DNA from: Inmirania thermothiophila
GTDB taxonomy: Bacteria > Pseudomonadota > Gammaproteobacteria > DSM-100275
Direction: 5' to 3'
Assembly (NCBI RefSeq): GCF_003751635.1
Contig: NZ_RJVI01000002.1
Coordinates: 496,001-560,000 of the forward strand
Length of the DNA: 64,000 nucleotides
Under the pieces are notes generated by a model. The model saw only the letters and a program-made list of their open reading frames with translations, made no database searches and was not told the DNA's origin. The position numbers and the translations under genes were made by a program. The stretch's first letter is position 1; every line of letters begins with the position of its first letter. Below, one piece after another: positions 1 through 64,000 of the stretch.

Positions 1-1
1 A

Positions 2-1336
2 GCCGCGGGCGGCGAGCTGCTCCACCAGCTCCCCCAGCGTCCGCGCCTGCTCCTCGTCGAGCCGGGCCAGCTCCATGAGGACCTGCGGCGCCCCCTTCAC
101 GGCGACGAGGCGCCCGCCCGCCCCCTCCGCCACCGCCTCGGTGCGCTTGCGCACGGGATCGAAGGGGGTGAAGCGGCGCTGCCGCCAGGCCCGCCAGTCG
201 AGATCCGGCAGGTGCTCGTCGATGTGGTGGAAGATGGCGAGCTCGATGGGGTCCTGGTTCTCCTGCCGCGAGGCCAGCGCCGCCAGCAGGAAGACCTCGC
301 GCTCGTCGTGGCCGTCCAGGGCCACCGGCTCCACCACCCGCATCTCGTTGCGCGTCAGGGTCCCCGTCTTGTCGCAGCAGAAGACGTCGACGCCGGCGAG
401 CTCCTCGATGGCCACCAGGCGCGAGACGATGGCGCGGCGGCGGGCGAGGTTCATCGCCCCCACGGCCATGGTCACCGAGAGGACCGCCGGCAGGGCCACC
501 GGGATGGAGGCGACGGTCAGGACCAGCGCGAAGCGCAGGATCTCCAAGGGCGGCTCGTGCCGGAAGAGCGCGACCAGCACCACCACCGACACCAGCGCGA
601 GGGTCAGCAGGATCAGGAAGTTGCCGATCTGGATCACCATGCGCTGGAAGTGGCTGCGCTCGTGCAGCCCCGCCTCGGCCACCAGCGAGACCACCGACTG
701 GAAGCGTGTCGCGGCGCCGGTGTTCACCACCACCGCGAGCATCTCGCCCTGCTTCACCACGGTGTGGGCGTAGACCACCTCGCCCGCCTTCTTGGAGACC
801 GGCAGCGACTCGCCGGTGAGCATCGACTGGTCCAGCAGCAGATACTCGCCCTCCACGAGCTGGCAGTCCGCGGGCACGATGTCGCCGATGCGCAGCCGCA
901 CGATGTCGCCCGGCACCAGCTCCCGCGCCGGCAGCCGCCGCCAGCGCCCCGCGCGCAGGGCGAGCACGCTGCGGGCCATGCCCCGGCGCAACGCCCGCAG
1001 GGCGTCGAGGGCCCGGTGCTCCTGCAGGAAGTCGAGGCCGGCGTTGACGCCGAGGAGGACCCCGATGATGGCGAGGTCCTCCCACTTGCGCGCCAGCGCC
1101 GAGAGGACGGCGGCGGCCTCGATCATCCACGGGATCGGGCCCCAGAACCGGCGCAGGACCCGGTGCCAGACCGGCTCCTCGCGCTCGGCGATCTCGTTGT
1201 GGCCGAAGCGCGCAAGCCTTGCCGCGGCCTCCGCCTCCCCGAGGCCGTGCGCGCGGTCGCTCCCGAGCTCGGCAAGGGTCTGATCCGGCGGCTGCCGCGC
1301 GTAGTCGTCGCTGGGGTGCGGGATCCGCGCGCCCAC
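2..1336 (-). CDS. Plasma-membrane-type H+-translocating P-type ATPase, C-terminus beyond window
   Basis: About 445 residues of a P3A-like cation ATPase that would use ATP to pump protons, or possibly another cation, across the inner membrane. The phosphorylation motif CDKTGTLT has its Asp near residue 322. An actuator MLTGES motif lies earlier, and hydrophobic segments flank PVALPAVLS. The N-terminal cation-ATPase domain (GLGEAEAAARLARFGHNEI) is present; most of the nucleotide-binding domain and the C-terminal membrane helices lie off the left edge. The GTG start at 1336 is the first in-frame start after the stop of the upstream diguanylate cyclase gene, 15 bases away; a purine-rich stretch overlaps that gene's end. 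The family call is firm; H+ specificity is inferred from the P3A-like motifs. Confidence 0.85.
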   Translation of the reverse strand, partial: MGARIPHPSDDYARQPPDQTLAELGSDRAHGLGEAEAAARLARFGHNEIAEREEPVWHRVLRRFWGPIPWMIEAAAVLSALARKWEDLAIIGVLLGVNAGLDFLQEHRALDALRALRRGMARSVLALRAGRWRRLPARELVPGDIVRLRIGDIVPADCQLVEGEYLLLDQSMLTGESLPVSKKAGEVVYAHTVVKQGEMLAVVVNTGAATRFQSVVSLVAEAGLHERSHFQRMVIQIGNFLILLTLALVSVVVLVALFRHEPPLEILRFALVLTVASIPVALPAVLSVTMAVGAMNLARRRAIVSRLVAIEELAGVDVFCCDKTGTLTRNEMRVVEPVALDGHDEREVFLLAALASRQENQDPIELAIFHHIDEHLPDLDWRAWRQRRFTPFDPVRKRTEAVAEGAGGRLVAVKGAPQVLMELARLDEEQARTLGELVEQLAARG

Positions 1337-1351
1337 GGCCGTCGCACCGCG

Positions 1352-4300
1352 CTAGCCTTCCCCGCCAGCGCCGCGCGCCGCGCGCAGCAGCCGCGCCATC
1401 TCGGCCGCGGGCACCGGCCGGCCGTAGCGGTAGCCCTGGGCGAGACGGCAGCCGGCCTCGAGCAGGAAACGCTCCTGGGCCTCGGTCTCGACCCCCTCGG
1501 CGATGACCTCGAGGCCCAGGCTGCCGGCCACGGCGATGATCGCGCGGACGATGTCCTCGTCGGCGCCGCCGCCGCCGAGCCCCGCGACGAAGGAGCGGTC
1601 GATCTTGAGGTGATCGGCGGGAAGGCGCTTGAGGTAGCTCAGCGAGGAGTAACCGGTGCCGAAGTCGTCGATGGACACCGCCACGCCCTCCGCCTTGATC
1701 GCCCCGAGCACGGTGACGCTGCGCTCCGGATCCTCCATCGCCGCGCTCTCCGTAATCTCCACCTCCAGCAGCCGCCCAGCGACCCCGTGGCGGCGCAGGG
1801 CCTCGCCGATGCTTTCCGCGAGGCCCTCGTTGCGAAGCTCCACCGCCGAGACGTTGACCGCCACCGGCACCGCGATGCCCTCCCCCTGCCAGCGCGCGAG
1901 CTGGCGGCAGGCGGCCTCGCGCACCCAGCGGTCCAGCTCCCCGATCAGGCCGCCCTCCTCGGCCGCGGTGATGAACTCCCCCGGCGGCACCAGCCCCCTT
2001 TCGGGGTGGCGCCAGCGCACCAGCGCCTCGAGGCTCCGGATCCGTCCCGCGGGCATCTCCACCCGCGGCTGGTAGTGGAGCTCGAGCTCGTCGGCGGCGA
2101 ACGCCCGCCGCAGCGCCTCCTCGAGGGTGAGGCGGCGCGCCACCGCCTCCTCCTCGCCCTGGTGGTAGAAGGCGTGACCGAGACGGCCCCGCTTGGCGCG
2201 GTACATGGCGATGTCGGCCCGCCGCAGCAGGACGTCCACGTCGTCGCCGTCCTCGGGGAAGCGCGCGATGCCGATGCTCGCCCCCACCCGCACCTCCCGC
2301 CCGCCGAGCCGGAAGGGGGCCTCCAGCACCGCCTGCACGCGCTCGGCCACCGAACGCGCCGTCTCCTCGGTGCCGTTCCACAGCACGGCGGCGAACTCGT
2401 CGCCGCCGAGCCGCGCGAGCAGGTCGCCGTTGCGCACCACCCCGCGCAGCCGCTCCCCGGCCTGGGCGAGGAGCCGGTCGCCCACCTCGTGGCCGAGGGT
2501 GTCGTTGACGTCCTTGAAGCGGTCGAGATCGAGATAGAGCACGGCCAGCCGCACCCCGAGCCGCCGCCCCTGCTCCAGCATCTCCACGAAGCGCTCGCGC
2601 AGCATCCGCCGGTTGGGCAGCTCCGTGAGCGGATCGTAGTTGGCCAGACGGCGGATGCGTTCCTCGTAGCGGTGCTGCTCGGTGACGTCCAGCAGCGTCC
2701 CCACCAGCACGCGCTCGCCGTCGATCTCGGCCGCCGACCCGAGCACCTCGACCCGGATCTCGGTGCCGTCCTTGCGCAGGCCGCGGAAGCCGTAGTGGGC
2801 CACGTCGCCGCGCCCTTCCAGGCGCTCGCGCACGCGCCCGCGCACGAGCTCCCGGTCGGCCGGGGCCACCAGCTCGCCCACCTCGCGCCCGACGATCTCC
2901 TCCGGCGTGTAGCCGAAGATCTCGGCGAGGCGGGGATTGACGTAGGCGAAGCGGCCCGCCCGCACGATGTAGACCCCGGCCAGCGAGCGCTCCACCAGGT
3001 TGCGGAAGCGGCGCTCGCTCTCGCGCAGCGCGCGCTCCATGCGCACCTGCTCGGTGACGTCCATGACCAGGGAGGCGATGCCGAGGACGGTGCCGTCCTC
3101 GGCCACGAGCGGGGTGTTGAACCAGTCGCAGAGGATCTCGCGCCCGTCGCGGGTGGCGTTGACGTTGCGCGAGCGCGCCCCGCCCCGCCCCTCCACCAGC
3201 TCGCGCCGGATGCGCTCCACCTCGGGCCGGACCCGCTCGGGCACGATGAGCTCGAAGGCGCTGCGTCCCACCGCCTCCTCCGCCGTGTAGCCGAAGATGC
3301 GCTCCGCGGCGGGATTCCAGCTGCGCACGCGAAGCGCCGTGTCCCACTCGATGGCGCCGAGGGGCGTCTGCTCCACGTGCAGGGCGAGGCGCTGGCGCGA
3401 GGCGGCGAGCGCCTCCACCGTGCGCCGCCGCTCGATACCGAGGGCGAGCGCCCCCGCCACCCGGCGCAGGAAGCCCTCGTCGGCGGCGTCGCGCCGGTGC
3501 CCCTCCGGGAGGTAGAGCAGGAGCACACCCGCGGTCCCGCCGCGGGCGAGGATGGGCACCACGTAGTGCCCGTGCGGCTCCATGGCGTCGTGGCGCCGCT
3601 CGTGGCGCGCGTCGACGCAGGCAGCGTAGACGGGCCTGCGCTCCGCCGCGGCGCGCCCGCACAGGCAGCACCCGAACGGAACCTCGGCGCAGAGGGCCTG
3701 CAGCGCGGGCTCGAGACCCCAGTCCGCCGCCATCCTCAGCCGGCCGCCGTCCTCGGCGAGGAAGACCGCCCCCTTGCGCATCAGCGCCAGCCACGGCACC
3801 TGACACAGGGCCTCGAGGGCGTTGCGGAGATAGGCCTCCATGGGGTGGTCCGAGAGCGCCTCAGCGAGGAGCCGGTTGAGCGCGGCGGCCTCGTCCGCGG
3901 CCCGCCGCACCGAGGTCACGTCCTCGCCCTCGGCCACCATCAGGGCCACCGCCCCGTGCCCGTCCCGAACGGGCGTCACCGCGAGGCTGAGGACGCGCCG
4001 CCCCGCCTCGCCGTCGAGCGCCACCTCGCGCTCGCCGCGCACGCCCGCCGCGGCCCAGGCCACGAGCTCGGCCACCGTCTCGCGGTCCGCCGCCGCCCAC
4101 GGCAGCGCCTCCCACAGCGGCGCCCGCCGCCCGCCGAGGGCCTCGCCGGCCCCGTTCCACCGCATCACCGCACCGTCCGCATCGAGCAGGGCGAGGGCGT
4201 GCCGGCTGTGGGCGAGCACCGCCTCGAGCTCCTCGTGGCGCGCCCGCAGGGCCTGCTCGCGCCGCTCCACCTCGAGCCGAAGGCGCACGTTCTCGCGCAG

Positions 4301-4849
4301 ATGCCCCCGGATGCGCCGCCCCGCCTCCAGCAGGACGCCGAGGTAGACCAGACCCAGGAGGGCGAGACCGAAGCCGACGGCGCCGCGCTCCAGGGCGAGC
4401 CGCAGGAGCATCGGGGCGAGCACGGGCGCGACGTAGGCGAGGGTCGCCGCCCCCGAGGGGGCGAGCACCGGCACCCCGCCCGCGGCCATCCCCACGACGA
4501 CGAGCCCGAGGACCGGCCAGTGGGGCGAGCCGGTGTCGATGAGGAGCGAGGCCGAGCCCCAGACCACGCCGGAGGCCGCCGCCCCGGCGACGAAGGTCCG
4601 GTGCCAGCGCCCGTCCGCGGGACGTCCGCGCCCGATCCAGCGCGCCCGCACCAGCGTCCGCGCCGCGCCCACCGCGGCCACCGCCGCCAGCCAGACCAGC
4701 ATCCGCGGCCCGGCCACCGGCCACAGCATGGCCGCCGTGACCGCCGCCACGGCCACCGTCACCGCCGGCGTGAGCGCCAGCGTGTCGTAGAGCAGCCGGA
4801 GGCGCTCGGCCTCCCAGCCGCACGCCTCCGCGTCCTGGCTCTCCTGCAA
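1352..4849 (-). CDS. Membrane-bound PAS-GAF-PAS-PAS-GGDEF-EAL signalling protein
   Basis: 1165-residue bifunctional-type cyclic-di-GMP enzyme. Order: several N-terminal transmembrane helices (about 30-180), a short coiled-coil linker, PAS (about 215-310), GAF (about 320-470), two PAS domains (about 480-730), GGDEF (motif near 815) and EAL (motif near 940). Both catalytic motifs look intact: GGDEF, EALVRW, DDFGTGYSS. An inhibitory RxxD site (RNGD) sits five residues before GGDEF, so product inhibition of the cyclase is likely. The GAF domain has a cysteine cluster, FGCCLCGRA, that may bind a metal or haem or sense redox. The start is TTG, 9 bases after the upstream stop, with GAGGGA overlapping that stop. 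Whether synthesis or hydrolysis dominates cannot be read from the sequence. Confidence 0.9.
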   Translation of the reverse strand: MQESQDAEACGWEAERLRLLYDTLALTPAVTVAVAAVTAAMLWPVAGPRMLVWLAAVAAVGAARTLVRARWIGRGRPADGRWHRTFVAGAAASGVVWGSASLLIDTGSPHWPVLGLVVVGMAAGGVPVLAPSGAATLAYVAPVLAPMLLRLALERGAVGFGLALLGLVYLGVLLEAGRRIRGHLRENVRLRLEVERREQALRARHEELEAVLAHSRHALALLDADGAVMRWNGAGEALGGRRAPLWEALPWAAADRETVAELVAWAAAGVRGEREVALDGEAGRRVLSLAVTPVRDGHGAVALMVAEGEDVTSVRRAADEAAALNRLLAEALSDHPMEAYLRNALEALCQVPWLALMRKGAVFLAEDGGRLRMAADWGLEPALQALCAEVPFGCCLCGRAAAERRPVYAACVDARHERRHDAMEPHGHYVVPILARGGTAGVLLLYLPEGHRRDAADEGFLRRVAGALALGIERRRTVEALAASRQRLALHVEQTPLGAIEWDTALRVRSWNPAAERIFGYTAEEAVGRSAFELIVPERVRPEVERIRRELVEGRGGARSRNVNATRDGREILCDWFNTPLVAEDGTVLGIASLVMDVTEQVRMERALRESERRFRNLVERSLAGVYIVRAGRFAYVNPRLAEIFGYTPEEIVGREVGELVAPADRELVRGRVRERLEGRGDVAHYGFRGLRKDGTEIRVEVLGSAAEIDGERVLVGTLLDVTEQHRYEERIRRLANYDPLTELPNRRMLRERFVEMLEQGRRLGVRLAVLYLDLDRFKDVNDTLGHEVGDRLLAQAGERLRGVVRNGDLLARLGGDEFAAVLWNGTEETARSVAERVQAVLEAPFRLGGREVRVGASIGIARFPEDGDDVDVLLRRADIAMYRAKRGRLGHAFYHQGEEEAVARRLTLEEALRRAFAADELELHYQPRVEMPAGRIRSLEALVRWRHPERGLVPPGEFITAAEEGGLIGELDRWVREAACRQLARWQGEGIAVPVAVNVSAVELRNEGLAESIGEALRRHGVAGRLLEVEITESAAMEDPERSVTVLGAIKAEGVAVSIDDFGTGYSSLSYLKRLPADHLKIDRSFVAGLGGGGADEDIVRAIIAVAGSLGLEVIAEGVETEAQERFLLEAGCRLAQGYRYGRPVPAAEMARLLRAARGAGGEG

Positions 4850-4858
4850 CGCGTTCCC

Positions 4859-5662
4859 TCAGCGTCCCTGCCAGACCGGACGACGCTTCTCGAGGAAGGC
4901 GTCGATCCCCTCAGCGGCGTCGCGGGCCAGCATGTTCTCGGTCATCACGCGCCCGGCGTAGGCATAGGCCTCCTCCAGGGGCATCTCCAGCTGGCGGTAG
5001 AAGGCCTCCTTGCCGATGCGCAGGGTCAGCGGGGACTTGGCGCAGAGCGTCGCCGCAAGCTCCGCCACCGCCTCGTCCAGGCGCTCGGGCGCCACGACCC
5101 GGTTGACCAGGCCCATCTGCCGCGCCCGTTCCGCATCCACCATCTCGCCCGTGAGCAGCATCTCCATGGCCTGCTTGCGCCCGACGTTGCGCGACAGCGC
5201 CACCATCGGCGTCGAGCAGAAGAGTCCGATGTGCACCCCCGGGGTGGCGAAGCGGGCCTCGGTGGAGGCCACCGCGAGGTCGCAGCTCGCCACCAGCTGG
5301 CAGCCCGCCGCGGTGGCGATGCCGTGGACGCGGGCGATCACCGGCTTGGGCAGGCGCACGAGGCTCGTCATCAGGCGGCTGCACTGGGCGAAGAGGGCCT
5401 CGTAGAAGGCCCGCTCGGGCCGCGCCCGCATCTCGCGCAGGTCGTGCCCGGCGCAGAAGGCGGGTCCGTTGGCGGCGATGACCACCACCCGCACCGCCTC
5501 GTCGGCGGCGCAGGCGTCCACCGCCTCCTGCAGCGCCGCCATGAGGGCGGTCGAGAGCGCGTTGCGCGCCCGCGGCCGGTTGAGGGTCAGGGTGGCGACC
5601 CCGTCACGCACCTCGCGGAGCAGGATCGGCTCCGCGGCGGCGGCTTCGTTCTCGTGACCCAT
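4859..5662 (-). CDS. Crotonase-family protein, ECHDC3-like
   Basis: 267-residue enoyl-CoA hydratase/isomerase fold. The closest match I recognise is the ECHDC3 subgroup: the signature ATAAGCQLVASCDLAV followed by FATPGVHIGLFCSTP is nearly identical to that of animal ECHDC3. In classical hydratases the GGG-x-E and PE-x-x-LG segments carry the two catalytic glutamates. Here these positions read CQL and PGVHIG, so both acids are missing and ordinary 2-enoyl-CoA hydration is unlikely. The C-terminal GIDAFLEKRRPVW is typical of the fold. The gene lies directly upstream of the PAS/GGDEF/EAL gene on the same strand and may share its transcript. True substrate unknown. Confidence 0.85.
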   Translation of the reverse strand: MGHENEAAAAEPILLREVRDGVATLTLNRPRARNALSTALMAALQEAVDACAADEAVRVVVIAANGPAFCAGHDLREMRARPERAFYEALFAQCSRLMTSLVRLPKPVIARVHGIATAAGCQLVASCDLAVASTEARFATPGVHIGLFCSTPMVALSRNVGRKQAMEMLLTGEMVDAERARQMGLVNRVVAPERLDEAVAELAATLCAKSPLTLRIGKEAFYRQLEMPLEEAYAYAGRVMTENMLARDAAEGIDAFLEKRRPVWQGR

Positions 5663-5787
5663 CTCGGCCTCCTCCCGCGCTGGACCCGTGTCCGCCCATG
5701 GTAGCGCGGACCGGGCCGCCGCGGGCAGGCCGCCCCGCGGCGGCGCTGCTACACTGCGCTGCGGAGGAGCCCCGGAGGAGAGCCCCC

Positions 5788-7161
5788 GTGCGCGCCGTGG
5801 ACCGGGTGATCGAGCGGTTGCGCGACCGCTTCGGCCGCCGCCTCAGCACCGCCGCCGCCGTGCGCGAGCAGCACGGCCGCGACGAATCCTGGCACCCGCC
5901 GGCACCGCCCGACGCCGTGGTCTTCGCCCGCTCCACCGAGGAGGTGGCGGCGGTGGTGGCCGCCTGCGCCGAGCACCGCGTGCCGCTCATCCCCTTCGGG
6001 GCGGGCACCTCGCTGGAGGGCCACGTGGCCGCGCTCCACGGGGGGATCTGCCTCGATCTCGCGGGCCTCGACCGCATCCTCGCGGTGCACGCCGAGGACC
6101 TCGACGCCGTGGTCGAGGCCGGGGTCACACGCCGGCGCCTCAACGAGCACCTGCGCGACACCGGGCTCTTCTTCCCGGTGGACCCGGGCGCCGACGCCAC
6201 CCTCGGCGGGATGGCGGCCACCGCCGCCTCCGGCACCAACGCGGTGCGCTACGGCACCATGCGCGAGAACGTGCTCGCCCTCACGGTGGTCCTCCCCGAC
6301 GGGTCGGTGGTGCGCACCGGCACCCGGGCCCGCAAGTCCGCCGCCGGCTACGACCTGACGCGGCTGATGGTGGGCTCCGAGGGCACCCTCGGTGTCATCA
6401 CCGAGCTCACCCTGCGCCTGCACGGCATCCCGGAGGCCGTCTCCGCCGCGGTCTGCCCCTACCCGTCGGTGCGCGCGGCGGTGGACACCGTGATCCTGAC
6501 CATCCAGAGCGGGATCCCCGTGGCCCGCATCGAGCTCATGGACGAGACCAGCATGGAGGCGGTCAACCGCTACGCCCGGCTCGACCACGCCGTGGCGCCG
6601 ACGCTGTTCTTCGAGTTCCACGGCAGCCCCGTGGAGGTGGAGGAGCAGGCGCGGCGGGTGGGCGAGATCGCCGCCGAGCTCGGCGCCGGCGCCTTCCGCT
6701 GGGCCACCCGCAGCGAGGAGCGCAACCGCCTCTGGCGCGCCCGGCACGACGCCTACTACGCGCTCAAGGCCCTGCGTCCCGGGGGCACCGGCTGGGCCAC
6801 CGACGTCTGCGTCCCCATCTCGCGGCTCGCCGAGTGCATCGAGGAGACCCGGCGCGACCTCGAAGGGCTGCCTATGCCGGTGGGGCTGCTGGGGCACGTG
6901 GGCGACGGCAACTTCCATCTCGCCTTCATCGTGGATCCCGACGACCCCGCCGAACTGGCGCAGGTCAAGGCCGTCAACGAGCGCCTCGTCGCCCGCGCCC
7001 TGGCCATGGAGGGCACCTGCACCGGCGAGCACGGCATCGGCCACGGCAAGCTCGAGGCCCTGCGCGCCGAGCACGGCGATCTCCTGCCCGCCATGGCCGC
7101 CATCAAGCGGGCCCTCGACCCGCACGGGATCATGAATCCCGGCAAGGTGGTGCCCGCCTGA
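5788..7161 (+). CDS. FAD-linked oxidase, D-lactate dehydrogenase (cytochrome)/GlcD type
   Basis: 457-residue flavoprotein of the FAD-binding type 4 (VAO) family that oxidises a 2-hydroxyacid such as D-lactate or glycolate and passes electrons to cytochrome c or quinone. N-terminal FAD domain: PLIPFGAGTSLEGH, then GGMAATAASGTNAVRYGTMRENV. C-terminal cap and substrate domain: VGDGNFH and GEHGIGHGKLEAL near the end, and the family-typical terminus MNPGKVVPA. The GTG start at 5788 was chosen because GGAGGAG precedes it by seven bases and alignment to the family begins there; the frame is open about 30 codons further upstream. It is divergent from the ECHDC3-like gene. Exact substrate not determined. 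Confidence 0.85.
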   Translation: MRAVDRVIERLRDRFGRRLSTAAAVREQHGRDESWHPPAPPDAVVFARSTEEVAAVVAACAEHRVPLIPFGAGTSLEGHVAALHGGICLDLAGLDRILAVHAEDLDAVVEAGVTRRRLNEHLRDTGLFFPVDPGADATLGGMAATAASGTNAVRYGTMRENVLALTVVLPDGSVVRTGTRARKSAAGYDLTRLMVGSEGTLGVITELTLRLHGIPEAVSAAVCPYPSVRAAVDTVILTIQSGIPVARIELMDETSMEAVNRYARLDHAVAPTLFFEFHGSPVEVEEQARRVGEIAAELGAGAFRWATRSEERNRLWRARHDAYYALKALRPGGTGWATDVCVPISRLAECIEETRRDLEGLPMPVGLLGHVGDGNFHLAFIVDPDDPAELAQVKAVNERLVARALAMEGTCTGEHGIGHGKLEALRAEHGDLLPAMAAIKRALDPHGIMNPGKVVPA

Positions 7162-7171
7162 GGCGGCCGTC

Positions 7172-9082
7172 TCAGGCCGAGGCGCCCCGGCGCGCCTCGT
7201 GCCACAGCAGCCCCGCCCCCAGCGCCAGCACCAGCCCCTGCGCCGCGAGCGTCTCCAGCGTGGGATAGAGGCCCAGCAGCTCGATCCGCGGCAGCGGCAG
7301 CAGGTCCACCGGCAGCCACCCCGCCTCCTGCAGCGCCGCCACCCCGTGCCCGGTGAAGACGAGGGCGAGCACGAACAGGATCGCGGCGTTGACGTTGAAG
7401 AAGACCCGCAGCGGCAGCCGCACGCTGAAGCGCAGGATGAGCGCCGCGATCACCACCAGCGCGGCCGCCGCCGCCCCGAGGCCCGCCCACAGGGCCCAGG
7501 CGGCCTCCGACGCCCCCTGGCTCCAGAGCGCCTGATAGAAGAGGATGGTCTCGAACACCTCGCGGTAGACGGCGAGGAAGACGCTGCCCGCCAGGGCCCA
7601 GAGGGCGCCCCCGCGGAGGGCGTCGTGCACCCGCTCCTTGAGGAAGCGCTGCCAGCGGTCCGCATGGGTGCGGCTGTGCAGCCAGAAGCCCACGTAGAGC
7701 AGCACCGCCACCGCCAGCAACGCCGTGACGCCCTCGGTCACCTCGCGGCTTGCGCCGCTGATGCGCAGCACGTTCGTCGACAGCCACCAGGTCGCCCCCC
7801 CGGCGGCGAGCGCCCCGATCCAGCCCAGATGGACCCAGCGCATGGCATCCCGCCGCCCCGCCTGGACCAGGGTCGCGGCGATGACGGCCACGATCAGGAT
7901 CGCCTCCAGCCCCTCGCGCAGGAGGATCACCAGGCTCGCCACGAAGGCGGTGCCGGGCCCCAGCGCCTCGCCCCCGGCGAGGACCGCCTCCGCGGCGTCG
8001 AGGGCCTCGCGCACCCGCCTCATGGCCGCCTCCACCTCGTCCTCCGCGGCGCCCCGGCGCAGCCCCTCGCGCAGCGCGGTCATGGCCTCCTCCACCGCGC
8101 GGCGCTCGGCGCCGTGGCCCTGCAGCCGCGGCTCCACCAGCTCGAAGCCCTCGAGATAGGCGGCGAGCGCGGCCTCATAGGCCCCCTCGCGATCCCCCTC
8201 GCGCAGCCGCGCCCACGCCCGGTCGAGCCACGCGCGCGTGACCGCCAGGGGATCGGCGGCACCCGCGACCTGCGCCGGCTGCGTCCGCAGCCACGCCAGC
8301 ACCGCCTCCGCGTCCGCCCCGTGGGCCTCGCGGACCGCCGCCGGCACCGCCCGCACCAGCGCCCCGAGGTCGGCGAAGACGCCGCGCCAGCGCGCCTCGT
8401 CCGCGGCCCAGAGCGCCTGTCCCCGCGCCAGCTCCGCCGGCGTCGCCGAGCGCGCCGCCACCCAGAAGGCCAGCGCCCACCGGGTCGCCTCGTCGAGCTC
8501 GGAGAAGCCGGGCATCCCGGTGCCCGGCACGCCGAAGGTGATGGTGTTGTAGAGCCCCTCCACCGAGCGCCCGGCGGCCCGGTCGCGGTCCGTGAAGTCG
8601 GTGGGCCGGGGCTCGAGGCCGGCCGCCAGCACGCCGTCGCCCCGCCCCTCCGGACCGTGGCAGGCGACACAGCGCGCACCGAAGACCCGGGCGGCCGCCG
8701 CCGGATCCGGTGCGGCGCGCGGCACCGTCACCACCCCGTAGGCCTCCGCGAGCGCCTCGCGCAGGCTGCGGGCGAGCCCCTGCACCCGCGCCCCCGGCGC
8801 CTTGGCCAGCACCGCCGCCTGCAGCGCCTGCGCCTGCGCCGCCAGGGCCTCCCTCCGCGGATCGGGCGGAAGCCGCCCGATGCCCCGCACCACCTCGGTG
8901 GCGAACTCCACCTGCTCGGCGTACTCGGCCTCGTCCAGGACCCTGCCGTCGCGCACCATCTCCGGATAGTCGGCGGCGAGATAGTCCAGCATGTGCAGCA
9001 GCCGCCCCGGCCCCGCCGCCGCCATCGCGGCGCCCCATGCCAGCAGGAGCACGGCCAGTCCCCGGCGGAACCTCGCGCCCAT
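7172..9082 (-). CDS. Cytochrome c-FTR1 fusion iron permease
   Basis: 636 residues. A signal peptide (about 1-24) is followed by a periplasmic alpha-helical region, a monohaem cytochrome c domain (CVACH near 136, with a probable Met ligand in GTGMPGFSE) and a C-terminal FTR1/EfeU-type permease of about seven helices. The permease has the two REXXE iron-binding motifs, REGLE and REVFE. Known FTR1 proteins import ferric iron coupled to ferroxidation; the fused cytochrome could receive the electron from Fe2+. A good Fur-like palindrome lies just upstream of the start (9100-9118), so iron repression is likely. The start ATG at 9082 has a G-rich ribosome site and sits right before the signal peptide. 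No efeO or efeB neighbour is present. Confidence 0.9.
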   Translation of the reverse strand: MGARFRRGLAVLLLAWGAAMAAAGPGRLLHMLDYLAADYPEMVRDGRVLDEAEYAEQVEFATEVVRGIGRLPPDPRREALAAQAQALQAAVLAKAPGARVQGLARSLREALAEAYGVVTVPRAAPDPAAAARVFGARCVACHGPEGRGDGVLAAGLEPRPTDFTDRDRAAGRSVEGLYNTITFGVPGTGMPGFSELDEATRWALAFWVAARSATPAELARGQALWAADEARWRGVFADLGALVRAVPAAVREAHGADAEAVLAWLRTQPAQVAGAADPLAVTRAWLDRAWARLREGDREGAYEAALAAYLEGFELVEPRLQGHGAERRAVEEAMTALREGLRRGAAEDEVEAAMRRVREALDAAEAVLAGGEALGPGTAFVASLVILLREGLEAILIVAVIAATLVQAGRRDAMRWVHLGWIGALAAGGATWWLSTNVLRISGASREVTEGVTALLAVAVLLYVGFWLHSRTHADRWQRFLKERVHDALRGGALWALAGSVFLAVYREVFETILFYQALWSQGASEAAWALWAGLGAAAAALVVIAALILRFSVRLPLRVFFNVNAAILFVLALVFTGHGVAALQEAGWLPVDLLPLPRIELLGLYPTLETLAAQGLVLALGAGLLWHEARRGASA

Positions 9083-9099
9083 GGCGCCCCCCTAACGTG

Positions 9100-9118
9100 C
9101 ATGCGAACGATTCGCATT
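9100..9118 (-). promoter_or_regulatory. Fur-box-like operator
   Basis: An inverted repeat TGCGAA-N3-TTCGCA (AATGCGAATCGTTCGCATG on the minus strand) lies 17 bases upstream of the cytochrome c-FTR1 start. It matches 15 of 19 positions of the classical Fur box AATGAGAATCATTCTCATT, the mismatches being G/C substitutions as expected at this GC content. The iron-permease context supports Fur control; not proven. Confidence 0.65.
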
Positions 9119-9231
9119 TTCCTGATTCGCGGAGGAGGAGGCAAGCCCGCCCCGGGCGACGGATCCGTGCCCGCGGCGAACCGCGGTCCGCACCGGCATC
9201 CTGCCGGCGCACGCGCGCCGGCGTCACGGCG

Positions 9232-10188
9232 TCACTTGGTGTGGCAGGTGAGGCAGATCTGCGAGCCGTCGCTCGGCACCCGCAGGAAGGACGGGATCAG
9301 GGCCCCGCCGCCGCCGTCCACGCCGTGGGGATCATGGCAGCTCGCGCACTCCACACGCGGCCCCGAGCCGTTGTCGTAGAGGCGGATCTCGTCGGGATCG
9401 GCGCGCCCGTCGCCGTCCTTGTCGAAGAAGCGCAGCCCGCCCTGCGCCACCATGCCGGGCGCGAAGTCGTACACCCCGGGGTCCGGGTAGCGCACCCCCA
9501 CCGGATGGTCGTTGCCGAGGCTGGTGCCGATGACGAAGGCGGTGAAGTCCGGGAGCCCGAAGGCGTTGCCGCCGTAGTGGCACTCCTTGCACTTCTCCGG
9601 CTCCTCGCCGGGGTTGCCCTCGCTGCCGAGCTCGGCGTGGAAGCAGGGGGTGTTGCCGCAGAAGATGAAGCCCGCCTGGATGTAGGAGGGCCCGTTGTCC
9701 CAGGTGGAGAGGAAGGCGTCGTTGACGGTGGCCTCCTGGGCCGCGCTGTAGCCGCCCGGACCCGGCATGTTGATGATGGAATCGATGGCGATGGTGCCGT
9801 CGTGGCACGACAGGCAGAGCAGCGAGTTGGGGCCGGGGCCGGGGTTGTCGGTGGAGATCAGCGTCTGCGAGGTGTAGACGGTGTACGCCCCGGGGTCGTT
9901 GAGGGTGCGGTTCCACAGCGGCGCGGTCTGCCGGCTCGAGGCGCCGTGGGGGGTGTGGCAGTAGACGCAGACCTCGCCGTAGAAGTTCTTGTACCCCGTC
10001 ATCATCCACTGGATGCCGGAGCCGATGTAGGAGAAGGTGAGGTTGTGGCGGGTGTTGACGATGCTGTCGCGGTTGCTGGCTCGGGTGTAGTCGCCGTCAC
10101 CGGGCGAGCCCGGCGGCGCCCAGGAGCCTGCCCACACCGCACCGGCGATTGCCGCCAGCGCCATGGCGAGGACGGGACCGGTCCGCAT
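9232..10188 (-). CDS. Periplasmic pentahaem cytochrome c with EF-hand-like loop
   Basis: 318 residues with a signal peptide (about 1-20). Five canonical haem sites are visible: CVYCH, CLSCH, CKECH, CASCH and CLTCH, the last almost at the C-terminus. A sixth cysteine pair, CGNTPCFH, is CX4CXH and not a normal attachment motif. Between haems 3 and 4 the stretch DKDGDGRADPDE fits an EF-hand calcium loop (Asp at 1, 3, 5, 9; Glu at 12). Spacing is irregular, as in the doubled-CxxCH electron-transfer family found in metal- and sulfur-metabolising bacteria. It probably carries electrons in the periplasm. It lies next to the iron permease on the same strand, with 149 bases between. Partner not identifiable. 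Confidence 0.85.
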   Translation of the reverse strand: MRTGPVLAMALAAIAGAVWAGSWAPPGSPGDGDYTRASNRDSIVNTRHNLTFSYIGSGIQWMMTGYKNFYGEVCVYCHTPHGASSRQTAPLWNRTLNDPGAYTVYTSQTLISTDNPGPGPNSLLCLSCHDGTIAIDSIINMPGPGGYSAAQEATVNDAFLSTWDNGPSYIQAGFIFCGNTPCFHAELGSEGNPGEEPEKCKECHYGGNAFGLPDFTAFVIGTSLGNDHPVGVRYPDPGVYDFAPGMVAQGGLRFFDKDGDGRADPDEIRLYDNGSGPRVECASCHDPHGVDGGGGALIPSFLRVPSDGSQICLTCHTK

Positions 10189-10248
10189 GGATCTTCCCTC
10201 CGTGGCCTGCGTCCGGTGTCCAAGGGTACAGCCACAAGATTAGCATGG

Positions 10249-10270
10249 GTTTAAGCGCCGGAGGCGCCCG
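10249..10270 (-). terminator. Weak hairpin after yciA
   Basis: On the minus strand, GCGCC-TCC-GGCGC is followed by TTAAAC just after the yciA stop. The stem is only 5 bp and there is no real T-tract, so terminator function is uncertain. Confidence 0.3.
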
Positions 10271-10275
10271 CGCCC

Positions 10276-10689
10276 CTAGGCCTCCTCGGGCGCCTCCGGC
10301 GGTACCGGCCGCGGCCGCCCCTGCTCGTCGACGGCGACGTAGACGAAGGTGCCCTCCGTGACCTTGAAGTGTCGGGTGCCGACGCCGCGGCAGACCCAGG
10401 TCTCCACGTGGATGCGGATGGAGGTGTTGCCGACCCGCACCACCTCGGCGTAGCAGCTCACCTCGTCGCCGACGTAGACCGGGAGGTGGAAGCTCATGGC
10501 GTCCACGGCGACGGTGACCACCCGGCCGCGGGCCCGCTTGACCGCGGCGCTGCCGCCTGCGAGGTCCATCTGCGCCATCAGCCAGCCGCCGAAGATGTCG
10601 CCGTTGGGGTTGGTGTCGGCGGGCATGGCGATGGTGCGCAGGGTGAGCGCCCCGCGCGGCTCGAACCCCGCATCCCCCTCCGCGCTCAT
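10276..10689 (-). CDS. yciA: Acyl-CoA thioesterase, YciA type
   Basis: 137-residue single hotdog-domain thioesterase that hydrolyses acyl-CoA to free acid and CoA in the cytoplasm. The motif PADTNPNGDIFGGWLMAQMDLAGG is the YciA/BACH signature with the catalytic Asp. The later AVDAMSFHLPVYVGDEV strand is also typical. Length matches E. coli YciA (about 132). The ATG at 10689 overlaps the stop of the isochorismatase-family gene by four bases (ATGA), so the two are translationally coupled. Confidence 0.9.
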   Translation of the reverse strand: MSAEGDAGFEPRGALTLRTIAMPADTNPNGDIFGGWLMAQMDLAGGSAAVKRARGRVVTVAVDAMSFHLPVYVGDEVSCYAEVVRVGNTSIRIHVETWVCRGVGTRHFKVTEGTFVYVAVDEQGRPRPVPPEAPEEA

Positions 10690-11231
10690 CGCAGGTACTC
10701 CCGGCTGATGCGGCGGAAGCGCTCGGTGCCGGCCTCCCGGAGCCATTCGAAGGCCACCATCTCGCGGCTCACCACCCGGACCCCCTCCTGGCGCATGCGC
10801 GCAAGCCCCAGGTCGCGGTTCTGCACCGCGCGCGAGCCGACGGCGTCGGCCACCACGTAGACCTCGCGCCCCTGCCCCAGCAGCCCGAGGGCGGTCTGGA
10901 GGACGCAGACATGGGCCTCGATGCCGGCGATGACCACCTGGTCGCGGCCGCTGGCCTCGATCCGGGGGGCGCACTGCGGGGCCGCGGCGCAGGAGAAGTG
11001 CACCTTCTCCATGAAGGCCTCGGCGGGGATCGACGCCCGCAGCGAGGCCACGGTCCGCCCCAGCCCCTTCGGGTACTGCTCCGAGGCCAGCACCGGCACC
11101 GCGAGCTCGCCCGCGAGCCCCACCAGCCAGCGGCAGGCCGCCTCCACCGCCGCCCCCTCGTGGATCGCCGGCAGCAGCCGCTCCTGCACGTCCACCACCA
11201 GCAGCAGCGATCGTCGCGCATCCAGCAGCAT
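10686..11231 (-). CDS. Isochorismatase-family cysteine hydrolase
   Basis: 181 residues with the full Asp-Lys-Cys catalytic set: Asp in LLVVDVQ, Lys in MEKVHFS and Cys in GIEAHVCVLQTA. The family (YcaC/nicotinamidase-like) hydrolyses amides or ethers; the substrate is unknown. The ATG at 11231 was chosen because GGAGG precedes it and the domain begins directly after. An upstream in-frame start would give an unlike, low-complexity extension and would run through the LiuR-like operator. It is divergent from liuR, so the operator at 11275-11290 could affect both. Confidence 0.85.
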   Translation of the reverse strand: MLLDARRSLLLVVDVQERLLPAIHEGAAVEAACRWLVGLAGELAVPVLASEQYPKGLGRTVASLRASIPAEAFMEKVHFSCAAAPQCAPRIEASGRDQVVIAGIEAHVCVLQTALGLLGQGREVYVVADAVGSRAVQNRDLGLARMRQEGVRVVSREMVAFEWLREAGTERFRRISREYLR

Positions 11232-11274
11232 CGCACCCTCCTCCGCGGGGCGCCCCGGGCCGCCCGCCTTTCCC

Positions 11275-11290
11275 TTTACGTTCGCGTCAA
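11275..11290. promoter_or_regulatory. LiuR-like operator, site A
   Basis: TTTACGTTCGCGTCAA matches TTnACGTnnACGTnAA with one change (A to G in the right half). It lies between the isochorismatase-family gene and liuR, 46 bases before the liuR start. This fits MerR-family autoregulation. Confidence 0.7.
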
Positions 11291-11336
11291 CATTGGGGTA
11301 TCTTGAGCGCGCAAGTCTAGCGCGGCGCAAGGGGCC

Positions 11337-11795
11337 ATGGCCAAGCACGTCAGGAAGGCGACCAAGACCACCTACACCATCACGGAGCTTGCGCGCGAGT
11401 TCGACGTCACCACCCGCGCCATCCGCTTCTACGAGGACCAGGGCCTGCTCAAGCCGGAGCGGCGCGGGCGCAACCGCGTCTACAGCAAGCGGGACCGGGT
11501 GCGGCTGAAGCTGATCCTGCGCGGCAAGCGCCTCGGCTTCACCCTGCAGGAGACGCGGGAGCTGTTCGACCTCTACGACTCGGCGCCCTCGGGGGAGCTG
11601 GCGCAGATGCGCTACTTCCTGCGCAAGATCCGCGAGCGGCGGGCGATCCTGCTGCAGCAGCGCCAGGACATCGAGGTGGTCCTCTCGGAGCTCGACGCGA
11701 TCGAGAAGCAGTGCCGCCAGCGCCTCGCGGAGATGGGCGTGGCGGAGGACGAGGCGCCGGCGGCGCCGGCGGCCGAGGCCGCCGCGGAGGCCTGA
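11337..11795 (+). CDS. liuR: MerR-family regulator, LiuR-like
   Basis: 152-residue DNA-binding regulator. The N-terminal winged helix-turn-helix (YTITELAREFDVTTRAIRFYEDQGLL, then RVYSKRDRVRLKLILRGKRLGF) is typical of LiuR, the regulator of branched-chain amino acid and fatty acid use in beta- and gammaproteobacteria. A C-terminal coiled-coil (about 90-135) serves dimerisation, and an Ala/Glu-rich tail follows. The effector-binding part has no obvious metal cysteines apart from one Cys near residue 126. It sits directly upstream of the isovaleryl-CoA dehydrogenase operon, and similar operators flank it on both sides. The same motif recurs in the benzoate region. Confidence 0.88.
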   Translation: MAKHVRKATKTTYTITELAREFDVTTRAIRFYEDQGLLKPERRGRNRVYSKRDRVRLKLILRGKRLGFTLQETRELFDLYDSAPSGELAQMRYFLRKIRERRAILLQQRQDIEVVLSELDAIEKQCRQRLAEMGVAEDEAPAAPAAEAAAEA

Positions 11796-11812
11796 GCCCG
11801 CGCAGCCCGCTG

Positions 11813-11828
11813 TTGACGTTTACGTCAA
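11813..11828. promoter_or_regulatory. LiuR-like operator, site B (liu operon)
   Basis: TTGACGTTTACGTCAA has perfect TTGACGT/ACGTCAA arms around a TT centre. It is the best match of the five sites and lies 18 bases after liuR and about 200 bases before liuA. GTATCAT just downstream could be part of the promoter. The rest of the 231-base gap holds no gene that I can see. Confidence 0.8.
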
Positions 11829-12026
11829 CGTCCGTATCATCCGCGGCCGATCCTTCGGGAGGCGGCGCGGGGCCGCGGCAGAGGCGGCAGGCGCGGCGCA
11901 TCGGGGCCGGGTGCGACGCGTGCGGGCCCCGGCACCGGGGCCCGTCTGTACCCTCCCAGGCCGCGCCCGCCCATGATCGTCACGCACCGTTCGGCGCGCG
12001 CCGGGCAGGCATCGAGGAGGCACGCC

Positions 12027-13199
12027 GTGGGCAGCCAGACCTTCCCGTCCCTCAACTTCGATCTGGGCGAGACCGCGGACCTGCTGCGCGAGTCCGTCCA
12101 CGACTTCGCGAGCCGCGAGATCGCCCCGCGCGCGGCCGACATCGACCGCGACAACGACTTCCCCGCCGACCTCTGGCGCAAGCTCGGCGACATGGGCCTG
12201 CTCGGCATCACCGTCGAGGAGGAGTACGGCGGCGCCGGCATGGGCTACCTGGAGCACGTGGTGGCGATGGAGGAGATCAGCCGCGCCTCGGCCTCGGTGG
12301 GGCTGTCCTACGGCGCCCACTCCAACCTCTGCGTCAACCAGATCCGGCGCAACGGCACCGAGGCGCAGAAGCGCCGCTACCTGCCCAGGCTCATCAGCGG
12401 CGAGCACGTGGGGGCGCTCGCCATGAGCGAGCCCAACGCCGGCTCGGACGTGGTCTCCATGCGCCTGCGCGCCGAGAAGCGCGGCGACCGCTACGTCCTC
12501 AACGGCACCAAGATGTGGATCACCAACGGTCCCGAGGCCGACGTCATCGTGGTCTACGCCAAGACCGACCCGGCGGCGGGCCCCCGCGGCATCACCGCCT
12601 TCATCGTCGAGCGCACCTTCCCCGGCTTCTCGGTGGCGCAGAAGCTGGACAAGCTGGGCATGCGCGGCTCCAACACCGGCGAGCTGGTCTTCGAGGACTG
12701 CGAGGTCCCCGAGGAGAACGTGCTCGGCGAGGTCAACGGCGGCGTGCGCGTGCTCATGAGCGGGCTCGACTACGAGCGCGTCGTCCTCTCGGGCGGGCCG
12801 CTCGGGATCATGCAGGCGTGCATGGACGTGGTGGTGCCCTACGTGCACGAGCGCGAGCAGTTCGGCCAGCCCATCGGCACCTTCGAGCTGATGCAGGGCA
12901 AGCTCGCCGACATGTACACCACCCTCAACGCCTGCAAGGCCTACGTCTACGCCGTCGCCAAGGCCTGCGACCGCGGCGAGACCACGCGCAAGGACGCCGC
13001 GGGGGCCATCCTCTACGCCTCCGAGCGCGCCACCTGGATGGCCCTGCAGGCGATCCAGTGCCTCGGCGGCAACGGCTACATCAACGAATACCCCACCGGG
13101 CGGCTGCTGCGCGACGCCAAGCTCTACGAGATCGGCGCCGGCACCAGCGAGATCCGGCGCATGCTCATCGGCCGGGAGCTCTTCGAGGAAACCCGCTGA
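12027..13199 (+). CDS. liuA: Isovaleryl-CoA dehydrogenase
   Basis: 390-residue FAD-dependent acyl-CoA dehydrogenase converting isovaleryl-CoA to 3-methylcrotonyl-CoA in leucine breakdown; electrons go to ETF. The diagnostic feature is the catalytic Glu in helix [19 protein letters not shown], the position used by isovaleryl-CoA dehydrogenases. At the usual C-terminal position the loop reads [10 protein letters not shown], with Gly-Ala in place of the Glu. [13 protein letters not shown] and [10 protein letters not shown] are FAD-binding segments. The GTG start at 12027 has GAGGAGG six bases upstream and gives the usual family length; the frame is open 18 codons further back. First gene of the liu operon, behind operator B. 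Confidence 0.93.
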
Positions 13200-13209
13200 G
13201 GCGCGCGCC

Positions 13210-13671
13210 GTGGCCGACCTCACCGAGACCTACCGCGGCACCGTCTACCCGTGGCACTGCGACCACGTCGGGCACATGAACGTCATGTGGTACGTGGGCA
13301 AGTTCGACGAGGCCACGTGGAACCTGTTCACCCTCATCGGCATCACGCCCTCGTACCTGCGCGCCCACGGGCGCGGGATGGCCGCGGTGCAGCAGAACAT
13401 CACCTACCGCCGAGAGCTCCTCGCCGGCGACACCGTGGTGGTGCGCTCGGGGGTGCTGGAGCTGCGCGAGCGGGTGATCCGCTTCGTGCACGAGATGCGC
13501 CACGCCGAGCGCGACGAGATCGCGGCGGTGGCCGAGCTCACCGGCGTGCATCTCGACACCGCCACCCGCAGGGCCTGCCCCTTCCCGGAGCCGATCCGGG
13601 CCCGCACCCGCCTCGTGCGCTACGACCTCTCCGCGCTGCGGCCGCAGCGAGACCCCGCATCCACACCGTGA
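13210..13671 (+). CDS. Hotdog acyl-CoA thioesterase (4HBT family)
   Basis: 153-residue hotdog-fold protein, GTG start. The strand-helix motif WHCDHVGHMNVMWYVGKFDEATW carries the Asp/His found in 4-hydroxybenzoyl-CoA thioesterase-like enzymes. It is ten bases downstream of liuA and ends two bases before the thiolase ribosome site, so it is part of the operon. It may release CoA from branched-chain intermediates when they accumulate; the substrate is not known. Confidence 0.8.
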   Translation: MADLTETYRGTVYPWHCDHVGHMNVMWYVGKFDEATWNLFTLIGITPSYLRAHGRGMAAVQQNITYRRELLAGDTVVVRSGVLELRERVIRFVHEMRHAERDEIAAVAELTGVHLDTATRRACPFPEPIRARTRLVRYDLSALRPQRDPASTP

Positions 13672-13681
13672 GGTGAACGCC

Positions 13682-14866
13682 ATGCACAACGATCCCGTCG
13701 TCATCGTCTCCGCCGTCCGCACCCCCATGGGCGCCTTCCAGGGCGAGCTCTCGCCGCTCGCCGCCCCCGAGCTCGGCGCCGCCGCGATCCGCGCCGCGGT
13801 GGAGCGCGCCGGCGTCGCCCCCGGGGACGTCGAGGAGGTGATCATGGGCTGCGTCCTGCCCGCCGGCCAGGGCCAGGCCCCCGCCCGCCAGGCCGCCCTC
13901 GGCGCCGGGCTGCCCCTGTCCGCCGGCTGCACCACGGTCAACAAGATGTGCGGCTCGGGGATGAAGGCGACCATGCTCGCCCACGACCTGCTGCTTGCCG
14001 GCAGCGCCGCGGTGATGGTGGCGGGCGGCATGGAGAGCATGAGCAACGCCCCCTATCTCCTGCCCAAGGCGCGGCAGGGCTACCGCATGGGGCATCACCA
14101 GGTCCTCGACCACATGTTCTACGACGGCCTCGAGGACGCCTACGACAAGGGCCGCCTCATGGGCACCTTCGCCGAGGACTGCGCCGCCCGCTACGCCTTC
14201 ACCCGCGAGCAGCAGGACGCCTTCGCCCTCGCCTCCCTCGAGCGCGCCCGCAAGGCCACCGAGGACGGCACCTTCGCGCGCGAGATCGTCCCCGTGAAGG
14301 TGGCCACGCGCAAGGGCGAGGTGGAGGTGGCCACCGACGAGGGTCCGCGCACCGCGCGCCCGGACAAGATCCCGCAGCTGCGGCCGGCCTTCCGCAAGGA
14401 CGGCACCGTCACCGCCGCCAACGCCAGCTCCATCTCCGACGGCGCCGCCGCGCTGGTGCTCATGCGCCGCTCGGAGGCCGAGCGGCGGGGGCTGCGGCCG
14501 CTGGCGGTGATCCACGGTCACGCCACCCACGCCCAGGAGCCGGCGTGGTTCACCACCGCCCCGGTGGGCGCCATGCGCAAGCTCCTCGAGCGCCTCGGCT
14601 GGGGCGTCGGCGCCGTGGATCTCTTCGAGGTCAACGAGGCCTTCGCGGTGGTCACCATGGCGGCGATGAAGGAGCTGGAGATCCCCCACGAGAAGGTCAA
14701 CGTCCACGGCGGCGCCTGCGCCCTCGGCCACCCCATCGGTGCCTCCGGGGCGCGCATCCTCGTCACGCTCCTCAACGCCCTGGAGAAGTACGACCTGCGC
14801 CGCGGTGTGGCCTCCCTCTGCATCGGCGGCGGCGAGGCCACCGCGATCGCGGTGGAGCGGCTGTGA
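13682..14866 (+). CDS. Acetyl-CoA acetyltransferase (thiolase)
   Basis: 394-residue type II (degradative or biosynthetic) thiolase. Catalytic residues are all visible: nucleophilic Cys in [10 protein letters not shown], His in [15 protein letters not shown] and the second Cys in [11 protein letters not shown]. It would cleave acetoacetyl-CoA to two acetyl-CoA at the end of leucine degradation, or run in reverse. The ATG at 13682 was preferred over a GTG nine bases upstream because GAGGTGA lies five bases before it and 394 residues equals the AtoB/PhaA length. Confidence 0.92.
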
Positions 14867-14921
14867 GCGGCCCCTCGGCCCGCGCCGCGGCGCGGGGCCG
14901 CCGGCACAGGAGGGCGTCGCC

Positions 14922-16058
<1,137 letters not shown>

Positions 16059-16061
16059 GCC

Positions 16062-16664
16062 ATGGCCGCGCCGGTGGAGTTCTGGTTCGACTTCTACTCC
16101 CCCTACGGGTATCTCGCGAGCCTGCAGATCGACGAGATCGCCGCCCGCCACGGCCGCGCGACGGTGTGGCGGCCCTTCCTCCTGGGGCCGATCTTCCAGC
16201 GGCAGGGGCTCGCGCCCCTGGTGGAGATCCCGCTGCTCGGCGACTATGCGCGGCACGACTTCGCGCGCTCGGCCCGCCTCATCGGCGCCCCCTTCCGCCT
16301 CCCCAGCGCGTTTCCCAAGGCCGGCCTGGCGCCGGCGCGGGCCTTCTACTGGCTCGCCGAGCGCGACGAGGCGAAGGCCCGGGCCCTCGCCCGGGCGGTC
16401 TTCCGCGCCGTCTTCGTGGAGGACCGCGACGGCGCCGACCCCGCGGTGGTGGCCGAGCTCGCCGCCCCCCTGGGGATCGAGCGGGACGAGCTCCTCGCCG
16501 CCGTGGCCCGCCCCGAGATCAAGGAGCGCGTCAAGGCCGCCACCGCCGAGGCCATGGCGCGCGGCGTGTGCGGCTCGCCGTTCTTCTTCGTCGACGGCGA
16601 GCCCTTCTGGGGCAACGACCGGCTGTGGCAGGTGGAGCGCTGGCTGGAGACCGGCGGATGGTAG
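16062..16664 (+). CDS. 2-Hydroxychromene-2-carboxylate isomerase-like (DsbA/kappa-GST fold)
   Basis: 200 residues with the HCCA isomerase signature: [14 protein letters not shown] at the start, with the active Ser where thioredoxins have Cys; [10 protein letters not shown]; and [21 protein letters not shown] near the end. Characterised members act with glutathione in naphthalene or aromatic pathways. Here the gene is three bases after an acyl-CoA dehydrogenase gene and 37 bases before liuB, which is an unexpected partner for leucine degradation. Start ATG immediately precedes the domain. The role here is unknown. Confidence 0.85.
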
Positions 16665-16701
16665 GGATCGCGAGCATGCCGATGCAGCGGAGCGGCGCGC
16701 C

Positions 16702-18312
16702 ATGAGCATCCTGCGAAGCGAGATCGACCGGCGCTCCGAGGCGTACCGGCGCAACTACGCCCGCAACGAGGCGCTGGTCGCCGACCTGCGGGCGAAGGTG
16801 GCCCAGGCCGCCCTCGGCGGCGGCGAGCGCGCCCGGCGCCGCCACGTGGAGCGGGGCAAGCTCCTGCCCCGCGAGCGCATCCAGCGGCTGCTGGACGTGG
16901 GCGCGCCCTTCCTGGAGCTGTCGCAGCTTGCGGGCTACCGCCTCTACGACGGCGAGGACGTCCCCGCCGGCGGCATCATCACCGGCATCGGCCGGGTCGC
17001 CGGGCGCGAGTGCATGATCGTGTGCAACGACCCCACGGTGAAGGGCGGCAGCTACTACCCCATCACGGTCAAGAAGCACGTGCGCGCCCAGGAGATCGCG
17101 GCCGCCAATCACCTGCCCTGCATCTACCTGGTGGAGTCGGGCGGGGCCAACCTGCCGCGCCAGGACGAGGTCTTCCCGGACCGCGAGCACTTCGGCCGCA
17201 TCTTCTACAACCAGGCCAACCTGTCCGCGCGCGGCATCCCCCAGATCGCGGTGGTGCACGGCTCCTGCACCGCCGGCGGCGCCTACATCCCGGCGATGTC
17301 GGACGAGAGCATCATCGTGCGCCGCCAGGGCACCATCTTCCTCGGCGGCCCGCCGCTGGTGAAGGCGGCCACGGGCGAGGTGGTGAGCGCCGAGGACCTC
17401 GGCGGCGCCGACGTGCACTGCCGCACCTCGGGCGTGACCGACCACTACGCCCTCGACGACGCCCACGCCCTCGAGATCGCCCGCCGCGTGGTGGCCAACC
17501 TCAACCACCGCAAGCAGGTCCCGGTGGATGTGGCCCCGCCGCGCGCCCCCGTCTACGACCCCGAGGAGCTCTACGGCCTCATCCCCGAGGACGTGCGCAA
17601 GCCCTTCGAGGTGCGCGAGGTCATCGCCCGCATCGTCGACGGCTCCGAGTTCGACGAGTTCAAGGCCCTCTACGGCACCACGCTGGTGTGCGGCTTCGCC
17701 CGCATCTGGGGCTACCCGGTGGGCATCGTCGCCAACAACGGCATCCTCTTCTCCGAGTCGGCCCTGAAGGGGGCGCACTTCGTCCAGCTCTGCGCCCAGC
17801 GCGGCATCCCGCTGGTCTTCCTGCAGAACGTCACCGGCTTCATGGTGGGCAGCAAGTACGAGGCCGGGGGCATCGCCAAGGACGGGGCCAAGATGGTGAC
17901 CGCGGTGGCCTGCGCCCGCGTGCCGCGCCTGACCGTGATCATCGGCGGCAGCTTCGGCGCCGGCAACTACGCCATGTGCGGGCGCGCCTACGACCCGCGC
18001 TTCCTCTGGACGTGGCCCAACGCTCGCATCTCGGTGATGGGCGGCGAGCAGGCCGCCAACGTGCTCGCCCAGATCCGCCGCGACGCCATGGAGGCGCGGG
18101 GCGAGCGCTGGGACCCCGAGGAGGAGGAGGCCTTCAAGGCCCCCATCCGGGCCCAGTACGAGACCCAGGGCCACCCCTACTACGCCACCGCGCGGCTGTG
18201 GGACGACGGCATCATCGACCCCGCCGAGACCCGCATGGTGCTGGGGCTGGGGCTGTCGGCGGCCCTCAACGCCCCGATCCCCGAGACCGACTACGGCATC
18301 TTCCGGATGTGA
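16702..18312 (+). CDS. liuB: Methylcrotonyl-CoA carboxylase, carboxyltransferase (beta) subunit
   Basis: 536 residues, the normal length for LiuB/MCCB. Two crotonase-like carboxyltransferase halves are present: the N-half contains [27 protein letters not shown] and [16 protein letters not shown], the C-half [26 protein letters not shown] and [16 protein letters not shown]. All are specific for methylcrotonyl-CoA carboxylase. With liuD it makes 3-methylglutaconyl-CoA. The ATG at 16702 gives the canonical N-terminus; its ribosome site is weak. Confidence 0.96.
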
Positions 18313-18314
18313 CC

Positions 18315-19115
18315 ATGAGCAGCGAACCGGTACGCACCGAGATCGACGACGAGGGCTTCGCCACCGTCACCCTCAACCGCCCCGAGCTCCACAACGCCTT
18401 CGACGACGAGCTCATCGCGCGGCTCGCCGGCATCTTCCGCGGGCTCGCCGAGAACCCGCGGGTGCGCGTGGTCCTGCTCGCCGCCGAGGGGCGCAGCTTC
18501 TCCGCCGGCGCCGACCTCAACTGGATGCGGCGCATGGCCGGCTACTCCGAGGCCGAGAACGTCGAGGACGCGATGGGGCTGGCGCGCATGCTCGAGACCC
18601 TCTACCGCCTGCCCCGGCCCACCATCGCCCTCGTCCACGGCGCCACCTTCGGCGGCGGCGTCGGGCTCGTGGCCTGCTGCGACATCGCCCTCGCCGCCCC
18701 CGAGGCCCGCTTCGCCCTCACCGAGGTCCGTCTCGGCATCCTGCCTGCGGTGATCAGCCCCTACGTGGTGCAGGCCATGGGGATGCGGGCGGCGCGGCGC
18801 TACATCCTCACCGCCGAGCGCTTCGACGCCGAGGAGGCCCGCCGCCTGGGGCTGGTGCACGAGGTGGTGCCGGCCGAGGGCCTGCGCGCGCGCGGCCTCG
18901 AGCTCGCGCGCCAGCTCGCCGGCAACGGCCCGGAGGCGCTGGCGGAGGCCAAGGCGCTGGTGGACGCCGTCGCCCACCGCCCCGTGGACGAGGCCCTGAT
19001 GCGGCGCACGGCGGAGTGGATCGCGCGCGTGCGCGCCTCCGCCGAGGGGCGCGAAGGCATCGGCGCCTTCCTCGAGAAGCGCGAGCCCGCCTGGCGCCGG
19101 CGGCCGGACGGCTGA
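18315..19115 (+). CDS. liuC: Methylglutaconyl-CoA hydratase
   Basis: 266-residue crotonase of the AUH/LiuC group: FSAGADLNWMRRM (oxyanion loop), HGATFGGGVGLVACCDIAL and FALTEVRLGILPAVISPYV, where the Glu is the catalytic acid. The first classical Glu is replaced by Gly, as is usual in this group. It hydrates 3-methylglutaconyl-CoA to HMG-CoA. It starts two bases after the liuB stop and ends one base before liuD, so the operon is tightly packed. Confidence 0.93.
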   Translation: MSSEPVRTEIDDEGFATVTLNRPELHNAFDDELIARLAGIFRGLAENPRVRVVLLAAEGRSFSAGADLNWMRRMAGYSEAENVEDAMGLARMLETLYRLPRPTIALVHGATFGGGVGLVACCDIALAAPEARFALTEVRLGILPAVISPYVVQAMGMRAARRYILTAERFDAEEARRLGLVHEVVPAEGLRARGLELARQLAGNGPEALAEAKALVDAVAHRPVDEALMRRTAEWIARVRASAEGREGIGAFLEKREPAWRRRPDG

Positions 19116-19116
19116 C

Positions 19117-21129
19117 ATGTTCGAGCGCCTCCTCATCGCCAACCGCGGCGAGATCGCCTGCCGCATCATCCGCACCGCGCGCCGCCTCGGCCTGCGCACC
19201 GTCGCCGTCTATTCCGACGCCGACGCCGACGCCCTGCACGTGGCCATGGCCGACGAGGCCCGGCGCATCGGGCCGCCGGCGCCGGCGGAGAGCTACCTGG
19301 CCGTGGACGCCGTGATCGCGGCGGCGCGCGCCGCCGGGGCCGACGCCATCCACCCGGGCTACGGCTTCCTCGCCGAGAACCCGGACTTCGCCGAGGCCTG
19401 CGCCGCCGCCGGCATCGTCTTCGTCGGCCCGCCGGCGGAGGCGATCCGCGCCATGGGCTCGAAGCGCGCGGCCAAGGCCCTCATGGAGCAGGCCGGCGTG
19501 CCGCTGCTGCCCGGCTACCACGGCGAGGCGCAGGACGAGGCGGGCCTGCGCGCGGCCGCCGAGCGGATCGGCCCGCCGCTGCTCATCAAGCCCTCCGCCG
19601 GCGGCGGCGGCAAGGGCATGCGCGTGGTGCGCGACCTGGCGACCTTCGCCGAGGCCCTCGCCGCGGCGAGGCGCGAGGCCCGCGGCGCCTTCGGCGACGA
19701 GACCGTGCTCCTCGAGCGCTACCTCGAGCGGCCGCGGCACGTGGAGGTGCAGATCCTCGCCGACGCCCACGGGCGGGTGCTGCATCTCTTCGAGCGCGAC
19801 TGCTCGATTCAGCGCCGCCACCAGAAGATCGTCGAGGAGGCGCCGGCGCCGGGGCTGCCGGAGGCGCTGCGCGTGCGTCTGGGCGAGGCGGCGGTGCAGG
19901 CGGCGCGCGCGGTGGGCTACGTCGGTGCCGGCACCGTGGAGTTCCTCTACGACCCCGAGCGCGGCGAGTTCTTCTTCATGGAGATGAACACGCGCCTGCA
20001 GGTGGAGCACCCGGTGACGGAGATGATCACCGGCCTCGACCTCGTGGAGTGGCAGCTGCGCATCGCCGCCGGCGAGGCCCTGCCCTTCGGCCAGAACCAG
20101 GTGGAGCGCAGCGGCCACGCCATCGAGGTGCGCCTCTACGCCGAGGACCCGGCGCGCGGCTTCCTGCCCTCCACCGGGCGGCTGCGCCTGCTGCGGCTGC
20201 CGGAGGAGAACCCGCACGTGCGGGTGGACACTGGCGTGCGCGCAGGCGACGAGGTCACGGTCCACTACGACCCCATGATCGCCAAGCTCATCGTCGCCGA
20301 CCGCGACCGCCCCGCCGCCGTGCGCCGCCTGCGCCAGGCCCTCGCCCGGTGCCACGTGGTCGGACCCGCCACCAACCTCGAGATGCTGCGCGCCATCGCC
20401 GCCCATCCCGCCTTCGCCGAGGGCGCCGTGGACACCGGCTTCGTGGAGCGCCACCGCCACGCCCTGATCGCCGAGCAGGCGCGCGCCCCGGACACCGCGC
20501 TCGCCCTCGCCGCGCTCTACCTCCTCGCCCGCCGCGCCGCCGAGGCGGCGGAACGGGCCGCCCGCTCCGGCGACCCCTGGTCGCCCTGGCACCTGACCAC
20601 GGGCTGGCGGCTCAACGCCGAGAGCCGCCACGCGCTGCGCTTCCTGGACGGGGAGGAGGAGCGCGCGGTGACGGTCCACTTCCGCCCCGAGGGCCACGTC
20701 ATCGAGCTCGACGGGCGCAGCCTCGCCGCGCGCGGCGAGCTCGGCGCCGACGGCGAGCTCACCGCCGTCCTCGACGGGGTGCGCTTCACCGCCACCGTGC
20801 TGGAGGCCGAGGGCGAGATCGTGGTCTGCTGGCACGGCGGGCAGCACCGGCTGCGGCTGCCGAGGCTCGCCGCCGGGGCCGAGGGCGGGGCCGGCGTCAC
20901 CGGCACCGTCACCGCGCCCATGCCGGGGCGCATCGTCGCCGTCGCCGTGCGCGAGGGGGACACGGTGGCGCAGGGCGCCCGCCTCCTGGTGCTGGAGGCC
21001 ATGAAGATGGAGCACACCCTCACCGCGCCGGCGGCCGGGCGCGTCAGCGCCGTGCGCTGCGCCGAGGGCGAGCAGGTGAGCGAGGGGACGGTGCTGGTGG
21101 TGATCGAGCCGGAGGAGGCCGCAGCGTGA
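19117..21129 (+). CDS. liuD: Methylcrotonyl-CoA carboxylase, biotin-containing (alpha) subunit
   Basis: 670 residues: biotin carboxylase N-domain (LIANRGEIACRIIRTARRLGLRTV, residues 1-115), ATP-grasp (about 115-330, with SAGGGGKGM and EMNTRLQVEHPVTE), biotin carboxylase C-domain to about 445, and a C-terminal biotinyl domain with the biotin Lys in LEAMKMEHT (about 625-635). Uses ATP and bicarbonate to charge biotin for liuB. Its end overlaps the start of liuE by four bases. Confidence 0.96.
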   Translation: MFERLLIANRGEIACRIIRTARRLGLRTVAVYSDADADALHVAMADEARRIGPPAPAESYLAVDAVIAAARAAGADAIHPGYGFLAENPDFAEACAAAGIVFVGPPAEAIRAMGSKRAAKALMEQAGVPLLPGYHGEAQDEAGLRAAAERIGPPLLIKPSAGGGGKGMRVVRDLATFAEALAAARREARGAFGDETVLLERYLERPRHVEVQILADAHGRVLHLFERDCSIQRRHQKIVEEAPAPGLPEALRVRLGEAAVQAARAVGYVGAGTVEFLYDPERGEFFFMEMNTRLQVEHPVTEMITGLDLVEWQLRIAAGEALPFGQNQVERSGHAIEVRLYAEDPARGFLPSTGRLRLLRLPEENPHVRVDTGVRAGDEVTVHYDPMIAKLIVADRDRPAAVRRLRQALARCHVVGPATNLEMLRAIAAHPAFAEGAVDTGFVERHRHALIAEQARAPDTALALAALYLLARRAAEAAERAARSGDPWSPWHLTTGWRLNAESRHALRFLDGEEERAVTVHFRPEGHVIELDGRSLAARGELGADGELTAVLDGVRFTATVLEAEGEIVVCWHGGQHRLRLPRLAAGAEGGAGVTGTVTAPMPGRIVAVAVREGDTVAQGARLLVLEAMKMEHTLTAPAAGRVSAVRCAEGEQVSEGTVLVVIEPEEAAA

Positions 21130-22031
21130 GCCTGCCGGCGCGTGTGCGCATCGTCGAGGTCGGCCCCCGCGACGGCCTCCAAAATGAACCCCGCACCGTC
21201 CCGGTGCAGATCCGCGCCGAGCTCGTGCGGCGGCTCGCCGACGCCGGCCTCGCCGCGGTGGAGGCCGGCAGCTTCGTCTCCCCCCGGTGGGTGCCGCAGA
21301 TGGCCGACACCGAGGCCGTGCTCGCCGCCCTGCCTCCCCGCCCCGGGGTGCGCTACCCGGTGCTGGTGCCCAACGAGAAGGGCCTCGAGCGGGCCCTGGC
21401 GGCGGGCGCGCGCGAGATCGCCGTCTTCGCCGCCGCGTCCGAGACCTTCTCTCGCCGCAACATCAACTGCACCGTCGACGAGAGCCTGGCCCGCTTCGCC
21501 CCGGTGGTGGCCCGCGCCCGCGCCGCGGGGCTCGCCGTGCGCGGTTACGTCTCCTGCGTCCTCGGCTGCCCCTACGAGGGCGCGGTGGCGCCGGAGGCGG
21601 TGGTGCGCGTGGCGGCGGCCCTCCACGCCATGGGCTGCTACGAGATCTCCCTCGGCGACACCATCGGCGTCGGCACCCCCGGCCGCGCCCGCGCCCTGGT
21701 GAAGGCGGTGGCCCGGGAAGTCCCGGTCGGGCAGCTCGCGGTCCACTTCCACGACACCTACGGCCAGGCCCTGGCCAACATCTACGCCGTGCTCGAGCTC
21801 GGCGTCTCGGTGGTCGACAGCGCCGTGGGCGGCCTCGGCGGCTGTCCCTACGCCCCGGGGGCGGCCGGCAACGTCGCCACCGAGGACGTGCTCTACCTGC
21901 TCCACGGCCTCGGCATCGAGACCGGCGTCGATCTCGACGCCGTGGTGGACACCGCCTGGTGGATCGCCGCGGCGCTCGAGCGCGCGCCCGCCTCCCGCGT
22001 CGCCCACGCCCTGCGCCGCCGCCGGGGCTGA
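21126..22031 (+). CDS. liuE: Hydroxymethylglutaryl-CoA lyase
   Basis: 301-residue TIM-barrel DRE-type lyase. VEVGPRDGLQNE carries the Arg-Asp metal and base site, GSFVSPRWVPQMAD follows, HFHDTYGQALANI holds the metal His residues, and the catalytic Cys is in GLGGCPYAPGAAGN. It cleaves HMG-CoA to acetoacetate and acetyl-CoA. The GTG start overlaps the liuD stop (GTGA), giving translational coupling. Last gene of the liu operon. Confidence 0.95.
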   Translation: MSLPARVRIVEVGPRDGLQNEPRTVPVQIRAELVRRLADAGLAAVEAGSFVSPRWVPQMADTEAVLAALPPRPGVRYPVLVPNEKGLERALAAGAREIAVFAAASETFSRRNINCTVDESLARFAPVVARARAAGLAVRGYVSCVLGCPYEGAVAPEAVVRVAAALHAMGCYEISLGDTIGVGTPGRARALVKAVAREVPVGQLAVHFHDTYGQALANIYAVLELGVSVVDSAVGGLGGCPYAPGAAGNVATEDVLYLLHGLGIETGVDLDAVVDTAWWIAAALERAPASRVAHALRRRRG

Positions 22032-22814
<783 letters not shown>

Positions 22815-22819
22815 GACCG

Positions 22820-22848
22820 GCCCGGGACGGCGGGGGGCCGCCCCGGGC
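22820..22848 (+). terminator. GC-rich hairpin after adk
   Basis: GCCCGGGACGG pairs with CCGCCCCGGGC around a G-rich loop, five bases after the adk stop. There is no T-tract, so it may be a stabiliser or a weak terminator. Downstream, an AT-rich patch (22868-22893) probably carries the thioredoxin promoter. Confidence 0.4.
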
Positions 22849-22911
22849 ATTCGCCTTCGCCCGCCTTCTCTGTTAGCATTTCATCATATACCAATCCTCG
22901 GGAGCGCTGCC

Positions 22912-23283
22912 ATGGCCACCGTCACCCTCACCAAGGACAACTTCAAGGACACCATCGACCGCCACCCCATCGTGCTGGTGGACTTCTGGGCCCCGTGGTG
23001 CGGGCCCTGCAAGAGCTTCGCGCCCATCTACGAGGAGGTCTCGGAGCGGCATCCGGACGTGGTCTTCGCCAAGGTCAACACCGAGGAGGAGCAGGAGCTC
23101 GCCGCCGCCTTCCAGATCCGCTCCATCCCCACGGTGATGGCCTTTCGCGAGCAGATCATCGTCTTCGCCCAGCCGGGGCTGCTCCCGGCGCAGGCGCTCG
23201 AGGAGCTTCTGCGCAAGATCCGGGAGCTCGACATGGATCAGGTCCGGCGCGAGATCGAGGCCGGACGGCAGGGACCGGCCTGA
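22912..23283 (+). CDS. Thioredoxin-family protein
   Basis: 123 residues with one thioredoxin fold: active site VDFWAPWCGPCKSF (Cys residues near 32 and 35) and the cis-Pro segment RSIPTVMAF. A helical C-terminal extension (about 100-123) is longer than in E. coli thioredoxin 1 (109 residues). Cytoplasmic, no signal peptide. It would reduce disulfides or act as a chaperone-type thioredoxin. Own promoter likely in the AT-rich upstream region; converges on the DUF4126 gene. Confidence 0.9.
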   Translation: MATVTLTKDNFKDTIDRHPIVLVDFWAPWCGPCKSFAPIYEEVSERHPDVVFAKVNTEEEQELAAAFQIRSIPTVMAFREQIIVFAQPGLLPAQALEELLRKIRELDMDQVRREIEAGRQGPA

Positions 23284-23299
23284 GCGGGACGCGCGTCGG

Positions 23300-23917
23300 C
23301 TATCCCTCCTCGGCCCGCCGTCCGCCTCCGCCGCCCCGGCGCCCGATGCGCGCCGCCAGCGCCCGGATGCCGCGCCAGAGCCGCGGCAGCAGCCAGGCGA
23401 GGACGACGAGGAAGAGCACCAGCAGCCCGAGGAACAGCCACGGGTGGCGCAGCGCGGTCCAGAGCCCCGCGATCACGGCCACGTCCTCGGCGATCGAGGC
23501 GGCCCAGTTGGTGAAGGGCTCGGGGGAGGTGTTGATGAGCACCCGCCCGCCGGCCTTGAGGGTGTAGCTGCCGGCGGCCAGCCCGCCACCCAGCAGATAG
23601 CCCGCGAGCTCCGCTGCGGGGCTGAGCTCGCCGAGGGCGCCGGCGGCGAGGATCGCCCCGCCCGGGATGCGCACGAACGCGTGCAGCGCGTCCCATCCCG
23701 TGTCCACGCCGGGGGTCTTGTCGGCGAAGAACTCGGCGAGATACAGGAGGCCCGCCGCCCCCATCACCAGCGGGTCGGCGACGAAGGCCAGGTCCGGCGG
23801 CAGGACGATGTGCCCCATGCGCTGCAGCAGCCCCAGCATGAAGACCGCGGCGTAGAGATTGATCCCCGAGGCCCAGGCCGCCCCCATCCCCAGGGCGATG
23901 GCGTCCACCGCCTCCAT
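23300..23917 (-). CDS. DUF4126 membrane protein
   Basis: 205 residues with four to five hydrophobic helices (about 5-30, 45-65, 85-110, 115-135, 155-185), a conserved GINLYAAVFMLGLLQRMG start and a Gly/Arg-rich cytoplasmic tail. It matches the DUF4126 family, whose function is unknown. The start ATG overlaps the stop of the 5'-nucleotidase gene by one base (TGATG), so the two genes are coupled. Confidence 0.75.
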   Translation of the reverse strand: MEAVDAIALGMGAAWASGINLYAAVFMLGLLQRMGHIVLPPDLAFVADPLVMGAAGLLYLAEFFADKTPGVDTGWDALHAFVRIPGGAILAAGALGELSPAAELAGYLLGGGLAAGSYTLKAGGRVLINTSPEPFTNWAASIAEDVAVIAGLWTALRHPWLFLGLLVLFLVVLAWLLPRLWRGIRALAARIGRRGGGGGRRAEEG

Positions 23918-24831
23918 CAGCCCTCGCCCGCCTCGCGCAGGGGCTCGTTCACGACGCCGTGGGACACGTGCCCGGCGGGCACGTGGGCGGCCGCGTCCTC
24001 GCAGTGGCGCCGCTGATCGTCGAAGAAGATGTCGGCGCCGAAGGCGCGCAGGAACGCCCCCTTGGGCAGCCCGCCGAGGAAGAAGGCCTCGTCGATGCGG
24101 ATCTCCCACGCGCGCAGGGTGCGGATGACCCGCTCGTGCGCCGGCGCCGCGCGCGCGGTCACGAGCGCGGTGCGGACCGGGCAGCGACCCGCGGGGAACT
24201 CGCGCTGAATCGCGTGCAGGGCCGCGAGGAAGGGCTTGAACGGCCCGCCCGCGAGCGGCTCGTGCGCCGATTCCGCCTCGGTGCGCTGGAAGGCCTCCAG
24301 GCCCTCCCGCTGATAGACCCGCTCGGCCTCGTCGGAGAAGAGCACGGCGTCGCCGTCGAAGGCGATGCGCAGCTCCCCGTCCCCCGCGGCCCCGCTGCGC
24401 GCCGGCAGGATCACCGCCGCGGCGAGGCCGGCCTCGAGGGCGCGACGCACGTCGTCGGCATCGGCGGAGAGGAAGAGCTGGGCCCCGAACGGGGCCACGT
24501 AGCGGTACGGGGAGCGTCCGCCGGTGAAGGCCGCGCGGCTGATGTCCAGCCCGTGGTGGCGGATCGAGTTGAACACCCGCAGCCCGGTGTCGGCGCTGTT
24601 GCGCGACAGCAGGATGACCTCCACCCGGCGCCGCCCGCCCTCGTTGAGGGCCAGGAGCTTGCGCACCAGCGGGAAGGCCACGCCGGGCGCCAGCGGCTCG
24701 TCCTCGCGCGCGATCTGATAGCGGGCATAGGCCTCGACGCCCTGCTCGACGAAGACCTGGTGGCTCTCCTCCAGGTCGAAGAGGGCCCGCGAGGAGATCG
24801 CCACCACCAGCACCGGCTGCGACGACGCCAT
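23917..24831 (-). CDS. 5'-Nucleotidase, cN-I-like
   Basis: 304 residues resembling cytosolic 5'-nucleotidase I. Motifs: AISSRALFDLEESHQVF (the position of the nucleophile region), VILLSRNSADTGLRVFNSI, FDGDAVLFSDEAERVY with the Asp pair typical of HAD-like phosphatases, and a late GADIFFDDQ metal-binding segment. It would dephosphorylate AMP or other nucleoside monophosphates in the cytoplasm. Directly upstream of, and coupled to, the DUF4126 gene. Confidence 0.85.
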   Translation of the reverse strand: MASSQPVLVVAISSRALFDLEESHQVFVEQGVEAYARYQIAREDEPLAPGVAFPLVRKLLALNEGGRRRVEVILLSRNSADTGLRVFNSIRHHGLDISRAAFTGGRSPYRYVAPFGAQLFLSADADDVRRALEAGLAAAVILPARSGAAGDGELRIAFDGDAVLFSDEAERVYQREGLEAFQRTEAESAHEPLAGGPFKPFLAALHAIQREFPAGRCPVRTALVTARAAPAHERVIRTLRAWEIRIDEAFFLGGLPKGAFLRAFGADIFFDDQRRHCEDAAAHVPAGHVSHGVVNEPLREAGEG

Positions 24832-24874
24832 GGGGCCATTATGCCCCGCCCCCGCCCCCCGCCTCCACCGGCCC

Positions 24875-26149
24875 TCAGCCCGCGCCGGCGAGCCCCAGGC
24901 TCAGCGAGGGCACGAAGGTGATCACCAGCACCACCGCCATCAGGAGCAGCATGAACGGCACCGCGGCCCGGTACAGGGCGAGCACCGGCCGGCCCAGTCG
25001 GTGGCTGGCGATGAAGAGGTTCATCCCCACCGGGGGCGTGAAGTAGCCGATCTGCATGTTGGCGAGGAAGATGACGCCCAGGTGCAGGGGATCGACCCCG
25101 TAGGCCCGCGCCAGGGGCACGAGCAGGGGCACGACGATCACCAGCGCCGAGAACACGTCCAGGACCGCCCCGAGGAGCAGGAGGAAGACGTTGAGGGCGA
25201 GCAGGAACTGCCAGCGCGACGCCAGGTGGGCCTGCACCGCCGCCGTCAGCCGCGCCGGCAGGTCCCATTCCACGAGGAGGTTGGTGAAGGCGAGCGCGGT
25301 GCCGACGATGACGAACACCGCCCCCACCAGCACCGCGGACTCGCGCACCGCCCAGAGCAGGCGCCGCGGGCCGACCTCGCGCAGGATCACCACCTCCACC
25401 AGGATGACGTAGAGGAGCACCGCCACCGCCACCTCCGACACCGCGAGCCAGCCGCCGTAGATGCCCCCGAGGACGAGCGGCGGGATCGGCAGCTCCCAGC
25501 GCGCGGCCCACAGCGCCCGCGCGAGCTCCTGCCGCGAGAAGGGGGCGCAGCCGCCGCGCCGCCCGCGCTGGACCCAGATCGCCCATGCGCTCATGGCCGC
25601 CACCATCAGCAGCCCCGGGACGAGGCCGGCGAGGAAGAGCCGCTCGATGGTGACCCCGCTCACCCCCTCCATCTGCTGCACCACCACCCCGTAGAGGATG
25701 AGCGGCAGCGAGGGGGCGAAGAGCAGCCCGAGGCTGCCGGCGCTGGTGACGAGGCCGAGGCTGAAGCGCTCGCCGTAGCCGGCCTTGCGCAGCGCCGGGT
25801 AGAGCAGCGCCCCGAGGGCGATGATGGTCACCCCCGAGGCCCCCGTGAAGGCGGTGAAGAGGGCGCAGGCGACCAGGGAGACCAGCGCCAGACCGCCCGG
25901 CATCCAGCCGAGGGTGGCGCAGCTCAGCGCCACCAGCCGGTCGGCGGTGCGGGCCTCGCTGAGGACGTAGCCGGCGAGGGTGAACATCGGCACCGCCGCC
26001 AGCACCGGCGTCTGCCCCAGGCGCAGCACCTCCACCACCAGCGCCGCCGGATCCACGCCCTCGGCGGCGAAGCCCGCCATCGAGGCCACCGCGACGAGGG
26101 CGAAGAGCGGCGCCCCCACGAGCACCGCCGGCAGCAGCGCCCAGCTCAT
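24875..26149 (-). CDS. dctM: TRAP transporter large permease (DctM)
   Basis: 424 residues, 12 or more hydrophobic helices, DctM family: FTGASGVTIIALGALLYPAL, FAPSLPLILYGVV, and the conserved C-terminal NMQIGYFTPPVGMNLFIAS. Forms the channel of a secondary, ion-gradient-driven importer. ATG overlaps the stop of dctQ (ATGA). Substrate not predictable from the permease; the solute-binding protein is two genes upstream. Confidence 0.93.
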   Translation of the reverse strand: MSWALLPAVLVGAPLFALVAVASMAGFAAEGVDPAALVVEVLRLGQTPVLAAVPMFTLAGYVLSEARTADRLVALSCATLGWMPGGLALVSLVACALFTAFTGASGVTIIALGALLYPALRKAGYGERFSLGLVTSAGSLGLLFAPSLPLILYGVVVQQMEGVSGVTIERLFLAGLVPGLLMVAAMSAWAIWVQRGRRGGCAPFSRQELARALWAARWELPIPPLVLGGIYGGWLAVSEVAVAVLLYVILVEVVILREVGPRRLLWAVRESAVLVGAVFVIVGTALAFTNLLVEWDLPARLTAAVQAHLASRWQFLLALNVFLLLLGAVLDVFSALVIVVPLLVPLARAYGVDPLHLGVIFLANMQIGYFTPPVGMNLFIASHRLGRPVLALYRAAVPFMLLLMAVVLVITFVPSLSLGLAGAG

Positions 26150-26679
26150 CGCGACCGCCCCCGCACCAGGCAGCGCAGCCGCCCCAGCGCGTGCAGCAGG
26201 TAGTGGAAGGCGATGAGGGCGAAGGCCGCGACCATCACCCCGTCCTGGAGCGCCAGCGGCACCGCCCCCCCGCCCCCGGCGCCCCGTTCCATCCAGCCCA
26301 GGCGCGCCGCGTGCCAGGCCACCGCCGCGCTGGCGGCGGCGGCGAACAGGCGCGCAAACCCGGCGCCGGCATCCTCCCAGCGCGCGGGCAAGGCGCGCGC
26401 GAGGACCTCGATGGCGATGTGCCGGTCCTCCCGCGCGGCCACCACCGCGCCCAGGAACACCAGCCACAGCACCACCTGGCGGGCGGCGGGTTCGGCCCAG
26501 GCGAGGCCATCGAGACCCAGGTTGCGCAGCGCCATCGCCGCCGCCCCCAGACCCACGAGCAGCCCCAGGGTGAGCACCAGCACGGCATCCTCCGCCCACG
26601 CCAGCGCCCTGAGCAGGCGCGACTCGCCGGCCTCGCGGGCGCCGGGCCACCACGGCGCGCAGGGCGCGCGGGTGCTCAC
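26146..26679 (-). CDS. dctQ: TRAP transporter small permease (DctQ)
   Basis: 177 residues with four membrane helices (about 28-48, 65-82, 105-125, 140-162) and the family motif REDRHIAIEVL between helices 2 and 3. The GTG start at 26679 has GGGAGGGG upstream and overlaps the dctP stop by four bases. Works with DctM and the periplasmic receptor. Confidence 0.88.
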   Translation of the reverse strand: MSTRAPCAPWWPGAREAGESRLLRALAWAEDAVLVLTLGLLVGLGAAAMALRNLGLDGLAWAEPAARQVVLWLVFLGAVVAAREDRHIAIEVLARALPARWEDAGAGFARLFAAAASAAVAWHAARLGWMERGAGGGGAVPLALQDGVMVAAFALIAFHYLLHALGRLRCLVRGRSR

Positions 26680-27722
26680 CGCCCCTCCCCCCGCAGCTCG
26701 GCGAGCGCCTGCTCGAGGTGGGCCACCCGTGCCGGGTCGACGCCCCCGGTGCGGATCAGCAGCGCCCGCGCCGTCCGCCCCAGCTCCCGCCAGCGGCGGA
26801 GCTCCTCCGGTTCCGGCGTGACGAAGCTCACCCCCTGCGCACGCAGGGCCTCGCGGGCACGCGCCTCTTCCTCGACGTTGCCGCGGTCGATGTCGGCGAA
26901 GGCGCGCCGCAGCGCCTCCACCACCCGCCCGCGGTCCGCGGCGGCGATCCGCGCCAGGGCCTTGCGGTCCACCACGAGGACGGCATAGACGTAGAGCAGC
27001 GGCACGTCCGTGAGATAGCGCACCGCGGCGTTCCATCGCAGCACGATGGCGCCGATGGCCGAGGTCGCCACCGTGTCCACCAGCCCCGTCTGCAACGCCG
27101 CGTAGACGTCGCCGAGGGGCAGCGGGACCACCGTGATGCCGGAGGTGGCCGCAAGCACCGCCTTCATCACCGCCCCGGCGAGAGGATCACCGGCCGGCAT
27201 CCAGACCTTGCGGCCCTCCAGGTCGGCCACCGCGCGCACCGGCTCGCGCGACATCACGTAGGCGAAGCCCCCGCCGGCGATGCCGATGCCCTCGAGCCCG
27301 TGGGCGGCAAGGCCCCCCAGGAGCTCGCCGTCGAAGCGGGCCCGCACCCGCGCCACCTCCGCGTGGGAGCGGAACAGGAACGGCAGGCTGTAGAGCTCCA
27401 GCTCCGGCGAGAGGGCGGCGAGCGAGCCCGCGGTGAAGATGCCGCCGTGGAGCTGACCGATGCGCATCTTGCGCAGGACGCTGACGTCGTCCCCCATCAC
27501 CCCGCCACCGAAGAGGCGCAGCCCCACGCGGCCGCCGGTGGCCTCGCGGATCTCCGCGTCCGCCTGCCGGAGCCGGGCCATCCAGGATGAGCCCTCGGGG
27601 GCCAGCGTCGCGAGCTTGAGCTCCAGGGCCGCCGCCGGGGTCGCCGCAAGCCCCAGGAGCATCCCGGCCGCCAGGGCCCGCAGGCGCCGCCATCCTTCCT
27701 CCCTCCACCGTCTCGTGCCCAT
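26676..27722 (-). CDS. dctP: TRAP transporter substrate-binding protein (DctP)
   Basis: 348 residues with a signal peptide (about 1-36, ending AATPAAA). The mature protein starts LELKLATLAPEGSSWM; GRVGLRLFGGGVMGDDVSVLRKMRIGQLHGG and PLGDVYAALQTGLVDTVATS are the TRAP receptor motifs. This subgroup usually accompanies TatT-type lipoproteins, and the TatT gene is just upstream here. The ATG at 27722 fits GGAGCGGGAG before it. Ligand unknown; this branch is often linked to non-acidic or hydrophobic ligands, which is an inference only. Confidence 0.9.
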   Translation of the reverse strand: MGTRRWREEGWRRLRALAAGMLLGLAATPAAALELKLATLAPEGSSWMARLRQADAEIREATGGRVGLRLFGGGVMGDDVSVLRKMRIGQLHGGIFTAGSLAALSPELELYSLPFLFRSHAEVARVRARFDGELLGGLAAHGLEGIGIAGGGFAYVMSREPVRAVADLEGRKVWMPAGDPLAGAVMKAVLAATSGITVVPLPLGDVYAALQTGLVDTVATSAIGAIVLRWNAAVRYLTDVPLLYVYAVLVVDRKALARIAAADRGRVVEALRRAFADIDRGNVEEEARAREALRAQGVSFVTPEPEELRRWRELGRTARALLIRTGGVDPARVAHLEQALAELRGEGR

Positions 27723-27753
27723 CTCCCGCTCCTCTCGTCCCCTTCCGGGGTCC

Positions 27754-28626
27754 TCAGCCTCCGTCCCCGAAGACGCGGTCCGCCTCCTCCAGGAGCGCCC
27801 GCGCACGGCGCCTCGCCAGCACGTTCTCGAGGGTGTGACGGCCGGCCTCGGGATCCGCCGCGAGCACCTCGCGCAACAGACGGTCGTGGAGGCGCCGATC
27901 GCCCACGGCCCGCGCCAGGTGCTCGGCCATCAGGACCTTCACCATGAGCCGCTTCCCGCCGCTCAGACGCAGCGCCCGCTCGAAGTGCCGGCGCGCCGCC
28001 TCAGGGTCCCCGCCGAGGGCGGGCGGCACCAGGGCCGAGAGCACGCCGAGCTGGAGCTGGACCCCGCCGTCGTCGTGATCCGGCGCCAGCGCCGCCACCC
28101 GCCGAAGCACCAGCTCCGCCTCGGCCAGCTCGGCGCGGGCGCCCCAGTCCTCCCGGCGCGCCTCGATCCAGACCAGCCACGCGGTGGCGAGGGCATAGAG
28201 GGGCTCGACATCCTCCGCGGTGGCCCCCGCGAGGACCGCCCGCAAGCCCTCGCCGCGCAGGGTGCAGCCCGTGCCGGAGCGCAGGCACGCCGCCCGCCGG
28301 GCATAGCCGAGGGCCCGCTCGCTCAGGCGTCGGCGGCGGGCGGGATCCCGTACCAGCGCCCCGGCGTAGGCCGCATAGAGGCGGGCCGCCCGCACGAGGG
28401 CGTCCCCGTCCCTCGGCGCGGCCTGCACCGCGGCATCGGCGAGGATCAGATAGCCGGGGAGCGCGGCCGCCACCAGCTCCGGGTCGTCGTGGCGCATGGC
28501 CGCCTCCGCGACCCCTTCCGCCAGGCTGCCGCCCGCCCGCTGCACCAGCCCGCTGCAGCCGGTGGCGGCGAGCATCGCCGCCAGCGCCACCGCGTTCCGC
28601 CTCGCGCTCGTCCTCTCCATGCCCAT
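27754..28626 (-). CDS. TRAP-associated TatT lipoprotein
   Basis: 290 residues: a lipoprotein signal (LAAMLAATGC, lipobox ATGC) followed by an all-alpha TPR-like body, including GYARRAACLRSGTGCTLRGEGLRAVLAGATAEDVEPLYALATAWLVWIE. This is the TatT (TRAP-transporter-associated) family; in Treponema pallidum TatT binds its TRAP receptor as a trimeric assembly. It would sit on a membrane facing the periplasm and hand ligand to DctP. Two ATG codons (28626 and 28620) are both possible starts. Confidence 0.8.
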   Translation of the reverse strand: MGMERTSARRNAVALAAMLAATGCSGLVQRAGGSLAEGVAEAAMRHDDPELVAAALPGYLILADAAVQAAPRDGDALVRAARLYAAYAGALVRDPARRRRLSERALGYARRAACLRSGTGCTLRGEGLRAVLAGATAEDVEPLYALATAWLVWIEARREDWGARAELAEAELVLRRVAALAPDHDDGGVQLQLGVLSALVPPALGGDPEAARRHFERALRLSGGKRLMVKVLMAEHLARAVGDRRLHDRLLREVLAADPEAGRHTLENVLARRRARALLEEADRVFGDGG

Positions 28627-28640
28627 ACGGGACCCGCAGA

Positions 28641-28686
28641 CGCCGCCGAACCTTCCCCACCGCGGATGCGGAAAGGTTCGGCGGCG
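28641..28686. repeat. Perfect 14-bp inverted repeat between divergent genes
   Basis: CGCCGCCGAACCTT at 28641-28654 and its exact complement at 28673-28686, separated by 18 bases. It lies in the 182-base gap between the TatT lipoprotein gene and the Cys/Met-repeat cytochrome gene. It could be a leader hairpin or an operator for either. The rest of the gap shows a possible promoter but no gene. Confidence 0.7.
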
Positions 28687-28808
28687 CGGCCCGGTCTTTC
28701 CCATTGGACGTGCGGGCCCCGCCCGTCCGCGGATCGGCCATACTTGGGTGGCCCTGACAAGGCCGGAAGGCACCGGCCGGACCCAGCCACGAGGAAGGAG
28801 TCGAGATC

Positions 28809-29723
28809 ATGTCGCGAAGCCGTTCGTTTCTCCACGCCGCCGTCGCCGTCGCCGCGCTGCTGCTCCTGGCCGGGCTCGCCCCGCCGCGGGCGGCCGCGGC
28901 GACCGCGACCCTGATGGCGGCAAACCCCTGCGCCATGGGCAACCCGTGCGCCATGAAGAAGGGCATGGGCAACCCCTGCGCCATGGGAAACCCCTGCGCC
29001 ATGAAGAAGGACATGGGCGCCAACCCGTGCGCCATGGGCAACCCCTGCGCCATGAAGAAGCCCATGGGCAACCCCTGTGCCGCGGGCAATCCCTGCGCGG
29101 CCAAGGCGAAGGGTGACCCGCGCCTCGCGCGCATGATCACGCGCCCGGCCGGGACGCACCTCTTCGACCGCGCCTCACGTGCCGAACTGGTGCGCCTCGG
29201 GGCCCGGCTGTGGAAGGACACCTCCCTGAGCACCAACGGGACGTCCTGCAACAGCTGCCATGCCAACGGCGCGCTCTTCAACAAGGCCACCTTCACCAAG
29301 CCGTTCCCGCATCGCGTCGCCATGGCCGCATCCCAGGCCGGTAAGGCCACCATCGACGCCGACGAGATGGTCCAGATCTGCCTGGTGGTGCCCATGCAGG
29401 GCAAGCCGCTTCCGTGGCACTCCAAGGAGCTCGCGGCCCTGACCTACTACACCACCGACGTGGTGCAGAAGCAGTTCATCCGGACCGCGATGGCAGGCGG
29501 CAACCCCTGCGCCGCAGGCAACCCGTGCGCCATGAAGAAGGGCATGGGCAGCAATCCCTGCGCCATGGGCAACCCCTGCGCCATGAAGAAGGGCATGGGC
29601 GGCAATCCCTGTGCCGCCGGCAACCCGTGTGCGACCAAGAACCCCTGCGCCGCCAACAAGGGCTGGGGCAATCCCTGCGGGATGAAGAAGCGCATGGGCA
29701 ATCCGTGCGCCGCCGGCTACTGA
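28809..29723 (+). CDS. Monohaem cytochrome c flanked by NPC-rich Cys/Met repeats
   Basis: 304 residues: signal peptide (about 1-31), then eight NPC units (about 39-100) patterned NPCAMG/NPCAMKKGMG. A single cytochrome c domain follows (about 103-228; haem site CNSCH near 157, likely Met ligand in VVPMQGKPLPWH). Nine more NPC units end the protein (about 232-304). There are 17 NPC motifs in all, rich in Met and Lys. Secreted to the periplasm or anchored on the surface. Paired Cys and Met at regular spacing suggest soft-metal binding (Cu+, Ag+) or a cross-linked scaffold, but nothing proves this. The cytochrome part resembles the c-type domain of sulfur/cytochrome accessory proteins. A ribosome site AAGGAG precedes the start. 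Confidence 0.85.
   Translation: MSRSRSFLHAAVAVAALLLLAGLAPPRAAAATATLMAANPCAMGNPCAMKKGMGNPCAMGNPCAMKKDMGANPCAMGNPCAMKKPMGNPCAAGNPCAAKAKGDPRLARMITRPAGTHLFDRASRAELVRLGARLWKDTSLSTNGTSCNSCHANGALFNKATFTKPFPHRVAMAASQAGKATIDADEMVQICLVVPMQGKPLPWHSKELAALTYYTTDVVQKQFIRTAMAGGNPCAAGNPCAMKKGMGSNPCAMGNPCAMKKGMGGNPCAAGNPCATKNPCAANKGWGNPCGMKKRMGNPCAAGY
28923..29108 (+). repeat. Coding direct repeats, N-terminal NPC block
   Basis: Near-identical units of about 18 and 30 bases (AACCCCTGCGCCATGGGC type) encode eight NPC motifs. Slippage or unequal recombination in this block would change the repeat number. Confidence 0.85.
29502..29720 (+). repeat. Coding direct repeats, C-terminal NPC block
   Basis: The same repeat units reappear after the cytochrome domain and encode nine NPC motifs up to the stop codon. 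The two blocks share long identical stretches, so recombination between them could delete the haem domain. Confidence 0.85.
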
Positions 29724-29818
29724 GCCCGAACGGGTGCCGGTGCCGCCGCGCCGCGGCGGCACCGGCCCACCCCCTGCCCACGCGCCCGCCCGGCCCTCAT
29801 CGGGCCCGGTGCGCCGCC

Positions 29819-30637
29819 GTGCTGGGACGGCTCTGGACCCTCGCACGGTCGACGGGTCCCGCGGCGGCCTTCGCGACCATGGTCACGATCCCCGCGGGAG
29901 CCTTCTGGATGGGCAGCACGCAGGAGGAGCGCGCCCTGGCCTATGCCCTCGACCTCGCCCGCGGCAGCACCGCCGCCCGCGACTACGCCTGGTTCGAAAA
30001 CGAGACCCGCCGCCGCGTCCACCTCGCCGCCTTCCGGATCGACCGCACCCCGGTCACCCAGGCCGACTACGCCCGCTTCGTCGCCGCGACCGGCCACCCT
30101 GTCCCGACGGTGCGGGCCGCCGAGTGGCAAGGCTACGGGCTCGTCCACCCCTATGCGACCGCCCTCCGTTTCGTCTGGCGTGACGGCCGCCCTCCGCCCG
30201 GGCGGGCGGATCACCCCGTGGTCCTCGTCACCCACGCCGATGCGGTCGCCTACTGCCGCTGGCGCGGCGCGCGCCTGCCCACCGAGGCCGAGTGGGAGAA
30301 GGCCGCACGGGGCACCGACGGCCGCTACTGGCCCTGGGGGAACCGCTTCGACCCCGTCCGTCTCAACAGCCGCGACGCCGGCCCCTTCGAGACCGAGCCG
30401 GTGGGCAGCCGCCCCGCCGGGGCGAGCCCCTGGGGCGTGCTGGACATGGCCGGACAGGTCTTCGAATGGACGGCGACGCCCTGCCCGGACCGCGACGGTG
30501 CCTGGATCGTCAAGGGGGGCTCCTGGGACGACTTCCCCGGGGTCACGCGGGGGGCGGCCCGCCACTGCCGCCCCGCCGGCCTCAAGCACGTCCTCATCGG
30601 CTTCCGCTGCGCCGCCGACGCCACCCCACGGCCGTGA
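29819..30637 (+). CDS. SUMF1/FGE-fold protein, non-canonical active site
   Basis: 272 residues (or 252 from ATG 29879) with the formylglycine-generating-enzyme sulfatase fold: VTIPAGAFWMGS, RIDRTPVTQADYARFVAATGH, CRWRGARLPTEAEWEKAARG, VLDMAGQVFEWTATP, KGGSWDDFPGVTRGAARHC and the terminal GFRCA. True formylglycine-generating enzymes have a copper-binding Cys pair in the segment after GGSW; here only one Cys is in that area. It is therefore more like NirV or other SUMF1-domain accessory proteins. No ribosome site is clear, so the start is uncertain. It stands 96 bases after the NPC cytochrome and before a multihaem cytochrome, suggesting a periplasmic redox role. Confidence 0.8.
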   Translation: MLGRLWTLARSTGPAAAFATMVTIPAGAFWMGSTQEERALAYALDLARGSTAARDYAWFENETRRRVHLAAFRIDRTPVTQADYARFVAATGHPVPTVRAAEWQGYGLVHPYATALRFVWRDGRPPPGRADHPVVLVTHADAVAYCRWRGARLPTEAEWEKAARGTDGRYWPWGNRFDPVRLNSRDAGPFETEPVGSRPAGASPWGVLDMAGQVFEWTATPCPDRDGAWIVKGGSWDDFPGVTRGAARHCRPAGLKHVLIGFRCAADATPRP

Positions 30638-30743
30638 CCCACACCCCGACCCCGGCAGCAGCCCAGGCCTCGCCCGACCCCGCCACCCCACTCGCCCGCA
30701 CGAGGGTCGGGCGCATGCATGCCGACACCCCAGGGAGCCCGCC

Positions 30744-31919
30744 ATGAACCGGATCGTCGCCGTCCTGTTGCTCCTCCTCGCCGGCGCCTCCGCCCAGGCC
30801 GCGGGCCTGGACGCCTTCCTCGCCCGGCACTGGGCCGATCCCCTGCCGCCGCAGGGCGAGCCGCCGCCCGGATACAGCCCCCTCGAGGCCCGCCTCGACC
30901 CCGAGGCCTGCGCCGCCTGCCACCGCGCCCAGTGGGAGGCGTGGAAGGGAAGCCGGCACGCCCGCGCCATGGGGCCCGGGGTGCTGGGCCAGCTCCTCAC
31001 CTTCGCGCCAGAGGCGGCCGCGGCGTGCCGTCGCTGCCACGCGCCGCTCGCGGAACAGGACCCCGCCGCCGGCCCCGCCGCCGAGCGCCTGCAGCGCCAG
31101 GGTCTCGTCTGCGCCGCCTGCCACGTGCGCGCCCACGTGCGCTACGGCCCGCCCCCGCGGCGCGACCCCGACGCCCGCGGCCCCGTGGGCAGCTCGGGCC
31201 CGCACGGCGGCTTCGTCGCCACGCCCGCCTTCGAGCAGTCCGCCTTCTGCAGCGTCTGCCACCAGTTCGGCCCAGACGGCTACGCCCTCGAGGGCAAGCC
31301 TCTTGAGAACACGGTGGAGGAATGGCGCACGAGTGACTGGGCCGCCAAGGGCGTTCAGTGCCAGGGATGCCACATGCCGGAGCGCGAGCATCTCTGGCGC
31401 GGGATCCACGACCCGGACACCGTCGCCCGCGCGGTGACCGTCGACGTCGATTTCCAAGAGGCCTCCGCCAGGCGCGTACGGGCGACCATCACCGTGCGCA
31501 ACACCGGCACCGGCCACCATTTCCCCACCTACGTCACGCCGAAGGTCTTCCTCCGCGCCGTCCTCGTGGACGCCGCGGGGCGCGCCCTCGGCGAGACGCT
31601 GCAGGAGGCGGTGATCGGCCGCGAGGTCACGCCGGACCTCTCCGCCGAGGTCTACGACACGCGCATCCCCGCGGGCGAGGCCTTCGCCGCGCTCTACGAC
31701 GCCCCGCGCCCGGCAGGCGTCGCGGCCCTGCAGGTCTGGCTCACGGTGGACCCGGATCACTTCTACCGGCGCTTCTTCGAGTCGCTTCTGCCGCAGATGC
31801 CCGACGGCGAGCCGCAGACGCTCATCGCCCTCGCCCTGGACGAGACCCGCCGCGCCCCCTTCGACGTCCTGCGCCGGCAGATCCCGCTGCCGCCGCCGGC
31901 CGCGCCCGGCGGGGACTGA
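30744..31919 (+). CDS. Periplasmic pentahaem cytochrome c
   Basis: 391 residues with a signal peptide (about 1-19). Five haem sites: CAACH, CRRCH, CAACH, CSVCH and CQGCH, all in the first 210 residues. The spacing resembles cytochrome c554/octahaem-type multihaem proteins. The C-terminal half (about 225-375) has no haem and reads as a beta-sandwich-like domain, beginning ARAVTVDVDFQ. The start has CAGGGAG seven bases upstream. Probably shuttles electrons between the quinone pool and a periplasmic enzyme; partner unknown. Confidence 0.85.
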   Translation: MNRIVAVLLLLLAGASAQAAGLDAFLARHWADPLPPQGEPPPGYSPLEARLDPEACAACHRAQWEAWKGSRHARAMGPGVLGQLLTFAPEAAAACRRCHAPLAEQDPAAGPAAERLQRQGLVCAACHVRAHVRYGPPPRRDPDARGPVGSSGPHGGFVATPAFEQSAFCSVCHQFGPDGYALEGKPLENTVEEWRTSDWAAKGVQCQGCHMPEREHLWRGIHDPDTVARAVTVDVDFQEASARRVRATITVRNTGTGHHFPTYVTPKVFLRAVLVDAAGRALGETLQEAVIGREVTPDLSAEVYDTRIPAGEAFAALYDAPRPAGVAALQVWLTVDPDHFYRRFFESLLPQMPDGEPQTLIALALDETRRAPFDVLRRQIPLPPPAAPGGD

Positions 31920-31938
31920 CGCCGCCCCCGCCGCTACA

Positions 31939-33147
31939 ATGGCGCCCGTGACCCGGAAAGCCTCCGTGACGACAGGGCGGATCCGCTCCGCCCTGCCCTT
32001 CGCCGCCGCGGCCGCCCTCACCGCGCTGGGGCTGCACGTGCTCTGGCGTCACGGCCCCCGTCTCGCCGCCCTCTACGCCATCGCCCTCGCCCTTGGCCTC
32101 GCCCTGCACCACGCCTCGTTCAGCTTTTCCGGGGCTTACCGGGCATTGTTCACGGAGCGGCGCACGCAGGGCGTGCGCGCCCACATCCTCCTCATCGCCC
32201 TCGCCACCGTGCTCTTCGCCCCCTTCCTCGCCATGGGGCAGGCCTTCGGTCACCCGCTCTACGGCGCGCTGGCCCCCCTCAGCCTGTCGGTGCCGGCGGG
32301 CGCCTTCCTCTTCGGGATCGGGATGCAGATCGGCGACGGCTGCGCCTCGGGGACCCTCTACACCGCGGGGAGCGGCAATCGCAAGATGGCGCTGACCCTC
32401 GCCGGCTTCCTGGCCGGATCGCTCCTCGCCACCTTCCACGCCCCCTTCTGGTGGGGCGTGCCGAGCCTCGGCACCGTGGACCTCGGCCGCACCCTGGGCT
32501 GGCCCGCCGCGGTGGCGCTGCAGCTCGGTGTGCTGGGGCTCCTCGATCGGCTGCTGGTCCGCATCGACGCCGGCCGCCGCCCGCAGCCGCTGCAGGCCCA
32601 CTGGCTGCGCGGCCCCTGGCCGCTCGCCGCCGGGGCGGCGGCCCTTGCCCTGCTCAACCTCGCCACGCTGCTGGTCTCGGGCCACGCCTGGACCATCGCC
32701 TGGGGGCTCACCCTGTGGGCGGGCAAGATCGCCACCGCCCTCGGCCTCGACCTCACCGCCCACGCCTTCTGGCGCGGCGGCTACACCGAGGCCGCCCTGG
32801 GTCGGAGCATCCTCGCCGACGATACCTCCCTCATGGACCTCGGCATCATCCTCGGGGCGACCCTGGGCGCGATGCTGGCGGGCCGCTTCCCGGAGGGGCG
32901 CTGGCCGAAGGCACGGCCGCTGCTGGGGGCGCTGGTGGGCGGTGTCCTCATGGGCTACGGCGCCCGCATCGCCTTCGGCTGCAACATCGGGGCCCTGTTC
33001 TCGGGCCTCGCCTCCTTCAGTCTCCACGGGTGGGTCTGGATCGCCGCCGCCCTGCCCGGGGTCTGGGTGGGGATCCACCTGCGCCCGCTCTTCGGGCTCT
33101 CCGGCTTCCCGGAGCGGGCCGGCGCCGCCGGGCTCAGCACTCGATGA
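31939..33147 (+). CDS. YeeE/YedE-family sulfur-compound transporter
   Basis: 402-residue membrane protein with about nine to ten helices in two similar halves, each with a conserved cysteine loop: [16 protein letters not shown] (first half) and [16 protein letters not shown] (second half). These are the hallmark Cys motifs of TsuA-type thiosulfate importers. It probably moves thiosulfate or a related sulfur species into the cell. It follows the pentahaem cytochrome by 19 bases, so it may be cotranscribed with it. Its 3' end overlaps the 3' end of sdaA by 14 bases on the opposite strand. Confidence 0.88.
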
Positions 33148-34504
33148 CGTTGACCGCGAGGCCGCCGCGGGCGGTCTCCTTGTACTTGGCGCTCATGTCG
33201 GCCCCGGTCTCGCGCATGGTGCGGATCACGCGGTCGAGGGAGACGTGGTGGCGGCCGTCGCCGCGCAGGGCGAGGCGCGCGGCGTTGATGGCCTTGACCG
33301 CCCCCATGGCGTTGCGCTCGATGCAGGGGACCTGGACGAGCCCCCCCACGGGGTCGCAGGTCAGTCCCAGATTGTGCTCCATGCCGATCTCCGCCGCGTT
33401 CTCCACCTGCTGCGGGGTCCCGCCCAGGTACTCGGCGAGGGCGCCCGCGGCCATGGAGCAGGCCACCCCCACCTCGCCCTGGCAGCCCACGTCGGCCCCC
33501 GAGATGGAGGCGTTGAGCTTGTAGAGCAGGCCGATCGCCCCCGCGGTGAGGAGGAAGCGGATCACCCCCTCCTCGCCGCGGTCGGGACCGAAGCGGGTGG
33601 CGTAGTGGAGCACCGCCGGCACGATCCCGGCGGCACCGTTGGTGGGCGCGGTCACCACGCGCCCGCCGGCGGCGTTCTCCTCGCTCACGGCGAGGGCGTA
33701 GAGGTCCACCCAGTCGAGCACGTTGAGGGGGTCGCGCAGCGCCCCCTCCGCGGCCCCCACGAGCTTGCGGTGGAGCTCGGGCGCGCGCCGGCGCACCTTC
33801 ATCCCGCCCGGGAGGACCCCGTCACGCTCGCAGCCGCGGCGCACGCAGGCCTGCATCACCTCCCAGATCCTCAGGAGACCGGCACGGATCTCGGCATCCG
33901 TCCGCCACACCCGTTCGTTGGCCCACATGACGTCCGACACCGCCAGCCCCTCCCGCGCGCAGTGCCCGAGCAGCGTCTCGGCGCTGGTGAAGGGATAGGG
34001 CAGGCGGGTCTCCTGCGCCGGCCCGCCCTGCTCCCCCTCCGCCACCACGAAGCCGCCGCCCACCGAGTAGAGGACCGCCTCGGCGAGGCGCGCCCCGGCG
34101 GCGTCCCTGGCCTCGAAGCGCATCCCGTTGGGGTGGAAGGGCAGGCGCCGGCGGCGGTGGAAGACGAGGGACTCGCCTTCCACGAACGGGATCTCGTGCC
34201 GGCCGAGCAGGCGCAGCCGCCCGGCGGCAAGGGCCTGCCGCGCCGCCTCCGCCCCCGCCTCCGGATCCACCCTCTCCGGCTCCTCGCCCATGAGCCCCAG
34301 CACCACCGCCTTGTCCGTGCCGTGGCCCTTGCCGGTGGCCCCGAGCGAGCCGTAGAGCTCCACCCGCACCTGCGCGGTGCGCGCCATCAGCCCCTCGTCC
34401 CGGAGCCGCCGGGCGAAGCGCCGCGCCGCCCGCATCGGCCCCACGGTGTGGGAGCTGGAGGGACCGATGCCGATGGTGAAGAGGTCGAAGACGCTGACCG
34501 GCAC
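33134..34504 (-). CDS. sdaA: L-serine ammonia-lyase (iron-sulfur)
   Basis: 456 residues, single-chain SdaA type: an N-terminal beta domain with [18 protein letters not shown] and a C-terminal alpha domain. The three cysteines that bind the [4Fe-4S] cluster are visible in [15 protein letters not shown] and [10 protein letters not shown]. Deaminates L-serine to pyruvate and ammonia. GTG start, two bases after the stop of the DUF302 gene, so the two are probably cotranscribed. The 3' end overlaps the convergent transporter gene. Confidence 0.95.
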
Positions 34505-34506
34505 GG

Positions 34507-34968
34507 CTACCGCCCGGCGTCGGCGACGATGCCCGCGAGGACGGCATCCAGCTCCGCCGCCATCCGATCCAGCTCCGCCACCTCGTAGGGGGCGAACACC
34601 GCGCTCGGGAGGCGGTAGGTGAGGCGCGCGGTCCCGTCCGGGCGCTCGGTGACGTAGAGGCGCAGCGGCGCCTCGATGCCGGCGGCGACGCTGGCGCGCA
34701 GCATGCGCACGGCATAGCGCGGCGCGAAGACCATGATCACCCGGTTGCCGGGCAGGGTCTCACCGATGGCGCGGGCCCCGCAGTCGGCGCAGGCGACGGC
34801 GACCACGCCGAGGCCGTGGGCCCGGACCGCCCGCTGCAACGCCTCGACGTAGGCGGCGAAGGGACGCCCGGTGTCGATGACCCGCGTGCCGGGATAGGGG
34901 GTCGGGTTCTCGCCGCGGGCGACACCCGCCGCGAGGAGCACGAGCGCGAAGACCGTGCGGCGCATCAT
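34507..34968 (-). CDS. DUF302 secreted protein
   Basis: 153 residues: a short signal peptide ([19 protein letters not shown]) followed by a DUF302 domain (about 38-125, e.g. [23 protein letters not shown] and [20 protein letters not shown]). Family function is not established; it is often near sulfur and copper genes. Two Cys in a CADC pattern sit mid-domain. Ribosome site AGGAGGA before the ATG. Confidence 0.8.
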
Positions 34969-34989
34969 GGGCTTCCTCCTCCAGGGTCC

Positions 34990-35010
34990 GTGCCGCTGCC
35001 GCAGCGGCAC
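34990..35010. repeat. Perfect palindromic hairpin upstream of the DUF302 gene
   Basis: GTGCCGCTG-CCG-CAGCGGCAC, 9-bp perfect arms, 22 bases before the DUF302 start. It could be an operator or a leader hairpin; no T-tract. The 154 bases between the DUF302 start and the bfr remnant hold no gene. Confidence 0.5.
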
Positions 35011-35122
35011 CGCGAGTATAGGCGGGGGCGCGAACGCCCGCCCGCACCCCGATCGGGACCGGATCGGCCGCCCCGACCTTGCCGCTCGCCGCCTCCGGTC
35101 CACGGTTTTTGCTCCCTGTCAG

Positions 35123-35374
35123 CTGCAGCGCCTGGAGAAGCTGCGCGCGGGCAGGGACGTGCGCGAGATCCCGGCCTGCGACCTCGCCCTCGAGCTCGAC
35201 CACCGGCCCGCGGTGCCGGAGGGCGTCGCCTGCTGCGAATCCGTGCGCGACTACGTCTCGCGCGAGATCCTCGCCGACATCCTCGCCGCGGAGGAGGATG
35301 ACATCGACCGGCTCGAGACCCAGCTCGAGCTCATCGACAAGGTGGGGCTGGAGAACGACCTGCCGTCGCAGATG
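35123..35374 (+). pseudogene. bfr: Bacterioferritin remnant (C-terminal half)
   Basis: The frame encodes a recognisable C-terminal half of Bfr: LQRLEKLRAGRDVREIPACDLALE, ESVRDYVSREIL, AAEEDDIDRLETQLELIDKVGLEN and SQM at the end. It aligns from about residue 71 of the normal 158. The first 70 residues, with most ferroxidase ligands and the haem Met, are missing; the 150 bases upstream show no trace of them. The EEGHID ferroxidase motif reads EEDDID, losing the His ligand. There is no stop after SQM. I call it a decayed gene. It converges on an intact bfd. Confidence 0.8.
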
Positions 35375-35389
35375 CAGGGCGGACCCGCC

Positions 35390-35611
35390 TCAGTCCGCCT
35401 CCTCGCCGCCGCCCTGCGACGCCGCGTACCGCCCGGCGTGCACCGCCGCGACGGTCTCGCGCATCGCCTCCATGCAGCAGCCGCAGTCGCTGCCCATCCC
35501 GGTGGTGCGGATCAGCCACCGCAGGGCGGCGGTGCCCTCGCCCGCCGCCTCCCGCAACGCCCGCTCGGTGACGCCCTTGCACATGCAGATGGACATGATG
35601 CGAACGATCAT
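35390..35611 (-). CDS. bfd: Bacterioferritin-associated ferredoxin
   Basis: 73 residues with the Bfd-like (2Fe-2S) pattern: CMC near 9-11 and CGCC near 43-46 (C-x-C ... C-x2-C), followed by a helix. Known Bfd proteins reduce the ferritin core so that stored iron can be released. Its usual neighbour bfr is only a remnant here, 15 bases away on the other strand. The ATG at 35611 is the likely start; one at 35620 is also possible. Confidence 0.85.
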   Translation of the reverse strand: MIVRIMSICMCKGVTERALREAAGEGTAALRWLIRTTGMGSDCGCCMEAMRETVAAVHAGRYAASQGGGEEAD

Positions 35612-35692
35612 GCGTCGCATCCATGTTTGCAACCCCGGGGCGCCACCTCCCGGGTATACTGCGCAGCGTCGCCAGGACCACCGGAGGCACCC

Positions 35693-36130
35693 ATGACCCA
35701 TCGCAGGCTGGTCCACCGCACCCGGATGCCGATCCGCTGGGGCGACATGGACGCTCTCGGCCACGTCAACAACGCGGCCTATTTCCGCTACTTCGAGCAG
35801 GCCCGCGTGGAGTGGCTGGAGCGCACCGGGCTCGGGCTGGTCCAAGACGGCGTCGGCGCCGTCATCGTCAACGCGAGCTGCACCTACCACCGCGCCCTGG
35901 TCTACCCCGGCGAGATCGAGGTCGCGGTCTACGCCGGCCCGCCCGGGCGCTCCAGCTTCGAGACCTGGTACGCGCTGCACCGCACCGACGCGCCGGAGGT
36001 CCTGTGCGCCGAGGGCCAGGCCCGCGTGGTCTGGGTCGACCACCGGGCGGGCCGGTCCGTGCCCCTGCCGGAGGCGCTGCGCGCCCTGCTCCCGGCGCCC
36101 GCGCCGGACGGCGTGCCGGCCTCGTCGTGA
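35693..36130 (+). CDS. Acyl-CoA thioesterase, 4HBT/YbgC hotdog type
   Basis: 145-residue hotdog protein: PIRWGDMDALGHVNNAAYFRYFEQARVEWLE holds the catalytic Asp (GDMDALGHVNN), as in 4-hydroxybenzoyl-CoA thioesterase and YbgC. Start ATG at 35693 has CGGAGG upstream and a TATACT-like -10 at about 35656. Cleaves small acyl- or aryl-CoA esters; the substrate is unknown. Converges on the CaiB-type gene. Confidence 0.87.
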   Translation: MTHRRLVHRTRMPIRWGDMDALGHVNNAAYFRYFEQARVEWLERTGLGLVQDGVGAVIVNASCTYHRALVYPGEIEVAVYAGPPGRSSFETWYALHRTDAPEVLCAEGQARVVWVDHRAGRSVPLPEALRALLPAPAPDGVPASS

Positions 36131-36193
36131 GCCTGGGCCCGACCGGCGTCCCGGCGCTGCAGGTCCCGTGCCCGCGCACCCCGCCGCGGCGCC

Positions 36194-37405
36194 TCAGCCG
36201 ATGATCCCGGCCTCGCGCAGCCGCGCGATCTCCCCCGCCTCGACCCCGGCCAGCTCCCGCAGGACGTCCTCGGTGTGCTCGCCGAGGGCGGGCGGTGCCG
36301 CCTCGGCCATCCGCGCCGCGCCGTCCATACGGATGGGCGAGGCCACCTGGGGCAGCGCCCCCCAGCGCGGGTGGGTCAGCCGGCGCGCCAGTCCGCGGTG
36401 GCGGACCTGGGGATCGGCGAAGACGTCGGCGACGTCGTTGATGGGGCCGGCGGGCACCGCCGCCGCCTCCAGCGCCTGCACCCAATGGGCCCGCGGGCGC
36501 TCGCGCAGCCGTGCGGCCAGCAGCGGGATCAGCGCCTCGCGGTGGCGCACGCGGGCGGCGTTGGTGGCGAAGCGCGGCTCGTCGGCGAGCCCCGCAAGCC
36601 CCAGCACGTCGCAGAAGCGGCGGAACTGCGCGTCGTTGCCCACCGCCACCACGAACCAGCCGTCGGCGGCCTCGAAGGCCTGGTAGGGCACGATGTTGGG
36701 ATGGGCGTTGCCGAGCCGGCGCGGCGGCTCGCCCGAGACCAGGTAGTTGAGCGCCTGGTTGGCGAGGCAGGCCACCTCCACGTCCATGAGGGCGAGGTCG
36801 ATGTGGCGGCCGCGGCCGGTGCGGTCGCGCTCGCGCAGGGCGGCGAGCACCGCCACCGCGGCGTAGAGGCCCGTGAGGACGTCGGTGAGCGCCACCCCCA
36901 CCTTCTGCGGCTCGCCGCCGGGCTCGCCGGTGATGCTCATCAGCCCCCCCATGGCCTGGATGAGGAGGTCGTAGCCGGGGCGCGCGGCATAGGGCCCGTC
37001 CTGCCCGAAGCCGGTGATGGAGCAGTAGACGAGGCGCGGGTTGCGGGCGGAGAGGCTGGCGTAGTCGAGGCCGTAGCGCGCGAGCCCTCCGACCTTGAAG
37101 TTCTCCACCAGCGCGTCGCAGCGCTCGGCCAGCCGCGCCACCAGCGCCGCCCCCTCCGGACGGGCGAGATCCACCGCCACCGAGCGCTTGCCCCGGTTGG
37201 CGCAGAGAAAGTAGGCCGAGGGCGCACCCGCGGCGGGGTCGCCCGCCCAGGGCGGGCCCCAGCCGCGGGTCTCGTCGCCGCCCCCGGGCCGCTCCACCTT
37301 GATCACCTCGGCGCCGAGGTCGGCCAGGAGCTGCGTCGCCCAGGGGCCGGCGAGGACGCGGCTGAGGTCGAGGATGCGCACCCCCGCGAGCGGGCCCTCA
37401 GCCAT
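36194..37405 (-). CDS. Class III CoA-transferase (CaiB/BaiF family)
   Basis: 403 residues: GVRILDLSRVLAGPWATQLLADLGAEVIKVERPGGGDETRGWGPP at the start, GFGQDGPYAARPGYDLLIQAMGG, and the nucleophilic Asp in ALMDVEVACLANQALNYL. It moves CoA between carboxylates by a covalent Asp-acyl intermediate. It overlaps the upstream dehydrogenase gene by eight bases and would act with it, for example in making or using a dicarboxyl-CoA. Acids not known; succinate- or glutarate-type donors are plausible. Confidence 0.9.
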   Translation of the reverse strand: MAEGPLAGVRILDLSRVLAGPWATQLLADLGAEVIKVERPGGGDETRGWGPPWAGDPAAGAPSAYFLCANRGKRSVAVDLARPEGAALVARLAERCDALVENFKVGGLARYGLDYASLSARNPRLVYCSITGFGQDGPYAARPGYDLLIQAMGGLMSITGEPGGEPQKVGVALTDVLTGLYAAVAVLAALRERDRTGRGRHIDLALMDVEVACLANQALNYLVSGEPPRRLGNAHPNIVPYQAFEAADGWFVVAVGNDAQFRRFCDVLGLAGLADEPRFATNAARVRHREALIPLLAARLRERPRAHWVQALEAAAVPAGPINDVADVFADPQVRHRGLARRLTHPRWGALPQVASPIRMDGAARMAEAAPPALGEHTEDVLRELAGVEAGEIARLREAGIIG

Positions 37406-38852
37406 CGATCCCCCCCATGCAGAGGTACTTGATCTCGACGAACTCCTCGATGCCGTACTTGGAGCCCTCGCGGCCGATGCCCGACTCCTTGACGCCGCCG
37501 AAGGGGGCCACCTCGTTGGAGAGGATGCCGGCGTTGATGCCCACCATGCCGTACTCGAGCCCGCGCGCCACGCGCCAGACCCGCCCCACGTCACGGGCGT
37601 AGAAGTAGGCGGCCAGCCCGTAGGGGGTGTCGTTGGCCAGGCGCACCGCCTCCTCCTCGGTGCGGAAGCGGAACAGCGGCGCCACCGGCCCGAAGGTCTC
37701 CTCGCGCGCCACCCGCATCTCCGGGGTGACGTCCACCAGCACCGTCGGCTCGTAGAAGTTGCCGCCGAGGGCATGGCGACGCCCGCCGGTGAGCACCCGC
37801 GCGCCCTTGGCGAGGGCGTCGGCGACGTGGGCCTCCACCTTGGCGAGGGCGTCGGCGTTGATGAGCGGCCCCTGCTGCACCCCCTCCTCGGTCCCGGGGC
37901 CCACGCGCATCGCCCGCACGCGCTCGGCGAGCCGCTCGGCGAAGGCCTCGTAGACCCCGTCCTGGACCAGAATGCGGTTGGCGCAGACGCAGGTCTGGCC
38001 GGTGTTGCGGTACTTGGAGGCGAGCGCTCCCTCCACCGCCGCCTCCAGGTCGGCATCGTCGAAGACGATGAAGGGGGCGTTGCCGCCGAGCTCGAGGCTG
38101 ATCTTCTTCACGGTGGCGGCGCACTGCGCCATGAGCCGCTTGCCCACCTCGGTCGAGCCGGTGAAGGAGAGCTTGCGCACCGTCGGGTTGGCGGTGAGCT
38201 CCCCGCCGATCTCCCCCGCCGGCCCCGTCACCACGTTGAGCACCCCCGCCGGGATCCCCGCGCGGTGGGCGAGCTCGGCCAGGGCGAGGGCCGAGAGCGG
38301 GGTCGCGCTCGCCGGCTTGACCACCACCGTGCAGCCGGCGGCGAGCGCGGGCGCCACCTTGCGCGTGATCATGGCGTTGGGGAAGTTCCACGGCGTGATC
38401 GCCGCCACCACGCCCACGGGCTCCTTGGTGACCACGATGCGGTGGCCCGGCAGGTGCTCGGGGATGACGTCGCCGTAGACGCGCTTGGCCTCCTCGGCGA
38501 ACCACTCCACGAACGAGGCCCCGTAGGCGACCTCGCCCCGCGCCTCCGCCAGCGGCTTGCCCTGCTCGGCGGTCATGATCCGCGCGAGATCCTCCTGGTG
38601 CGCCAGGATCAGGGCGTGCCAGCGCTTGAGCAGCGCCGCCCGTTCCTTGGCCGTCCGCTTCCGCCAGTCCTCGAAGGCCCGCGCCGCGGCCTCCACCGCC
38701 TGCCGCGTCTGCGCCGCGCCGAGGCGCGGCACCTGCGCGATCACCCCGCCGGTCGCGGGATCGCTCACGGGCATCGTCGCCTCCGCGCCGACCCACGCCC
38801 CGTCGATGTAGCACCGATCCCGAAGCAGCCCGGGGTCGCTGAGCTCGATCAT
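37398..38852 (-). CDS. gabD: Succinate/glutarate-semialdehyde dehydrogenase
   Basis: 484-residue NAD(P)+ aldehyde dehydrogenase of the GabD group: VGVVAAITPWNFPNAMITRKVAPALAAGCT, the catalytic Glu in SLELGGNAPFIVF, and the Cys in NTGQTCVCANRILVQ, where the second Cys two residues on is typical of GabD. The ATG at 38852 has GGAGGTGCG upstream. The box pathway needs a 3,4-dehydroadipyl-CoA semialdehyde dehydrogenase (BoxD), but that enzyme is longer and of another branch, so I do not assign it to that step. Confidence 0.9.
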   Translation of the reverse strand: MIELSDPGLLRDRCYIDGAWVGAEATMPVSDPATGGVIAQVPRLGAAQTRQAVEAAARAFEDWRKRTAKERAALLKRWHALILAHQEDLARIMTAEQGKPLAEARGEVAYGASFVEWFAEEAKRVYGDVIPEHLPGHRIVVTKEPVGVVAAITPWNFPNAMITRKVAPALAAGCTVVVKPASATPLSALALAELAHRAGIPAGVLNVVTGPAGEIGGELTANPTVRKLSFTGSTEVGKRLMAQCAATVKKISLELGGNAPFIVFDDADLEAAVEGALASKYRNTGQTCVCANRILVQDGVYEAFAERLAERVRAMRVGPGTEEGVQQGPLINADALAKVEAHVADALAKGARVLTGGRRHALGGNFYEPTVLVDVTPEMRVAREETFGPVAPLFRFRTEEEAVRLANDTPYGLAAYFYARDVGRVWRVARGLEYGMVGINAGILSNEVAPFGGVKESGIGREGSKYGIEEFVEIKYLCMGGIDG

Positions 38853-38931
38853 CTCGCACCTCCTCCGCGTGATCGTTCCACCGCCAGCCATTATCCGCCC
38901 GGCCCTCGCCCCAGGCCCCCCGGCGCCGCGG

Positions 38932-39518
38932 TCAGGCCCCGCCCCGCGCCGCGAGCCACGCCCGCGTCATCGCCTCCACCCGGGGCAGGAAGGCGCGAAA
39001 GTCGGCCTCGAAGCCGGCGTAGTCGGCGCGCAGGGCGCCGATGCCCGCGGCCAGGCGCTGCGGGCGCCGCACCCGCCGCGCGAGCCGGACGAGCACCGCC
39101 TCGATGCCCTCGACGCGGGCGTAGCCGCCGATCCAGTCCTCGCCGCACAGGCGCCGCGCCCAGGCCGCCATGGGCGCGGGCAGCTCCGCCGCCGCCAGCG
39201 CCCGGCACACCCGCGCCGTGAAGGAGGCGAGCCCGCAGCCGGTCAGCTCCTCCCAGTCGCGGGCGAGGAAGTGGTCGTAGAAGACGTCCACGAGCACGCC
39301 GCGGTAGGGCCCCGCCGGCGCGGGCACGCGCCGGCGGCTGCGCCGCGCGGCCTCGTCGCCGTCGGTGAAGGCGTCGACCCGGCGGTGCAGGGCGATGGCG
39401 CGCTCCAGCGCCGGCGGCCGCTCGCCCCGCAGCCGCCCCTTGACGAAGTCGCCCATGAGCGTGCCCACGAGGACCTCGTCGGCGGCGTCGCGGACCAGGT
39501 AGAGGTGGCCGAGATAGT

Positions 39519-39522
<4 letters not shown>
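38932..39522 (-). CDS. acpH: Acyl-carrier-protein phosphodiesterase (AcpH)
   Basis: 196 residues starting with [28 protein letters not shown], the classical AcpH (DUF479) start, and containing [13 protein letters not shown] and [12 protein letters not shown] with the His/Asp metal residues. Removes 4'-phosphopantetheine from ACP. The only fitting start is TTG at 39522, which overlaps the thiolase stop (TTGA), so it is translated by coupling. It stands alone among catabolic genes, apparently as a passenger. Confidence 0.88.
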
Positions 39523-40724
<1,202 letters not shown>

Positions 40725-40743
40725 CACCTCTCCCCTCCCGTCG

Positions 40744-42258
40744 TCAGGAATCCGGGTGCGCCGTCAGGGCGGCGCGCCGCAGCCAGGGCGAGCAGCGGTA
40801 GCGCGGATCGCGATACCACGCCGCGAGCCCGTCGAGGACCGAGACCACGGCGGCGAGGCCGATGCGACGCGCCCAGGCCAGGGGCCCCAGCGGGTAGTTG
40901 ACGCCGAGCCGCATCGCCTCGTCCACCCCCGCCTCCGAGCACACCCCCAGGCGGACCGCGTCGGCGGCCTCGTTGGCGAGCATCGCCACCGTGCGCAGGA
41001 GGACCAGACCCGGGCTGTCCTCCACCGCCGTCGCCTCGCAGCCCAGCGCCGCGGCAAGCCCCGCCGCCGCCGCCAGCGCCCCGGGACCGGCCTGCCCCGC
41101 GGCCGCGAACACCAGCCGCTTCGTTTCCGCATAGTCCAGGGCGAGGTCCACGAGCAGCAGCGGCTCGCCCGAGGCCGCCGCCCGCTCGGTGGCGGTCCGC
41201 CCGTCGCTCGGCCGGATCACCGCGCCGTCGAGGACGATCCGCCCCTCCGGCCCCTCCGCCTCCTCCAGCGCGAGCCCGGCGGCGCGGATGCGCCCGCGCA
41301 GCCCCTCCGCATAGCCCAGGCACCCCTCGATGCGCACCCTGCGCGGCGGCGGCCCGGGCGGCAGCGCGGCCGGCGCCGGCCGCTGCGCCCCCTCGGCGTA
41401 GTCGTAGAACCCGCGCCCGCTCTTTCGGCCGAGCCGTCCCGCCGCCACCAGCTCCCGCTGCAGCCACGAGGGGCGGTAGCGGGGGTCGTGGTGGAAGGCC
41501 TCGAACACCGACCGCGTCACCGCGGCGTTGACGTCCTGGCCGATGAGGTCGGTCAGCTCCAGCGGCCCCATGCGGAAGCCGCCGCAGTCGCGATAGACCG
41601 CATCCAGCGTCGCCGCATCCGCCGCACCCTCCTCCAGCAGCAGCAGGGCCTCGCCGTAGAAGGGCCGCGCCACGCGGTTGACGATGAACCCCGGCGTCGA
41701 GCGCGCCCGCACCGGGTGCTTGCCCCAGGCCCGCGCCGTGGCCTCCACCGCCGCCACCACCGCCGGATCCGTCTCCAGCCCCGCCACCACCTCCACCAGG
41801 CGCATGAGCGGCGCCGGATTGAAGAAGTGCATCCCCACCACGCGCCCGGGACGGCGCAGCCCCGCGGCGATGGCGGTGACGGAGATGGAGGAGGTGTTGG
41901 TGGCGAAGATGGCCTCGTCGTCGAGGAGCAGCTCCAGCTCGGCGAAGAGGCTGCGCTTGGCCTCCAGGTCCTCGACGATGGCCTCCACCACGAGGGCCGC
42001 ATGCCCGAGGTCCTCCAGCGACTCGGCGGGGGCGAGCCGCGCCAGCACCGCATCGCGCGCCTGCGCCTCCATCCGCCTCGTCCCCACGAGGCGGGCGAGC
42101 GCCTGCGCGATCTCGGCGCAGGCCGCCTCCGCCGCCCCCGGCCGGTTGTCGTGCAGCCGCACCGGGTGCCCGGCCATCGCCGCCACCTGGGCGATGCCCC
42201 GCCCCATGGTCCCGGCCCCCACCACCGCCACCGTCGCCTCGCGCGCGATCGCCGTCAT
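40744..42258 (-). CDS. paaH: 3-Hydroxyacyl-CoA dehydrogenase, PaaH type
   Basis: 504 residues: NAD-binding [59 protein letters not shown], the substrate domain [25 protein letters not shown], and a second C-terminal 3HCDH domain that is usual in PaaH. Oxidises 3-hydroxyadipyl-CoA to 3-oxoadipyl-CoA. ATG overlaps the stop of the upstream crotonase gene (ATGA). Together with the neighbouring isomerase and thiolase it can process the dehydroadipyl-CoA made by the box pathway. Confidence 0.92.
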
Positions 42259-43037
42259 CGCCTCTCCTCCCGCCGGCGCTCGATGAAGGCCGCCACCGCC
42301 TCGCGGTAGAAGGCGCTGCGCCCGGCCTCCGCCTGCAGCGCCGCCTCGAGGCGAAGCTGCGCCCCGAGGCCCTGCGTCTCGGCCGCGCGCAGGGCCCGCT
42401 TGACCGCCTGCACCGTCCCCGCCGGCACCGCACGCAGCCGCCCGAGCAGCGCCTCCAGCGCCTCGTCGAGGCCCGCCTGCGGCACCGCCTGCCAGACGAG
42501 GCCCCACGCCGCCGCCTCGGCGCCGCCGATCTCGCCCCCGAGCAGGGCGAGCCCCATCGCCCGCGCCCGCCCGGCCCGCCGCGGCAGATACCAGGTCAGG
42601 CCCGTGTCCGGGACCAGCCCGAGCCGCGCGAAGGGCAGGCTCAGCCGCGCCTCCTCCGCCATCAGCGCGAGGTCGCAGGCGAGCGCCAGACCGGCCCCCG
42701 CCCCCGCGGCGACGCCCTCCACCACCGCCACCGCCACCGCCGGCAGCGCCGCGAGCCCCGCCACCACCCGGTTGAGGCCCCCGCGCAGCGCCGCGCCGAG
42801 GTCCGGCGCCGGCTCACCGGGACGCCGGTAGCGCTCGTTGAGGTCCTGTCCGGCGCAGAACCTGCCGCCGTCGCCCCGCAGCACCAGCGCCCGCAGCCCG
42901 GGCCGGCGCGCCGCCGCCTCCACCGCCTCGGCCAGCGCCTCGATGGTGGCGCGGTCGAGCGCGTTGCGCCGCGCCGGCCGCGCCAGGCGCAGCTCGAGCC
43001 AGTCGCCGTGATCGACCCTGCGCAGCCCCTCGGCCAT
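42255..43037 (-). CDS. Crotonase, PaaG-like enoyl-CoA isomerase
   Basis: 260 residues with FCAGQDLNERYRRPGE and FARLGLVPDTGLTWYLPRRAGRARAMGLALLG. The latter, with the catalytic Asp in VPDTG, is diagnostic of PaaG, which moves the double bond in dehydroadipyl-type CoA esters and in phenylacetate intermediates. The first Glu site reads AGAGLAL, without Glu, as in PaaG. The ATG at 43037 has GGGAGGAGG upstream; the divergent region to boxC carries two LiuR-like operators. It probably isomerises 3,4-dehydroadipyl-CoA. Confidence 0.85.
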   Translation of the reverse strand: MAEGLRRVDHGDWLELRLARPARRNALDRATIEALAEAVEAAARRPGLRALVLRGDGGRFCAGQDLNERYRRPGEPAPDLGAALRGGLNRVVAGLAALPAVAVAVVEGVAAGAGAGLALACDLALMAEEARLSLPFARLGLVPDTGLTWYLPRRAGRARAMGLALLGGEIGGAEAAAWGLVWQAVPQAGLDEALEALLGRLRAVPAGTVQAVKRALRAAETQGLGAQLRLEAALQAEAGRSAFYREAVAAFIERRREERR

Positions 43038-43072
43038 GCCTCCTCCCGCATCCCGCGCCGGCGGCGATTGTA

Positions 43073-43094
43073 GCGACGTTGACGTCAACGTGAC
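43073..43094. promoter_or_regulatory. LiuR-like operator, site C
   Basis: GCGACGTTGACGTCAACGTGAC contains the perfect palindrome ACGTTGACGTCAACGT and fits the operator in two registers. It lies 35 bases upstream of the PaaG-like start, within the 190-base gap that also serves boxC. Confidence 0.7.
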
Positions 43095-43140
43095 CAATCC
43101 GCCCGAGCGAATCGCGAGGTTTTTTGCCCTGGATCAAAAA

Positions 43141-43162
43141 CTGACGTTTACGTAAACGTTAC
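43141..43162. promoter_or_regulatory. LiuR-like operator, site D (boxC)
   Basis: CTGACGTTTACGTAAACGTTAC holds overlapping arms (TGACGT-TT-ACGTAAA and TTTACGT-AA-ACGTTA). It is 65 bases before the boxC ATG. An AT-rich stretch (43116-43140) between sites C and D probably contains the promoters. Confidence 0.75.
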
Positions 43163-43227
43163 ATTCACGGCACGGCATCGTGACCAACCCCGGCCGCGCG
43201 CGGCCGGGCCGCAGGGGAGACCCAGCC

Positions 43228-44922
43228 ATGGCGCAGAGCGAACAGGCCTTCGACACCGGCGCACAGGCGCCCCGGGTCGACTTCCAGACCCACCCCGACC
43301 GCTACCGCCACTGGCGGCTCGAGATCGACGGGCGCATCGCCCTGCTCTCCATGGACGTCCAGGAGGACGGCGGCCTGCGCCCCGGCTACGAGCTCAAGCT
43401 CAATTCCTACGACCTCGGGGTGGACATCGAGCTCTACGACGCGGTGCAGCGGCTGCGCTTCGAGCACCCGGAGGTGGGCGCCGTGATCATCGCCTCGGGC
43501 AAGGGCGAGTGCTTCTGCGCCGGCGCCAACATCCGCATGCTCGGCCAGTCCAGCCACGAGCACAAGGTCAACTTCTGCAAGTTCACCAACGAGACCCGCC
43601 TCGGGATCGAGGACGCCACCGCCCACTCGGGCCAGACCTACCTGACCGTGGTCAACGGCGTCGCCGCCGGCGGCGGCTACGAGCTGGCGCTGGCCACCGA
43701 CTACATCCTCATGGCCGACGACGGCAGCACCGCGGTCTCCCTGCCGGAGGTGCCGCTGCTGGCGGTGCTGCCAGGCACCGGCGGCCTCACCCGGCTGGTG
43801 GACAAGCGCAAGGTGCGCCGCGACCTCGCCGACGTCTTCTGCACCATCGCCGAGGGCATCAAGGGCCGGCGCGCGGTGGAGTGGGGCCTGGTGGACGAGC
43901 TGGCGCCGAAGTCGCGCCTGATGGAGGTGGCGCGCGAGCGCGCCGCGGCCTTCGCCGCCCGCTCCGACCGCCCCGCCGACGGCCGCGGGGTGGAGCTTGC
44001 GCCCCTCGAGCGGCGGTTCGAGACCGACGCCGTGCACTATCCCCACGTCTCGGTGCGCATCGACCGCGCCCACCGCGTCGCCTACTGGACCGTGCGCGGC
44101 CCGCAGGGGCCGCAGCCGCAGGACCCCGAGGGCATCCTCGCCGCGGGGGCCGGCTACTGGCCCCTGGCGCTTGCGCGCGAGCTCGACGACGCCATCCTGC
44201 ACATGCGCCTCAACGAGGACCGGATCGGCACCTGGGTGCTGCGCACCGAGGGGGACGCGGCGCGGGTGCTGGAGACCGACGCCGTCCTCCTCGCCCACCA
44301 CGGGCACTGGCTGGTGCGCGAGATCGTCCTCTACCTCAAGCGCACGCTGAAGCGGCTCGACGTCACCTCGCGCAGCCTCTTCGCCTTCATCGAGCCCGGC
44401 AGCTGCTTCGCCGGGACCCTCCTCGAGCTGGCCCTGGCCGCCGACCGCAGCTACATGCTCGACGGCACCTTCGAGGACGTGGAGGCCCCGGCCCCCACCG
44501 TCGTCCTCGGCGAGATGAACTTCGGTCCCCTGCCCATGGGCAACGGCCTGAGCCGCCTCGAGACCCGCTTCCTCGGCGATCCCGCGCGGGTCGAGGCCCT
44601 GCGCTCGCGCATCGGCGAGCCGCTGGACGCCGCTGCGGCGCTGGAGGCCGGCCTCGTCACCTTCGCCCCCGACGACATCGACTGGGAGGACGAGGTCCGC
44701 CTCGCGGTGGAGGAACGGGCGAGCTTCTCCCCCGACGCCCTCACCGGCATGGAGGCCAACCTGCGCTTCGCCGGCCCGGAGACCCTGGAGACCAAGATCT
44801 TCGGCCGTCTCTCCGCCTGGCAGAACTGGATCTTCCAGCGTCCCAACGCCGCCGGTCCCGAGGGCGCCCTGCGCCTCTACGGCACCGGCCGCAAGCCCAA
44901 CTACGACCGCACGAGGGTCTGA
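43228..44922 (+). CDS. boxC: Benzoyl-CoA-dihydrodiol/2,3-epoxybenzoyl-CoA lyase (hydrolase)
   Basis: 564 residues, the usual length of BoxC, with two crotonase-like regions. First: HWRLEIDGRIALLSMDVQEDGGLRPGYELKLNSYDLGVDIELYDAVQRL, CFCAGANIRMLGQSSHEHKVNFCKFTNETR and VVNGVAAGGGYELALATDYI. Second, C-terminal: GSCFAGTLLELALAADRSYM. It opens the ring of 2,3-epoxybenzoyl-CoA to 3,4-dehydroadipyl-CoA semialdehyde and formate. The ATG at 43228 has GGGGAGA upstream; the frame is open 16 codons earlier but without homology. First gene of boxC-boxB; operators C and D precede it. Confidence 0.95.
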   Translation: MAQSEQAFDTGAQAPRVDFQTHPDRYRHWRLEIDGRIALLSMDVQEDGGLRPGYELKLNSYDLGVDIELYDAVQRLRFEHPEVGAVIIASGKGECFCAGANIRMLGQSSHEHKVNFCKFTNETRLGIEDATAHSGQTYLTVVNGVAAGGGYELALATDYILMADDGSTAVSLPEVPLLAVLPGTGGLTRLVDKRKVRRDLADVFCTIAEGIKGRRAVEWGLVDELAPKSRLMEVARERAAAFAARSDRPADGRGVELAPLERRFETDAVHYPHVSVRIDRAHRVAYWTVRGPQGPQPQDPEGILAAGAGYWPLALARELDDAILHMRLNEDRIGTWVLRTEGDAARVLETDAVLLAHHGHWLVREIVLYLKRTLKRLDVTSRSLFAFIEPGSCFAGTLLELALAADRSYMLDGTFEDVEAPAPTVVLGEMNFGPLPMGNGLSRLETRFLGDPARVEALRSRIGEPLDAAAALEAGLVTFAPDDIDWEDEVRLAVEERASFSPDALTGMEANLRFAGPETLETKIFGRLSAWQNWIFQRPNAAGPEGALRLYGTGRKPNYDRTRV

Positions 44923-44925
44923 ACC

Positions 44926-46362
44926 ATGAGCGCCATCTCCGTCGATCTCAACGCCCGCATCCCCAACAACGTCAACCTCAGCGAGAACAAGCGCCTGCTC
45001 AAGGCGCTGGAGTCGTGGCAGCCCAAGTTCCTGGACTGGTGGCGCGAGATGGGCCCGGTGGACAGCGAGCGGCTGCAGGTCTACCTGCGCACCGCGGTCA
45101 GCGTCGACCCCGGCGGCTGGGCCCATTTCGACTACGTGCGCATGCCGGAGTACCGCTGGGGCATCTTCCTGGCGCCGCCGGAGCCCGACCGGCGGATCCC
45201 CTTCGGCGAGCACAAGGGCGAGCCGGCCTGGCAGGAGGTGCCGGGCGAGTACCGCTCGGTGCTGCGCCGGCTCATCGTGACCCAGGGCGACACCGAGCCG
45301 GCCTCGGTGGAGCAGCAGCGCCACCTGGGCAAGACCTGCCCCTCCCTCTACGACCTGCGCAACCTCTTCCAGGTCAACGTCGAGGAGGGGCGCCACCTCT
45401 GGGCCATGGTCTACCTGCTGGACGCCTACTTCGGGCGCGACGGGCGCGAGGAGGCCGAGGCCATGCTCGAGCGGCACTCGGGCGACCCCGACAAGCCGCG
45501 CATCCTGCAGGCCTTCAACGAGCCCACGCCCGACTGGCTCTCCTTCTTCATGTTCACCTTCTTCACCGACCGCGACGGCAAGTTCCAGCTCGCCTCGCTG
45601 GCCGAGTCCGGCTTCGACCCCCTGTCGCGGACCTGCCGCTTCATGCTCACCGAGGAGGCCCACCACATGTTCGTGGGCATCACCGGCGTCGGCCGCATCA
45701 TCCAGCGCACCTGCGAGGTGATGCGCGAGCATCGCATCGACGATCCGGCCGAGGTGCGCGGCCACGGGGTCATCGACCTGCCCACGATCCAGAAGTACCT
45801 CAACTTCCACTTCAGCGTCTCCCTCGACCTCTTCGGCCAGGAGCTCTCCACCAATGCGGCCAATTACTTCACCGCCGGCCTCAAGGGGCGCTTCCAGGAG
45901 GCCAAGCTCGAGGACGACCATCAGCTCAAGGACGCCGAGTACGAGATCTGGGAGGTGGCCGGCGACAGCCTGCGCAAGGTCCGCCGCCCGGCGCTGACCG
46001 CCCTCAACGAGATGCTGCGCGACCAGTACATCGCCGACTGCGCCAAGGGCGTGGAGCGCTGGAACCGCATCATCCGCGAGCACGGGATCGACTTCGAGCT
46101 GCGGCTTCCGCACCGCGCCTTCCACCGGCGCATCGGCACCTTCTCCGAGATCCAGGCCTCCCCGGACGGGCGGCTGCTGACCCAGGCGGAGTGGGACCAG
46201 CACCACCACGAGTGGCTGCCCACCGAGGCGGACCGCGCCTACGTCGCCTCCCTCATGCCCGAGGCGGTGCGCGAGCCCGGCAAGATGGCGCACTGGATCG
46301 CCCCGCCGGCCCGCGGCATCAACGACAGGCCCGTCGACTTCGAGTACGTGCGCTTCGACTGA
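44926..46362 (+). CDS. boxB: Benzoyl-CoA 2,3-epoxidase, oxygenase subunit
   Basis: 478 residues, typical BoxB length. Diiron ligands are visible in helices: FQVNVEEGRHLWAMVYLLDAYFG (Glu-x-x-His) and LTEEAHHMFVGITG (second Glu-x-x-His). It uses O2 and electrons from BoxA to convert benzoyl-CoA to the 2,3-epoxide. It starts three bases after boxC. The reductase gene boxA is not in this window. Confidence 0.96.
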   Translation: MSAISVDLNARIPNNVNLSENKRLLKALESWQPKFLDWWREMGPVDSERLQVYLRTAVSVDPGGWAHFDYVRMPEYRWGIFLAPPEPDRRIPFGEHKGEPAWQEVPGEYRSVLRRLIVTQGDTEPASVEQQRHLGKTCPSLYDLRNLFQVNVEEGRHLWAMVYLLDAYFGRDGREEAEAMLERHSGDPDKPRILQAFNEPTPDWLSFFMFTFFTDRDGKFQLASLAESGFDPLSRTCRFMLTEEAHHMFVGITGVGRIIQRTCEVMREHRIDDPAEVRGHGVIDLPTIQKYLNFHFSVSLDLFGQELSTNAANYFTAGLKGRFQEAKLEDDHQLKDAEYEIWEVAGDSLRKVRRPALTALNEMLRDQYIADCAKGVERWNRIIREHGIDFELRLPHRAFHRRIGTFSEIQASPDGRLLTQAEWDQHHHEWLPTEADRAYVASLMPEAVREPGKMAHWIAPPARGINDRPVDFEYVRFD

Positions 46363-46384
46363 GCGGCGAAGCCCCCGGCGGGGC

Positions 46385-46417
46385 GCGGGGCGGGTGCAGG
46401 GGTTGCGCCCGCCCCGC
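46385..46417 (+). terminator. Hairpin after boxB
   Basis: GCGGGGCGGG pairs perfectly with CCCGCCCCGC, 23 bases after the boxB stop. No T-tract follows. It may end or attenuate the boxCB transcript before the ligase promoter region. Confidence 0.4.
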
Positions 46418-46442
46418 CGGCCCCCTAACATCGGAGGTGCCG

Positions 46443-46458
46443 CTTACGTAAACGTCAA
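46443..46458. promoter_or_regulatory. LiuR-like operator, site E (benzoate-CoA ligase)
   Basis: CTTACGTAAACGTCAA matches TTnACGTnnACGTnAA with one change. It lies 60 bases before the ligase ATG, in the 155-base boxB-ligase gap. It implies that the ligase has its own promoter. Confidence 0.7.
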
Positions 46459-46517
46459 CGAGGGGCGGCAGACGCCGCCAGGACGGCGGCGAGCCCCCGG
46501 GGGGAGGAGGAGCCGCC

Positions 46518-48119
46518 ATGCGGGACCACACCGTCGCCGTCGAGCGCGAGCACGGCCGCACCGTGCTGCGCTTCGCGCCCGTCTTTAACGTCGCCGTGCC
46601 CTTCATCGACCGCCACCTCGCCGAGGGCCGGGCCGACAAGGTGGCGATCCGGACCAACCACGGCGAGGCCGTCACCTACCGCGAGCTCGCCGAGCAGGCC
46701 AACCGCGCCGGCAACGCCCTGCGCGCCCTCGGCATCGGCCGCGGCGAGCGGGTCCTGATGATGGTCAAGGACTGCCCCGAGTTCTTCTACCTCTTCTGGG
46801 GCGCCATCAAGGCCGGCATCGTCCCCGTGCCCGTCAACACGCTGCTGCGGGCCAAGGACTACCGCTTCATGATCGAGGACTCGGGCTGCGCCGCCGTGGT
46901 CTATTCCCCCGAGTTCGCCGCCGAGGTGGAGCCGGCGCTGGCGGCGGCCGATCCGGCGCCGGCGGTGCGGCTGCCGGTCACCGGCGAGGGCGACAGCCTG
47001 CGCGCACGCATGGCCGAGGCCGGCGCCGAGCTCGAGGCGGTGCCCGCGAGCGCCACCGACGACTGCTTCTGGCTCTACTCCTCGGGCTCGACGGGCAACC
47101 CCAAGGGGGCGATCCACCGCCACCGCGACATGGTGGTGACGAGCCAGTACTACGGCGTCGAGACCCTGGGGGTGCGTGAGGAGGACGTGTGCTTCTCCGC
47201 CGCCAAGCTCTTCTTCGCCTACGGGCTGGGCAACGCCATGACCTTCCCGCTCTGGGTCGGGGCCACCGCGGTCCTCTACGACGGCCGCCCCACGCCGCAG
47301 AGCACCTTCGAGATGATCCAGCGCTTCCGCCCCACCATCTACTACGGCGTGCCGACCCTCTACGCGGCGCAGCTCGCCGCCCTCGACGAGCTCGCGCCGG
47401 ATCTGTCCTCGGTGCGGGTCTGCGTCTCGGCGGGGGAGGCGCTGCCGCCGGAGATCTTCCAGCGCTGGAAGGAGCGCACGGGGCTCACCATCCTGGACGG
47501 GATCGGCTCCACCGAGGCGCTGCACATCTTCATCTCCAACCGCATCGACGACGTCCGCCTTGGCACCAGCGGGCGGCTCGTGCCGGGCTACGAGGCGCGC
47601 ATCGTCGACGAGGCCGGCAACGAGGTCCCGCCCGGCGAGTCCGGGCGGCTCCTGATCCGCGGCGACTCCACCGCCCGCGCCTACTGGAACAACCCCGAGA
47701 AGACCGCCCAGACCATGCTCGAGGGCGGCTGGCTCAACACCGGCGACACCTACGTCCGCGACGAGGAGGGCTATTTCCACTACTGCGGCCGCAGCGACGA
47801 CATGATGAAGGTGGGCGGGATCTGGTGCTCGCCGTTCGAGATCGAGGCCCGCCTCATCGAGCACCCGGCGGTGCTCGAGGCGGCCGTGGTGGGGCGGCCC
47901 GACGAGCAGAACCTGGTCAAGCCCGAGGCCTGGATCGTGCTGAAGGATCCGGCGCAGGCGGGCGATGCGCTGCGCGCCGAGCTCCTCGAGCACTGCAAGA
48001 AGGGGCTCGCCCCGTACAAGTACCCGCGCTGGATCCACTTCGTCGACGAGCTGCCGAAGACCGCCACCGGCAAGATCCAGCGCTTCAAGCTGCGCGCGCG
48101 CCCGCAGCCGCAGTCCTGA
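46518..48119 (+). CDS. bclA: Benzoate-CoA ligase (AMP-forming)
   Basis: 533 residues of the acyl-adenylate synthetase family, benzoate branch: FNVAVPFIDRHLAEGRADKVAIRTN, P-loop YSSGSTGNPKGAIHRHRDMV, KLFFAYGLGNAMTFPLWVGATAVLYDGRPTPQ (aryl-binding region), ILDGIGSTEALHIFISNR and the catalytic Lys in LPKTATGKIQRFKLR. That C-terminal Lys is the site that GNAT enzymes acetylate in Rhodopseudomonas BadA. Activates benzoate with ATP and CoA, feeding both the box and the bcr route. Confidence 0.95.
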   Translation: MRDHTVAVEREHGRTVLRFAPVFNVAVPFIDRHLAEGRADKVAIRTNHGEAVTYRELAEQANRAGNALRALGIGRGERVLMMVKDCPEFFYLFWGAIKAGIVPVPVNTLLRAKDYRFMIEDSGCAAVVYSPEFAAEVEPALAAADPAPAVRLPVTGEGDSLRARMAEAGAELEAVPASATDDCFWLYSSGSTGNPKGAIHRHRDMVVTSQYYGVETLGVREEDVCFSAAKLFFAYGLGNAMTFPLWVGATAVLYDGRPTPQSTFEMIQRFRPTIYYGVPTLYAAQLAALDELAPDLSSVRVCVSAGEALPPEIFQRWKERTGLTILDGIGSTEALHIFISNRIDDVRLGTSGRLVPGYEARIVDEAGNEVPPGESGRLLIRGDSTARAYWNNPEKTAQTMLEGGWLNTGDTYVRDEEGYFHYCGRSDDMMKVGGIWCSPFEIEARLIEHPAVLEAAVVGRPDEQNLVKPEAWIVLKDPAQAGDALRAELLEHCKKGLAPYKYPRWIHFVDELPKTATGKIQRFKLRARPQPQS

Positions 48120-48135
48120 GGCGGGAGGCCGCCCC

Positions 48136-49059
48136 GTGGAGCCCAAGCTCGCGAGCCTGCGCGAGGCCCTCGCCGCCCACGTCCGCGACGGCGACCGCAT
48201 CGTCCTCGGCGCCTGCCTCGAGCCGCACATCCCCTTCGCCGCCACCTACGAGCTCATCCGCCAGGGACGGCGCGACCTGGAGGTGATCGCCCCCATCTCC
48301 GACGCCTCCACCGACATCCTCGTCGGTGCGGGCTGCGTGCGACGCGTCACCGGCGCCTGGGTGGGCAACGTCTCGGGCGGTCTCGGGCACAACTACCGGC
48401 GCGCCTTCGAGGAGGGGATCCCGCACCGGATCGAGGTGCGCGACCACTCCAACTTCTCGCTGGGCATGGCGCTCATGGCCGGGGCCTACGGCATGCCCTT
48501 CGCCCCGGTGCGCTCGCTCCTCGGCTCGGACATCCTGCGCAGCAACCCCGAGCTGCGGGTGATCGAGAACCCGCTCGCCGACGAGCCCGACCCGGTGGTG
48601 CTGGTGCCGCCGCTGTGCCCCGACGTGGCGGTGATCCCGGTCCAGCGCGCCGACCCCTACGGCAACGCCCACCACTGGGGCAACCAGGGGGTGGTGCAGG
48701 AGGCGGCGCTGGCGGCGCGCAAGGTGATCCTGCTCGCCGAGGAGATCGTGGAGCCGGAGGTGATCGGCGCCGACCCCAACCGCGTGCTCTTCCCCGGCTT
48801 CGTGGTCACCGCGGTGGTGCACGAGCCGGCGGCGGTCCACCCCTCGCCCATGACCGGGGTCTGGCGCCGCGACACCGCCTTCTTCCAGGACTACCACGCC
48901 CGCTCGCGCACCCGCGAGGGCTTCGAGGCCTGGCTGGAGGAGTGGGTGCTGTCGGTGCCGGACCACGCCGCCTACCGGGCGAAGCTGGGGCCGCGGCTGG
49001 AGGCGCTGCGCATCCGCCGCCGCGTCCTCTCGCCCCCCGTCAACTACGCCGGGGACTGA
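48136..49059 (+). CDS. Class I CoA-transferase/IpdA-like, alpha subunit
   Basis: 307 residues of the glutaconate-CoA-transferase A/IpdA type: KLASLREALAAHVRDGDRIVLGACLEPHIPFAATYELIRQG, GAGCVRRVTGAWVGNVSGGLGHNYRRAFEEGIPHRIEVRDHSNF and the late DPNRVLFPGFVVTAVVHEP. The GTG start at 48136 has GGGAGG seven bases upstream. It lies 16 bases after the ligase and is coupled to the beta gene. IpdAB in mycobacteria opens a ring by hydrolysis; whether this pair transfers CoA or hydrolyses is unresolved. Confidence 0.85.
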   Translation: MEPKLASLREALAAHVRDGDRIVLGACLEPHIPFAATYELIRQGRRDLEVIAPISDASTDILVGAGCVRRVTGAWVGNVSGGLGHNYRRAFEEGIPHRIEVRDHSNFSLGMALMAGAYGMPFAPVRSLLGSDILRSNPELRVIENPLADEPDPVVLVPPLCPDVAVIPVQRADPYGNAHHWGNQGVVQEAALAARKVILLAEEIVEPEVIGADPNRVLFPGFVVTAVVHEPAAVHPSPMTGVWRRDTAFFQDYHARSRTREGFEAWLEEWVLSVPDHAAYRAKLGPRLEALRIRRRVLSPPVNYAGD

Positions 49060-49062
49060 GCG

Positions 49063-49818
49063 ATGGCCTACTCCACCCAGGAGCTCATGATCATCGCGGC
49101 GGCACGCGAGATCGCCGACCGCGAGGTGGTCTTCGTGGGCATGCGCCTGCCCATCATGGCCTTCGGCGTCGCCCGCGCCACCCACGCCCCGGACGCCGTG
49201 GGGCTGTTCGAGTGCGGGCTGGTGCGCCACACGCCGGCGTCGGGGATGCTCTACACCATGGGCGATCCGCCCAACCAGGAGGGGGCGGCCTGGGCCACGG
49301 GGACGGTGCAGCTCCTGGGGCTGCTGCAGGGCGGGCGCGTGGACGTGGGCTTCATCGGCGGGGCCGAGGTGGACCGCTTCGGCAACGTCAACACCTCCTA
49401 CATCGGCGATCCCCGCCGGCCGAAGGTGAAGCTGCCGGGATCGGGCGGCGCCGCCGACATCGCCGCCATGGCCCACCGCCTGCTCGTGATCATCAACCAC
49501 GAGCGGCGCCGCCTCGTCGAGCGGGTCGACTACGTCACCTCCGTCGGCCACCTCGACGGCGGCGCATCGCGCCGCCGCGCCGGCCTGCGCCGGGGCGGCA
49601 CCGCCGCCGTCATCACCGACAAGGCCATCCTCCGCCCCTGGGGTCCGGAGCGGGAGCTGCACCTGGCCTCCTGGCACCCGGGCACCACCCCCGACGAGGT
49701 CCGCGATGCCACCGGCTGGGACCTGCGGCTGCACCCGGAGGCGCGGCCGACCCCGCCCCCCACCGAGGCGGAGCTGGCGGCGCTGCGCCGGCTCGACCCC
49801 GAGGGCTTCTGGCGCTAG
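49063..49818 (+). CDS. Class I CoA-transferase/IpdB-like, beta subunit
   Basis: 251 residues: ADREVVFVGMRLPIMAFGVARATHAPDAVGLFECGLV, FIGGAEVDRFGNVNTSYIGD, KLPGSGGAADIAAMAHRLLVIINHE and DYVTSVGHLDGG. A Glu lies in LFECG, at about the place of the catalytic Glu of CoA-transferases, so transferase activity is possible. The overall pattern also resembles mycobacterial IpdB, which is a hydrolase. Starts three bases after the alpha subunit gene. Confidence 0.85.
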   Translation: MAYSTQELMIIAAAREIADREVVFVGMRLPIMAFGVARATHAPDAVGLFECGLVRHTPASGMLYTMGDPPNQEGAAWATGTVQLLGLLQGGRVDVGFIGGAEVDRFGNVNTSYIGDPRRPKVKLPGSGGAADIAAMAHRLLVIINHERRRLVERVDYVTSVGHLDGGASRRRAGLRRGGTAAVITDKAILRPWGPERELHLASWHPGTTPDEVRDATGWDLRLHPEARPTPPPTEAELAALRRLDPEGFWR

Positions 49819-49908
49819 GCGGAGGAAGAAATGCGCGCACACTGGGCACCACGGCGAGGCAGGGCGCGGGCACCGCGCACGCCCTGTACGCCGCGGCCTG
49901 CCGGCACT

Positions 49909-49952
49909 AGGATGTTGGGGCCGGGCGGCGGAGGCCCGCCGGCCCCGCATCC
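49909..49952 (+). terminator. Long GC hairpin before the ABC operon
   Basis: GGATG-TT-GGGGCCGGGCGG pairs with CCGCCGGCCCC-G-CATCC. It is in the 218-base gap after the CoA-transferase genes; the rest of that gap has no gene. It may end that transcript or lie in the leader of the binding-protein gene, whose AGGAGACGGAGG ribosome site begins at 50025. Confidence 0.45.
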
Positions 49953-50036
49953 GCCCGCGGCGCGGGCGGCCCGGACCGCGCCGGCGGGGTCTCCCAAGAA
50001 CAACCCGGCCACCACCGATCCCAGAGGAGACGGAGG

Positions 50037-51248
50037 ATGAAGAAGCCCGCACACCCCGGTGTCTCGCGACGCAGGTTCCTCAGGAACGCGGCGGTCCTCG
50101 GCGGCGCCACCGCCGCCGCGACGTTCGTCCCCACCCGCTACATCATCGCCCGCCCGGCCAAGGTCAAGGTGGGCATCCTGCTCCCCTACACCGGCGTCTA
50201 CGCCAAGCTGGGCGAGAACATCCGCGACGCCCTCATGCTGCGCATCCGCCAGAACGACGGCCGCCTCGGGGGGCGCGAGGTGGAGTTCGTCGACATCGAC
50301 AGCCAGGCCAAGCCGCCGCTCGCCCCGGAGCTGACCAACCGCCTCGTGCACAAGGAGAAGGTGGACTTCATCGTGGGCGCGGTGCACTCGCTGGTGGGCA
50401 TGGCCATGGCCAAGATCGTGGGCGGCGACGGCCCCATCACCGTGATCGCCAACGCCGGCGCCGACCAGCTCACGGGCAGCCTCTGCGCCCCCAACATCTT
50501 CCGCACCTCCTTCTCCGCCTACCAGACCAGCTTCCCCTGCGGCAAGGCGGTCTACGAGGACGGCCACCGCGAGGTGGTGCTCATGTACTGGAACTACGGC
50601 TTCGGCAAGCAGGCCGCGGCCGCCTTCAAGGAGGCCTTCGTCGCCCGGGGCGGCAAGATCGTCAAGGAGATCCCGACGCCGTTCCCCGAGGTGGAGTTCC
50701 AGGCCTACCTGACGGAGCTTGCGGCCATCCGGCCCGATGCCGTCTTCACCTTCTACGCCGGCGGCGGGGCGGTGAAGTACGTCAAGGACTACGCCGCGGC
50801 GGGCCTCAAGGACGCCATCGCCCTCTACGGCGCCGGCTTCCTCACCGAGGGGGTGCTGAAGGCGCAGGGGGCGGCGGCCGAGGGGGTGCGCACCACCCTG
50901 CACTACGCCGACACCCTCGACAACCCCGCCAACCGGCGCTTCAAGCGCGCCTTCCGCGAGGCCACGGGGCGCGACGCCGACGTCTACGCGGTCCAGGGCT
51001 ACGACGCGGGCTCGCTGCTGGTGCAGGGGATGGCCGCCGTGGGGGGCGACACCGGGGCGCGCGCCGAGCTCATCCGCGCCATGGAGTCGACCACCATCGA
51101 CAGCCCGCGCGGGCCCTTCACCTTCTCCAAGGCCCACAACCCGATCCAGGACATCTATCTGCGCGAGGTGCAGAACGGCGAGAACCGCGTCCTGCGCATC
51201 GTCGCGCCCCGCCTGGAGGACCCGGCGAAGGGCTGTCGCATGACCTGA
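50037..51248 (+). CDS. LIV-type ABC transporter substrate-binding protein, Tat-exported
   Basis: 403 residues of the Peripla_BP_6 family. The N-terminus VSRRRFLRNAAVLGGATAAA is a twin-arginine signal, so the protein is exported folded, unlike most LIV receptors. The mature part begins KVKVGILLPYTGVYAKLGENIRDALMLRIRQNDG. This branch is commonly near benzoate genes and probably binds benzoate or a related aromatic acid; ligand not proven. A strong hairpin follows, before livH. Confidence 0.9.
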   Translation: MKKPAHPGVSRRRFLRNAAVLGGATAAATFVPTRYIIARPAKVKVGILLPYTGVYAKLGENIRDALMLRIRQNDGRLGGREVEFVDIDSQAKPPLAPELTNRLVHKEKVDFIVGAVHSLVGMAMAKIVGGDGPITVIANAGADQLTGSLCAPNIFRTSFSAYQTSFPCGKAVYEDGHREVVLMYWNYGFGKQAAAAFKEAFVARGGKIVKEIPTPFPEVEFQAYLTELAAIRPDAVFTFYAGGGAVKYVKDYAAAGLKDAIALYGAGFLTEGVLKAQGAAAEGVRTTLHYADTLDNPANRRFKRAFREATGRDADVYAVQGYDAGSLLVQGMAAVGGDTGARAELIRAMESTTIDSPRGPFTFSKAHNPIQDIYLREVQNGENRVLRIVAPRLEDPAKGCRMT

Positions 51249-51258
51249 CCCCGGCCCC

Positions 51259-51286
51259 GCCCGCCCCGGCCCCGGCCGGGGCGGGC
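51259..51286 (+). terminator. Strong hairpin between binding protein and permeases
   Basis: GCCCGCCCCGGCC and its exact complement around a 2-base loop (13-bp perfect stem), followed by CGTTTC. Partial termination or RNA stabilisation here would give more binding protein than permease. Confidence 0.6.
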
Positions 51287-51327
51287 CGTTTCGGGCGCCG
51301 TGCCGAGACCGACACCGAGACAGGGGG

Positions 51328-52197
51328 ATGGAGCCGAGCTTCTACCTGATCCAGCTTCTCAACGGGATCCAGTACGGCTTTCTGCTCTTTCTCGTCGCCA
51401 GCGGCCTGACCCTGGTGTTCGGGATCATGGGCATCATCAACCTCGCCCACGGCGCCTTCTACATGCTGGGGGCGTACCTGGCCTACTGGCTCGCCCGCGA
51501 GACCGGCAGCCTCGCCCTCGCCGTCGCCGCGGGCATCCCGGTGGTGGTCCTCGTGGGCATCGTCGTGGAGCGGCTCGCCATCACCCCCCTCTACCGGCGC
51601 GACCATCTCTACCAGGTGCTCCTCACCTTCGGGCTGATCCTCGTCTTCGACGAGCTGCGCAGCATCCTCTGGGGCAACGACGTCCACGCCGTGCCGATCC
51701 CGCCCCCGCTCGCGGGCTCGATCCCGCTGACCGAGACCCAGGCCTACCCGGTCTACCGGCTGTTCATCTCGGCCGCCTGCGCCGCCGTCGCCCTCGCGCT
51801 CTACCTCATGATCCAGCGCACCCGCCTGGGCATGATCATCCGCGCCGGCGCCAGCAACCGCGAGATGGCGCAGGCCCTCGGCATCGACATCAACCGCCTC
51901 TTCACCCTCGTCTTCGGCCTCGGCGTGGCCCTCGCCGCCTTCGCCGGCATGATCGCGGCGCCGGTGAGCTCGGTCTATCCCGGCATCGGGGATCAGGTGC
52001 TGATCATCTCCTTCGTGGTGGTGGTCATCGGCGGCATCGGCTCCATCAAGGGCGCCTTCGTGGGCGCGATGCTCATCGGCATCGCCGACACCTTCGGCAA
52101 GGTGCTGATCCCCGAGGCGGCGAGCGTGGTCATCTACGCCCTCATGGCGGTGGTGCTGATCTGGCGGCCGCAGGGGCTGTTCGGGGCGCGGCCATGA
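51328..52197 (+). CDS. Branched-chain-type ABC permease (LivH)
   Basis: 289 residues with eight hydrophobic helices, LivH family: LINGIQYGFLLFLVASGLTLVFGIMGIINLAHGAFYMLGAYL type start, GASNREMAQALGIDINRLFTLVFGLGVALAAFAG and GGIGSIKGAFVGAMLIG. Forms half of the importer channel. Ends by overlapping livM (ATGATG). Aromatic-acid uptake is inferred from its place next to bcl/box. Confidence 0.92.
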   Translation: MEPSFYLIQLLNGIQYGFLLFLVASGLTLVFGIMGIINLAHGAFYMLGAYLAYWLARETGSLALAVAAGIPVVVLVGIVVERLAITPLYRRDHLYQVLLTFGLILVFDELRSILWGNDVHAVPIPPPLAGSIPLTETQAYPVYRLFISAACAAVALALYLMIQRTRLGMIIRAGASNREMAQALGIDINRLFTLVFGLGVALAAFAGMIAAPVSSVYPGIGDQVLIISFVVVVIGGIGSIKGAFVGAMLIGIADTFGKVLIPEAASVVIYALMAVVLIWRPQGLFGARP

Positions 52198-53156
52198 TGT
52201 ACCGGATGCCCCGCCGCGTCCTCGTCGGGCTGCTCGTGGTCCTGGCCCTGGCCGCGCTGCTCCCCCTCACCGGCGAGCGCTACTACCTGCAGCTCGGCAC
52301 CAAGATCCTCATCCTCGGGCTCTTCGCCATGAGCCTGGACCTGCTGGTGGGCTTCACCGGCCTGGTGAGCCTCGGCCACGCCGCCTTCTTCGGCCTCGGC
52401 GCCTACGGCTTCGCCGTGCTCGCCCGCGACGGCGATCCGGTCACCCTCTGGCAGGCCCTGGCGGCCTCCCTGGGGCTGGCCGCGGCGGCGGCGCTGGTGA
52501 TCGGCTGGATCAGCATCCGCACCTCCGGCGTGTACTTCATCTTCCTGACCCTCGCCTTCGCGCAGATGGTCTACTACTTCCTCTTCGAATCGCCCCGCTT
52601 CGGCGGCGACGACGGGATCTTCATCTTCGCCCGCCCCGAGGTGACCCTGGGCGGGCGCCCCCTCTTCGACCTCGCCGACGAGGCCGTCCTCTACTGGTTC
52701 GTGCTGGGCATCGTGGCCGCGGGCTACGCCCTGCTGCACACGGTGCTGCAGGCGCCCTTCGGCCGCGTCCTCGAGGGCATCCGCGAGAACGAGCACCGCA
52801 TGCGCGCCATGGGCTACGCCACCGCCCGCTACAAGCTGGCGGCCTTCGTCCTCGCCGGCACCCTTGCGGGCCTCGCCGGCCTCCTGGAGGCGATCCACAC
52901 CGAGTTCGTCAACCCGGCCTATCTCAACTGGCACCAGTCGGGCCTGCTCCTGATGATGGTGCTCCTCGGCGGTATGGGCCGCCTGTACGGCGCCCTGCTC
53001 GGGGCCGCGACCCTGGTGCTCCTGGAGAGCTACCTGCCGGATCTCAGCGAGCACTGGCGCCTGCCCCTCGGCGGCATCATCATCGCCGTCGTGCTGTTCC
53101 TGCCGCAGGGGCTCGCCGGGCTGCGCCTGCCGCGGCGGAGGGCGGCCGATGGCTGA
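52194..53156 (+). CDS. Branched-chain-type ABC permease (LivM)
   Basis: 320 residues, about nine helices, LivM family: LFAMSLDLLVGFTGLVSLGHAAFFGLGAYG, RTSGVYFIFLTLAFAQMVYYF, GIRENEHRMRAMGYATARYKLAAFVLAGTLAGLAG. The ATG at 52194 overlaps the livH stop; a second ATG follows immediately. It overlaps livG by eight bases. Confidence 0.92.
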   Translation: MMYRMPRRVLVGLLVVLALAALLPLTGERYYLQLGTKILILGLFAMSLDLLVGFTGLVSLGHAAFFGLGAYGFAVLARDGDPVTLWQALAASLGLAAAAALVIGWISIRTSGVYFIFLTLAFAQMVYYFLFESPRFGGDDGIFIFARPEVTLGGRPLFDLADEAVLYWFVLGIVAAGYALLHTVLQAPFGRVLEGIRENEHRMRAMGYATARYKLAAFVLAGTLAGLAGLLEAIHTEFVNPAYLNWHQSGLLLMMVLLGGMGRLYGALLGAATLVLLESYLPDLSEHWRLPLGGIIIAVVLFLPQGLAGLRLPRRRAADG

Positions 53157-53901
53157 ACCCATCCTGCGCACCGAGTCCCTGGCCCGCAGCTTCGGTGCCC
53201 TGGTGGCGGTGCACAACGTGACCCTGGCGTTCGAGGCGGGCCGCGTCCACGCCGTCATCGGACCCAACGGCGCCGGCAAGTCCACCCTCATCAACCTCCT
53301 CTCCGGCGATCTGGCGCCGAGCGGCGGCCGCGTCTGGTTCCGCGGCCGCGACATCACCGGACTGCCGGCGTATCGGATCTCGCGCCTGGGGATCGGGCGC
53401 AGCTACCAGAAGACCAACATCTTTCCCTCCTTCACCTGCTGGGAGAACTGCTGGCTGGCGGCGCAGTCGCGCCTGCCGAGCGCCATGCGCTTCTTCCGCC
53501 CCGCCCACCGCTACCGCGCCGTCGCCGAGCGGGCCCGCCGCGCGCTGGCCCTGTGCGGGCTCGAGCACCGCGCCGACACGGTGGCCGCCCGCATGAGCTA
53601 CGGCGAGCAGCGCCAGCTCGAGATCGGCATGATGCTGGCCACCGAACCGGAGCTGCTCCTCCTCGACGAGCCCCTCGCCGGCATGGGCCCCGAGGAGTCG
53701 CGCCAGGTCGTGGCGCTGCTCGAGCGCCTCGCCGCCGACCACACCCTGATCCTGGTCGAGCACGACATGGACGCGGTCTTCTCCATCGCCGAGCGGATCA
53801 CCGTGATGGTCAACGGCGAGGTGCTCAAGACCGGCACCCCCGAGGAGATCCGCGCAAGCCGCGAGGTCCAGGAAGCCTATCTCGGGGAGGAGGTGGCGTG
53901 A
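53149..53901 (+). CDS. LivG-type ABC ATPase
   Basis: 250 residues: Walker A GPNGAGKSTLIN, Q-loop GIGRSYQKTNIF, signature MSYGEQRQLEIGMMLA, Walker B LLLLDEPLAGMG and the C-terminal GEVLKTGTPEEIRASREVQEAYLGEEV typical of LivG. Here the ABC signature LSGGQ reads MSYGE, as is common in this subfamily. Powers the importer together with LivF. Confidence 0.94.
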   Translation: MAEPILRTESLARSFGALVAVHNVTLAFEAGRVHAVIGPNGAGKSTLINLLSGDLAPSGGRVWFRGRDITGLPAYRISRLGIGRSYQKTNIFPSFTCWENCWLAAQSRLPSAMRFFRPAHRYRAVAERARRALALCGLEHRADTVAARMSYGEQRQLEIGMMLATEPELLLLDEPLAGMGPEESRQVVALLERLAADHTLILVEHDMDAVFSIAERITVMVNGEVLKTGTPEEIRASREVQEAYLGEEVA

Positions 53902-54614
53902 GCACGATGCCGCTGCTCGAGGCCGAGGGGCTGCACACCTACTACGGCCCAAGCCACATCCTGCACGGCGTCTCCCTGCGCGTGCTGCCCGGGCAGGCGG
54001 TGGCGCTCATGGGGCGCAACGGCATGGGCAAGACCACCACCCTGCGCTCCATCATGGGCCTGACCCCGCCGCGGCGCGGCCGCGTCCGCGTCCGCGGCAC
54101 CGACGTCACCGGCTGGCCGGCCCACCGCGTCGCCCGCGCCGGCATCGCCTACGTGCCGGAGGATCGCGGCATCTTCCCCAACCTCTCGGTGCGGGAGAAT
54201 CTCCTCATGGCAGCCCGCCCCGGCCGCGACGGCCGCACCGACTGGCACTACGAGGGCGTGCTCGAGCTCTTCCCGCGCCTGCGCGAGCGGCTGTCCAACA
54301 TGGGCCACCAGCTCTCCGGCGGCGAGCAGCAGATGCTCACCATCGCCCGCGCCCTCCTCACCAATCCCGACCTCATCCTCCTGGACGAGGCCACGGAGGG
54401 GCTCGCCCCCCTGATGCGGCGCGAGATCTGGGGCATCATCGCCCGCATCAAGGCCGCCGGCGTCGCCGCCGTGATCGTGGACAAGGACCTCAAGGCGCTG
54501 GCGGAGCTGGCGGACTGGAACGTGATCCTGGAGAAGGGCCGCGTGGTCTGGGAGGGACGCTCGGAGGCGCTGCTCGCCGACCCCGAGCTGCACCGCCGCC
54601 ACCTGGGGGTATGA
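53898..54614 (+). CDS. LivF-type ABC ATPase
   Basis: 238 residues: Walker A GRNGMGKTTTLRSIMG, signature LSGGEQQMLTIARALL, Walker B LILLDEATEGLAP and switch His replaced by Asp in VIVDKDLKAL. The GTG at 53898 overlaps the livG stop and has GGGAGGAGG upstream; a later ATG at 53907 is possible. Last transporter gene; overlaps the glycosylase gene start. Confidence 0.94.
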   Translation: MSTMPLLEAEGLHTYYGPSHILHGVSLRVLPGQAVALMGRNGMGKTTTLRSIMGLTPPRRGRVRVRGTDVTGWPAHRVARAGIAYVPEDRGIFPNLSVRENLLMAARPGRDGRTDWHYEGVLELFPRLRERLSNMGHQLSGGEQQMLTIARALLTNPDLILLDEATEGLAPLMRREIWGIIARIKAAGVAAVIVDKDLKALAELADWNVILEKGRVVWEGRSEALLADPELHRRHLGV

Positions 54615-55339
54615 GCGGCGCCGCGGACCGCCTCGTGGCCGCCGCCCGCCGCCTCGCCGGCGAGGTGGACGCCCTGCGCTTCGGCCCGCCCGTGACCCAC
54701 GTCTACAACCCCCTCGCCTACGCCTGGGCGCCCCACGAGGCCTACCTGCGCCGCTACGGCGGCGGGCCCAAGGAGGTGGTGCTGGTGGGCATGAACCCGG
54801 GCCCCTGGGGGATGGTGCAGACCGGCATTCCCTTCGGCGAGGTGGCGGCGGTGCGCGACTGGATGGGCATCGAGGCCCCGGTGGGGGCCCCGCCGCGTCC
54901 GCACCCGAGGCGTCCCGTGCTCGGCTTCGCCTGCCGCCGCAGCGAGGTCAGCGGGCGGCGGCTGTGGGGCTGGGCCCGCGCCCGCTTCGGCACCCCCGAC
55001 CGCTTCTTCGCCCGCTTCTTCGTGCTCAACTACTGCCCGCTGGCCTTCTTCGAGGCCGCAGGGGCCAACCGCACCCCCGACCGGCTGCGCGCCGACGAGC
55101 GCCGCGCCCTCTTCGCCGCCTGCGACCGCGCCCTGCGCGAGGCGGTGCACGCCCTCGCGCCGCGCCTCGTCCTCGGCGTCGGGCGCTTCGCCGAGGCCCG
55201 CGCCCGGGAGGCGCTGCGGGGGCTCGGGACCGCGATCGCCGCCGCGCCCCACCCGAGCCCCGCAAGCCCTCAGGCCAACCGCGGCTGGGCCCCGCTCATG
55301 GATGCGGCGCTCGGCGCCGCCGGGGTCCACCTCCCCTGA
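54611..55339 (+). CDS. SMUG1-like uracil-DNA glycosylase (family 3)
   Basis: 242 residues: the active-site motif VLVGMNPGPWGMVQTGIPFGEV and the DNA-intercalation motif HPSPASPQANRGW near the end are those of SMUG1, first known from animals and found in some bacteria. It removes uracil and oxidised pyrimidines from DNA. The start overlaps the livF stop by four bases (ATGA), so it is translated with the aromatic-acid importer, an unusual place for a repair gene. Confidence 0.9.
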   Translation: MSGAADRLVAAARRLAGEVDALRFGPPVTHVYNPLAYAWAPHEAYLRRYGGGPKEVVLVGMNPGPWGMVQTGIPFGEVAAVRDWMGIEAPVGAPPRPHPRRPVLGFACRRSEVSGRRLWGWARARFGTPDRFFARFFVLNYCPLAFFEAAGANRTPDRLRADERRALFAACDRALREAVHALAPRLVLGVGRFAEARAREALRGLGTAIAAAPHPSPASPQANRGWAPLMDAALGAAGVHLP

Positions 55340-55348
55340 GCGGATCCC

Positions 55349-55831
55349 TCAGCGCGTGAACTCGATCTCGCCCCCCGGCAGGAGGTAGAGGATCAGGGCC
55401 GCACCGCCGGTGACCGTGGGCCGGTGGGCGCTGTCGGGCCCGTAGACGAGCCAGCCGGCGCCGCGGCCGTCGAAGCGGGCCTCCGGGTCGATGGGCATGA
55501 TCATGTCGATCTCGCCCCGCGGGTGGCGGTGGTGGGGGCCCACCACCTCCTCCATGCGCACCACGTCGACGCTGAACCCCGCGGTGTCCTCCCCCGCCGG
55601 GATGACGCGGCCGAAGCGGATCCCGCCCGCCTCGCGGCTGCACATCCAGCCCTCCTCGATGGCCTGGTGGCAGGCGGCGCGGATGGCCTCGAAGGTGGCC
55701 CCGCCGGCCGGGAAGCGCGCATCGAGAAAGTCCGCCAGCGCCGGCTCCACCGGCCGGCCGGCGATGGCGTCGGTGACCTGCATGATGAGCCCGGCGAACC
55801 GCTCCCGGGTGCCCGTGCCGTTGCCGCCCAT
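55349..55831 (-). CDS. DUF4863 protein (4-hydroxylaminobenzoate lyase-like)
   Basis: 160 residues. An alpha-helical N-half is followed by a cupin-like half with the metal-type motif GPHHRHPRGEIDMIMPIDPEA (His-x-His plus Glu) and GWLVYGPDSAHRPTV. The family (DUF4863) includes PnbB, p-hydroxylaminobenzoate lyase, and is often found beside benzoate genes. Here it lies 12 bases after gcdH in the bcr transcript direction. The real reaction is unknown. Confidence 0.75.
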   Translation of the reverse strand: MGGNGTGTRERFAGLIMQVTDAIAGRPVEPALADFLDARFPAGGATFEAIRAACHQAIEEGWMCSREAGGIRFGRVIPAGEDTAGFSVDVVRMEEVVGPHHRHPRGEIDMIMPIDPEARFDGRGAGWLVYGPDSAHRPTVTGGAALILYLLPGGEIEFTR

Positions 55832-55843
55832 GGGCGTGCCTCC

Positions 55844-57028
55844 TCAGCAGGTGAAGGCCTGGATCCCCGTCTGCGCGCGCCCGAGGATGAGGGCGTGGAT
55901 GTCGTGGGTGCCCTCGTAGGTGTTGACGGTCTCCAGGTTCATGACGTGGCGGATGACGTGGAACTCGTCCACGATGCCGTTGCCCCCGTGCATGTCGCGG
56001 GCCGTGCGCGCGATCTCCAGGGCCTTGCCGCAGTTGTTGCGCTTGAGCAGCGAGATCGCCTCCGGCGCGGCCTTGCCCTGGTCGAACAGCCGGCCGAGGC
56101 GCAGGCAGGCCGCAAGCCCCAGGGTGATCTCGGTCTGCATGTCGGCAAGCTTCTTCTGCACCAGCTGGTTGGCGGCCAGCGGACGCCCGAACTGGATGCG
56201 CTCCAGGGTGTAGTTGCGCGCCGCGTGCCAGCAGAACTCGGCCGCCCCCATGACCCCCCAGGCGATGCCGTAGCGGGCGCGGTTGAGGCAGCCGAAGGGG
56301 CCCTTGAGCCCGGTCACTTTGGGCAGCAGGTTCTCCTCCGGGACGAAGACGTCGTCGAGGACGATCTCGCCCGTGATGGAGGTGCGCAGGGAGAACTTGC
56401 CCTCGATCTTGGGGGTGGAGAGCCCCTTCATGCCCCGCTCCACCAGGAAGCCGCGGATGACGTCCTCCTCGTCCTTGGCCCAGACCACGCAGACGTCGGC
56501 GATGGGCGAGTTGGTGATCCACATCTTGGTGCCCTTGAGCACCCAGCCGCCGTCCACCTTGCGCGCCCGCGTCTTCATCCCGCCCGGGTTGGACCCGGCG
56601 TCGGGCTCGGTCAGCCCGAAGCAGCCCACCCACTCCCCGGTGGCAAGCCGGGGCAGGTACTTCTCGCGCTGCGCCTCGGTGCCGTAGGCGTAGATGGGGT
56701 ACATGACCAGGCTCGACTGCACGCTCATGGCGGAGCGGTAGCCGCTGTCGACGCGCTCGATCTCGCGCGCGATGAGCCCGTAGCAGACGTAGTTGACGCC
56801 GGCGCAGCCGTACTGCTCCGGCAGGGTCGCGCCGAGGAAGCCCAGCTCGCCCATCTCGTTCATGATCTCGCGGTCGAAGCGCTCCTGCCGGTTGGCCTCG
56901 AGCACGCGCGGCATCAGCCGCTCCTGGGCATAGCTGCGGGCGGTGTCGCGGACCAGCCGCTCCTCCTCCGTCAGCTCCTCCTCCAGCAGCAGCGGATCTT
57001 CCCAGTTGAACGCCACCCGATCGCTCAT
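55844..57028 (-). CDS. gcdH: Glutaryl-CoA dehydrogenase
   Basis: 394 residues: [22 protein letters not shown], the catalytic Glu in [25 protein letters not shown] (a C-terminal sequence diagnostic of GcdH) and the Arg-rich substrate region. Oxidises and decarboxylates glutaryl-CoA to crotonyl-CoA; reducing equivalents go to ETF. It finishes the anoxic benzoyl-CoA route through pimelyl- and glutaryl-CoA. Ribosome site ahead of the ATG is weak. Confidence 0.95.
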
Positions 57029-57089
57029 CTCGTCAGCCTCCCCCGGGGCCGCGCCCGCGGCGCCGCCCCCAAGCCGCCGCAGCCGGCGG

Positions 57090-57800
57090 TCAAATGTACT
57101 GGCCCGCGTCGACGCGGACCACCTCCCCCGTGATCATGCGCGCCGCATCCGAGAGCAGGAACAGCACCGCATGGGCGATGTCCTGCGGCGTCGCGAGTTC
57201 GCCGAGCACCGACTCCGCCCGCGCCCGCTCGCGGAACTCCTCCGGCAGCGCCAGCGCCATCTCCGTCAGCACCATGCCGGGCGCCACCGCGTTGACCGTG
57301 ATCCCCCGCGGCCCGAGCTCGCGGGCGGCGGTCTTGGTCAGCCCGATCAGCCCCGCCTTGGCGGCGCTGTAGTTGGCCTGGCCGAACTTGCCGCGCAACC
57401 CGTTGATGGAGGTGATGTTGACGATGCGCCCGTGGCCGGCCTCGCGCATCCGCGGGGCGAGGGCCCGGATCATGTGAAAGGCGCCCGTGAGGTTGACCTC
57501 GAGCACGGCGCGCCACTCCTCGTCGCTCATCTTGGCGAGGGAGCGGTCGCGGGTGATGCCGGCGTTGTTGACGAGCAGTGTCACCCCCGGCGGCAGCGAC
57601 GCCACCGCCGCGGCGACGCTGGCCGCGTCGGCCACGTCCACCGCGTGGAAGGTCCATGGGCCGGGCTGGCCCGGCTCGCGGTCGAAGACATGCACCTCCG
57701 CCCCCGCCTCGGCGAGGGCCTCGGCGATGGCGCGGCCGATGCCGCGGCTGCCGCCGGTGACCACGGCGCCGCGCCCGGTGAAGTCCCAGCGCACCGACAC
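57090..57800 (-). CDS. SDR oxidoreductase, FabG/PhaB-like
   Basis: 236-residue short-chain dehydrogenase: cofactor loop [28 protein letters not shown], catalytic Ser-Tyr-Lys in [23 protein letters not shown]. It is closest to 3-oxoacyl-ACP reductase/acetoacetyl-CoA reductase. Within the bcr transcript it could oxidise a 3-hydroxyacyl-CoA of the open-ring stage, but this is inference; the ring dehydrogenase Had belongs to another family and is not in the window. Confidence 0.85.
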
Positions 57801-57809
57801 GGCGGCGCC

Positions 57810-58352
57810 TCAGGCGAGCCGCTTGGTCAGCGCCAGGCGCTGGCCCGGCGCGAACCCGCAGCGCTCGAGGAACGCCCCCAGCGCGCGCTCGTTCCACGCG
57901 ATCTCGGTGCGCACGGTCTCCACCCGCAGCGCCGCGAGATTGGCGAGCAGCTGCGACAGCAGGGCGTACCCGACCCCGCGCCGCACGTAGGCGGGGTCCA
58001 CCCCGAGGGTGTCGATCACGGCGGCGGTGTCGGTGCGCCCGAACTCGCCGTAGTCCACCCGCGCCATGACGAAGCCTGCGATCTCGCCCTCCTGCTCGGC
58101 CACCAGCGAGACGCGCACGCCCGACTCGTCCAGCGCCTCGCGCACCTTGCGCCGGTAGTAGGCGCTGCGGTCGCAGCCGGTGATCCGCCGGTCGATGCGC
58201 ACCAGCGCCGGCAGGTCCTCGGCGCGCAGGGTGCGGACCGGGATGCGGTCGCGCGCCAGCGCCTCGAAGTCGTCGCCGGAGGGATCGCTGTAGTCCGGCT
58301 CGCCCTCGAACCGGCCCAGCATCTCCTGCGTCGTCGATCCTCCGTTGGCCAT
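57810..58352 (-). CDS. GNAT-family acetyltransferase 1
   Basis: 180 residues with a GNAT fold: N-terminal 35-residue tail, then IPVRTLRAEDLPALVRIDRRITG, LVAEQEGEIAGFVMARVDYGEFG and the acetyl-CoA loop VDPAYVRRGVGYALLSQLLANLAAL. Nine bases before the SDR. It is similar in layout to the adjacent GNAT gene, suggesting a duplication. Such enzymes near benzoate genes can acetylate the CoA ligase Lys (BadL/Pat in Rhodopseudomonas); that role is inferred. Confidence 0.82.
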   Translation of the reverse strand: MANGGSTTQEMLGRFEGEPDYSDPSGDDFEALARDRIPVRTLRAEDLPALVRIDRRITGCDRSAYYRRKVREALDESGVRVSLVAEQEGEIAGFVMARVDYGEFGRTDTAAVIDTLGVDPAYVRRGVGYALLSQLLANLAALRVETVRTEIAWNERALGAFLERCGFAPGQRLALTKRLA

Positions 58353-58364
58353 CGCCCCTCCCCC

Positions 58365-58826
58365 TCAGAAGTCGTGCCCGGCGGTGCCGCGCTCGAGCAC
58401 CAGCCGCGGCGCCAGCGAGAACCCGTGCCGCGCGAAGAAGTCGAGCAGCCCCGGCCGGTTCCACTCCACCTGGGTGCGCAGCTCCACCGCGCCCCGCGCC
58501 CGCAGCGCCTCCTCCAGCGCCGCAAGGAGCGCGGCGCCGACCCCGCGCCCGCGCCGGCCCGGCTCGACGCTCACCGCATCCAGCACCCCGACGCGCTCGG
58601 TGCCACCGAACTCGCCCTGGAGCAGCCGCGCGAGCAGAAAGCCCACCAGGCGCCCGTCGGCCTCCGCCCCCAGCGAGACGAAGGCCTCGGGATCGGCGCC
58701 CATGGCCGCGAAGCGCTTCTCAAAGAAGCCGCGGCGCGCCGCGCCTCCCTCCGCCCCGCCGATGGCCACCACCGCCTCCAGGTCGCCCTCGGCGAGCGGC
58801 CGGATCGTCACCCCGTTGTCCGACAT
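58365..58826 (-). CDS. GNAT-family acetyltransferase 2
   Basis: 153 residues: VTIRPLAEGDLEAVVAIGGAEG at the start, GRLVGFLLARLLQGEFGGTERVGVLDAVSVEP, and acetyl-CoA loop RRGRGVGAALLAALEEALRARG. Twelve bases ahead of GNAT 1 and 18 after the ferredoxin gene, so in the bcr transcript. About one third of positions look similar to GNAT 1 by eye, with shared LLQGEFGG/VDYGEFG blocks. Likely protein or small-molecule acetylation; target unknown. Confidence 0.82.
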   Translation of the reverse strand: MSDNGVTIRPLAEGDLEAVVAIGGAEGGAARRGFFEKRFAAMGADPEAFVSLGAEADGRLVGFLLARLLQGEFGGTERVGVLDAVSVEPGRRGRGVGAALLAALEEALRARGAVELRTQVEWNRPGLLDFFARHGFSLAPRLVLERGTAGHDF

Positions 58827-58844
58827 CCCAGGCCTCCCCCGCCC

Positions 58845-59955
<1,111 letters not shown>

Positions 59956-59957
59956 GG

Positions 59958-61268
59958 TCACGCCTCCACGGCGCGGCGGGCGAACTCGGCCGCCCCCAGC
60001 GCCCCGGTGTAGATGGAATCGGGGTTGATGTTGATCTTCACGTCGCCGTAGTTCTCCTTCACCAGCTTCCTGAGCTCGCGCACAGCGGCCTCGTTCTTGG
60101 CCACGCCCCCGGTGAAGGTGAACTCGTTCTGCACCCCGCCCGCGCGCGAGAGGATCGACATCGCGCGCAGGATGATGGCGCGGTGCAGGCCCGCCAGGAT
60201 GTCCTCGCGCCGCTCGCCGAGGGCCAGGCGGTCGCGCAGCTCGGCGCCGGCGAACACGGTGCAGGTGGAGTTGATGCGGATGGTCTTCTTCGCCTGCATG
60301 GCGAGGGGGCCCAGCTCGTGCAGGCCGAGGTTCATCTCGTCCGCGATGTAGCCGAGATAGCGCCCGCACCCTGCGGCACAGCGGTCGTTCATCTGGAAGT
60401 TGACGACGATGCCGTTCTCGTCCACCTGGATGCCCTTGGTGTCCTGGCCGCCGATGTCGAGCACGGTGCGGGTCCCCGGGTACATCAGGTGCGCGCCGAG
60501 GCCGTGGCAGAGGATCTCGGAGCGGATGTGCTCCTTGGAGAAGGGCAGGCGCACGCGGCCGTAGCCCGTGCCCACCACGTAGCCCTCCTCGAGCTCCACC
60601 GCGAGCGCCCGCTCCACCGCCGCACGCACCGCCTCGTGGTCGGCGTGGACCCCGCCCTCGGCGAGGACCCGCCCCAGCGCGCGCAGGAACTTGCCGCCGA
60701 TGTCCCCGGCCGGGGGCCGGTTCTCCACCTCGATGATGGATTTGTCGTAGACGTTGAGGAGGGGATCGAAGGGCAGCCCGGCCTCGCGCGCCACCTCCTC
60801 GGCCCGCTGCATGTAGCGCGAGCCGGCGATGTCGCGGAAGAAGTCGGACTTGCGCTCGGCGCCGGGGGCGTAGAGGTGCTCGGCGTCGGCGCGCAGCCGG
60901 CCGAAGATCTCCTCCAGCGCCTCCGCCATGGCCTTGCGCAGGTCCTCGTGGCGGTCGTGCTCGGCGTTGGCGAGGCAGGTCCGCTCCAGGTCCTCGAGCT
61001 GCTCCAGGAACTGCTCGAGGCGGAAGTTGCGCTCGAGCCCCTCGAGCACCCCCTCGGCCGCCCCCGCAAGCGCCGCCTCCTCCGCCAGCGCACGCCGCAC
61101 CAGGGTCAGCCGGGCGTCGATGAGGGCCTCCTGCTTGGCCACCGCGCTCGCGGTGTCGTAGTTGGAGCGCGAGTTGGTGATGCCGCGCCCCAGGACCTCG
61201 CCCTTGCCGTCCATCACCACCGCCTTGGTGGTGGTGGAGCCGAGGTCGATGCCGATGTAGCACTTCAT
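59958..61268 (-). CDS. bcrA: Benzoyl-CoA reductase, ATP-hydrolysing subunit A
   Basis: 436 residues, close to Thauera BcrA. ATPase motifs [19 protein letters not shown] and [14 protein letters not shown]; cluster Cys in [17 protein letters not shown] and [29 protein letters not shown] near the end. Couples ATP hydrolysis to electron transfer from ferredoxin to the BcrBC active site. The ATG at 61268 was chosen over an upstream in-frame ATG because GGAGGATGGGG precedes it and the ATPase starts there. Confidence 0.95.
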
Positions 61269-61281
61269 CGCCCCATCCTCC

Positions 61282-62592
61282 TCACGCGGCGGCGCCGGCG
61301 GCACGCCGCTTCTGGTCGATCATCTGGAAGTAGCTCTCGAGCCGGTTCTTGACGTTGGCGTAGGAGAAGTAGCGCGGATCGACGAGATCGGTCTCGATGA
61401 AGGCCGCGGGCTTACCGGTGCGCTTCTCCACCTCGCGCATCATCATGAGCTGGCCCGCGGAGAAGCTGTTGCAGCTCTTGATGGAGTTGATGAGGAGGCC
61501 GTCGGCCTGGTACTCCTCGATGTACTGCACCAGCATGTCCACCCGCTGCGGGAGGTTGCGGTTGGTGTAGCAGCCGAGGCAGTACTCGGCCAGCGACTCC
61601 AGGGGCTTGTCCGGGTCGTGGCGGAAGCCGAGGTCGTAGACGCCGCCCACCTTGGTGTAGGTGCTGGCCACCACCACCGCGCCTTCCTCGTAGAAGATCT
61701 TCCAGAACTCGCGGAAGTTGGTCCAGTTGGGCGGCCCCTCCACCACGAGGCGGTAGCGCTCCTCCTCCATCTCGCCCTCCGGCGTGATGGGATGCTGGCC
61801 CTTGCGGAGCCGCTCCTCGATCTCGCCCCGCAGCATCTCGTAGTACTCGGTGGCGTCCTTGGTGCCGCGGAAGGCGGTGAAGATCGGGCCGATGTAGTAG
61901 ACGCCGCCGAAGTAGGCGTCGATGGGCGAGGGCCTGTTCTTGGCGCTCTCCAGCACCCACACGAGGTTGTCCTCGGCCTTGGCCGACTCGCGCAGGTACT
62001 CGCGCAGGCGGTCGATGTCGAACTTCACCCCGCTCACCTTCTCCATCGCGGGGATCACCTCCTCCCGGAGCTGCTTGACCACGTACTTGACCATCTCCGG
62101 GGTGATCCTGCCGTCGCCCTGGTACGGGATGTGCAGCATCACGGTCGGGCACTTGTACTCGTGGCGCAGCAGCTCGAACCACTTCATGAAGGTGAAGCAG
62201 CCGGTGTAGGACAGGAGCAGCAGGTCGGGCGGCGGCAGCGGCTTGCCGTTGGGGGCGATGTTGCCCTTGCCCATCATGCCGATGTCGGCCTTGACGTAGG
62301 TGCAGACGTCCTCCGAGTGGCCGCGCTTCTCGGCGTCCATGATCATGGCGCCGCTCTTCTTCCGCAGGCCGTTCTGGATCGCGTTGATCTCCGGCAGGTT
62401 GTTGAGCATGTCGAAGCACATCACCAGCTCGTTCAGGTTGCCGGGCACGAAGGTGGAGACCACCTTGCGCCCGGTCTCCGGGGCGCTGGTGAGCGCCTCG
62501 TAGTTGCGGGCGATCATCTCCTTCTGCTTGAGCATCGAAGGCTCTTTGACCACCTCCGGCTTGCCGTCGATGCGGGTCGTGTCGCTGCTCAT
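61282..62592 (-). CDS. bcrB: Benzoyl-CoA reductase, subunit B
   Basis: 436 residues of the 2-hydroxyacyl-CoA dehydratase D-component family: [72 protein letters not shown] and C-terminal [43 protein letters not shown], whose cysteines bind [4Fe-4S] clusters. With BcrC forms the module where the ring is reduced to the dienoyl-CoA. Confidence 0.95.
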
Positions 62593-62664
62593 GCCTCTCT
62601 CCTCCCGGGGCCTGCGCCCCGCTCCCGTGCCTGTGCCGTCCCGCAGCCCCGGCCGCCCGACGCC

Positions 62665-63837
62665 TCAGCTCCCCGTGTCACCCCACAGCTTGATGGAGTC
62701 GGCGAAGGTGCCGGCCTGCTCGCGGATGGGCTGCATCTGCCCCGAGTTCTCCGCGTACTTGAAGGAGATGTACGGGACCCCGTGCTCCTTGAGCCGATCG
62801 GCCAGCATCGGCCGCTCCAGCAGCGCCGGATCGCAGAAGGAGGGGGCAGCGAAGATCACGCCCTCGGCCCCGCGCCGCCGGATCTGCTCCAGCAGGTAGC
62901 GGCCCTTGTCCTCCTCGCGCTCGGTGTACTTGGCGGCGGTGTCCACCGAGTGGTGGAGGAAGGCACGCGCCAGGTTCTCGATGGGATCCCCCTCCACCGG
63001 CACGTCCTCGCGCAGCCAGCGCGTGACGAGGATGTAGTCGTCGTCCACCACGTAGCAGCCGGCCATCTCGATGGACTTGATGAGCCCCAGCGGCGGCTGC
63101 TCGCAGAACGAGCCGTTGAGGACGATGCGCACGTTGTCGCGCATCGGCCGCTCCTCCTCGCGCACCGCCGCCATGTAGGCCCGCAGCATCTCGCTGTGCT
63201 CCTCCACCGGCAGCACCATGCCGGCGCGAAGCAGCAGGTAGGCCTCGTAGGTGGGCACGCGCCAGGGCTCGGCCGCGCGCAGGTCGTAGAGCTCGCGCAC
63301 GAGACGGCGGTTCTCGTTGTAGAGGGCGATGGACCGGCGCAGGGCCTCGTCGGTGATTTCGCGCCCCCCGAGGGCCTCGAGGCCGCGCTTGAGCTCGTGC
63401 AGCTCCTCGACGTAGTAGGCCCCGCCGATCTCGTCGCGGTAGTTCTGCGGCACGTCGAAGTAGCGCACGTACATCTCGGGGAACATCATCTTGAAGATCC
63501 CCGAAAGGTTGCGGATGACGTCGCAGATGCTCGGGAAGAGCATGCCGTCGACGAAGTCCAGCCGCTTGGTGATGGCGAGCTCGATGGTCGAGCGCGGGAT
63601 GCGGCAGATGTAGCTCTGGTAGTACGCATCGCCGTGGATGACCTCGAGCTGGTCGCCACCGCCGAAGATCCCCAGCGGCAGCATGCCCGCGGCGTGGATG
63701 ATCTCGCGCGGGACGTAGATGGGCATGAAGCCGATCACCTTGCGGCCCGGCTCGGCCGCCTTCCACTCCCGTGCGGCGGTGAAGTCGAGGTCCTCGTAGA
63801 GGGCCTCACAACGGCGGATGATCTCTGCGCTCGACAT
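62665..63837 (-). CDS. bcrC: Benzoyl-CoA reductase, subunit C
   Basis: 390 residues of the same family: GFMPIYVPREIIHAAGMLPLGIFGGGDQLEVIHGDAYYQSYICRIPRSTIELA, FPSICDVIRNLSGIF, and C-terminal IFAAPSFCDPALLERPMLADRLKEHGVPYISFKYAENSGQMQPIREQAGTFADSI. Binds a [4Fe-4S] cluster and benzoyl-CoA with BcrB. The order bcrC-B-A-D-fdx equals that of Thauera aromatica. The ATG at 63837 follows the preceding stop by two bases; a GTG at 63855 is less likely because it overlaps that gene. Confidence 0.95.
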   Translation of the reverse strand: MSSAEIIRRCEALYEDLDFTAAREWKAAEPGRKVIGFMPIYVPREIIHAAGMLPLGIFGGGDQLEVIHGDAYYQSYICRIPRSTIELAITKRLDFVDGMLFPSICDVIRNLSGIFKMMFPEMYVRYFDVPQNYRDEIGGAYYVEELHELKRGLEALGGREITDEALRRSIALYNENRRLVRELYDLRAAEPWRVPTYEAYLLLRAGMVLPVEEHSEMLRAYMAAVREEERPMRDNVRIVLNGSFCEQPPLGLIKSIEMAGCYVVDDDYILVTRWLREDVPVEGDPIENLARAFLHHSVDTAAKYTEREEDKGRYLLEQIRRRGAEGVIFAAPSFCDPALLERPMLADRLKEHGVPYISFKYAENSGQMQPIREQAGTFADSIKLWGDTGS

Positions 63838-63839
63838 GG

Positions 63840-64000
63840 TCAACGGTTCTCCCACTGTGCGGGACGTTTCTCGAGGAAGGCGCGCAGCCCCTCGACGGCA
63901 TCGTGGGTGGACATCAAACCATCCAGGTAGAGGCGCTCGACCCGCTCGAGCTTCTCCTTGATGCGCTCGACGGTCTGCATGCGCGCGGCCTGCACCGCGT
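63840..64000 (-). CDS. Crotonase-family ring-pathway enzyme, C-terminal fragment at the window edge
   Basis: The last 53 residues are present: MQTVERIKEKLERVERLYLDGLMS and the crotonase end EGLRAFLEKRPAQWENR. In the Thauera order the gene before bcrC is oah (ring-opening hydrolase) or dch (dienoyl-CoA hydratase), both crotonases; this short piece cannot tell which. It ends two bases before bcrC, so it shares the operon. Confidence 0.75.
   Translation of the reverse strand, partial: AVQAARMQTVERIKEKLERVERLYLDGLMSTHDAVEGLRAFLEKRPAQWENR

Follow-up and report, generated by a model that had tools for sequence, protein, structure and literature searches.

An exported cytochrome whose single haem domain is flanked on both sides by tandem cysteine repeats is encoded in the 64 000 nt stretch of Inmirania thermothiophila DNA analysed here (the window). 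The architecture is real, widespread and apparently undescribed, and the protein is best explained as belonging to a new subfamily of SoxA-type, Cys-ligated cytochromes that is set apart by its arms. The ORF (28809–29723, forward strand) encodes 304 aa and its ATG is preceded by a Shine–Dalgarno-like aggaaggag. An earlier note on this DNA had described a secreted haem protein lying between two Cys-repeat arrays, with 17 NPC units, 8 before and 9 after one CNSCH domain. The motif positions bear this out: NPC units start at residues 39, 45, 55, 61, 72, 78, 88 and 94 in the N-terminal arm, and at residues 232, 238, 249, 255, 266, 272, 278, 288 and 298 in the C-terminal arm. The N terminus, MSRSRSFLHAAVAVAALLLLAGLAPPRAAAA, reads by eye as a Sec signal peptide. 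CNSCH is the sole CxxCH motif, and the 20 Cys residues of the protein comprise the 17 within NPC units, the 2 haem thioethers and Cys191.

Shuffling the protein 10 000 times produced at most 4 NPC, as against the 17 present. The DNA pattern for NPCAM, AAYCCNTGYGCNATG, occurs nine times in the window, always within this gene (expected 0.00), and Tandem Repeats Finder reports periods of 48 and 51 bp with 85–86 % matches. The 17 units use 7 synonymous spellings of NPC, which shows that selection keeps the peptide and not the DNA alone. The Inmirania genome, 2.6 Mb in five contigs, gave no second NPC-repeat gene. On the reverse strand at 26676–28626, divergent genes of a TRAP transporter (DctP and the TAtT T-component) adjoin the armed cytochrome; they are not recurrent in relatives.

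Table 1. Features of the armed-cytochrome gene and of its neighbours in the window
Feature	Position	Strand	Basis or remark
Probable Sec signal peptide, residues 1–30	28809..28898	+	Charged start, 15-residue hydrophobic run and AAA cleavage-like site, by eye from the translation
N-terminal thiol arm, 8 NPC units, residues 39–99	28923..29105	+	Repeat and motif positions
Predicted SoxA/TsdA-type monohaem cytochrome c domain, residues 101–228	29109..29492	+	PF21342, AlphaFold2, Foldseek
Haem c attachment motif CNSCH, residues 147–151	29247..29261	+	80/80 relatives, but built into the search pattern
Cys191, predicted axial haem ligand, equivalent to the catalytic Cys of TsdA/SoxA	29379..29381	+	80/80, outside the search pattern; aligned in 17/17 rows
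C-terminal thiol arm, 9 NPC units, residues 232–304	29502..29720	+	Repeat and motif positions
SUMF1/FGE-fold protein, next in operon	29879..30637	+	PF03781, E=1.4e-46
Pentahaem cytochrome c with C-terminal beta domain	30744..31919	+	Takes the place of DUF6969 as partner in part of the family; neighbour in 37 loci
YeeE/YedE sulfur transporter	31939..33147	+	PF04143, E=4.5e-61; 19 bp after the pentahaem gene
DUF302 protein	34507..34962	-	PF03625, E=5.5e-9; other strand, further off; neighbour in 22 loci

On profile and model grounds, the haem domain is assigned to a divergent SoxA/TsdA type of Cys-ligated cytochrome c. The Pfam family PF21342 (SoxA-TsdA_cyt-c) spans nearly the whole domain (E=9.5e-5) and matches 7 of 8 family members; the window domain scores 20–23 bits against a cut-off of 27, and one relative (G014), at 29.1 bits, lies above it. 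Pfam CCP_MauG matches a 35-residue stretch around CxxCH. An AlphaFold2 model of the domain built from 80 sequences has a pLDDT of 94.9 and a pTM of 0.88. When this model was compared with the PDB using Foldseek, ranks 1–11 were taken by eight TsdA and then three SoxA entries, with probability 1.00; the E-values for these matches, 0.007–0.2, place the kinship at the level of the fold. The half of the domain that follows the haem motif gave no meaningful PDB match when compared alone.

Cys191 is invariant in the best 80 relatives although it lies outside the search pattern, falls at the alignment position of the Cys ligand of TsdA/SoxA in each of 17 rows, and is predicted to be the axial haem ligand. 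In the TsdA of A. vinosum, the catalytic Cys haem ligand forms an S-thiosulfonate intermediate (PMC4423706). According to the same paper, both TsdA and SoxA invariably have an Arg four residues before it (Arg119), and the Ser four residues after it (Ser127) belongs to TsdA only (PMC4423706). Among the best 80 relatives of the armed cytochrome, residue 187 (Cys191−4) is never Arg (Met in 75, Phe in 3, Val and Ile in 1 each), and residue 195 (Cys191+4) is Pro in all 80. TsdA is the best Foldseek match and shares the haem-domain fold, CxxCH and the catalytic Cys ligand, but carries two haems and lacks both the long tandem-Cys arms and the invariant His168. Membership of TsdA was rejected because the Arg at Cys−4, the Ser at Cys+4 and a second haem motif are all absent. 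SoxA of SoxAX likewise has the same haem-domain fold (1h31_A, r.m.s.d. 2.8 over 93 columns) and the Cys ligand; the armed cytochrome differs from it in that no SoxX was found nearby and the invariant Arg is lost. A separate SoxA with a single CNTCH is present in the same genome, within a soxYZAXB cluster (G000:C3:306497–309626; L115 and on). With the Arg lost and the Ser replaced by Pro195, the substrate is not inferable from TsdA, and the residues kept would allow SoxA-family chemistry at most, not that of a standard thiosulfate enzyme.

Relatives were collected with the search pattern [STG]NG[LMT][SA]Cx[STA]CH, so that conservation of those residues is built in. A full-length protein query of genome contigs returned no relative; a query with the haem-domain alignment did. 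The earlier note had proposed a search for NPC repeats next to CxxCH, and such relatives do exist: the haem domain recurs in at least 313 stretches across GTDB species genomes, and of the 80 analysed, which are the best (most query-like) of these, 65 have two or more NPC on both sides and 4 have none. The 80 are spread over beta-, gamma- and alphaproteobacteria, Magnetococcales, Rokubacteria, Methylomirabilota, Tectomicrobia, Nitrospinota and Polarisedimenticolaceae, and metagenome-assembled genomes supply many of these sequences. Among 369 genomes of the same class as Inmirania, armed cytochromes occur in 7 and stand-alone NPC peptides in others. The note knew of no characterised protein with this layout, and none was found in an open-licence library, whether by way of the repeats, of DUF6969 or of SoxA with YeeE. 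A plasmid search gave one weak match only, and comparisons with viral folds and with defence systems gave no match.

The number of NPC units per arm ranges from 0 to 17 in the best 80 relatives; NPCAAK, with 421 copies counted, is more frequent than any other unit. Their C-terminal arms together hold 428 Cys, 433 Lys and Arg, 62 Met, and 6 Asp and Glu. By residue composition, therefore, Cys with positive charge is the rule of the family. The earlier note had taken the regular Cys and Met as looking like soft-metal binding; Met as a conserved part of such a motif is not supported by the comparison, and its scarcity in relatives makes the Met of the window protein a local flavour. One relative (L003 in G051) has an in-frame TGA in place of a Cys codon inside the armed-cytochrome frame (2248–2250, reverse strand), where a near-identical adjacent repeat has TGT; an assembly error, a pseudogene or, less likely, selenocysteine could account for it. 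A repeat-free monohaem cousin with a REMINWC motif, in which the Arg is also absent, was seen in L004, L005, L031 and similar loci, and in two genomes it shares a small operon with genes for a DUF1566-like protein and a Tat protein resembling metallophosphoesterases.

The genes around the relatives fall into several recurrent groups. Clustering the ORFs of 83 loci placed DUF6969 in 39, a pentahaem cytochrome in 37, an ECF sigma factor in 29, YeeE in 28 and DUF302 in 22. A 152-aa secreted protein of no family is a neighbour in 20 of the 83; an example (L056, 11416–11883) has invariant C40, C61 and C143 (YSCPLNxTPDY) and no Pfam or PDB match. Further recurrent neighbours are DUF3179, a YiiX-like protein, CcdA, thioredoxin, glutaredoxin and the FGE-fold protein. 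Sulfur neighbours are commoner than metal-resistance neighbours. The earlier note had proposed a check for co-occurrence with copper or sulfur genes; the neighbour clusters that recur include YeeE, and none of them could be identified as a copper ATPase, CusA or CopA. The YeeE/YedE protein of the window retains the Cys-containing motifs GDGCASG and FGCNIG, and its family imports thiosulfate or sulfane sulfur (PMC11582611).

The order haem protein–FGE–pentahaem is repeated in another locus (L035), and an FGE-like ORF precedes the pentahaem gene in G256. True formylglycine-generating enzymes have a catalytic Cys pair and recognize a CxPxR substrate motif. From reading of the sequences, the FGE-fold protein of the window has no Cys pair after GGSW and the arms contain no CxPxR, and oxidation of the NPC cysteines by an FGE was rejected on both counts. 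All 24 pentahaem relatives have exactly five CxxCH, and their profile matches Thermochromatium tepidum c552 (5ze8, 2.9e-13) and MccSep (9wt8) in the PDB. The likeness to the c552/ExtKL-type family is limited to this neighbour and does not extend to the armed cytochrome. In several genomes, distant pentahaem relatives (L187–L193, L195) adjoin an exported rhodanese-like protein; the one tested with Pfam matched PF00581 just below the cut-off.

DUF6969 and the pentahaem gene tend towards mutual exclusion: both are present in 5 loci, DUF6969 only in 31, the pentahaem gene only in 24 and neither in 10 (p=2e-6). DUF6969 is absent from the Inmirania genome, and the window thus represents the pentahaem version. 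Thiol repeats also occur apart from the haem. In four genomes without an armed cytochrome, DUF6969 directly follows an NPC peptide. Under a fixed rule, a tandem-Cys peptide lies directly upstream of DUF6969 in 22 of 29 loci of the class, a descriptive count, as the rule was drawn up after the loci had been seen; the same rule gave 0 of 17 at SoxA/TsdA loci and 0 of 11 at distant pentahaem loci. By eye the count is 26 of 29, with contig-edge and non-PC repeats included. Genomes that carry NPC have DUF6969 or a close pentahaem subclade in 12 of 14 cases, against 25 of 355 other genomes (p=1.3e-11, although kinship of the genomes overstates their independence). The occurrence of tandem-Cys peptides and DUF6969 without the cytochrome suggests that the arms are useful apart from the haem.

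The small exported or membrane-anchored tandem-Cys peptides that precede DUF6969 (PF22308; L150–L178, e.g. L168, 1145–1459 in the DUF6969 orientation) carry repeats of the types [NS]PCxL, NPCAAK, NPCAPSARGG and CCG, in genomes with and without the cytochrome. Their units vary in charge (NPCAAK, SPCGLD, NPCSLDED, NPCAPSARGG), and [NS]PC recurs. In one genome (G362) a rhodanese adjoins the NPC–DUF6969 pair. The reverse arrangement is also found: next to bare Comamonadaceae-type cytochromes (L085, L092, L107), a divergent neighbour encodes an exported Cys/Lys-repeat peptide of the KCAPKCGAK type, and another cytochrome (L061) has fused GCAPKGG arms instead of NPC. What stays constant is a SoxA-type haem, predicted to be Cys-ligated, together with a series of thiols on the same chain or on a separate one.

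The closest mechanism is that of SoxAX, which attaches sulfur oxidatively, through a haem-ligating Cys, to SoxYZ with its one Cys on a flexible swinging arm. By analogy with that logic, with another substrate in view of the lost Arg, the preferred reading, held tentatively and at a little under an even chance, is that SoxA-type haem chemistry loads or oxidizes sulfur on the protein's own thiol arms in the periplasm. The haem would oxidize a reduced sulfur species (sulfide, a persulfide, a thiol or another sulfane-sulfur donor) via Cys191. The sulfur or disulfide would then pass by thiol exchange to the many Cys of the arms, or of separate Cys-repeat peptides, which would serve as a flexible periplasmic carrier of sulfur or thiols. 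Sulfur uptake could proceed through YeeE, electrons may exit via the neighbouring pentahaem cytochrome, and the CcdA, thioredoxin and glutaredoxin encoded near some relatives may reset the arm thiols. SoxYZ, as a thiol carrier partnered with a haem protein, is alike by analogy, but SoxY has one swinging-arm Cys and the armed cytochrome would have many on its own arms.

Several observations argue for sulfur loading. The modelled haem fold matches that of the sulfur-chemistry enzymes TsdA and SoxA, with the reactive Cys kept, and thiols are the constant partner of the haem, whether as fused NPC, as fused GCAPKGG or on an adjacent peptide. The Lys-rich, nearly acid-free composition of the arms would favour reactive thiolates. 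The gene neighbourhood adds YeeE, DUF302, the rhodanese of G362, the genome's own soxYZAXB and, at some loci, CcdA, thioredoxin and glutaredoxin. Against it, all 80 aligned relatives lack the anion-binding Arg of TsdA and SoxA (PMC4423706) and have Pro195 where TsdA has Ser. Bufferin genes lie near about 5 loci and true mercuric reductase near 2, and the tandem-Cys peptides that accompany DUF6969 without the cytochrome show that the arms have a use apart from it. SoxB is not significantly enriched in armed-cytochrome carriers (5 of 7 genomes against 142 of 362; p=0.12), and a tie to the Sox pathway through SoxB co-occurrence was rejected on that result.

A soft-metal trap is the main rival and, on present evidence, an unlikely one. 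In the periplasm, Cu(I), Hg(II), Ag(I) or Cd(II) would be captured by the arm thiols (and, in the window protein, by Met), the redox state of the arms being set by the haem domain, in the manner of a periplasmic metallothionein or bufferin. The regular Cys with Met and Lys of the window protein, the ECF sigma factors near 29 loci, the BufA-BufB-BufC-DoxX clusters adjoining five loci (L063, L066, L099, L068, L047) and true MerA genes 3–5 kb off in two (L081, L100) are consistent with it. However, the conserved Met alongside Cys that would mark a copper store is not seen in the relatives' arms, the recurrent neighbour clusters yielded no recognisable gene for a copper ATPase, CusA or CopA, and the haem domain is of a sulfur-chemistry type. 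Bufferins (BufA, the MNIO BufB, and BufC) are likewise small exported Cys-rich proteins with a cytoplasmic partner, but the BufA-type motif is absent from the armed cytochrome, BufB and BufC occur in few loci, each with its own BufA precursor, and no ORF of a BufB (DUF692)/BufC cluster lies near the window gene. Modification of NPC by an MNIO of the bufferin type was rejected for the loci checked, in which a separate BufA is present. The MerA-like neighbour cluster was rejected as a marker of MerA, as only 2 of its 12 members are true MerA.

Rather less probable is a system similar to those of ribosomally synthesized and post-translationally modified peptides (RiPPs). The [NS]PC units would form a precursor core whose Cys are modified in the cytoplasm before export, by DUF6969 in many relatives and by a different enzyme in the window, for which the FGE-fold protein is a possible candidate; once modified, the arms would either react with sulfur or bind metal. 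By eye, DUF6969 lacks an export signal. Its invariant positions number 38, with His, Glu, Asp and Tyr prominent among them, and its confident model (pLDDT 92.9) matches no fold in the PDB. The upstream position of the tandem-Cys peptides fits such a role, as does the persistence of [NS]PC where the charge of the repeat varies, which would be expected of a recognition motif. The window genome, however, lacks DUF6969, its FGE-fold protein lacks the Cys pair of true FGEs, and a role in chaperoning or in metal loading would suit DUF6969 equally well.

It is highly improbable that the arms are an electron-conducting tether or a cross-linked surface fibre, in which disulfides between arms would keep haems in proximity or connect them electrically to the pentahaem cytochrome. 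In its favour, the arms look flexible and are long, the pentahaem partner is present in 37 loci, and nanowires have been proposed for a related family of pentahaem cytochromes that has an Ig-like domain (PMC11976967). However, roughly half the loci have DUF6969 without a pentahaem cytochrome, each chain has a single haem motif, and no sortase-like or polymer-forming domain was seen. Thiol chains are not known to conduct electrons. Least probable of all, low-complexity drift would make the arms slippage-prone repeats with no specific chemistry, as their tandem and widely variable number might suggest, but the synonymous variation beneath a fixed peptide, the supply of Cys arms in trans where the cytochrome is bare and the tie of NPC carriers, in related genomes, to DUF6969 or the pentahaem subclade all stand against it.

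A broader reading, possible though on balance doubtful, is that a widespread and undescribed extracytoplasmic thiol system is involved. It would consist of exported tandem [NS]PC or KCAPKCGA peptides with either cytoplasmic handling by DUF6969 or pairing with the pentahaem cytochrome and, in hundreds of species, a fusion to a SoxA-type haem acting on its own arms. Such a protein would in effect unite SoxA with a SoxY carrier on a single polypeptide, or else represent a new class of peptides modified on Cys.

Members of the SoxA family are known to join thiosulfate oxidatively to a second thiolate. The armed family keeps the reactive Cys but has lost the substrate Arg, and its SoxA-type haem domain is fused to as many as dozens of thiols, in many Proteobacteria and in some other phyla. 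Its partner DUF6969 has no fold known from the PDB, and neither the arms nor their partnership with DUF6969 has a described parallel in the open-licence papers searched. The family provides a testable context for DUF6969, DUF302 and the 152-aa secreted protein, and its culturable carriers include Acidovorax soli DSM 25157 and Stutzerimonas stutzeri CLN100. Through the armed family, the management of sulfane sulfur, thiol stress or soft metals in the periplasm may become accessible to study.
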